Under the pieces are notes generated by a model. That model was not told the DNA's origin. It ran no database searches and saw nothing but the letters and a program-made list of their open reading frames with translations. A DNA stretch of 29,684 nt, taken from the IMG/VR virus record IMGVR_UViG_3300030331_001467, positions 1-29,684 of that record; one strand, written 5' to 3'. Each line of letters begins with the position of its first letter. Positions within the stretch are counted from its first letter, which is position 1. Both the position numbers and the translations under genes were made by a program. Shown here piece by piece: positions 1 through 29,684 of this stretch. Source of the stretch: a virus.

Positions 1-70
1 TTCTTCCAATGGATGTTCCTTTTACTATTGGCTCATGTACAGCTTTATCCATTTTAAATTTTCTAGCCAT
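1..70 (-). CDS. Small basic phage protein, N-terminal part only
   Basis: This is the first 23 codons of a gene that runs off the left edge. The translation begins MARKFKMDKAVHEPIVKGTS and stays open to the edge. The ATG overlaps the stop of the adhesin gene before it as TAATG, the same coupling used throughout this operon. The KGTSIGR motif reminds me of short basic hypothetical proteins near tail genes of marine phages, but this is recall, not a search. Function unknown. Confidence 0.6.
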   Translation of the reverse strand, partial: MARKFKMDKAVHEPIVKGTSIGR

Positions 71-1122
71 TATCTTGCTGTTCCTGGGTCTCCATTAGAT
101 GCTACTAAAGATTCTCTTGCCCAAGCCATATATAAATAATCACTATCTTGGTTCATATAACTTCCATTATTATTTAATTTAAAACCATTTGATAAAAAGT
201 CAGTTGGATTAGATGCTTGGTTAGATTCTACTTCAGATACATTAGAATATACCCATTTATCATTTGGGTTAAATCCTTGTGCTGCTGACCTTTTATTATC
301 TAACATTACCCAATTATAACCATTAGCTCCATATCTTTTAACTATAACAAGAGCAGGTTCAAAACCAGTATTTATAAATGGACCATTTGTAGAATTATTT
401 CCTGAATAAACACCACTTTTAAAAAATCCTTTTGTATTAGCAAAACAATAAGCAACATAATCTTTATCTGTAAATGATGTACCAATACTAAAAACAGAAC
501 TTGTAGGTGCTGTTGATTGAAAAACACTAGCAGACTGTGATTTACCATCTGTTGTATTTAAATTAATATATGCTGTGCTATCTGTATCAAACATACCTTT
601 ATGAAATACAAACCAATTTGCTGATGTTCCTGTTAATTTTTTAATCAACATTACATCAGGTGCAACACCTAGTCCATGTCCAACTGTTCCATTTGCATCT
701 GTTCCTGTAAAAGTAACAATAGACATTTTAGCACTGGTATTTGCAGATACTGTTGAATTTATAGAACCATCTGTATTAGCTGAACCTGAACCATTCATTT
801 TCCAGTTCCAAGCTACATAAGTATTAGGAGAAGAACTTCTGTTTACATAATTGTTTGTATCAGCACCTAATGTAAAACCATCACTATCAAAACTTGTTAA
901 TGTATTAGCTACTGTGTTTTCTCCACCGTTTCCTGTAGATTCAATAAGTTTTGTTACTCCTCTTACAGCATCAAACATAGGAGAGGCATAAGTTCCACCT
1001 CTGTTATAAATCCATGTCCAATCAGGTTGAAATCCCATACCAGTAATAGCTAGAGAACTTCCTGTTCCTGTATATAGTTTAGTATTAAAATTATCTTTTG
1101 GTTGAAATGATATGTAAGCCAT
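70..1122 (-). CDS. Tail adhesin, DUF7483-type (second copy)
   Basis: 350 residues. The N-terminus MAYISFQPKDNFNTKLYTG and the internal motifs GFQPDW, VRGVTKL, TSFDSDGFTLGAD, GHGLGVAP and NTAPTSSVF-type strings match the protein encoded at 5372-6421 along its whole length, so the two are paralogues. I associate this fold with DUF7483-type modules in phage tail fibres. It is probably a virion surface or host-recognition protein. A good Shine-Dalgarno AAAGGAG lies 8 bases before the ATG, and the start overlaps the preceding stop as TAATG. It is the last full gene of the second adhesin cassette. The tail-protein role is well supported by context, the exact ligand is not known. Confidence 0.75.
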   Translation of the reverse strand: MAYISFQPKDNFNTKLYTGTGSSLAITGMGFQPDWTWIYNRGGTYASPMFDAVRGVTKLIESTGNGGENTVANTLTSFDSDGFTLGADTNNYVNRSSSPNTYVAWNWKMNGSGSANTDGSINSTVSANTSAKMSIVTFTGTDANGTVGHGLGVAPDVMLIKKLTGTSANWFVFHKGMFDTDSTAYINLNTTDGKSQSASVFQSTAPTSSVFSIGTSFTDKDYVAYCFANTKGFFKSGVYSGNNSTNGPFINTGFEPALVIVKRYGANGYNWVMLDNKRSAAQGFNPNDKWVYSNVSEVESNQASNPTDFLSNGFKLNNNGSYMNQDSDYLYMAWARESLVASNGDPGTAR

Positions 1123-2471
1123 TATCCAAACTCCTTTATGTTTTTAGTATTCATTGCATAATATCCTGATGGTACTGCATATTCAAATATTCCTTGACCA
1201 TTAGCGTCTGCATTAGCTGAAGCTACAGCAGTTGTGCCAAAATAGCCTCCACCAAAGTTAAGTTCTATTTTTCTTGTATTACCAGCACCGCCTGTTTCTA
1301 CTCCAATAAAATAATCAACACCAGTACCAAGATAAGTTGCTAAATTTAAAGCACCAGTTCCTGTTGAACCTGAAGTTGGGTCTGATGAATTTTGCCATGT
1401 GCCATTAACTCCAAAATATAAAAAATTGTTATCTGCATCAAGAGCTACTTGTATAATATCATTAACTGCCATGTCTGTATAAGTTCCTGAAATTACACCT
1501 CCACCTCTATAAACATCTGAGTAAGCATATATTAAAGCATCATTAGAACTAGATAAATAATCTGAGCCTTTATTCATGTAAGGATTTTTTTCACTAATAA
1601 CACCAATACCATTGTAGTTATTTCCAGTAATAATTTTTGCTTCTGCATACCATTTTCCTGATTGTACTGCAAAATTACTAAAAGCATTGTCAGGTGCAGT
1701 TGCTCCACTTCCTTCATGTGATAGACCACCATTACCTATTGTTCCTCTTCTTCCACCTAAGAAAGTTAATGTGTTATAAACATTTGTTGGTGAGTCTATA
1801 TTTTGAGTTAATGTACCTGCTCCAACACTCCAGTTATTAGAATTACCTGAACTATCTAAACCCATATTTCCACTATTTTCAAATTTTAAAAAGAAACCAT
1901 TTGTACCATAAGTTACTGATGGATTAGTTTTTGGAACCCAAACTCCTGATGTTGAATCAGTTTCTCCAAATGTAGAAGCTGCATAAGCTGTTCCATCTGT
2001 AAAATGAAAGTGTGCCATATCTCCTGCCCAAAGACCTGATGGTGAAGAATAATAATTTCTACCTATATTATGTTGAACAGTATTATTTACTATTATATCA
2101 TCATTTTGTGATGGATAATTTTCAGCAGAATAACCATTGTTTGCTGAAAGTATTTGTTCACCATTAATATAACTTTTTACCCTATCAGCAGCAGTAGCTT
2201 GTGTTGTGTCAACAGCAACTACCAAATGATACCATCCATTTACATCTGTAAATTTTCTAGTAGTTTGTATATCAGAACTCCATCTTCCTACTTTTAAATG
2301 ATTATCACTTTGAAATGTTATATTAAAATGCCCTGCTGTACTATCAGCATTCCAAGCACTAAAGACTCCTCTTTCAGCATTGTTTAAAGTTTTTTTAAGC
2401 CAAACACTTACAGTAAAAGTTTTTCTGTTTCCTGAACTTGATGGTGTTCTTGATAAATAAGTTGATGCCAT
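1122..2471 (-). CDS. Tail adhesin with LamG-like and SPRY-like domains (second copy)
   Basis: 449 residues. Residues about 15-200 look like a concanavalin A/LamG-type jelly roll: FTVSVWLKK, then GWYHLVVAVDTT, YINGEQ and a FHFTDGTAYAASTFGE segment common in phage fibres. Residues about 255-410 look like a SPRY domain: SGKWYAEAKI, then DIIQVALDADNNFLYFGVNG, then a LNFGGGYFGTT end. Both domains typically bind carbohydrate or protein ligands, so cell-surface recognition is inferred. It is paralogous to 6421-7719. It is coupled by TAATG to the next gene. Confidence 0.8.
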   Translation of the reverse strand: MASTYLSRTPSSSGNRKTFTVSVWLKKTLNNAERGVFSAWNADSTAGHFNITFQSDNHLKVGRWSSDIQTTRKFTDVNGWYHLVVAVDTTQATAADRVKSYINGEQILSANNGYSAENYPSQNDDIIVNNTVQHNIGRNYYSSPSGLWAGDMAHFHFTDGTAYAASTFGETDSTSGVWVPKTNPSVTYGTNGFFLKFENSGNMGLDSSGNSNNWSVGAGTLTQNIDSPTNVYNTLTFLGGRRGTIGNGGLSHEGSGATAPDNAFSNFAVQSGKWYAEAKIITGNNYNGIGVISEKNPYMNKGSDYLSSSNDALIYAYSDVYRGGGVISGTYTDMAVNDIIQVALDADNNFLYFGVNGTWQNSSDPTSGSTGTGALNLATYLGTGVDYFIGVETGGAGNTRKIELNFGGGYFGTTAVASANADANGQGIFEYAVPSGYYAMNTKNIKEFG

Positions 2472-2480
2472 AATATATTC

Positions 2481-3518
2481 CTAGTTAAACTGTCCTGAGT
2501 TATTAATTCCTACTGATATTGTTATACTGAAAGCTCTGTCTGCCGTTTGAGCTTCAGCGTCTGTTGCCCTGATTGTAAAATTATAAGTAGTCTCAGCAGT
2601 TGCTCCTGATTCTGTTCCACTTATTACACCTGTTGAAGTATCTAAAGACACACCACCAGGTAATGCACCTGATTGTATTGCAAAAGATGTAGCACCAGTT
2701 GCAGCTACTGTATAAGATACTGCACTTCCTGCTGCGTTACTTCCTAATGAACCAGCACTTGTTGTCCATGCTGGAGCATCTGAAACTGTTAATAATGCAG
2801 TTGAACTTCTTACAGCATTTCCATCAGGATTTTCAATTCTTAAAAAATATGTTCCGTCTGTTGAAATTGTAAAAGCAGCACTAATACTTGTTGCACTATT
2901 AAATGTAACTGTGTCTGCTTGTACTATTGCACCATTTGTTGCAACGGCTTCTACGTTAGCACCATTAACAAAATTAGTTCCTGTTATTGTTATTGATGTT
3001 TGTGTATTTTCTATAACAGTTGGGCTAATACTTGAGATAGTTGGTTTAGTTTCTCCAATAGTTACTGAACCTCCAAGAGCTACTGCCGAACCGTTTATCG
3101 TTATTGATTCATTTGCAATCTTAGCATTAGTAATTGCATCATCTGCTACTTTTGCTGTTGTTACATTAGCATCTAAAATTTTAGCAGTAGTAACTGCATC
3201 ATCTGCTAATTGTGCTGTATTAACTGAACCATCACTTGGTGTTGTTAATAATCCAGTACCCATGTGATAAATAAAATCACAACTATCTGCATCTGCTAAA
3301 CTTCCAGTAAATGTAATTGTAGAACCATTTACTGAAAAATTACCATATTGAATTACACCATTAATTGACACTACTAATGCATCTGCACTAGAAGGAACAA
3401 AAGCAGAACTATTTTTTGTTAAGTTATAAGGACCAGCTCCTGTTGAAGTAGATGGTGTTATTGCATCTAACTTTTGAGTGTTAATTAAATTTTCTATTCC
3501 TCTTCCTATATATGCCAT
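2481..3518 (-). CDS. Tail fibre with TIG and putative-Ig (He_PIG-like) domains, copy C
   Basis: 345 residues. The N-terminus MAYIGRGIENLINTQKLDAI is a typical phage-fibre anchor, shared in part with 7719-8687 (MAYVGKK). A middle section has short fibre repeats (DGSVNTAQLADDAVTTAKIL, then VTTAKVADDAITNAKIANES). From about residue 155 comes an IPT/TIG-like domain (KPTISSISPTVIENTQTS, ITITGTNF), and the C-terminus has LPGGVSLDTSTGVISGT, the signature of He_PIG-like putative Ig domains. The domain order equals that of 7719-8687 and resembles 4558-5364. Probably an accessory fibre displayed on the tail. Confidence 0.75.
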   Translation of the reverse strand: MAYIGRGIENLINTQKLDAITPSTSTGAGPYNLTKNSSAFVPSSADALVVSINGVIQYGNFSVNGSTITFTGSLADADSCDFIYHMGTGLLTTPSDGSVNTAQLADDAVTTAKILDANVTTAKVADDAITNAKIANESITINGSAVALGGSVTIGETKPTISSISPTVIENTQTSITITGTNFVNGANVEAVATNGAIVQADTVTFNSATSISAAFTISTDGTYFLRIENPDGNAVRSSTALLTVSDAPAWTTSAGSLGSNAAGSAVSYTVAATGATSFAIQSGALPGGVSLDTSTGVISGTESGATAETTYNFTIRATDAEAQTADRAFSITISVGINNSGQFN

Positions 3519-3530
3519 ATATTTTTATTC

Positions 3531-4544
3531 CTATAAAATCTGTAATGTTTGAACTGAACCATTACCACCATTAGCACCAGTTTTAGAAGTACTATTTCCT
3601 GCAGTACTTCCTGCCGTACCACCATTTGCTGTCACAGTTCCGTTATTAGTATAAGTGCCTTTGTATGCTAAAACAATATTTCCACCACCTGATGCTCCAC
3701 CTGACCCATGCCAACCATTACCACCATTACAGCTTCCACTATTTGAACCAATACAAGTTATAGAACCACTTGCACCTATCGTTAAATTTCCTTTGACAAT
3801 TAAAATTATTAAACCACCAGTTCCTTGTTGTGTACCTGATACACTTCCTGAAGTTATATCATTTCCACCAGTAGGGTTTCCAACTCCTCCTGAAGTACAA
3901 GCAGTGTGAGATGTATTTCCATTTGTACCTGCACCTCCCCAGTTACCAGCATTAGCAGAACTATCATTATTTGTACCACCTGAAGCCGAACCACCTGAAA
4001 AACAAGAGCCGTAAGCACCATTTCCTGTACTTCCATCCCATCCACTTCCACCTGAGCCTCCCCCACCAGTTTGTCCAGTTGAGCCATTACTTCCTGCATT
4101 ACCATTTTGTTTACTTCCTGCACCATTTCCACCATTAGCACCTTGTCTAATTAATGATACAATAGTTCCGTCACCTGATAATGTTCTAAAGTTTGCTAAA
4201 ACATTTCTAGCTGCTGTTCCACAACCATTAAATAATGTATTAGCAGCAGTTAAAGTATCTGAACCACCTGAAGTTAAAAAAGGTAATCGTAATCCATTAC
4301 TATCTACTGCATTACTATCTGAAGCACCACTTGCTGTAGGGTCAGCAAAAGCTCCTCTACCTTTCATAGATAAAGTTCCATTGATAGTGCAATCACCTTG
4401 ACATAAAATCATAAGACCTCTTGTTGGCTGGTCAACTGTTACTGTATCTCCAGTATCTATATTTATAGAAGTGTACTGTTTAACAACCATGTCTCCATCA
4501 TAAGAACCATTTTTGTTTTGTACTGTGTAAGTTACGTCTGCCAT
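3531..4544 (-). CDS. Glycine-rich putative tail-tip adhesin
   Basis: 337 residues. After a non-repetitive N-terminus (MADVTYTVQNKNGSYDGD, with CQGDCTINGTLSMKGRG), residues about 130-325 are very rich in Gly, Ser, Asn and Thr, with runs such as GGGGSGGSGWDG and GGASGGGNIVLAYKGTY, and several cysteines. T-even gp38-like receptor-binding adhesins are built from glycine-rich loops forming polyglycine-II sheets, so this may be a fibre-tip receptor-binding protein. That is inference from composition and position: it sits between the two adhesin cassettes. Several long open frames antisense or out of frame here are by-products of the biased composition. Confidence 0.6.
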   Translation of the reverse strand: MADVTYTVQNKNGSYDGDMVVKQYTSINIDTGDTVTVDQPTRGLMILCQGDCTINGTLSMKGRGAFADPTASGASDSNAVDSNGLRLPFLTSGGSDTLTAANTLFNGCGTAARNVLANFRTLSGDGTIVSLIRQGANGGNGAGSKQNGNAGSNGSTGQTGGGGSGGSGWDGSTGNGAYGSCFSGGSASGGTNNDSSANAGNWGGAGTNGNTSHTACTSGGVGNPTGGNDITSGSVSGTQQGTGGLIILIVKGNLTIGASGSITCIGSNSGSCNGGNGWHGSGGASGGGNIVLAYKGTYTNNGTVTANGGTAGSTAGNSTSKTGANGGNGSVQTLQIL

Positions 4545-4557
4545 AATTATTCTCCTA

Positions 4558-5364
4558 TTAAGGTGTTGTATCTAAAGCTCCATCAGAGCCATCTCCGTAG
4601 TAGTTAGTTTGTATTGTTGTTATTGTAAAAGCTCTATCAGCAGTTTTAGAGTTTGCTGTTGCTCTTATCGTAAAACTGTATGTTGTCGCTGAGCCACCTA
4701 CTGTTCCTGAAATTACTCCTGTACTTGTATCTAATGATGTTCCAGTTGGTAATGAACCTGATTGTACTGCAAAAGTTACAGTTTCTCCTTCAGGGTCAGA
4801 TGCAGCAATTGTAAAATGATTACCACTATCTGTTATTGAAATAGTTCCTAAACTTCCTGCTGCTGTACTAAAAGTAGGTGAATTATCTACATTTATTTGG
4901 TCTGCTAAAATACCTTGCATTCCAGCAGCACTTACAATTTTTACATCATATGGCTCTTTAGAATTAACAAAAGAACTTTTTGGAATAACAGCAGTTATTT
5001 GAGTGGCACTATCAACTGTAGTTGTTGTAGCTGTTATTTCAGTTGCATCACTACCAACAAAAGAAGCTACATCACCTGTAGAAAAATTTTCACCAGTAAT
5101 TACAAAAGTTTGATTACCACCAGCTTCACTATCTACTTCAGTATCATCAATAGATGAAACAATTGGAGCTGCTTGAAGGCTTACAAAACCAGTTGCATTT
5201 CTACCTTCAAAGTTTCCAGTAGTAGTATTAAATCTAAATTGACCACTTGTAGAACCTCTTTGAGCTGTTGTACCAGTAGCTAATCTTGTTCCTTCAGTAC
5301 CAGCATCAACTATGTTAGTAGCTCCTTCTACTCCTCTATCAAATTTTGTTTTAATTATTGCCAT
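4558..5364 (-). CDS. Short fibre with TIG and putative-Ig domains, copy B
   Basis: 268 residues. The N-terminus MAIIKTKFDRGVEGATNIVD is followed by GQFRFNTTTGNFEGRN, a motif common in phage and virion-anchored fibres. A TIG-like module follows (SSIDDTEVDSEAGG, then FVITGENFSTGD), then an He_PIG-like module (LPTGTSLDTSTGVISGT, then YSFTIRATANSKTADRAFTI). The two modules align with the C-terminal halves of 2481-3518 and 7719-8687, so three related copies exist. The role as tail decoration or host contact is inferred. Confidence 0.7.
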   Translation of the reverse strand: MAIIKTKFDRGVEGATNIVDAGTEGTRLATGTTAQRGSTSGQFRFNTTTGNFEGRNATGFVSLQAAPIVSSIDDTEVDSEAGGNQTFVITGENFSTGDVASFVGSDATEITATTTTVDSATQITAVIPKSSFVNSKEPYDVKIVSAAGMQGILADQINVDNSPTFSTAAGSLGTISITDSGNHFTIAASDPEGETVTFAVQSGSLPTGTSLDTSTGVISGTVGGSATTYSFTIRATANSKTADRAFTITTIQTNYYGDGSDGALDTTP

Positions 5365-5371
5365 AATTTAA

Positions 5372-6421
5372 TTACCTTGCTGTACATGGTACGTTGTTAC
5401 TTCCTACTAATGGAGCTTCTGCAAAAGCCATGTAAATATAATTTACAGCATTTTGATTTAAGTCACTATTTGTATTTCTATGTTTGAAACCATTAGATAC
5501 AAAATCTATAGCGTAATTTGAATCAGTTGCTTCTGCTGCATTATTATTAGAAAAAAGTTGTTTAGTAGATGGGTTAACATCATCTCTTTTATTATCTGCT
5601 AATCTCCAATGTGTTCCTGAACCTTTACTTTTTATTATAACAAACGCAGGTTTAAATCCTAAATGTACAAATGTTCCATCTGAATTTCCGTTTCCTGTAT
5701 ATTCACCAAACTTACTGAAACCAGTTTTTTCTGCAAAGCAGTATGCTATTATTTTTTGTCCTGCACCTGCTGACCAAGTTCCTGCGTTCATACTAAAAAC
5801 ACTGCTAGTTGGAGCTGTGTTATCCATAAAGGTAGTATTACTTGCTGAAGCATCAGTTGAATTTAAAGCTATATAATTTCCTGCACCTAAAGATTTATGG
5901 TACACAAACCAATGCGAAGTTACATTTTGACCTCTTAAAATTATTAAAGATGGAGCAACTCCTAATCCATGTCCAAAAGTCCAACTTCCTGATGCGTTCA
6001 TATCACCTTGAACAATAGAAAAACCTGATGTTGTATTTGCTGAAACTTTAACATTATTTGCACTACCATCTGTATTTGCTGAACCTGATGAGTTTCCTGC
6101 TTTCCAGTTCCATGATGCGTAAGTAGCACTATTAAAATTAATGTAATTACTTGAATCAGCTCCCAAAGTAAATCCATCACTATCAAATGATGTTAAAGCA
6201 TCTGATGCAGTAGCTTCAGCATCAGTTAAATCAGTTGCTAATAATTTTGTTACACCTCTAACACTGTCAATCAAAGAATGTTGTGCAGCACTATCTCTCC
6301 TTTTAAACCAAATCCAATCAGGTTGAAATCCAACACCTGTTTGTGCATTTGAATAATTACTACCTGTATAAAGTTTTGTATTAAAATGCTCTGAAGATTT
6401 GCTTATAGTTGTGTATGCCAT
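5372..6421 (-). CDS. Tail adhesin, DUF7483-type (first copy)
   Basis: 349 residues, a full-length paralogue of 70-1122. Shared landmarks are HFNTKLYTG, GFQPDW, VRGVTKLL, LTSFDSDGFTLGAD, SGSANTDGS, FGHGLGVAP, NTAPTSSVFSM, IIAYCFAEKTGF and a closing PCTAR matching PGTAR. The two sequences differ mainly in the loops between these blocks, as expected for surface-exposed recognition loops. The start overlaps the stop of the LamG/SPRY gene, as in the other copy. Confidence 0.75.
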   Translation of the reverse strand: MAYTTISKSSEHFNTKLYTGSNYSNAQTGVGFQPDWIWFKRRDSAAQHSLIDSVRGVTKLLATDLTDAEATASDALTSFDSDGFTLGADSSNYINFNSATYASWNWKAGNSSGSANTDGSANNVKVSANTTSGFSIVQGDMNASGSWTFGHGLGVAPSLIILRGQNVTSHWFVYHKSLGAGNYIALNSTDASASNTTFMDNTAPTSSVFSMNAGTWSAGAGQKIIAYCFAEKTGFSKFGEYTGNGNSDGTFVHLGFKPAFVIIKSKGSGTHWRLADNKRDDVNPSTKQLFSNNNAAEATDSNYAIDFVSNGFKHRNTNSDLNQNAVNYIYMAFAEAPLVGSNNVPCTAR

Positions 6422-7719
6422 TATAAATTTAATCCTTTTGTTGATAGAGCAGTATATCCTGTTGGTACATCATACTCAAATTTACCATTACCTGATGCAT
6501 TAGTTCCTTCAGAAGATATTGCTGTTGTTCCAAAAAATCCGTTGCCAAAGTTTACCTCATAAGTTCCATTTGCAGCATCATTATCATCCCAATAACCTAT
6601 TGCTGGAGAGTACAAACCAAGTGATGTAGAAGCTGGTGCAGTTATTGTATAAGCACCTGTGCTTGATGTGGGGTCTGCTGAATTTTGAAAAGTACCATTT
6701 TTACTAAAAAATAATCTATTATTATCTAAATCCATTGCTACACCAATAATATCTCCAGCAGTATAAGAAGCATAACCTGAACTTACACTTCCACCATTAT
6801 AGTTCAAACTACCTGGCGAATAATACATATACTCATTAGCATTTGATGTTATAAATTGAGTAGATGCTGTTGCTTGTGTTCCAACAATTCCAATAGTTCC
6901 ATAATTACTTGCTAAAGCGTTTACTTTTACTTCCCAATAATATTTACCACTTGATGCTCCTATGGTTGCCATTACTGGTGCTGATTCTTTTGTTGTAATT
7001 TTATTATTCCCATTACTAAATGTTGCTTCAGGATAATAATTATTTAAAGGATTTAAAGTAGCAAAGCTATTACTAGGATTATCTTCTGTTTGTGTAATTG
7101 TTCCACTAGATGTAAAATTATTACTATTACCTGATTGGTCGTTTACTGAAGCATTGTCTTTAAATAAAAAGAAACCATTTGTGCCATAAGTTACAGTAGG
7201 GTCTGTTTTAATTTTCCATTCGCCAGTTGTACTGTCTGTTGAACCAAAAGTAGAAGCAGGATAAGCTGTTCCGTCAATGAAGTGAAAATGAGACATATAA
7301 ACTCCACTATCATCATAAGTACTTAAACCACCTACATAAGCATTTACTGCCATTAAATTTCCAGTATGTGCATTTAAAGGAGCCATACTTGAAATAGTTG
7401 AACCTTGTTGAACTCCATTAATATAACTTGTTCCTGTTCCTGCGTTTACACTTAAAACGCAATGGTACCAAGCCGAAGTATCTCTTAATGCACCTGAACT
7501 TAATGCAGCATCAGTATATCCTGAATGACCATAATATCTTAATACATCTGTACCATTATTATAATAAATGCCATGTCCTCCACCACTTGTTGAGCCACAA
7601 CTCCAAAGGTAAGGTGTTCCACTTGATGGATTTATATTTGTAAGTTTAAACCAAAAAGATACTGTCCATGAAGTAGCTGTAGATGGTGTTACTGATTTTG
7701 ATAAATATGATGCACTCAT
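6421..7719 (-). CDS. Tail adhesin with LamG-like and SPRY-like domains (first copy)
   Basis: 432 residues, paralogous to 1122-2471 and in the same position relative to its neighbours. The LamG-like part (about residues 1-200) has TSWTVSFWFKLT, AWYHCVLSV and YINGVQQGST, then FHFIDGTAYPASTFGSTDS. The SPRY-like part (about 240-405) has SSGKYYWEVKV, then GDIIGVAMDLDNNRLFFSKNG, then VNFGNGFFGTTAI. The end (KFEYDVPTGYTALSTKGLNL) matches the other copy. Ligand binding at the cell surface is inferred from the folds. Confidence 0.8.
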   Translation of the reverse strand: MSASYLSKSVTPSTATSWTVSFWFKLTNINPSSGTPYLWSCGSTSGGGHGIYYNNGTDVLRYYGHSGYTDAALSSGALRDTSAWYHCVLSVNAGTGTSYINGVQQGSTISSMAPLNAHTGNLMAVNAYVGGLSTYDDSGVYMSHFHFIDGTAYPASTFGSTDSTTGEWKIKTDPTVTYGTNGFFLFKDNASVNDQSGNSNNFTSSGTITQTEDNPSNSFATLNPLNNYYPEATFSNGNNKITTKESAPVMATIGASSGKYYWEVKVNALASNYGTIGIVGTQATASTQFITSNANEYMYYSPGSLNYNGGSVSSGYASYTAGDIIGVAMDLDNNRLFFSKNGTFQNSADPTSSTGAYTITAPASTSLGLYSPAIGYWDDNDAANGTYEVNFGNGFFGTTAISSEGTNASGNGKFEYDVPTGYTALSTKGLNL

Positions 7720-8687
7720 TAGTTAAATAATGCTCCTCCTGTTGAACCGAAGCTAGAAGTTAAACTAAACTCTCTATCTGCTGTTTGACCTTCTGCATCT
7801 GTTGCTCTTAAAGTAAATGTGTATGTTGTAGCAGTTGTTGAACTACCACCAAAATCTGTTGTTGCTATAACACCTGTACTTGCATCTAATGTACAATTAG
7901 CTTGTGATGCATTTGTTAATACAGATGTAGTTTCAGAATAAGTAATTGCTGAATCAGAAGATGCTGCAACTGTAGTAACTGTTCCTGAAAAATTTCCTGC
8001 AACTGAACCTAAAGAACCTGCTGATGTTGACCATGTAGGAGATGTACTTGCAGTTATAATTGCATTAGTGCTTCTTGCTGCTCTACCATTTTCTAACTCA
8101 ATTCTAACATAATAATTACCTGCTGCTAAAGTTACATTTACAGATAATGTTGTAGAATTAGTTAAGCTAACTGTATTCGCTGTTGTAACTGCTCCATCTG
8201 TTTTTATAAATTCTACTCTTGGTATTCCTGAAAAATTTGTTCCTGTAATATTTATTGTTGTTGCTGTAGCTGGTGCAATCGTTTGAGATACATCTGCTAC
8301 AGTTGGTGTAGTAGGTTGAGGTACTTCTGCAAAAGATAAATTACCTGAACCATCTGTTTTTAAAAAATAATCATTAGTAATACTTGATGGTAAAGTTAAT
8401 GTATAAGATTGTGCAGCAGAATGAGGTGGTGCTTTAATTTTTACACCATGAGTATTAACATGACAGTTTAATTGAATGTAACCATCAACACTAGAACCAT
8501 CACCTTTAATTTCTAAACCTGCTGTACCATCTGAAATAAATTCTGTCTTATCTTTTGTAACAGCATCTGCATTTACTTTAACTGTAGTTACAGCATTACT
8601 AGCAAGTTTGTCTGCTGAGACAATACCATTTGCTAAGTCATTTGCTGTTAAAGCTGAATCTGCAGGTTTCTTACCAACATATGCCAT
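7719..8687 (-). CDS. Tail fibre with TIG and putative-Ig domains, copy A
   Basis: 322 residues. The N-terminal anchor MAYVGKKPADSALTANDLAN is followed by short fibre repeats (SADKLASNAVTTVKVNADAV), a phage-type VDGYIQLNCHVNTHGVKIK strand region, a TIG-like domain (TTINITGTNFSGIPRVEFIK), and a C-terminal Ig-like region (YTFTLRATDAEGQTADREFS). It is related to 2481-3518 and in part to 4558-5364. It heads the first adhesin cassette and is joined to the LamG/SPRY gene by a one-base overlap. Confidence 0.75.
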   Translation of the reverse strand: MAYVGKKPADSALTANDLANGIVSADKLASNAVTTVKVNADAVTKDKTEFISDGTAGLEIKGDGSSVDGYIQLNCHVNTHGVKIKAPPHSAAQSYTLTLPSSITNDYFLKTDGSGNLSFAEVPQPTTPTVADVSQTIAPATATTINITGTNFSGIPRVEFIKTDGAVTTANTVSLTNSTTLSVNVTLAAGNYYVRIELENGRAARSTNAIITASTSPTWSTSAGSLGSVAGNFSGTVTTVAASSDSAITYSETTSVLTNASQANCTLDASTGVIATTDFGGSSTTATTYTFTLRATDAEGQTADREFSLTSSFGSTGGALFN

Positions 8688-8704
8688 GTATTAATTTCCT
8701 TAAA

Positions 8705-9043
8705 TTATGCTGAGATAGTATCTACAACACTTGTTATAATATCAATAGAAGAAGCTGCAGAAGCTACTGCCTCAACTGAATCACCTGATTGTAATACAAC
8801 TTTTGAACCACCATCAATTAATTCTAATGAACCACCTGAAGGGATAGGTGCATCTTTAATTATATGTGTATTATCACTACCATTTTTTACATAGACAGTA
8901 ACATTCACAGAGCTACCTGAAGTGTTTGAACATCTAATTCCAATAATTGCATCATCAGAGTTAGCTGCACTTCTTAGCTCAGTAGGTGAACCAGCATTGT
9001 TTGATATGTTTCTATTTAAAGTTCTTTCAAAATCTTGTGCCAT
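8705..9043 (-). CDS. Small beta-rich virion-type protein
   Basis: 112 residues, start MAQDFERTLNRNISN. The pattern VNVTVYVKNGSDNTHIIKD, then IPSGGSLELIDGGSKVVLQS, then GDSVEAVASAASSIDIITSV resembles small beta-sandwich proteins found among phage tail genes. It sits between the repeat-rich fibre and the adhesin block, so a structural role (collar or tail decoration) is likely but unproven. It is preceded by a perfect sigma70 promoter ending only a few bases before the start. AGGA lies 6 bases upstream of the ATG, which would serve read-through transcripts. Confidence 0.6.
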   Translation of the reverse strand: MAQDFERTLNRNISNNAGSPTELRSAANSDDAIIGIRCSNTSGSSVNVTVYVKNGSDNTHIIKDAPIPSGGSLELIDGGSKVVLQSGDSVEAVASAASSIDIITSVVDTISA

Positions 9044-9054
9044 AGATTATCCTA

Positions 9055-9083
9055 ATTATACCTTTTTTTTGTTATATTGTCAA
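9055..9083 (-). promoter_or_regulatory. Perfect sigma70-type promoter
   Basis: On the minus strand TTGACA (9083-9078), a 17-base spacer containing eight A residues, then TATAAT (9060-9055). It lies in the only sizeable gap of this stretch (9044-9089). Transcription should start near 9048, only about 5 bases before the ATG at 9043, so the AGGA at 9053-9050 would not be in this transcript. It would boost the small beta protein and the adhesin block. Confidence 0.8.
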
Positions 9084-9089
9084 CACAGA

Positions 9090-10739
9090 TTATAAAGCAA
9101 TAGCCATTGCTACTGCAAAACCATTACTAGCTTTTCCACTAATATTAGTATTAGCTGTGTCTATTTGAGTTTGAATAGCTGAAGTTACTCCATCTAAGAA
9201 ACCAAATTCTGTATTATCTACTGAACCATCATGTATTAGATTAGCATTTAATCTATTAGATGAATCAATAGTTGCTTGTTTAGCATCTATCTGTGTTTGA
9301 GCATTAGATGATAAACTATTAATAAATTGAAATTCTGTACTTGTTACACTACCATCTGCTATTTTAGTAGCATCTATAGCTGCTGCTGCTTTAATGTCAG
9401 CATTAACTATATTAGTAATTGTATTATTATCTGAGTCAATTGCTTTATTTGTTAAAGTTTGAGAACCAGTTAAAGTTGCTACTGTTGAATCAATAGCTAA
9501 AGATACAGCTCCTGAAGTTCCTCCTCCTGATAATCCTGTTCCTGCTGTTACTTCTGTAATATCTCCAGTAGGTATAGTAGCTACTTGAGTATCAACATAT
9601 GCTTTAATAGATTGTTGAGAAGCAACTTTATCAGCAGCATCAGATGACATATTATCTTCATCTAAAAATGCTGTACCACTAATAGCAGTATTTAAAACTG
9701 GACTTGTTAGAGTAGGACTTGTTAAAGTTTTATTTGTTAAAGTTTGTGAACCTGTAAGTGTAGTAACTGTAGAGTCAATTGCAATATCATTTGCATTAGC
9801 ATCAATACCTGTACCACCTATAACATTTAATGTTACATCTCCTGATGTTCCACCACCTGTCATACCAGTACCAGCAACTACTGAAGTAATATCTCCTGTA
9901 GGTACTGTTGCAACTTGAGCATCTACATAAGTCTTAATAGCTTTTGCAGAAGCAAGTGTATCATCTGAACTTGATACTGAAGTTATATCTGTATCTAAAA
10001 CTCCTGATTTTAAATTATCAACTTCAATATTAGATACTGTATTATTATCTACATCAATAACTTTATTTGTTAATGTTTGAGAACCTGTTAATGTTGCAAC
10101 TGTAGAATCAATTGCAAATGTCATTGTTTGTGCAGAACCTGTAGTATCAATACCAGTTCCACCAGTTAATGTTAATGATTGTGAATCTAAATCAATAGAT
10201 TGAGAACCACCACTATCACCTGAAAAATCTAAATCACTAGCTGTTACTTGTGCATCAACATATGTTTTAATTGCTTTAGCACTAGCTACTGTATCATCAC
10301 TAGCTGAAACTGAACTTAAATCTGTATCTACATCTGTAATTGCTGTAGCTGAACCAATAACTAAACCATCTAAAGTTACATTACCATCAAAGTATGCATC
10401 TTTAAATTCAACTGAGCTTGTTCCTAGGTCAATATCATTATCTGTAATTGGAACAATTGCTCCATCTTCTAATCTAAATTGTTGAGTAGCTGTTCCTGAT
10501 ACATCAACATAAAATTCAATATGGTCATTTGTTGTATCAATTAAAATTTTATTTAAAGGTGCAGTTAATCCTGCATCTCCTATTAAACCAATTACTGGAC
10601 CTTCGGCTGCAGTACCATCATGTTTGTGTCCAGTTGTATTATTAAATGCTGCTAATAGTTGATTGTATTCATTATTAAATAATGACGCTGATATTGTATC
10701 GCCATCATTAATAGAACTTTGTCTAGTATATCCTGCCAT
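9090..10739 (-). CDS. Repeat-rich tail fibre
   Basis: 549 residues. The N-terminus has INDGDTISASLFNNEYNQLL and HKHDGTAAEGP, typical of fibre anchors in marine phages. The body is built of repeats: STVATLTGSQTLTNK (three variants), ASAKAIKTYVDAQV (three variants) and GDITSVVAGTGMTGGG-type strings (two). The end ASNGFAVAMAIAL is also a recurrent fibre terminus. It probably trimerises into a long fibre shaft attached near the tail nozzle. It has no recognisable enzymatic domain. Confidence 0.8.
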   Translation of the reverse strand: MAGYTRQSSINDGDTISASLFNNEYNQLLAAFNNTTGHKHDGTAAEGPVIGLIGDAGLTAPLNKILIDTTNDHIEFYVDVSGTATQQFRLEDGAIVPITDNDIDLGTSSVEFKDAYFDGNVTLDGLVIGSATAITDVDTDLSSVSASDDTVASAKAIKTYVDAQVTASDLDFSGDSGGSQSIDLDSQSLTLTGGTGIDTTGSAQTMTFAIDSTVATLTGSQTLTNKVIDVDNNTVSNIEVDNLKSGVLDTDITSVSSSDDTLASAKAIKTYVDAQVATVPTGDITSVVAGTGMTGGGTSGDVTLNVIGGTGIDANANDIAIDSTVTTLTGSQTLTNKTLTSPTLTSPVLNTAISGTAFLDEDNMSSDAADKVASQQSIKAYVDTQVATIPTGDITEVTAGTGLSGGGTSGAVSLAIDSTVATLTGSQTLTNKAIDSDNNTITNIVNADIKAAAAIDATKIADGSVTSTEFQFINSLSSNAQTQIDAKQATIDSSNRLNANLIHDGSVDNTEFGFLDGVTSAIQTQIDTANTNISGKASNGFAVAMAIAL

Positions 10740-10740
10740 A

Positions 10741-12534
10741 TTATCTTCTTCCTCCTGCTATAAATGAAACAAACATTCCGTTAACTGAGTAAGGTGCATT
10801 TGTATCATTACTAAAAAATTTAAAGTTATTAGAAAAACCACTTCCTGTTACTAATACTCTTTTACTTGGTAAAGATGTTGCTCCAAAAATTACTGTTCCA
10901 AAAGTAGCTGAACCAAATAGAGCTGCTGAACTTAAATTACCAACATTAAAATTTCCTGGTTGTGGTACTTCAGAGTTTTCAAAGTCGTATCTAATTCTTA
11001 ATTTTAAATCGTTTTGTATTCCTTCAGGTTCAATATTTGCTTTAATAGCATATAAACTTTTTCTTAAACCATTATCACCATAATCCATATCAGGTGTTTG
11101 AAATTCTGCTTCTACATTTGAACCATCAAAACTATTACCAGTATCATGTTCAAATACAAAACCTGATTCATCAGCATGAAATATTTTTTCTGTGCCTGAA
11201 CTATTTAAATCTGATGTACAAAATTTAACAGGTAAACCTTTTGTTTCACTCCATTCAAAAGCAGGAATACCTTCTGCACTATATTTAAATGTTCCTATCA
11301 ATCCTTTTTGTCCACTATCTGCTTGACCTGATTGATAATAAAATAATCTGTATTGACTTCTTTCTCTAATAACAATACTTGATAAAGTAAAACTACCAAT
11401 GTTATTTAATAAATTATTTATAACTGGTAAAATTTTTCTACTAATAGAACCTAATTCTACGTCATCAATTCTAGCTGTACCAGCAACTGTTCTTAATCCA
11501 TCAGGTGCTAGAAAAATTAAATCTCCACCTATCTCTTGAATTGAGTTGCCATTTACACAACCTATATTTTTAGTTACTGATTTAATTATAGGAGTAGAAT
11601 CAAGGTTTGTCAACTCATATATACTATTTTTACAGAATATAATAAGTGAGTTTCTAAATACTTTAATACCTGTAATAACATCACCTACATCTATAGAACC
11701 AGCAGAAGAACCTTCAAAATCCCAAGGTTTTAATCTAGTACTATAATAAACTACACTAGGTGCTGTTGAATCTCCAGCAACTACTAATCTTTCTGCAAAT
11801 TTTTCTATAAATTTACATTTAGTTGGAGCTGCTCTATCTAATTCTAAAAAATGATAACCATTAGAATCTATTTGAAATTCAGCTATTTTATTTACGCCAT
11901 CAACAAAATATATAGAACCTGCATTACCTTCTGATTCAAAATTTACAAACTGTACATTAGATTGATTAGTTCTAACTATTGTTGTAGCAGCAGCTAAAGA
12001 ACCTGAAGCTATTCCACTTTTACTTATTGTTAAACCACTTCCTGTTGTTTTAGCATTTATATCAATAGTTAAAGATGTATCACTTTGTATAGATAATACA
12101 TGATAATAATTACTATCAATTTTAATTACATCATTAACTTCTAAAGCTGTAGTAAAAGATGTTGCTGTTCCTGTAACAGTAGCTGAACCTGATGTTATAC
12201 TTACTGTTCCTGAAAGATTAGTAAAGGTATCTTTATTTATTTGAACATAAGATGTACCAGTACTGCTCCAATATAAGTCATCATCTTGTGCAACTAATAC
12301 TCCATCATTATAATTTTTTATTCCATGAATTACATCTGTTGATGTTCCTGATGGAACTACTGCACTACCACCACCAAATTTTGTATAACCACTTATTCTT
12401 CTATAACCACCTGTTGTAGATGATTCAAAGTTTTGTAATTTAGTAGCTGCACCTGGAGTTCTAAATAATGCATGAGAACTAGATACTAAATCTAATCCAC
12501 CTTGTACTGTAATGGAAGCTCCTTGTGTTGGCAT
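10741..12534 (-). CDS. Tail nozzle/hub protein, beta-propeller-like (gp10/gp12-type)
   Basis: 597 residues. The N-terminus has ATKLQNFESSTTGGYRRISG, the opening seen in P22 gp10-like and T7 gp12-like tail nozzle proteins. The centre has repeated blade-like strands: KFIEKFAERLVVAGDS, RLKPWDFEGSSAGSIDVGD, VFRNSLIIFCKNSIYELT. It follows the putative connector gene and precedes the fibre gene, the usual place for a nozzle or stabilisation protein that closes the portal channel. The assignment rests on context and motif recall. A perfect internal promoter lies inside the gene at 11585-11613. Confidence 0.6.
   Translation of the reverse strand: MPTQGASITVQGGLDLVSSSHALFRTPGAATKLQNFESSTTGGYRRISGYTKFGGGSAVVPSGTSTDVIHGIKNYNDGVLVAQDDDLYWSSTGTSYVQINKDTFTNLSGTVSITSGSATVTGTATSFTTALEVNDVIKIDSNYYHVLSIQSDTSLTIDINAKTTGSGLTISKSGIASGSLAAATTIVRTNQSNVQFVNFESEGNAGSIYFVDGVNKIAEFQIDSNGYHFLELDRAAPTKCKFIEKFAERLVVAGDSTAPSVVYYSTRLKPWDFEGSSAGSIDVGDVITGIKVFRNSLIIFCKNSIYELTNLDSTPIIKSVTKNIGCVNGNSIQEIGGDLIFLAPDGLRTVAGTARIDDVELGSISRKILPVINNLLNNIGSFTLSSIVIRERSQYRLFYYQSGQADSGQKGLIGTFKYSAEGIPAFEWSETKGLPVKFCTSDLNSSGTEKIFHADESGFVFEHDTGNSFDGSNVEAEFQTPDMDYGDNGLRKSLYAIKANIEPEGIQNDLKLRIRYDFENSEVPQPGNFNVGNLSSAALFGSATFGTVIFGATSLPSKRVLVTGSGFSNNFKFFSNDTNAPYSVNGMFVSFIAGGRR
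11585..11613 (-). promoter_or_regulatory. Perfect sigma70-type promoter inside the nozzle gene
   Basis: On the minus strand TTGACA (11613-11608), 17 bases, TATAAT (11590-11585). The bases are at the same time codons of the nozzle protein (TTG ACA AAC ... ATA ATT). The spacer length equals that of the other promoters in this window. It could supply extra message for the fibre and adhesin genes downstream. Chance occurrence cannot be excluded. Confidence 0.5.
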
Positions 12535-12544
12535 AATTTATTCC

Positions 12545-13306
12545 TTAATATAAAAAAGCAAAACGAACATCTGACATATATTCAGGTTGAGGTGAATTTA
12601 ATTGGTCAGCCATTTGTTGTAAACCTTTTTTATATTCGTCTAATGCTAATTGTGATTGTGCAATGTTATCTTTAAATTGATAAATATAATATCTAGCTCT
12701 TGCTAGTAAAACTGGTTTGTATTGTTCAGGAAATAAAACTGTATCTGTATCTGCTGTTAATGCTGCAGGTCTATCGTAAGCAAAGAAATAAATTCTATAA
12801 ACTTTATCAGGTATAGGTGATAGTCCAAATCTTCTACCATCTGAACTTCTTAACACTCTAGCTGGTGTTCCGTATGTTTGTGTATTTGCTTTATTAGCTT
12901 CTTCTGCTTGAGCATAATTTTGTCTCCATGCAGATAAAGTTGAAAATGCTAATTTATTAATTGTGTGTGGAGCTGATTCTCCTGAAACGCCTTCTGTTGT
13001 TAAAGTAAAAGCATCCCAGTTTACTGAATCAAAATCTGAATCTACAGTACTAGAACCTGGTTTCATTAGATACCATCTTGTTCCAGCTACAGTTTCTACA
13101 AAGTGATTACCATAATATTCATTTTGTGGAGCTGCAGTATGTAACCAAGACCATTCATCAACAGCATCTACTATATCAAAGTATGCTCTATTGACAGCAT
13201 TTGATACAAACTTTTGAATACCTAATGCACCTGATATACTTGTAACTTCAGGTTCATTTATTTCAACGAGTAATTCGTTAACCATTGATAAGTAAGTTTT
13301 AGCCAT
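12545..13306 (-). CDS. Head-tail connector / tail tube A-like protein
   Basis: 253 residues, start MAKTYLSMVNELLVEINEPE. The features resemble the podoviral tail-tube-A/adaptor family: an N-terminal helical region, a central WSWLH and WDAFTL segment, FGLSPIPDKVYRIYFFAYDR, then FPEQYKPVLLARARYYIYQF and a C-terminal helix. The family forms a ring between the portal and the nozzle. Its place immediately before the nozzle gene fits that role. I did not verify it by any search. Confidence 0.6.
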   Translation of the reverse strand: MAKTYLSMVNELLVEINEPEVTSISGALGIQKFVSNAVNRAYFDIVDAVDEWSWLHTAAPQNEYYGNHFVETVAGTRWYLMKPGSSTVDSDFDSVNWDAFTLTTEGVSGESAPHTINKLAFSTLSAWRQNYAQAEEANKANTQTYGTPARVLRSSDGRRFGLSPIPDKVYRIYFFAYDRPAALTADTDTVLFPEQYKPVLLARARYYIYQFKDNIAQSQLALDEYKKGLQQMADQLNSPQPEYMSDVRFAFLY

Positions 13307-13591
13307 TTAACAATTCCATGCTCTTAGTGATTTATTAATTCTTGAATTAGGGTCTCTTGCAGTTTTCTTAGAAGTAAGTTTCTTTTTCATCCCACGCATT
13401 CTCGCACAAAAACTCTTTCTTCTCCCCTTATCTCTTTTTGTTTTTGGATTGGGTGCAGGTGGTCTTAGCTTTCTTTTCTTACCTGTCTTTGTTCGACCTT
13501 TATTGTAAGAAGCTCGACCTTTTGCATTTAAACCACCTTTAGGATTCTTCCCCTCTTTACGAGTCCAAGCTGGTGAAGACATTATACCCAT
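13307..13591 (-). CDS. Small basic DUF6321-type protein
   Basis: 94 residues, strongly basic. The opening SPAWTRKEGKNPKGGLNAKG and the C-terminal block RRKSFCARMRGMKKKLTSKK followed by DPNSRINKSLRAWNC match what I know as the DUF6321 family of phages and marine bacteria. Function is unknown. The two conserved cysteines (FCARM and the C-terminal WNC) could bind metal or form a disulphide. The start may be the ATG at 13591 or the in-frame ATG at 13582 (MSSPAW), and no strong Shine-Dalgarno separates them. Confidence 0.75.
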   Translation of the reverse strand: MGIMSSPAWTRKEGKNPKGGLNAKGRASYNKGRTKTGKKRKLRPPAPNPKTKRDKGRRKSFCARMRGMKKKLTSKKTARDPNSRINKSLRAWNC

Positions 13592-13595
13592 AGTG

Positions 13596-13727
13596 TTACT
13601 TCTTCTTTTTCTTTTGCATCATGCCTCCACCCATCATTTTTCTTTTGGGTTTAGACATCATACCACCACCATAATATTTTCCTCTGTTGGCAACTTTGCC
13701 TCCAGCTTTTGCTTTTTTCATTGGCAT
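13596..13727 (-). CDS. Lys/Gly/Met-rich micro-protein
   Basis: 43 residues, MPMKKAKAGGKVANRGKYYG followed by two GGGMM blocks and a poly-lysine end. I chose the ATG at 13727 because AAGGA lies 8 bases upstream. A longer in-frame reading from 13793 would overlap the preceding gene and lacks a ribosome site. Similar GG(M/L)M-K motifs occur in the protein at 16003-17289. A DNA-associated or virion-internal role is possible from charge but unproven. Confidence 0.6.
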   Translation of the reverse strand: MPMKKAKAGGKVANRGKYYGGGMMSKPKRKMMGGGMMQKKKKK

Positions 13728-13741
13728 AATTATATCCTTTC

Positions 13742-13861
13742 TTAAATTATTATTGCTATTACAAGAATAACACCTACAGTAACCACTTCCCATTTGTGAT
13801 TATCTATATAATGTTGAATCTTATCTTTAACTTTTTGTTTTATAATTTTTAATTTTTCCAT
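13742..13861 (-). CDS. Micro-protein with C-terminal membrane segment
   Basis: 39 residues. It has a lysine-rich amphipathic N-terminus (MEKLKIIKQKVKDKIQHYI) and a hydrophobic tail VVTVGVILVIAIII that would span a membrane. GGAGG lies 6 bases before the ATG, a strong signal for such a short gene. It lies just downstream of the capsid gene and its stem-loop. Function unknown. A lysis-related or pore-related role would be guesswork. Confidence 0.6.
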   Translation of the reverse strand: MEKLKIIKQKVKDKIQHYIDNHKWEVVTVGVILVIAIII

Positions 13862-13882
13862 AATTTTCCTCCGATTTAAAGT

Positions 13883-13906
13883 GAAGGGGTATATTTCAAC
13901 CCCTCC
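13883..13906 (-). other. Stem-loop after the capsid gene
   Basis: On the minus strand GGAGGGGT, an 8-base loop, then ACCCCTTC: seven Watson-Crick pairs and one G-U. No U-run follows, so it is not a classical intrinsic terminator. It may protect the capsid message end or attenuate read-through. A second, AT-only symmetric element (TAGTAT/ATACTA arms) lies at 13917-13934, just after the capsid stop codon. Confidence 0.55.
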
Positions 13907-13942
13907 ACAAATAGTTTAGTATATATTAATACTATAACTCTA

Positions 13943-14890
13943 TTAGTCGATTACGTAAATAATCTTACCAACAGCGTCAGTTCTTAATACTTTTCTTCCC
14001 CAAACCATTAGTCCTCTCACGATATCAGCGAAAGTACCTGTGTCTCTAACTGTTTCTACTTTGTTCATTGCAGATGCAGCAGATGTTGCTGAAATGTGTC
14101 CGAATAAAGCTTCAGGTGCAGTTGCTGAACCAGCAGGTGATGCTCCTGATAAGTCGTTAGTTGGTACGTTAGTTGATTTGTACATAGAGAAACCTCTAAG
14201 TTGTCCTGATGCAACCAAACCATTTCTAATTGAACCTTGACCTGCGTTGAAGTCAACAGTTAACAATTTAGAAGCTGTGTTTGATAATACATTGTAGAAC
14301 TCAGGGTGAGCTACGAACCATCTACCTTCTTCAGGTACAGAGTTAACGTCTAATTCTTTAGCAGCAAGTGCCATTTGATTTAGAGGGTCAACTTCGCCTG
14401 ATGCGAACCCTATGTCGATAGGTGTAGATGTTGTTCCCATTCCAGTTGTAACTGCAGCACCTGCACTAATTGCTGCTAGGATATTTGCATCCATTGCATC
14501 TCTTAGTTTATATGCAGCGTTGTCTGAAGCTATCGCTTGGAAATTAACATGCGAGAATCTTCTTTCTAAATCGTCTAATTTAAAAGAAAATGATTTCGCT
14601 TGGTCAATTGTAAGAACAAGCTCTTGGTCTGTTAAATCCGTAGATGTTACAGCTAGACCTCTAGTGTAATCAGCTACAGCTATTTGAGGCTCTTTGATAA
14701 TGTTTACTGTATCTCCGAAGTTTGCAATTTCACCCATGTAGTCGGTGTTACAAACTGCTTCTGCTACAGCAGCTTTTCTAAGAGCTATTTGTACTTTTTT
14801 GGAGTAGATTTCAGGAATAAAGAAACCATTCGTTTGACCTGAAACACCTAAACCAAAGTTGTACGTTGAACCACCAGCAAATTTTGCCAT
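13943..14890 (-). CDS. Major capsid protein
   Basis: 315 residues, start MAKFAGGSTYNFGLGVSGQT. The block FFIPEIYSKKVQIALRKAAV, then NFGDTVNIIKEP, DYTRGLAVTSTDL, and a long helix FQAIASDNAAYKLRDAMDAN, followed by a loop and RWFVAHPEFYNVL, is the familiar order of HK97-fold coat proteins of short-tailed phages (N-arm, E-loop, spine helix, A domain). It follows the scaffold-like gene. AAAGGAG lies 7 bases before the ATG. Codon use is richer in G and C than in its neighbours, as expected for a highly expressed gene. Confidence 0.85.
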   Translation of the reverse strand: MAKFAGGSTYNFGLGVSGQTNGFFIPEIYSKKVQIALRKAAVAEAVCNTDYMGEIANFGDTVNIIKEPQIAVADYTRGLAVTSTDLTDQELVLTIDQAKSFSFKLDDLERRFSHVNFQAIASDNAAYKLRDAMDANILAAISAGAAVTTGMGTTSTPIDIGFASGEVDPLNQMALAAKELDVNSVPEEGRWFVAHPEFYNVLSNTASKLLTVDFNAGQGSIRNGLVASGQLRGFSMYKSTNVPTNDLSGASPAGSATAPEALFGHISATSAASAMNKVETVRDTGTFADIVRGLMVWGRKVLRTDAVGKIIYVID

Positions 14891-14937
14891 GATTTACTCC
14901 TTTGTTTTTAGTTGTTAATAAAAAATAGAAAAGTTAA

Positions 14938-15867
14938 TTACTTAACTCTTCCTTCTCGTTGAGCTTTAACAATATCTTTTTCATATTGCATGAACTCCTC
15001 GTCTGACATATTAGCTATATCAGTACGATTGAAGATAACTTCCTTTGATTCAGGAGTTTGAACTTGTTCATTAGTTTTAACTAATAAGTCAGCTCCATCA
15101 TTTTTAGGAGATTTCTTCTCGGTTTTTTTATTTACACCAAGTCCTCGGTCCTTCTTATATAAGTCAATTGCTCTTGCAGCAAGTGTACCATCAGAATTAT
15201 TTTCATATATCCATCCTCTAATTTCCATTGGTTGGGTATTAGCCCATTCGTGAAAATCATCAGATTCTTTGATTTGCTCAAAGTCAGGATGATATTTTGA
15301 AAGTTGTAATTGAGCTTCTCTTTGTTGTAACGTAGAGTTAGCTTTCTTTAAACCTTCTAATTCCTCTTGCATACTTTTTATCTCATTTTGAGATTGCAAG
15401 TGAGATACTGTTTCTACAACTCCATATATGTCAGGGTAGTCTTTCTTAAAAGAGTCTAACTCTTCTTTAGATTTTGGTGGAGTATATTTAGGTCGGTTAT
15501 CCCTTAATTGTGTTTTAAGGTCTTCCTCACTTTTTTTCCACTCATTAAGACTTCTGTCATAATATCGTTTTAGGTCATCATATCTCTTTTTATAATCGAC
15601 CTTCTTATAAGGATTAGCTTCTACATTTAATGCAGAATCTTGAACCTTATCCGTAGTGGCTGAAGTACTTTCGGTAGAATCATTAGGGTTGCTATTTCTA
15701 GCAGTAGCTTCTGATTCATCTTTTTTACTTTCAGGGTTTGGCACAAACAACCCACTATCAGCATGTTTAAGTTCTGTCGGCATTACTTTTTCAGTATGCC
15801 AAGCCTTTCTCATGTTGTATGGATTTGCTTGGGCTTCTTGTTGTCCTTCTTCGTTTTTCTTTGTCAT
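14938..15867 (-). CDS. Putative capsid scaffolding protein
   Basis: 309 residues, highly charged, predicted mostly helical with a coiled coil around residues 120-190 (KKRYDDLKRYYDRSLNEWKK, then EEDLKTQLRDN, then NEIKSMQEELEGLKKANSTL). The N-terminus is disordered and rich in Glu, Asn and Ser. The C-terminus ends EEFMQYEKDIVKAQREGRVK, a basic helix of the kind that binds coat protein in other scaffolds. It sits immediately before the capsid gene, the canonical place. AAAGGAGG lies 5 bases before the ATG. Confidence 0.75.
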   Translation of the reverse strand: MTKKNEEGQQEAQANPYNMRKAWHTEKVMPTELKHADSGLFVPNPESKKDESEATARNSNPNDSTESTSATTDKVQDSALNVEANPYKKVDYKKRYDDLKRYYDRSLNEWKKSEEDLKTQLRDNRPKYTPPKSKEELDSFKKDYPDIYGVVETVSHLQSQNEIKSMQEELEGLKKANSTLQQREAQLQLSKYHPDFEQIKESDDFHEWANTQPMEIRGWIYENNSDGTLAARAIDLYKKDRGLGVNKKTEKKSPKNDGADLLVKTNEQVQTPESKEVIFNRTDIANMSDEEFMQYEKDIVKAQREGRVK

Positions 15868-15879
15868 ATGTCCTCCTTT

Positions 15880-15966
15880 AGGGCTTCTTAACTTTACGAA
15901 GGTAGCTAAGTTGGATTTATTATTTGAAACGAAGCTACAAGGGCTTCTATTTCTAGAAGGTAGCTT
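15880..15966 (-). repeat. Two imperfect copies of a hairpin-forming repeat in the scaffold leader
   Basis: Two direct copies, 60 bases apart, of AGGGCTTCT-N10/N8-AAGGTAGCT (15880-15907 and 15940-15965). Copy two folds tightly: on the minus strand AAGCTAC, CTTCTA, loop GAAA, TAGAAG, a five-base bulge, GTAGCTT (15966-15932), with a GNRA-type loop. Copy one can form a weaker CTTC/GAAG hairpin. The pair fills most of the gap between the 16003-17289 gene and the scaffold start. Confidence 0.65.
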
Positions 15967-16002
15967 GTCTATCTAGAGAGTTCCTTATCTCTCCAAATTC
16001 TG

Positions 16003-17289
16003 TTATACTGTTTCTTGTTGTTCGTCTTGCATTTGAACACCAGCATCATAAGACTCTTCTGCGTCTTTCATCATCTTTCTTAATTTATCAACACCAAGAT
16101 GTTTTACTGCTTTCGCTGTAAATACAAACTCACCATCTGATAATAATGCTGGGATAGAGTCTGAAGTTCCTGTACCTGGTCCTTCTACTTCTCCATCATC
16201 AGTAAATTCTGTTGCGACTAATTTAGGAATGATAGCTTCTAATTCAGGATGCATTTCAACTGCTTCATCTAATACAGTTTCTTCTTCATCTGATAAAGCA
16301 GATGTATCTATGATAGCATCCATTCCTTCTAAATCTTCATCTGTAATATCTTCATTGTCCATGTCTTCATCCATACCAACTGGTTTTTCTAACATAGACT
16401 CTTCCATATTCATTGGCATTTCTTCTACCATGTCACCTTCTGCATAAGCTTGATAGTCAGGTCTTTGGTCATATTTACCTTTTTCAATTCCTATCATACC
16501 ACCTATAGCAGCTTTAACTGGAGTTAATTTATTTTTTAATTGTTCTATTTGATTTTCAATTTTTTGTTTTTCAGCAGGGTCAACAACAACTTCTTCCATT
16601 GCTTCTAACTTTTCAATCTGTTTATTTATAATTAAATCTTTAACACTTTTATTATCTGACATTTTAGGTTTTGGTTTTAAATCTTCAATCTCAAATTCTT
16701 CAAAAGCTTCAGGTTCTAAGACATCATTCATATCATCTTTACTTACGCTTAAACCTTTATTATATTTCTTTCTTTCCATTAGACCACCATCAGCAGCCAT
16801 CTTAACTCCTCTGCCTTTTAATACATCTGCAAAAGTAACTTCACCATCTTTATTTAAATCAGGAAAAGATTTATCTGCTACATCACCTTTATTAAATCTA
16901 GTTCTTGAAGGAGACATCATTCTTGATGGCATTCCTTTTCTAGCACTTCTTGGAGTGCTTACATCATAAGGTGTAATACCCATATCTTTTTTATCTTCCT
17001 CTTTTTTGATAAAAGGAGGCATAGACATAAGTCCACCTGTAGCCATTTTCTTTGCTTTAATTTTTTTCATACTCATAATTCCACCTTTAGACATTTCTGG
17101 TTTTTTCTTTTTAGTAATCCACTCAGTAGTAGAAGATGTATCATCATCTTCTTTTCTTGTAATCCATTCTTTAGGAGTTTCTTTTATAGTAATCCAATTA
17201 CTTGTAGGTGAAGTATCTTCTGTTATATTACTATTTTTTTTAGTAATCCATTTATTCTTTTTTTGTATATAAATATTTTCTTCACTCAT
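16003..17289 (-). CDS. Virion-associated-type protein with WIT repeats and an EF-hand-like loop
   Basis: 428 residues, mixed basic and acidic. Four W-I-T motifs occur near the N-terminus (W14, W32, W42, W57), each followed by a basic stretch. Residues 144-155 (DLNKDGEVTFAD) fit a calcium-binding loop of EF-hand/dockerin type. Then come coiled-coil helices (EKQKIENQIEQLKNKL), an acidic region, and a C-terminal block GTGTSDSIPALLSDGEFVFT, which I recognise from phage structural or internal proteins. It lies between portal and scaffold. Function is unknown, and an internal virion protein is a reasonable guess. It has its own consensus promoter, and AGGAG 6 bases before the ATG. Confidence 0.65.
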   Translation of the reverse strand: MSEENIYIQKKNKWITKKNSNITEDTSPTSNWITIKETPKEWITRKEDDDTSSTTEWITKKKKPEMSKGGIMSMKKIKAKKMATGGLMSMPPFIKKEEDKKDMGITPYDVSTPRSARKGMPSRMMSPSRTRFNKGDVADKSFPDLNKDGEVTFADVLKGRGVKMAADGGLMERKKYNKGLSVSKDDMNDVLEPEAFEEFEIEDLKPKPKMSDNKSVKDLIINKQIEKLEAMEEVVVDPAEKQKIENQIEQLKNKLTPVKAAIGGMIGIEKGKYDQRPDYQAYAEGDMVEEMPMNMEESMLEKPVGMDEDMDNEDITDEDLEGMDAIIDTSALSDEEETVLDEAVEMHPELEAIIPKLVATEFTDDGEVEGPGTGTSDSIPALLSDGEFVFTAKAVKHLGVDKLRKMMKDAEESYDAGVQMQDEQQETV

Positions 17290-17308
17290 TATTTACTCCT
17301 GTTATGTA

Positions 17309-17337
17309 ATTATAGAAAGAATAAACTAATATGTCAA
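17309..17337 (-). promoter_or_regulatory. Perfect sigma70-type promoter
   Basis: On the minus strand TTGACA (17337-17332), 17 bases, TATAAT (17314-17309), in the gap before the 16003-17289 gene. Transcription would start near 17302, leaving a leader of about 13 bases that just includes the AGGAG. It would drive the internal-type protein, scaffold, capsid and everything downstream. Confidence 0.85.
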
Positions 17338-17339
17338 CA

Positions 17340-17561
17340 CTAATTTATTTTAGCTATATCTCTTACGTTATTGGGTAGGTTCTTCAACTTGTCCAGTAAA
17401 TTCCATCTCCCCTGGCATTGGTGTATTACCTGGTCCGATTGGGCTTTCGCCATTTCCTGGGTTGTTTGGTCCTGCATTTTCTGCAGGTATTCCTCCATTA
17501 CCTTCCATTGGTCCGAGTTCACCAGGGATAGGAGCTTGAGGGCTAGTTCTTTGGTTAACAT
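17340..17561 (-). CDS. Small helical protein nested out of frame in the portal 3' end
   Basis: 73 residues, MLTKELALKLLSLVNSDQWK, then MEEYLQKMQDQTTQEMAKAQ, then HQCQGRWNLLDKLKNLPNNV. It begins inside the portal gene in another frame and ends 28 bases after the portal stop. AGGA lies 7 bases before its ATG. The QGR...L..LK.LP pattern after a YL helix resembles the short protein commonly found right after the portal in other podoviruses, which is why I accept it as real. The portal frame in the overlap encodes a Pro/Gly/Asn-rich tail of low complexity, while this frame encodes a regular amphipathic helix pattern. Confidence 0.65.
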   Translation of the reverse strand: MLTKELALKLLSLVNSDQWKVMEEYLQKMQDQTTQEMAKAQSDQVIHQCQGRWNLLDKLKNLPNNVRDIAKIN

Positions 17562-19563
17562 TTTGTTGTCCTATTATTTTTGCGTAAATTTGTGCTTCAT
17601 CTTTTGTATTCATTATTTCTGCAGGGTCTAAATCTAATGAGTATGCTAACTCTTTTATAACCTCTGACATTCTAACGAATGGTGCAATAGCAGGATTCTG
17701 TACTGTTTGTAAGAACATAGTTAGTCTTTGACTTCTAACTTCTTTCTTCATTAAACTAGAAGAACCTGTTGCTTTAATTTCTAAATCACCTTGTATTGGT
17801 AATTCACCTTCATAGAATTGCATATTCCATTGGAACATTGCTTCACCTAAAGGTTTGATTAATTGGTCATCAATATTTTTAATTACTGTTTTAATATTTA
17901 ATGATGCTGCTCCCATTAACATTGACATACCTGATGCTGTTCTAGTCATACTTTGAACACCAGTTTGTCCATGTGAATAAGATGGTAAACCTGTTGATTC
18001 ATCTGCAAGTTGTCTAAACTTATCAAACATCTGCATATTTTCTACTGCAGTATTTGGAAACTTCAATCCATAAATTGATTGTCCAGGTACACCTGATTGT
18101 CTTTTAAATATTTTACCAGGAAATACTTCCATAGTTTGATTAGATGCTAAAGCAGATTCATCTACATCAAATACTAAGTTACCAGCTAATGCTAAATTAT
18201 CAATAGCCATTCTTGCATGACCATTCATAATTTGTTGTGCATCATCCATATTTTCAGGAACACCGATACCAAAAAATGCATATGGATTTTTTTCATATAC
18301 AAAAGCTTGATAAGGAGTTCTAAAAGGTTTAAATGGATTTTCTACAATTCTAATTACTTTATCTCTTATTGTCCAAACATTAACTTGAACTTCTGCTGAA
18401 TCATCAATGTCTTCATCAATTTGTAATCCTTCTTCTCTTGCAGTAAATGCATCTACTGTTCCCCAATATTCTAATACTTCAAATCTATAATTTTCTATAT
18501 CTGCGTATTGAGATTTTTCTAAATCAATATCTGTTTCCCAAGATTTTTTATTATACTTAGCTCCCATTCTTACACATTCTAAAATTTGTTCTCTGTTAAA
18601 GAATGGTCTATTAGCTAAATCTAAAACTTGAGATTTATTTAATCTATGTCTTTGAATAACATATTCAGCTTCATCCATGTTTCTAGCATTTGGGTCAGGG
18701 TAAAAATCCCATACTGAAACAAATTCTACTCTAGGTACTTTTACAAATTCAGGTTTGTATTCTCTTGCAGAACCATTTCCTGTTGAACCATATTTATGTA
18801 AAGTTTTATTAAATGTAAAAGGTCCTTTTAAAATTCCTGTACCTAATAAACAAGATTCAAATATTGCATTTCGTAATTCAATACTTCCATTTGATTCTTC
18901 TATTTGGTCGTGAATTAATTTTTCTAATTGTCGTGCTGCTATTTGTGCAGGTTTAATTTGAGGCATCTCAGGTGTAGGAGCAGGTCCTTCTGATAAATTT
19001 GCTTCTTCATATTTATCTTCTAAGCTACCTAAAAAATTATCACTTAAAGATTCAAATGTTGCACCCTTTGGTAAATCTCTTCCATCACCAGGAAAACCTA
19101 ATACTGAACTAGGAGATGAAGGTTGCATTTCTTCACCTGGCATAAAATCAGGATTACCTTCTATGTTTGGAACATTTTGATTAATACCTGTTTGTTCTTT
19201 TAACGGATTAAGATGAGCATATTCAGCTACACCTTCAGGTACTCTTGTTTCTTGAATAGTTAATGGAAATTTATTAGCACCAAATAAAACATCTATAAGT
19301 TGTCCATAAGCTGCTAACACTTTTGTCTTTGTAACTTTAACAAAGACTCTTGATTTTTCATGGTCTCTAAAAGCTACGTTCTTAAAATATCTTCCTCGAT
19401 AATTATGAAATGCTTGAAGCCATCTATCTTCATCATCTTCTCTAGTTTGTTCAGCTTGAGAAAATTTAGTTTTAACATGAGCAACTAATGCTGAAAGTTG
19501 TTCTTCTTCTTTAACATCAGACCCTTCCATAGGGTTTTGTGAATACGAATCATAAGTAGCCAT
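17368..19563 (-). CDS. Portal protein (P22-like size class)
   Basis: 731 residues. Forms the dodecameric vertex through which DNA is packaged. Seen: an N-terminal helical region (DEDRWLQAFHNYRGRYFKNV), NAIFESCLLGTGILKGPF, PRVEFVSVWDFYPDPNARN, the YVIQRHRLNKSQVLDL segment, QIMNGHARMAIDNLALAGNL and TGLPSYSHGQTG before TASGMSMLMGAAS. These are landmarks of long podoviral portals, and the length is close to P22 gp1. The last 65 residues are a disordered Pro/Gly tail that overlaps the nested gene. The gene lies downstream of TerL as usual, and a near-consensus promoter precedes it. Confidence 0.85.
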   Translation of the reverse strand: MATYDSYSQNPMEGSDVKEEEQLSALVAHVKTKFSQAEQTREDDEDRWLQAFHNYRGRYFKNVAFRDHEKSRVFVKVTKTKVLAAYGQLIDVLFGANKFPLTIQETRVPEGVAEYAHLNPLKEQTGINQNVPNIEGNPDFMPGEEMQPSSPSSVLGFPGDGRDLPKGATFESLSDNFLGSLEDKYEEANLSEGPAPTPEMPQIKPAQIAARQLEKLIHDQIEESNGSIELRNAIFESCLLGTGILKGPFTFNKTLHKYGSTGNGSAREYKPEFVKVPRVEFVSVWDFYPDPNARNMDEAEYVIQRHRLNKSQVLDLANRPFFNREQILECVRMGAKYNKKSWETDIDLEKSQYADIENYRFEVLEYWGTVDAFTAREEGLQIDEDIDDSAEVQVNVWTIRDKVIRIVENPFKPFRTPYQAFVYEKNPYAFFGIGVPENMDDAQQIMNGHARMAIDNLALAGNLVFDVDESALASNQTMEVFPGKIFKRQSGVPGQSIYGLKFPNTAVENMQMFDKFRQLADESTGLPSYSHGQTGVQSMTRTASGMSMLMGAASLNIKTVIKNIDDQLIKPLGEAMFQWNMQFYEGELPIQGDLEIKATGSSSLMKKEVRSQRLTMFLQTVQNPAIAPFVRMSEVIKELAYSLDLDPAEIMNTKDEAQIYAKIIGQQNVNQRTSPQAPIPGELGPMEGNGGIPAENAGPNNPGNGESPIGPGNTPMPGEMEFTGQVEEPTQ

Positions 19564-19603
19564 AATAAACCTTTACATCTTTAATTTTGTCGTAATACCT
19601 ATA

Positions 19604-19632
19604 ATAATACAATTTTTATTAAGGTTTGTCAA
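19604..19632 (-). promoter_or_regulatory. Near-perfect sigma70-type promoter before the portal
   Basis: On the minus strand TTGACA (19632-19627), 17 bases, TATTAT (19609-19604). The -35 box overlaps the last codons of the 19619-19945 gene. The start would be near 19597 and the leader about 34 bases to the portal ATG at 19563. Confidence 0.75.
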
Positions 19633-19945
19633 CTATCTTTTTAATATCAACTATAACAGAAGTAGGTATGATAGTAGTATTACCTAACTCTTCAATATCA
19701 CCATTATCATCTTCAGCATAATCTCCAAACACTCTAGTAACACCTTTAGTTTGGCTTAATAAGTGTCCTTTTGTAGTACAAGTGGGAAGCTTCATCTTCT
19801 TTGCATCCTCTATAGAAATCCAAAGAGATTCACTCATTATGTCATACCATTTAATTTGAACTAAAGGATAATTAGATATTTGGTTCTTATCACCTCTTTT
19901 AGTTTTTATCTTTAAAATTTTTCTCTTCGTTCCTCTTATCGTCAT
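19619..19945 (-). CDS. Conserved-looking phage protein of unknown function
   Basis: 108 residues. After a lysine-rich N-terminus, the core reads YPLVQIKWYDIMSESLWISI, then PTCTTKGHLLSQTKGVTRVF and TTIIPTSVIVDIKKI. This strand-rich pattern (LV-I-W-D-S, then a TCTT-G-L motif, then IP-S-I-I) resembles a small hypothetical family in marine phages. The start at 19945 overlaps the previous gene by 47 bases and has only a weak ribosome site, so the true start may be later. Function unknown. Confidence 0.6.
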   Translation of the reverse strand: MTIRGTKRKILKIKTKRGDKNQISNYPLVQIKWYDIMSESLWISIEDAKKMKLPTCTTKGHLLSQTKGVTRVFGDYAEDDNGDIEELGNTTIIPTSVIVDIKKIVDKP

Positions 19946-20177
19946 CAGTTTTTGCCTTACCTTGTGGGTTAAAATCTCCTTTTCCGTCTATCTTTGAACT
20001 AGCTGCCCAATCAGTAAATTGGTCTTTGTAGCCTCCGTTATCAGAATAGCGAGTTATGTTAATTTTAAATATCTGTTCGATATCTTTGTCTTTAACATAT
20101 GATTGTAATTCATCATATGTCATAATTTTATCATAGACTTCGTTAGTCTTTTTATTTTTAAACGTATAGATAGGCAT
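19899..20177 (-). CDS. FmdB-like small protein lacking cysteines
   Basis: 92 residues, MPIYTFKNKKTNEVYDKIMT at the N-terminus followed by DELQSYVKDKDIEQIFKIN. The layout (MP-Y-F, a turn, a strand, then a DEL helix) is that of FmdB/zinc-ribbon regulatory proteins, but the zinc cysteines are missing. The same cysteine-free variety occurs in other marine phages as I recall. The C-terminal third is lysine/aspartate-rich and probably disordered. The start overlaps the previous stop by one base. Confidence 0.65.
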   Translation of the reverse strand: MPIYTFKNKKTNEVYDKIMTYDELQSYVKDKDIEQIFKINITRYSDNGGYKDQFTDWAASSKIDGKGDFNPQGKAKTDDDKRNEEKNFKDKN

Positions 20178-20386
20178 TAAAAATATTTATTTAATACTTC
20201 TATCTCATCATCATACTGAGCAATCATAGCTAATTCTTTTTCGATAGATTCTAATATATCAGAGTGTTCACCAATACCTACTGGTTGTTTTAGATATACT
20301 TCTACATTAGCTTTATGTTTTGCAATATGACCTTCTGCGTGTTTTATTAATGCTTCTTTTATTGCTTCTCTCATTTTAATATCCAA
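20177..20386 (-). CDS. Small helical protein between TerL and FmdB-like gene
   Basis: 69 residues: EAIKEALIKHAEGHIAKHKA, then VEVYLKQPVGIGEHSDILES and a final helix. The HI-KHK-NVE-YL-PVGIGEHSDI block is one I recognise from small hypothetical proteins next to terminases in marine phages. Function unknown. It is co-transcribed, with short overlaps on both sides (11 bases with TerL, one base with the next gene). Confidence 0.65.
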   Translation of the reverse strand: MDIKMREAIKEALIKHAEGHIAKHKANVEVYLKQPVGIGEHSDILESIEKELAMIAQYDDEIEVLNKYF

Positions 20387-21980
20387 ATATTGGGTCTGAA
20401 GGTGTCCATTTCTTTTTATTAGACATATCCTCCCAAACCGATTGTGTTCTTGGTCTTGACATAATCAAGTACCTTAATGCATCATATGCATGGTCTGATG
20501 CTTTTGTATCTACATCTTCAGGCTTGTTAGGGTCTAAAGGTATAGATTGAATCTCTCTAATTAAATTAGGACAGTTTTTAAATATCTGTAATTTAGGTCT
20601 GCCTTTAGCATTTAATTTTAATCTTTCGTGTATTTGTATTTTACCTTGTATTCTATTTTTATCAGCTCTTCTAAGTTTATGACCAGCTTTAGATAATACT
20701 TCTCCAACACTTGGTCCTGTTTGTCCAGTTCTATTCCATGCTGCCCAATCTAAAACACCACGAACTGATAGTCTATCTTCTTTTTCAAACTCATAAATTC
20801 TTTTAGCTAAGTCTTCTCCAGTTAAACCTTTTTGATATAACTCTCTATAAATAATTAATGTTTCATCTTGTGGGTCTATTGCTGCCCATATTACTGCAGA
20901 CTCTGCTGCGTAACCATAGTCAATTCCTTTTACTCTATCCCAATGTTTAGGTAATGTGTATGGGTCAATACAATGAGTATCATAATCAAACTCAACAAAT
21001 GCTGCTCCTTCAGCAACATCCCAATTACCTTCTAATAATTGTTTTCTTTGAACAGCAGGTAATGATTCTAACATCTGTTCATACTTACCATCTTCTGCTA
21101 GATATGGATTATCTTCTAATCTAGCTGGTATAAATTTTCTTGTTATCTTATCTTCACCAACAAAAGATTCATTAGGTGGACTAGGGTCTAAATATCTTTT
21201 CTTTACCCAATGTCCTCCAACACCACCTGGGTTAGCTGTACATCTTATGTAACAATTAATTGCAGGATTTGTAGTTCTTAATCTAGATTGTAAATACTGT
21301 AATGGAAACTCTGTTGGATATTGTGTTAATTCATCAATACCTATCCATGTATATGATTGTCCTTGGTATCTATATACATCAGCATCTCTATCAAGATAAC
21401 CAAACTCTAATGAAGCTCCTGATGGAAACCTCCATATCTTTTCCACTTCTCTAAACTTAGCACCAGCAAAAGCTTTAGGATATAACTCTCTAGATTTATC
21501 TATAAGCTCTCTTAACTCAGGCATAGATTTTCTTAATAACAAAGCTCTATGTTCTTTGATATGCATGTATCTTAGTGGGTCAACTAACATAGCATATGAT
21601 TTACCACCACCAGCAGAACCTCCATATAATACATCTTGTTCTGATGCTGCTAAAAATTCTGTTTGTGGACCATCATTAGGTTTAAATACTATCCTGTCTT
21701 TTTCTTTTTCGAGTAGTTCTTTAACTTTCTTAGGAAGCTTATCCAACTTCCCTTTCTCCACCACGCTGCCTGTTTTACTTTTTTCATTTGGGTTTATTGC
21801 TTGGTCAACTGCACCAAGTGCTTCTTTCTTATGTTTTAATCTTTGTTTTGTATTATCTAATTTCTTAGCAATCTTCTTTAGTTCTCTTTCTTTTTCTCTG
21901 ATAGCTTTTCTTGCAGCCATCTTAGTCTTCTGCTCTTGAGAAAAGAAGTATTGTCTTTTAGGTTTATCTGTCATCACCAT
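20376..21980 (-). CDS. terL: Terminase large subunit
   Basis: 534 residues. ATP-driven packaging motor and headful nuclease. Walker A is GGSAGGGKS (about residues 120-128), Walker B IGIDEL (213-218, D216/E217). The RNase H-like nuclease has GIDYGY (D354), VLDWAAW (D411) and SDHAYDALRYL (D496/D500). A charged, probably coiled-coil extension of about 95 residues precedes the ATPase. The ORF opens MVMTDKPK, and the start could be either ATG (21980 or 21974). The product works with TerS and the portal. Confidence 0.93.
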   Translation of the reverse strand: MVMTDKPKRQYFFSQEQKTKMAARKAIREKERELKKIAKKLDNTKQRLKHKKEALGAVDQAINPNEKSKTGSVVEKGKLDKLPKKVKELLEKEKDRIVFKPNDGPQTEFLAASEQDVLYGGSAGGGKSYAMLVDPLRYMHIKEHRALLLRKSMPELRELIDKSRELYPKAFAGAKFREVEKIWRFPSGASLEFGYLDRDADVYRYQGQSYTWIGIDELTQYPTEFPLQYLQSRLRTTNPAINCYIRCTANPGGVGGHWVKKRYLDPSPPNESFVGEDKITRKFIPARLEDNPYLAEDGKYEQMLESLPAVQRKQLLEGNWDVAEGAAFVEFDYDTHCIDPYTLPKHWDRVKGIDYGYAAESAVIWAAIDPQDETLIIYRELYQKGLTGEDLAKRIYEFEKEDRLSVRGVLDWAAWNRTGQTGPSVGEVLSKAGHKLRRADKNRIQGKIQIHERLKLNAKGRPKLQIFKNCPNLIREIQSIPLDPNKPEDVDTKASDHAYDALRYLIMSRPRTQSVWEDMSNKKKWTPSDPIFGY

Positions 21981-22080
21981 TGTCCAAACCTATATAGAAA
22001 ACAACACACATAACTATAAAAGCTATGATTGTATTCCAAGGTATAAAGGGTTGTACTGCGTATTGAGCTAGGTCTTCCAT
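21964..22080 (-). CDS. Micro-protein with one membrane segment
   Basis: 38 residues, MEDLAQYAVQPFIPWNTIIA, followed by a hydrophobic run FIVMCVVFYIG and an acidic end. It starts with TAATG coupling to the 18-codon gene before it and overlaps TerL by 17 bases. Its place in a chain of overlapping starts and stops supports translation. Function unknown. Confidence 0.5.
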   Translation of the reverse strand: MEDLAQYAVQPFIPWNTIIAFIVMCVVFYIGLDNGDDR

Positions 22081-22136
22081 TAACCACTAACTCCCATTAA
22101 CCATAACATAATAAACACATAAAATATTGGTTCCAT
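22080..22136 (-). CDS. 18-residue hydrophobic micro-ORF
   Basis: Reads MEPIFYVFIMLWLMGVSG. AAGGA lies 6 bases before the ATG, and both ends are TAATG overlaps with neighbouring genes. The size is at the limit of what can be called. It could be a membrane micro-protein, or simply a coupling device that carries ribosomes to the next start. Confidence 0.4.
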   Translation of the reverse strand: MEPIFYVFIMLWLMGVSG

Positions 22137-22399
22137 TATTTATCCTTTCCTAGTATTCCTGTTGTAGGTGTTTCTTTTGATTTATCTTTATCAATAATTT
22201 TCTTGAGACCCATTGCAGATAACTTGCGACCTGTTTGGGATTCCAAAATTTCTACTGCACCTCTTAATGAAAACGCCCCAGCTTTTACACCATCTTTCAT
22301 TTCTTTTAAAACCGATAGTTCTTTATCAATAGGTTCTAATGTATTATCTTCTTTCAACTTATAACCAAATGGTATTGTTGAACTACTTCTTTTCATCAT
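22136..22399 (-). CDS. Recombinase-linker-like small protein
   Basis: 87 residues. TIPFGYKLKEDNTLEPIDKE followed by a helical part with SLRGAVEILESQTGRKLSAM and LKKIIDK resembles the stand-alone 'recombinase' helical domain of large serine recombinases (PFGY...L..), without any catalytic domain. Similar small proteins occur beside terminases in marine phages as I recall. Role unknown, DNA binding during packaging is a guess. Overlaps the TerS end by 17 bases. Confidence 0.55.
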   Translation of the reverse strand: MMKRSSSTIPFGYKLKEDNTLEPIDKELSVLKEMKDGVKAGAFSLRGAVEILESQTGRKLSAMGLKKIIDKDKSKETPTTGILGKDK

Positions 22400-22823
22400 C
22401 TATATCTGCCTCTTCTGCTGTTACATCTATAATCTTATCTTTATCAGGTAAAATAAATATTCCTGATTGTATGCTATGTGTAACATCTAACTTATCTTTC
22501 TTAGCAACACCAACTCTATCTAGCAACGTCTGAGCTGCTTGTAGTTTAGCATTTACTTGTGGTATAGGGTCATCACTCATAAGTATCTCTACAAGCTTCT
22601 GAGAAGCCATTGGAGCTGATTTAGCGAGTATCTTTGTGGCGACCTCAACTATCTCATCTTTGAGTGAGCTTATTATATTGGATTGTGAAGTTTCTGCATA
22701 TCCTGCAATAGCTAGGGCGTGTTTGATATTACCCTTTGATTCTCCTGCAAGAGCATCCAAGAACTTTTGTTGTTGTTCTGTTAGCTGTCGTTTCTTTTCA
22801 GGTGGCAATAAACTATTATTCAT
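22383..22823 (-). CDS. terS: Terminase small subunit
   Basis: 146 residues. The N-terminal part LTEQQQKFLDALAGESKGNI, then ALAIAGYAETSQSNIISSLK is the usual TerS helix-turn-helix that recognises phage DNA. The middle is helical for oligomerisation (SAPMASQKLVEILMSDD, then QAAQTLLDRVGVAKKDKLD). The C-terminus is acidic and may contact TerL. The start codon at 22823 has no Shine-Dalgarno and lies 7 bases after a TATAAT box, so the message is probably leaderless. First gene of the leftward late operon. Confidence 0.85.
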   Translation of the reverse strand: MNNSLLPPEKKRQLTEQQQKFLDALAGESKGNIKHALAIAGYAETSQSNIISSLKDEIVEVATKILAKSAPMASQKLVEILMSDDPIPQVNAKLQAAQTLLDRVGVAKKDKLDVTHSIQSGIFILPDKDKIIDVTAEEADIDDEKK

Positions 22824-22829
22824 ATCTGT

Positions 22830-22858
22830 ATTATAGCATTTATAAATCTAGTTGACAA
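22830..22858 (-). promoter_or_regulatory. Leftward promoter of the packaging operon
   Basis: On the minus strand TTGTCA (22858-22853, five of six consensus bases), 17 bases, TATAAT (22835-22830). The expected first transcribed base is the A of the TerS ATG at 22823. The -35 overlaps the plus-strand string GTTGACAAC. Confidence 0.7.
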
Positions 22859-22879
22859 CAACTTTATTTTTTTGTTCAG

Positions 22880-22908
22880 TTGACAGATGCATGAAGTGGG
22901 TGTATAAT
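22880..22908 (+). promoter_or_regulatory. Rightward early promoter, perfect sigma70 type
   Basis: TTGACA (22880-22885), 17 bases, TATAAT (22903-22908). Start expected near 22915. It is divergent from the TerS promoter, with about 21 bases between the two -35 boxes. It reads into some 550 bases of non-coding leader before the first gene at 23466. Confidence 0.85.
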
Positions 22909-23125
22909 CTATATTGAAGCCCTCCAGGGGGTGAAACATCTATATAGATTCTAAATAATCTTCACTGGGGCAGTCCAGCAATATAACAACCCCCTCCGTA
23001 TCTATCAAGCTGGGCGACCCTACCTAGTTTACACAAGATTCTGCCTAATTTTGTACAGGCAGTATATACTATACCCCCACCACCCCCACTGGCACATATG
23101 TACCCCTTTTGTTCTCTTCTCTTTG

Positions 23126-23189
23126 AGGTTGCAAATATCTTTTTATACCTTTGAAGAATCTTTGAAGAATCTCAAAAGATATACAACCT
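23126..23189 (+). repeat. Large imperfect inverted repeat with a tandem repeat in its loop
   Basis: The arms are AGGTTG-caa-ATATCTTTT (23126-23143) and AAAAGATAT-a-CAACCT (23174-23189), 15 pairs with one bulge. The loop contains two adjacent copies of CTTTGAAGAAT (23149-23170). Such an arrangement suits a structured RNA or a replication/partition site, but no function can be shown. Confidence 0.6.
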
Positions 23190-23378
23190 ACAAGTTTACA
23201 ACTCTCAGGAGATTTATTTAGTCTCTATAAGATATCTTAAATACCTCAATCAATTCATCAAGATAACAAGCAAACAAGCCAACAATTAATCTATTTAACA
23301 GCCCAAAAAAATCAGGCTATCTTTGCAGATTTCCTAAGAATTTTTTAAGCGTGGGCAGGGTGTACCTATGCATTTTCG

Positions 23379-23393
23379 GAATACCTGCTATGC
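23379..23393 (+). promoter_or_regulatory. Early element copy 1
   Basis: GAATACCTGCTATGC, 13 of 15 bases matching the shared near-palindrome GCATATCTGCTATGC found also at 25139 (inverted) and 26704. It ends 33 bases before the -10 box of the promoter at 23405-23432. Confidence 0.6.
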
Positions 23394-23404
23394 AATCTTA
23401 GCAC

Positions 23405-23432
23405 TTGCTTATTTTTGGTTTTGTGCTATGTT
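23405..23432 (+). promoter_or_regulatory. Early promoter with extended -10
   Basis: TTGCTT (23405-23410), 16 bases, then TG-C-TATGTT (the -10 box is 23427-23432). The predicted start near 23439 gives a leader of about 27 bases to the ATG at 23466. The arrangement matches the promoter at 25165-25192. Confidence 0.5.
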
Positions 23433-23465
23433 GAAGTATCAAAGCACATACAACTGGAGGTTGCA

Positions 23466-23654
23466 ATGATAAGAACTTGGAAACAAAAACAATTTGTAAA
23501 GCAAAGCAAATTAATGGCACAACTAAAACGAGAACAAGATTTGAAAAATAATATTAATTTTGAAAGTCGATTTTTCAAACCTGCGACAAATCAAACGGCT
23601 TTAGAGTTAGGATATAGTTTAAGATTGACTAAGTTAGGACATAAGAACACATAA
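23466..23654 (+). CDS. Small basic protein of unknown function
   Basis: 62 residues, MIRTWKQKQFVKQSKLMAQL, rich in Lys and Gln, then FESRFFKPATNQTALELGYS. The ATG at 23466 is chosen because CAACTGGAGG stands 6 bases before it, the leader motif that marks many genes in this arm. A longer upstream reading would enter the promoter. First gene of the rightward arm. Unrecognised. Confidence 0.65.
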   Translation: MIRTWKQKQFVKQSKLMAQLKREQDLKNNINFESRFFKPATNQTALELGYSLRLTKLGHKNT

Positions 23655-23873
23655 GAAGTTTTAAGAATTTTTAAGTGTAAGAATGATTTTTTGTTAGTTT
23701 TTTACATAACATCAAACACTTAAAAAGAGTACAAACATAACCAGCAATAAGCAAAAAATAAGTCTTATTAGCATACAAAGGAGGATAAAAACTAACGTAA
23801 AAAAAGACTTGACATATCTTTAAAAGTATGTTAAGAGGAGGAAATAAAACACTAATACAACTGGAGGTAGAAG

Positions 23874-24062
23874 ATGAGTAAAAGAAGAAATATAAAATAT
23901 ATAACTCAATATAACTATTTAATTGATAAAGTTAAAACTGGCGTAATGGTTATATTTAAAGAAGATGGACAATTAAAAGAAGTCAATATAAAAAACTTTA
24001 AAGAAATAATTGAAAATAACAACAAACAACTGGAGGAAAAAAATGAAAACACAAATAGATAG
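23874..24062 (+). CDS. Small protein of unknown function
   Basis: 62 residues, MSKRRNIKYITQYNYLIDKV, then GVMVIFKEDGQLKEVNIKNF and a Lys/Glu/Asn-rich end. CAACTGGAGG stands 8 bases before the ATG. Overlaps the next gene by 20 bases. The 219 bases before it (23655-23873) hold no gene, two unused AGGAGG strings and a TTGACA without a good -10. Confidence 0.6.
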   Translation: MSKRRNIKYITQYNYLIDKVKTGVMVIFKEDGQLKEVNIKNFKEIIENNNKQLEEKNENTNR

Positions 24063-24300
24063 TAAAAACTTATGGTTTGAAAATATAGGTGATAAAACAA
24101 TTTATTACAGCTATAATACAACAGTAGCAGTAAAAACACCGATTGACACATATGTTTCAGAAAATGTATGGAGTGTCACAACAGCTAAACACCTCAACAG
24201 AATTGAGGAATTAACTGGAAGTAATAGAGAATACAGAATGAGATATAAAGATTTTAGAGAATTTTGTATCAATAACAATGTTAATAAACACTATATTTAA
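24043..24300 (+). CDS. DUF8033-like small protein (tentative)
   Basis: 85 residues. The core DKTIYYSYNTTVAVKTPIDT, then YVSENVWSVTTAKHLNRIEE looks like a small family in phages and archaea that I know as DUF8033 (YYSY-T-VA, then W--TT-KHLN). Function unknown. The start at 24043 is chosen for ACTGGAGG 8 bases upstream. An earlier ATG at 24010 lacks a ribosome site. Confidence 0.6.
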   Translation: MKTQIDSKNLWFENIGDKTIYYSYNTTVAVKTPIDTYVSENVWSVTTAKHLNRIEELTGSNREYRMRYKDFREFCINNNVNKHYI

Positions 24301-24323
24301 ACAAATAAAGGAGGAGTACAACT

Positions 24324-24470
24324 ATGACTAGAATACTACTTGCGATTGCATTTGCAATGTCATTTATGTTGATGTTTTTAGGTGTGATAATTATGTTACA
24401 CTTAGATTTATTCACAGGTTTTTTAGTATCAACTGTTGGTTGCATATACTTTTTTAAGTATCTGCCATAA
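24324..24470 (+). CDS. Small two-span membrane protein
   Basis: 48 residues, MTRILLAIAFAMSFMLMFLG, then a short turn and a second hydrophobic stretch FLVSTVGCIYFF ending KYLP. GGAGG lies 8 bases upstream. Function unknown. Possible inner-membrane effector. Confidence 0.6.
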   Translation: MTRILLAIAFAMSFMLMFLGVIIMLHLDLFTGFLVSTVGCIYFFKYLP

Positions 24471-24519
24471 TTAAACCACAATTATATGCTAAGAAAAAAC
24501 AATAAACAACGGAGGAAAA

Positions 24520-24711
24520 ATGAGAATAAGTAATGAAGTAATGAATGGAGCATTAGAAATATTTGATAAACATTTTCCTAAAGACAGGTCAATGAAAATC
24601 AATGAGAAAAAACAAATTGTAAAATTCTTTATTAACTTAAATGAGTTTGCAAATAAAAATAATATCAAAATAAATAAAAAACATTTTGAATATTTACAAA
24701 GTAAAATATAA
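24520..24711 (+). CDS. Small helical protein of unknown function
   Basis: 63 residues, MRISNEVMNGALEIFDKHFP, then a Lys/Asn-rich helical part (KKQIVKFFINLNEFANKNNI). CAACGGAGG stands 5 bases before the ATG. Nothing recognised. Confidence 0.6.
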   Translation: MRISNEVMNGALEIFDKHFPKDRSMKINEKKQIVKFFINLNEFANKNNIKINKKHFEYLQSKI

Positions 24712-24730
24712 CACAACTGGAGGTTGAATA

Positions 24731-25033
24731 ATGATACTAGCACAATTAAATTTACCGACTACAACTAATAGTGGTAAATCTACTAAAAGACAACTCAATC
24801 AACTAGAGGTTGAAACTTGCAATAAGTTTGGAGGTTGTACAACTTTTAATGGAATGGGCAAATGGGTTGATAAAAATAAATTATACTTTGATAAACTTAG
24901 AATATATCAAGTAGCAATTCAACCTAAAGACAAAAAAGAATTTATTACAATGTGTAAGAAGTATGGTAAGTTAACTAAACAACTAGCAATATATGTTGTA
25001 ATAAATAACAAGCCTAGAATAATAAACTTATAA
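24731..25033 (+). CDS. Small conserved-looking protein with FGGCT motif
   Basis: 100 residues. MILAQLNLPTTTNSGKSTKR, then KFGGCTTFNGMGKWVDKNKL, then IYQVAIQPKDKKEFITMCKK. The order (LN-P-T, then FGG-T--G-G-W, then a Y/D strand and a helix) resembles a widespread small hypothetical family of phages and plasmids. No function is known to me. The start has ACAACTGGAGGTTGAATA just before it. Confidence 0.6.
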   Translation: MILAQLNLPTTTNSGKSTKRQLNQLEVETCNKFGGCTTFNGMGKWVDKNKLYFDKLRIYQVAIQPKDKKEFITMCKKYGKLTKQLAIYVVINNKPRIINL

Positions 25034-25047
25034 CAACTGGAGGTTGA

Positions 25048-25125
25048 ATGTTTATACTAGAAATAATACCAATGTTCTTAATATATATATTGTTTATGTA
25101 TATTATATTTGGAAGTGAAAAGTAG
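25048..25125 (+). CDS. 25-residue membrane micro-protein
   Basis: It begins MFILEIIPMFLIYILFMYII and ends with a short FGSEK tail: a single hydrophobic helix. It has the full CAACTGGAGGTTGA leader directly before the ATG, which argues for real translation despite its size. Confidence 0.55.
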   Translation: MFILEIIPMFLIYILFMYIIFGSEK

Positions 25126-25138
25126 GTATGCAAAAACT

Positions 25139-25153
25139 GCATAGCAGATATGC
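25139..25153 (-). promoter_or_regulatory. Early element copy 2 (inverted)
   Basis: GCATAGCAGATATGC on the plus strand, whose reverse complement is GCATATCTGCTATGC. It differs from copy 3 at one base. It lies in the gene-free gap 25126-25222, ending 33 bases before the -10 of the next promoter, the same distance as copy 1. Confidence 0.65.
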
Positions 25154-25164
25154 AAAAATAACAT

Positions 25165-25192
25165 TTGCAATTTTCTGTGGTTGTGATATAGG
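25165..25192 (+). promoter_or_regulatory. Early promoter with extended -10
   Basis: TTGCAA (25165-25170), 16 bases, then TG-A-TATAGG (the -10 box is 25187-25192). Start expected near 25199, 24 bases before the ATG at 25223. Geometry equals that of the 23405 promoter. Confidence 0.5.
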
Positions 25193-25222
25193 TTTGATAT
25201 GTTAACTAACAATGGAGGAAAA

Positions 25223-25399
25223 ATGATAACAATAAAAATAAATGAGAATGAGTTATTATTCTTATTACAAAGTATCGATTTAAAATTAGGAAAGTATGCT
25301 GAGAAAAAAGTTAGCGACTATCCTGAATGGAAAGTTAAAAAGATACTTGAACTAAAAAAGTTAAGAGATAAGGTAAGTAAAAAGCAATCAACAATCTAA
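25223..25399 (+). CDS. Small helical protein of unknown function
   Basis: 58 residues, MITIKINENELLFLLQSIDL, then a Lys-rich helical part. GGAGG lies 5 bases upstream. The reading upstream from 25199 is rejected because it lacks a ribosome site and would start at the promoter. First gene behind element copy 2. Confidence 0.6.
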   Translation: MITIKINENELLFLLQSIDLKLGKYAEKKVSDYPEWKVKKILELKKLRDKVSKKQSTI

Positions 25400-25413
25400 A
25401 CAACGGAGGATAG

Positions 25414-25551
25414 ATGATAGATAAAGAAAATATGTGGGAAGATGCAATACAACAATTAGAACTTCCTTTATGGGAAGAAGAAGATATAGAAGGTGAAGAT
25501 TATATTGAAACCATAAAGAAGAATGGTAAGATAAAAATGGAGGAGGAGTAA
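25414..25551 (+). CDS. Small acidic protein
   Basis: 45 residues, MIDKENMWEDAIQQLELPLW, then EEEDIEGEDYIETIKKNGK. Very acidic in the middle, with CAACGGAGG 5 bases upstream. Its stop overlaps the next start as TAATG. Its own last codons (ATG GAG GAG GAG) form the next gene's ribosome site. A DNA-mimic or inhibitor role is only a guess. Confidence 0.55.
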   Translation: MIDKENMWEDAIQQLELPLWEEEDIEGEDYIETIKKNGKIKMEEE

Positions 25552-25760
25552 TGGCTAAACCTACTGAGGACTATTGGATAACAGTACGTTTTAAATCTAA
25601 TGGAATAAAAGAGAGAACCTTTACTGGCTCAGATGATAATGTTCTATTATGTAATTTTGTAAAGGACAACTTTATAAATGCAAGAGAGATAGAATATAAT
25701 TGGAGTTTTAGTAAAGAAAAAAATTGGTTAAATGATAACTGGGTAAAGGAGGTTAAATGA
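25551..25760 (+). CDS. Small protein, possible member of the YR/VYK family
   Basis: 69 residues, MAKPTEDYWITVRFKSNGIK, then a helix-like and a Trp-rich end (YNWSFSKEKNWLNDNWVKEV). Beta strand, loop and helix order recalls the small MK-x-YR proteins further right. Function unknown. Confidence 0.55.
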   Translation: MAKPTEDYWITVRFKSNGIKERTFTGSDDNVLLCNFVKDNFINAREIEYNWSFSKEKNWLNDNWVKEVK

Positions 25761-25876
25761 TGTTAGTAAGATACATACATAAACTATTACAAGTGTTAAT
25801 AGATAGAGAAGATAAGAAGTTTAGGAACAGCAGATATGAACTTAGACTTAAACTAAATGGGAGGAATACTCACTAA
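25760..25876 (+). CDS. Small basic protein of unknown function
   Basis: 38 residues, MLVRYIHKLLQVLIDREDKK, arginine-rich end. Two adjacent ATGs exist, at 25757 and 25760. AGGAGG is 7 bases from the second and 4 from the first, so 25760 is preferred. Ends in a TAATG overlap with the next gene. Confidence 0.5.
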   Translation: MLVRYIHKLLQVLIDREDKKFRNSRYELRLKLNGRNTH

Positions 25877-26094
25877 TGAATATTCAATTTACATTTAGAT
25901 ACGAAGATAAAAAAGATGATGTTGAACTTTCAAAAGAAGTAATTGAAAGTAGAGGATATAAGAGAGCTGTTAAAAGTTTTCAAATAAAATATCCTAACAT
26001 TAAACAAACAATAGTATCTTGGATAAAAGAGGGAAGACCATTATCAAAGGTACAAAAACTTCCAATGGGTAGGAAGAAAAAACTAGGGAGGTAG
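25876..26094 (+). CDS. Small basic protein of unknown function
   Basis: 72 residues, MNIQFTFRYEDKKDDVELSK, then RGYKRAVKSFQIKYPNIKQT and a basic tail GRKKKLGR. The middle could form two helices with a turn, and the basic end suggests nucleic-acid contact, but no known domain is evident. Confidence 0.55.
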   Translation: MNIQFTFRYEDKKDDVELSKEVIESRGYKRAVKSFQIKYPNIKQTIVSWIKEGRPLSKVQKLPMGRKKKLGR

Positions 26095-26095
26095 T

Positions 26096-26194
26096 ATGAT
26101 TGAAATATTTTTAGAAGCACCAATGGAACTACAAATAATTTTATTGGGAGGAATAGTATGCTTGATGATAGAAGTAGTAAAGCAATCAAAGTAA
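26096..26194 (+). CDS. 32-residue membrane micro-protein
   Basis: MIEIFLEAPMELQIILLGGI followed by VCLMIEVV and a basic end QSK. One hydrophobic helix. GGGAGG lies 5 bases upstream. Overlaps the next gene by 37 bases in another frame. Confidence 0.5.
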   Translation: MIEIFLEAPMELQIILLGGIVCLMIEVVKQSK

Positions 26195-26385
26195 AGTTAG
26201 CAAAAGCAATTGAGTTAATAGTAAAGGAACAATCAAAAGACTATAACTCAAAACTTTGTGAGATACAATTAAGATTGGAAACTATTTATGATACGATTGA
26301 TAATAGTATTTATAAATCAAATGTAGTTGTTAATAACTATATGGGTGATGGGAACAAAAAGAGAACAACAACGGAACATAACTAG
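26158..26385 (+). CDS. Small helical protein of unknown function
   Basis: 75 residues, MLDDRSSKAIKVKLAKAIEL, then CEIQLRLETIYDTIDNSIYK, NNYMGDGNKKRTTT near the end. GGGAGG lies 6 bases upstream, within the previous gene. Mainly helical by eye. No homology recognised. Confidence 0.55.
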   Translation: MLDDRSSKAIKVKLAKAIELIVKEQSKDYNSKLCEIQLRLETIYDTIDNSIYKSNVVVNNYMGDGNKKRTTTEHN

Positions 26386-26390
26386 AACAT

Positions 26391-26558
26391 ATGTATTTTA
26401 TTGTGTACAAACCAAGAACAAAATACAAACTTTTCTCAAATGAAATATGGGCTACTGAGAGAGAGGCAAATGATTTTGGTAAGAGAAATAAATTAAAAGT
26501 CGATTGGAAAGTTGTTGAGTTTAATAAGATTAATAAAAATAAGTATTGGATTATTTAA
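26391..26558 (+). CDS. Small VYK-type protein
   Basis: 55 residues, MYFIVYKPRTKYKLFSNEIW, then ATEREANDFGKRN and WKVVEF. The order strand, strand, 'A-s-eEA' helix, strand is shared with the MK-x-YR proteins at 27479-29259. The ribosome site is weak, so translation may depend on coupling to the previous gene. Confidence 0.5.
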   Translation: MYFIVYKPRTKYKLFSNEIWATEREANDFGKRNKLKVDWKVVEFNKINKNKYWII

Positions 26559-26560
26559 TT

Positions 26561-26806
26561 ATGTTATATATATTATTAACTATTGTAATGGTACTTATTA
26601 TTAATAACCTTAATTATCTATATATAAATATATACTATTTTGTTTTTAATAAAACTGAATATTATAAGAACATATATAGAACTTTAATAGGTATGTTGAC
26701 AACGCATATCTGTTATGCAAAATTGTCGTGGCTTATGTCATACAATTGCCACAATATTGTGGTATCAAACAATAACAACGGAGTAAACTATGAAAACAAT
26801 AACTGA
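26561..26806 (+). CDS. Doubtful membrane ORF overlapping a control region
   Basis: 81 residues from ATG 26561, hydrophobic at first (MLYILLTIVMVLIINNLNYL), then an irregular Asn/His-rich end. There is no Shine-Dalgarno, and its 3' half coincides with element copy 3 and a perfect palindrome. It may be a short membrane gene whose frame runs on by chance, or not a gene. Confidence 0.25.
   Translation: MLYILLTIVMVLIINNLNYLYINIYYFVFNKTEYYKNIYRTLIGMLTTHICYAKLSWLMSYNCHNIVVSNNNNGVNYENNN
26704..26718 (+). promoter_or_regulatory. Early element copy 3
   Basis: GCATATCTGTTATGC, one base away from the reverse complement of copy 2. A TTGACA stands two bases before it (26696-26701). A possible -10 (TATTGT, 26755-26760) lies 36 bases after it and 30 bases before the ATG at 26790. 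Confidence 0.6.
26749..26762. promoter_or_regulatory. Perfect 14-base palindrome, possible operator
   Basis: CCACAATATTGTGG reads the same on both strands. It overlaps the possible -10 box of the unit starting at 26790. A second GTGGC (26728-26732) could pair with GCCAC (26748-26752), an alternative hairpin. Confidence 0.5.
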
Positions 26807-26984
26807 AATAAAACAACACTTCTCAGATAATGAGATAAAATTATGTGTTGATATTATTAAAGGTAAGTTAGAATTTTCTGTACTAGAAGAACAGATAAAA
26901 GATTTCTATGCAGAAGAGAATATAGATAGAGATAAGTTGCTTGACCAATTGGAAAGCGACTTTGATTTTTGGGGGATAGTATGA
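26790..26984 (+). CDS. Small acidic helical protein
   Basis: 64 residues, MKTITEIKQHFSDNEIKLCV, then VLEEQIKDFYAEENIDRDKL and a final DFDFWGIV. CAACGGAG stands 8 bases upstream. First gene behind element copy 3. No recognised family. Confidence 0.6.
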   Translation: MKTITEIKQHFSDNEIKLCVDIIKGKLEFSVLEEQIKDFYAEENIDRDKLLDQLESDFDFWGIV

Positions 26985-27133
26985 TACATAAAACAATGAA
27001 ACAATTGATGGCAGAAAAACATTGGTCAGTACAAGGACTAAAAGATAACTTGAAGATAACAAACAAGGAGGTTGAAGAGTGGGCAAAGTTAAACAAGCAG
27101 TACAAGAAGTCCAAGAAGAGATACAAGAGATAG
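26981..27133 (+). CDS. Small basic protein, HTH-like by eye
   Basis: 50 residues, MIHKTMKQLMAEKHWSVQGL, then KDNLKITNKEVEEWAKL and a Lys/Tyr-rich tail. Two helices separated by a short turn followed by a basic tail could be a minimal helix-turn-helix, though this is weak evidence. Starts with an ATGA overlap and overlaps the next gene by 55 bases. Confidence 0.45.
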   Translation: MIHKTMKQLMAEKHWSVQGLKDNLKITNKEVEEWAKLNKQYKKSKKRYKR

Positions 27134-27288
27134 TTTATTTTTGGAAGGGTGATATATCACTTGATGATATTAAAACTATATTGAAGAATAAATATTTCTT
27201 TAAACAAAAAGATAACCCATACTATATTAGTGAGGGTGTGATAGAAGAGTACTATAAAAAAGCTAAGGAGGAATATAATGAAGCGTAG
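27079..27288 (+). CDS. Small protein with GTG start
   Basis: 69 residues, MGKVKQAVQEVQEEIQEIVY, then WKGDISLDDIKTILKNKYFF. The start is GTG at 27079, with AAGGAGG 7 bases before it. No ATG is available upstream in this frame. Mainly helical, acidic. Unrecognised. Confidence 0.55.
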   Translation: MGKVKQAVQEVQEEIQEIVYFWKGDISLDDIKTILKNKYFFKQKDNPYYISEGVIEEYYKKAKEEYNEA

Positions 27289-27469
27289 AAAAATAAGAGG
27301 TGAATGGGAAGCAGAGTATATGTATAAAACACCAACACAATCTATTAAAATAATAGCTGGTGATTGTGATGAAGCAGAGGCGAAGTTAAGATATATGAAG
27401 AAACATTTTATTGCAGATGATAAAGGTTATTTATATGTACTAACAAATGAGAAACCAAAATTATTATAG
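27278..27469 (+). CDS. Small MKRRK-type protein, loose YR family
   Basis: 63 residues, MKRRKIRGEWEAEYMYKTPT, then SIKIIAGDCDEAEAKLRYMK and YLYVLTNEKPKLL. Strand, strand, 'DEAEA' helix, strand, as in the next gene. AAGGAGG lies 6 bases upstream. Overlaps the previous gene by 11 bases. Confidence 0.55.
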   Translation: MKRRKIRGEWEAEYMYKTPTQSIKIIAGDCDEAEAKLRYMKKHFIADDKGYLYVLTNEKPKLL

Positions 27470-27478
27470 GAGGAGAAT

Positions 27479-27661
27479 ATGAAACGATATAAACTAACAG
27501 ACACTTCAGAACAAACAGTTGTTTATGAGTGTGAAATAGAGGCTAACTCTGTAGAAGAGGCAGAAAAAAAAGCTGAAGAAGGATATGATTGTGATTGGGA
27601 AAAAGTAAGTGATTGGTGTAATTCAAATTATATTTCAGTTGATGAACTGGAGGATAAATAA
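27479..27661 (+). CDS. Small MKRYK protein, DpnD/PcfM-like layout
   Basis: 60 residues, MKRYKLTDTSEQTVVYECEI, then EANSVEEAEKKAEEGYD. Short strands followed by an 'A-s-eEA-kkA' helix is the layout I associate with DpnD/PcfM-type small proteins of phages and plasmids. Function of that family is not established. AGGAGG lies 5 bases upstream. Confidence 0.55.
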   Translation: MKRYKLTDTSEQTVVYECEIEANSVEEAEKKAEEGYDCDWEKVSDWCNSNYISVDELEDK

Positions 27662-27662
27662 T

Positions 27663-27998
27663 ATGGAAACAGCAAACTATAAAGATACACCACAAAAGAT
27701 ATTTGATATAGCTGAAGATTGTTATAACGAATATAAAAGTGGTGAGTTGGGTGATGGAGTATATATGGCAAGTGGCTCTATGGTATCAAACGAATTTGTA
27801 AATAGATGCAAGACAGCAGGGTTTGATATAGAGAAGTTTAACATACCTGAAATAGCAGGGGATGTTGAGAATGATGTTGATGAAAACAATTCACACTTGA
27901 TGAGTAAGTATGCAGGTGAACCACCTGAACCTGATGAAGATGATATATCAGAGGAAGACCAAGAACGAGCAAATCATTTAGCGAGAGGAGATAGATAA
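27663..27998 (+). CDS. Small acidic protein of unknown function
   Basis: 111 residues from ATG 27663, METANYKDTPQKIFDIAEDC, then GDGVYMASGSMVSNEFVNRC and an acidic tail (EPPEPDEDDISEEDQE). The ribosome site GGAGG lies 9 bases upstream, inside the previous gene. The next gene starts in a TAATG overlap. The acidic tail is notable but gives no function. Confidence 0.6.
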   Translation: METANYKDTPQKIFDIAEDCYNEYKSGELGDGVYMASGSMVSNEFVNRCKTAGFDIEKFNIPEIAGDVENDVDENNSHLMSKYAGEPPEPDEDDISEEDQERANHLARGDR

Positions 27999-28351
27999 TG
28001 AGTAGTTTTTATTATGATACAAGTAAGTTAAGAAAAGAATGGACAGAAGATGCACTAACTAACTATGGTGAATATATTGCTGAGGCTTTAAGAAGTGAGC
28101 AGTTGTATAAAGATGGTTGGTGTGAAAGTAAAATTGAATACTTTGATAATGATGAGTGTCAGATAAAAGTAAGATGGGGGCTTGATGAAGAGGGCTACAA
28201 GCAAGAATGGAATGACACTATCACTTATACTAGGGAAGATTTTTTCAAAGAGTATGATAAGAACTTTCCTGAAAAACCAGTAGGGATTACATTGACTTAT
28301 ATGGATGATGAACCTGAAGAGGAGTACTCAGTATTCGGAACTAAAATATAG
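27998..28351 (+). CDS. Hypothetical protein
   Basis: 117 residues, the longest in the right arm: MSSFYYDTSKLRKEWTEDAL, then WCESKIEYFDNDECQIKVRW, then EWNDTITYTREDFFKEYDKN, and an acidic end. Strand-rich centre between helices. CGAGAGGAG lies upstream and the start overlaps the previous stop by one base. Unrecognised. Confidence 0.6.
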   Translation: MSSFYYDTSKLRKEWTEDALTNYGEYIAEALRSEQLYKDGWCESKIEYFDNDECQIKVRWGLDEEGYKQEWNDTITYTREDFFKEYDKNFPEKPVGITLTYMDDEPEEEYSVFGTKI

Positions 28352-28359
28352 GAGGACAT

Positions 28360-28518
28360 ATGAATGATGATGACGGATGGTATTGGGCAGAGGGAGTAGA
28401 AGTTATGGGCAACTTTGGTGATACTGATACATTTACTTTTTGTATGTGTAGAAATAATGACGAGGCAAAACGAGTTGCTAAAGGATTAAACTTATTAGAT
28501 AAACTGGAGAACGAATGA
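28360..28518 (+). CDS. Small protein with YR-family-like helix
   Basis: 52 residues, MNDDDGWYWAEGVEVMGNFG, then FTFCMCRNNDEAKRVAKGLN. Ends with LENE. Strands followed by a 'n-DEAkrvA' helix, like its neighbours. AGGAGG lies 4 bases upstream. Unrecognised. Confidence 0.5.
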   Translation: MNDDDGWYWAEGVEVMGNFGDTDTFTFCMCRNNDEAKRVAKGLNLLDKLENE

Positions 28519-28616
28519 AAAAATATATAGAGAAGTTTCATCAATGGCATTTATATTATAGACAAGAAATAGTATGCTTTAGTTTTGGTTTTATAATGGG
28601 GGTAATATTGATATGA
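28515..28616 (+). CDS. 33-residue membrane micro-protein
   Basis: MKKYIEKFHQWHLYYRQEIV, then CFSFGFIMGVILI. The start is in an ATGA overlap, the ribosome site CTGGAG is 9 bases upstream, and the end is in another ATGA overlap. Single hydrophobic helix at the C-terminus. Confidence 0.5.
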   Translation: MKKYIEKFHQWHLYYRQEIVCFSFGFIMGVILI

Positions 28617-28723
28617 AAATATTTATTATATCAAGCATAACAATTATGTTATTAATTGTAGGATTTGTATTAGGATATTATCTAGCAATTGATATATTTA
28701 GTTTAAAATGTTTTCAAACATAG
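28613..28723 (+). CDS. 36-residue membrane micro-protein
   Basis: MKIFIISSITIMLLIVGFVL, then GYYLAIDIFSLKCFQT: an N-terminal hydrophobic helix, signal-anchor-like. Coupled by ATGA to the gene before. Confidence 0.5.
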   Translation: MKIFIISSITIMLLIVGFVLGYYLAIDIFSLKCFQT

Positions 28724-28731
28724 GAGGATAA

Positions 28732-28917
28732 ATGAATAGATATAGAATAACATTATCACAAGTGAGTGTTGTTGAGGGCTATGACAAGACAGAGGCAATA
28801 GATAAAGTGTTATCAACTTCTTCTATTAAAAATCTAGAAGTAAAAGTAAAACAATTAGATGATACAATCACTAATAAAATAGAGAGAGTATTGTTAAAAC
28901 TAATGGGGTGGAAATGA
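28732..28917 (+). CDS. Small MNRYR protein, YR family
   Basis: 61 residues, MNRYRITLSQVSVVEGYDKT, then EAIDKVLSTSSIKNLEVKVK. Strand, strand, 'KTEAIDK' helix, strand. Same layout as 27479 and 29056. AGGAGG lies 6 bases upstream. Coupled by ATGA to the next gene. Confidence 0.55.
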   Translation: MNRYRITLSQVSVVEGYDKTEAIDKVLSTSSIKNLEVKVKQLDDTITNKIERVLLKLMGWK

Positions 28918-29069
28918 AAAGATATAGAGTATTAAAAGAATTTTTTGTATATGCAAAAGATGAATATGAGGCAGAAACAAAATCAGAAGAGAATATAAAA
29001 GGTAAAAGTAAATTACCTTGGATATTAATTGATGTACAAGAAATGAAGGAGGGGAATGAAAACGTATAG
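28914..29069 (+). CDS. Small MKRYR protein, YR family
   Basis: 51 residues, MKRYRVLKEFFVYAKDEYEA, then ETKSEENIKGKSKLPWILID. Shares the MK-x-YRV start and 'YEAE' helix with its neighbours. Overlaps the next gene by 14 bases. Confidence 0.5.
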   Translation: MKRYRVLKEFFVYAKDEYEAETKSEENIKGKSKLPWILIDVQEMKEGNENV

Positions 29070-29259
29070 AGTGTGGAGACAAGAAGTAGTTATGTATCAC
29101 AATGAAGTTAAGGCTAAGAATAAAACTGAGGCATATGAGAAGGCTTTAGATTTAGACTTTGATGCTTGGTTGATGGGTGAGTGTGATAGATACGATAGTT
29201 GGAAAGACAGCTATGTTAGAAAAGATTTAACGGAGGTAGTAAAGAATGAAAGTAAGTAA
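29056..29259 (+). CDS. Small MKTYRV protein, YR family
   Basis: 67 residues, MKTYRVWRQEVVMYHNEVKA, then KNKTEAYEKALDLDFDAWLM. The clearest family member: strand, strand ending in EVKA, then the 'KTEAYEKAL' helix. GGAGGGG lies 2-6 bases upstream, rather close. Overlaps both neighbours. Confidence 0.55.
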   Translation: MKTYRVWRQEVVMYHNEVKAKNKTEAYEKALDLDFDAWLMGECDRYDSWKDSYVRKDLTEVVKNESK

Positions 29260-29488
29260 AGTAATAGATTTAATTTCTTTGATAGGTGATAGTACAATAC
29301 CAATAGATATACATAAACACTTAAACGAAGAACATTTTTCTAAAAGTAAGGGCGTGTTTATAAAGATAGGGGATATGGATTTATACCATTATATTAGAAG
29401 TCATCTCAAAGATAGTAAAAGAGTATGGGATGATATGTCTGATAAGTCTGATAAACTTGCAGAAATAAAAAAGATATTGGAGGATTAG
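29246..29488 (+). CDS. Hypothetical helical protein
   Basis: 80 residues, MKVSKVIDLISLIGDSTIPI, then VFIKIGDMDLYHYIRSHLKD, ending KKILED. Alternating helices, no recognised family. Its ribosome site ACGGAGG lies inside the previous gene. The last codons (TTG GAG GAT) form the ribosome site for the next gene. Confidence 0.55.
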   Translation: MKVSKVIDLISLIGDSTIPIDIHKHLNEEHFSKSKGVFIKIGDMDLYHYIRSHLKDSKRVWDDMSDKSDKLAEIKKILED

Positions 29489-29684
29489 TGGCTAGAAGAA
29501 TTAAATTAAAAACACCTATTCTTGGAAGAAGAAACTTCTTAGATAAAAATGAGGTAGAGTTTTATAGGAGGTATAAAAAAATGAAACTAGATAGAAGATT
29601 GATATATGATACTCATACAGCAGTTGGAATAGTAGAGGGTTATATACCTGCAAAGGATGCTCACGAAGAGATAGAAGCGTGGCA
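29488..29684 (+). CDS. Small protein cut by the window edge, two possible starts
   Basis: From GTG 29488 it reads MARRIKLKTPILGRRNFLDK, basic, then EVEFYRRYKK and a second in-frame start ATG 29581 (MKLDRRLIYDTHTAVGIVEG), which has its own TAGGAGG 9 bases upstream. Both starts have ribosome sites, so a long and a short product, or only the short one, are possible. The short form has the strand/helix layout of the YR family. The frame is open to the end of the window. Confidence 0.45.
   Translation, partial: MARRIKLKTPILGRRNFLDKNEVEFYRRYKKMKLDRRLIYDTHTAVGIVEGYIPAKDAHEEIEAW

What the first reader, a model, noticed from the sequence alone, without database searches (positions are those of the whole stretch)
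17340..17561. Real gene nested out of frame in the 3' end of the portal gene
A 73-codon frame with its own AGGA ribosome site overlaps the last 194 bases of the portal gene and ends past its stop. It looks like a genuine helical protein and recalls the small protein that follows the portal in other podoviruses (YL...QGR...LK.LP). The portal frame there is a low-complexity Pro/Gly tail, as if it had been extended over an existing gene, or the reverse. Annotation pipelines would usually discard it.
Basis: partly seen in the sequence, partly recalled or inferred. Interest (0 to 1): 0.7.

Follow-up and report, generated by a model that had tools for sequence, protein, structure and literature searches.

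The report
Hidden gene nested in portal gene
Phages of the ocean's most abundant bacteria (SAR11) carry an unannotated 73-residue gene read out of frame inside the end of their portal gene; both proteins written in that DNA are conserved, and each has a relative in other phages that is encoded on its own.

Summary
In detail: the reading frame is a real gene. The window is an HMO-2011-type podovirus; its closest isolates are SAR11 phages HTVC103P and HTVC104P. The +1 frame at the portal gene's 3' end encodes a 73-aa protein, intact in all 222 SAR11-type portal loci examined and unannotated in the four isolates checked. Substitutions there concentrate at the nested gene's third codon position (589 against 307 and 328); in relatives without the nested gene the portal's third position dominates. 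A profile made only from stand-alone small genes that follow the portal in HMO-2011, roseophages, CHOED and others recovers it (E 1e-13). In such relatives the +1 frame of the portal tail is closed by stops in 90 of 96 loci, here in 0 of 222. AlphaFold2 gives a confident helical hairpin (pLDDT 95).

The Pro/Gly portal tail is not filler: its motif is conserved and shared with relatives whose two genes are separate. So both members of the overlap have non-overlapping homologues, which ordinary overprinting does not give; how this arose is unresolved. The protein's function is unknown; a portal or head-assembly cofactor is my best guess.

The parts
17340..17561 (-). nested gene, 73 aa, frame +1 relative to the portal gene
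   Evidence: intact in all nested-type relatives; selection; profile of stand-alone homologues E 1.1e-13, the only significant place in the six-frame window
17569..17572 (-). AGGA ribosome-binding site, 7 nt before the nested ATG; AGGA or GGGA/GGGG at this place in most nested-type relatives
   Evidence: The same bases encode portal residues Ile/Met-Gly, so conservation of the site is not independent of the portal
17368..19563 (-). portal gene, 731 aa (SU10_portal Pfam PF23899; PHROG 332 head-tail adaptor / PHROG 1216 portal)
17368..17561 (-). dual-coding stretch: portal Pro/Gly tail (frame 0) and nested gene (frame +1); G+C 47% against 32% in the rest of the portal gene
   Evidence: composition; constraint in both frames

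Best explanation
A real, unannotated gene. It is the SAR11-phage orthologue of a small all-helical protein whose gene directly follows the portal gene across HMO-2011-type podoviruses and their kin. Here its first 64 or so codons are written in the +1 frame of the portal gene's Pro/Gly C-terminal tail. It is most likely translated from its own internal Shine-Dalgarno site on the portal mRNA. The two products can share the DNA because the tail's Gly, Pro, Ala, Thr and Ser codons leave their third base free, and that base is the second, residue-defining base of the nested codons. Shown: the ORF, its conservation, its homology, purifying selection in both frames, a confident helical-hairpin prediction. 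Inferred: translation, and a role as a small late cofactor of portal or head assembly (its gene lies between the portal and the scaffold-like and capsid genes).
For: Open with ATG in 222/222 nested-type loci. Substitutions in the overlap by portal codon position 589/307/328 over 89 disjoint pairs, i.e. an excess at the nested wobble base, against 34/22/118 in tails of relatives lacking the nesting and 1037/461/3365 upstream in the portal gene. A profile built from 12 stand-alone small proteins finds the nested ORF in all nested-type loci, E about 1e-16 to 1e-7. Natural control: the +1 frame of the tail has stops in 90/96 loci whose small gene is separate, 0/222 where it is nested, including L285/L280/L307, whose portals are 83-86% identical to nested sisters. 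The portal frame is constrained too: recoding the nested gene synonymously gives stops in 100% of trials and drops Pro+Gly from 38% to 8%. AlphaFold2 pLDDT 95, helices 4-14, 17-39, 43-60, 62-71; best viral fold matches are 70- and 76-residue proteins, TM 0.83-0.85, though with E 0.06-0.09.
Against: No expression or mass-spectrometry data were available. The family matches nothing of known function. The role in portal or head assembly rests on gene position only. Part of the conservation of the ribosome site is forced by portal residues. The portal model is poor overall (mean pLDDT 50), so the tail's disorder is only weakly supported.
Confidence: 0.88

Rival explanations
1. On the history (compatible with the best explanation). 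Ancestral overlap, later unpacked: the common ancestor already carried both genes in one stretch; in HMO-2011 and other lineages a duplication separated them, one copy keeping the portal tail and one the small gene.
For: Both the tail and the small protein look homologous between nested and separate states: tail 21/25 residues identical between HTVC033P (nested) and HMO-2011 (separate), small protein by profile. Descent from one overlapping stretch is the only history in which both homologies are plain descent. A return to the separate state is seen once (L285/L307).
Against: No vestige of the small protein in the +1 frame of separate tails, nor of the tail in the other frame of separate small genes; the register test is not convincing. 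The separate state also occupies the deeper branches of the tree, so several unpackings would be needed.
Confidence: 0.4
2. On the history (compatible with the best explanation). Packing: two adjacent genes became one stretch in the ancestor of the SAR11 phages, one of the two sequences being re-evolved towards its old motif in the new frame.
For: Parsimony on the portal tree: one gain of nesting and one loss, with separate outgroups. Composition and codon usage of the overlap fit the portal frame far better than the nested frame (-0.34 against -1.18, 55/55), as if the small gene were laid over the tail.
Against: Requires convergence of a full-length protein or of a 25-residue motif; no mechanism is known. 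Portal extension over the old small gene is blocked by stops in 96/96.
Confidence: 0.35
3. The ORF is a by-product: the conserved portal tail happens to leave the +1 frame open.
For: 24-56% of synonymous recodings of the tail stay open in +1.
Against: Frame closed by stops in 90/96 homologous tails where the small gene is separate; substitution pattern follows nested codons; homology to independent genes.
Confidence: 0.02

Closest known systems
Small gene following the portal in HMO-2011-type phages (HMO-2011 gp50, CRP-2 gp59, CRP-235 gp42) and in CHOED_090, phiM6_11, MQM1_05
   Same: Same position after the portal, similar length (60-78 aa), shared W...YL...QG...L..L pattern, detected by a profile built from them alone
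   Different: There it is annotated in most records and overlaps the portal by 0 to about 100 nt; here it is buried in the portal tail and unannotated
Overprinted / overlapping genes of viruses (reviewed in PMC8227390; codon-usage dating in PMC3744397)
   Same: Two frames of one stretch both under selection, +1 phase, one product Pro-rich
   Different: The standard model has one ancestral and one de novo frame (PMC3744397); here both products have non-overlapping homologues
PHROG 9763 and PHROG 1461 (unknown function)
   Same: Weak matches (E 0.003 for the window protein; 0.0016 for the HMO-2011 homologue)
   Different: Single weak matches, not supported by other members of the family

Membership tests
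small protein family encoded after the portal (HMO-2011 gp50-like) | sequence homology over the full length | tested here: met
   profile of 12 stand-alone members, window E 1.1e-13; all nested loci
small protein family encoded after the portal (HMO-2011 gp50-like) | gene lies at the 3' end of the portal gene, same strand | tested here: met
small protein family encoded after the portal (HMO-2011 gp50-like) | compact helical fold | tested here: inconclusive
   AlphaFold2 pLDDT 95 for the window protein; stand-alone members were in its alignment but were not folded separately
small protein family encoded after the portal (HMO-2011 gp50-like) | presence in the virion or role in head assembly | not testable with these tools
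   no proteomic data found for this protein
overlapping gene pair under dual selection | purifying selection in the nested frame | tested here: met
   stops 0/222 against 90/96
overlapping gene pair under dual selection | constraint in the host (portal) frame of the same stretch | tested here: met
   tail motif conserved across nested and separate loci
classical overprinting (one frame de novo) | one of the two products lacks homologues outside the overlap | tested here: not met
   both have non-overlapping homologues

The most novel reading that the evidence does not exclude
A gene pair that moves between a fully nested and a separate arrangement while keeping both protein sequences recognisably the same: either an ancient overlap unpacked by duplication in several phage lineages, or two pre-existing genes packed into one stretch. 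The L285/L307 lineage, inside the nested clade, would be a recent case of the nested copy closing once a separate one is present.
Probability: 0.5. Interest if true: 0.75.

Novelty: new variant of a known kind. Interest (0 to 1): 0.58.

Why it matters
Annotation of an abundant ocean phage group misses a conserved gene, most likely because gene finders discard long overlaps. More generally, overlapping genes are taken to arise by one frame being invented on top of another; here both products have relatives encoded on their own in the same gene neighbourhood, so the making and unmaking of an overlap can be followed in hundreds of sequences. It also suggests why Pro/Gly/Ala/Ser/Thr-rich tails are permissive hosts for a +1 gene.

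Tried and rejected
Chance open frame: rejected. Second copy of the small gene elsewhere in the window: none by six-frame profile search. Vestiges of the overlap in phages with separate genes: tail +1 frame and small-gene alternative frame against profiles with synonymous shuffles, no signal (an earlier run was confounded by the real partial overlap in HMO-type loci and set aside for the separate loci); order-permutation test, none with the profile of separate small proteins; base agreement in the nested register, rank 4, 39 and 2 of 41, not convincing. L285's separate small gene as a recent copy of the nested gene of its sisters: not supported, 31-36% protein identity while portals are 83-86% identical, so import by recombination or fast divergence. 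Known families in Pfam, PHROGs and solved structures: only weak, scattered matches. Papers on this gene or on an overlap with a portal gene: none found in the held library. Two family searches failed on wrong coordinates and were repeated.

Full report
What is there. On the minus strand, the portal ORF 17368-19563 (731 aa) contains, in its last 194 bases, the start of ORF 17340-17561 (73 aa) in the +1 frame, with an ATG and AGGA seven bases upstream. The portal is a SU10-type portal (PF23899; PHROG 332/1216). Its nearest isolates are the SAR11 phages HTVC103P and HTVC104P (75% identity), then HTVC115P, HTVC033P, and the HMO-2011 and roseophage group. The window is a 29,684-base virus record.

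Conservation. tblastn finds the 73-aa protein under the portal annotation of HTVC103P, 104P, 115P and 033P, and none of the four records annotates it. In IMG/VR, 68 loci encode a relative. With portal-based scans I assembled 321 distinct portal loci. A profile made only from 12 stand-alone small proteins finds a homologue near the 3' end of the portal in 320 of them; 223 fell in the nested class, one of which (L362) I reclassified by hand as separate, leaving 222. In these the frame is always +1 and the start always ATG, 173-224 bases before the portal stop.

Selection. Over 89 disjoint pairs of nested loci, differences by portal codon position are 589/307/328; the excess position is the wobble base of the nested codons. 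Upstream in the same portal genes the counts are 1037/461/3365, and in tails of relatives with a separate small gene 34/22/118. Each of the three nested clades shows the same excess. Mean pairwise protein identity in the overlap is slightly higher in the nested frame than in the portal frame (0.79 against 0.71, 0.81 against 0.77, 0.88 against 0.82; pairs not independent). The portal frame is nevertheless constrained: recoding the nested gene with the phage's own codon usage gives portal-frame stops in all trials and cuts Pro+Gly from 38% to 8%.

A natural control. In 90 of 96 loci where the small gene is separate, the +1 frame of the portal tail holds stops; in 0 of 222 nested loci. The tail motif is shared by both. 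The clearest case is L285/L280/L307: portals 83-86% identical to nested sisters L275, L277, L279, L281 and L305, tail motif 19/25 identical between L285 and L279, but the +1 frame is closed and a separate small gene starts two bases after the portal stop. So the open frame tracks the need for the small gene, not the conservation of the tail.

What the protein is. It is the orthologue of the small gene that follows the portal in HMO-2011 (gp50), CRP phages, CHOED, phiM6, MQM1 and others. Over 79 aligned members W19, Q50, G51 and L62 are nearly or fully invariant. AlphaFold2 on that alignment gives four helices with pLDDT 95. No family of known function matches. Foldseek against viral models ranks 76- and 70-residue proteins first with TM 0.83 and 0.85, E 0.06-0.09; their lengths equal CHOED_090 and the Rhizobium phage N3_19 homologue, but I did not verify that the accessions are those proteins. 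Function: I favour a cofactor of portal or head assembly, from position alone; this is inference.

Why two genes fit. The nested codon's second base is the portal codon's third. Gly, Pro, Ala, Thr and four of the Ser codons leave that base free, so a tail rich in them allows many residue classes in the +1 frame. This follows from the genetic code; that it explains the retention of the overlap is inference.

The unresolved history. The tail is not filler. A profile of tails from separate loci scores nested tails at a median of 26 bits; the best of 1115 shuffled tails reaches 11, though the lowest-scoring nested tails overlap the shuffles. HTVC033P and HMO-2011 tails share 21 of 25 residues. Hence both overlapping products have homologues that do not overlap. 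On the portal tree the nested state forms one clade with one internal reversal and separate loci outside, needing two changes (FastTree, long-branched outgroup). Codon usage in the overlap is much closer to the phage norm in the portal frame than in the nested frame (-0.34 against -1.18, 55 of 55 loci), which by the logic of PMC3744397 would make the portal frame the older occupant of this DNA, although the small-protein family is itself found well outside the nested clade. Tests for vestiges of an ancestral overlap in the separate loci were negative or inconclusive. I leave two histories open: ancestral overlap with unpacking, or packing with re-evolution of one sequence.

Literature. The HMO-2011-type group and its split into subgroups I-VI and VII-X (HTVC033P in IX) is described in PMC9038755; the word 'overlap' does not occur in that paper. 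No paper on the nested gene was found in the held library.

Noticed in passing
17309-17337 (-): Exact sigma-70 consensus TTGACA-17-TATAAT between the nested gene and the next gene (16003-17289). In HTVC103P-type relatives 51 of 92 have 11 or 12 of 12 matches in this place; in HTVC033P and HTVC115P types none reaches 11.
   Followed up: partly
22880-22908 (+): A second exact TTGACA-17-TATAAT on the plus strand, with an 11/12 site facing the other way at 22830-22858 (-): a possible divergent promoter pair near the junction of the left- and right-going genes.
   Followed up: no
L275, L277, L279, L281, L305: The nested gene appears to start about ten codons further upstream; an ATC for ATA change in the portal Ile-Gly codons removes the +1 stop that other clades have there.
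   Followed up: partly
L148 (CRP-345) and phage CRP-1 (H69): The stand-alone small gene after the portal appears unannotated in these two roseophage records.
   Followed up: no
16003-17289 (-): Lysine- and methionine-rich 428-aa protein with repeated ITKK and GG(I/L)M motifs; only its C-terminal 50 or so residues match tape-measure PHROGs, weakly.
   Followed up: no
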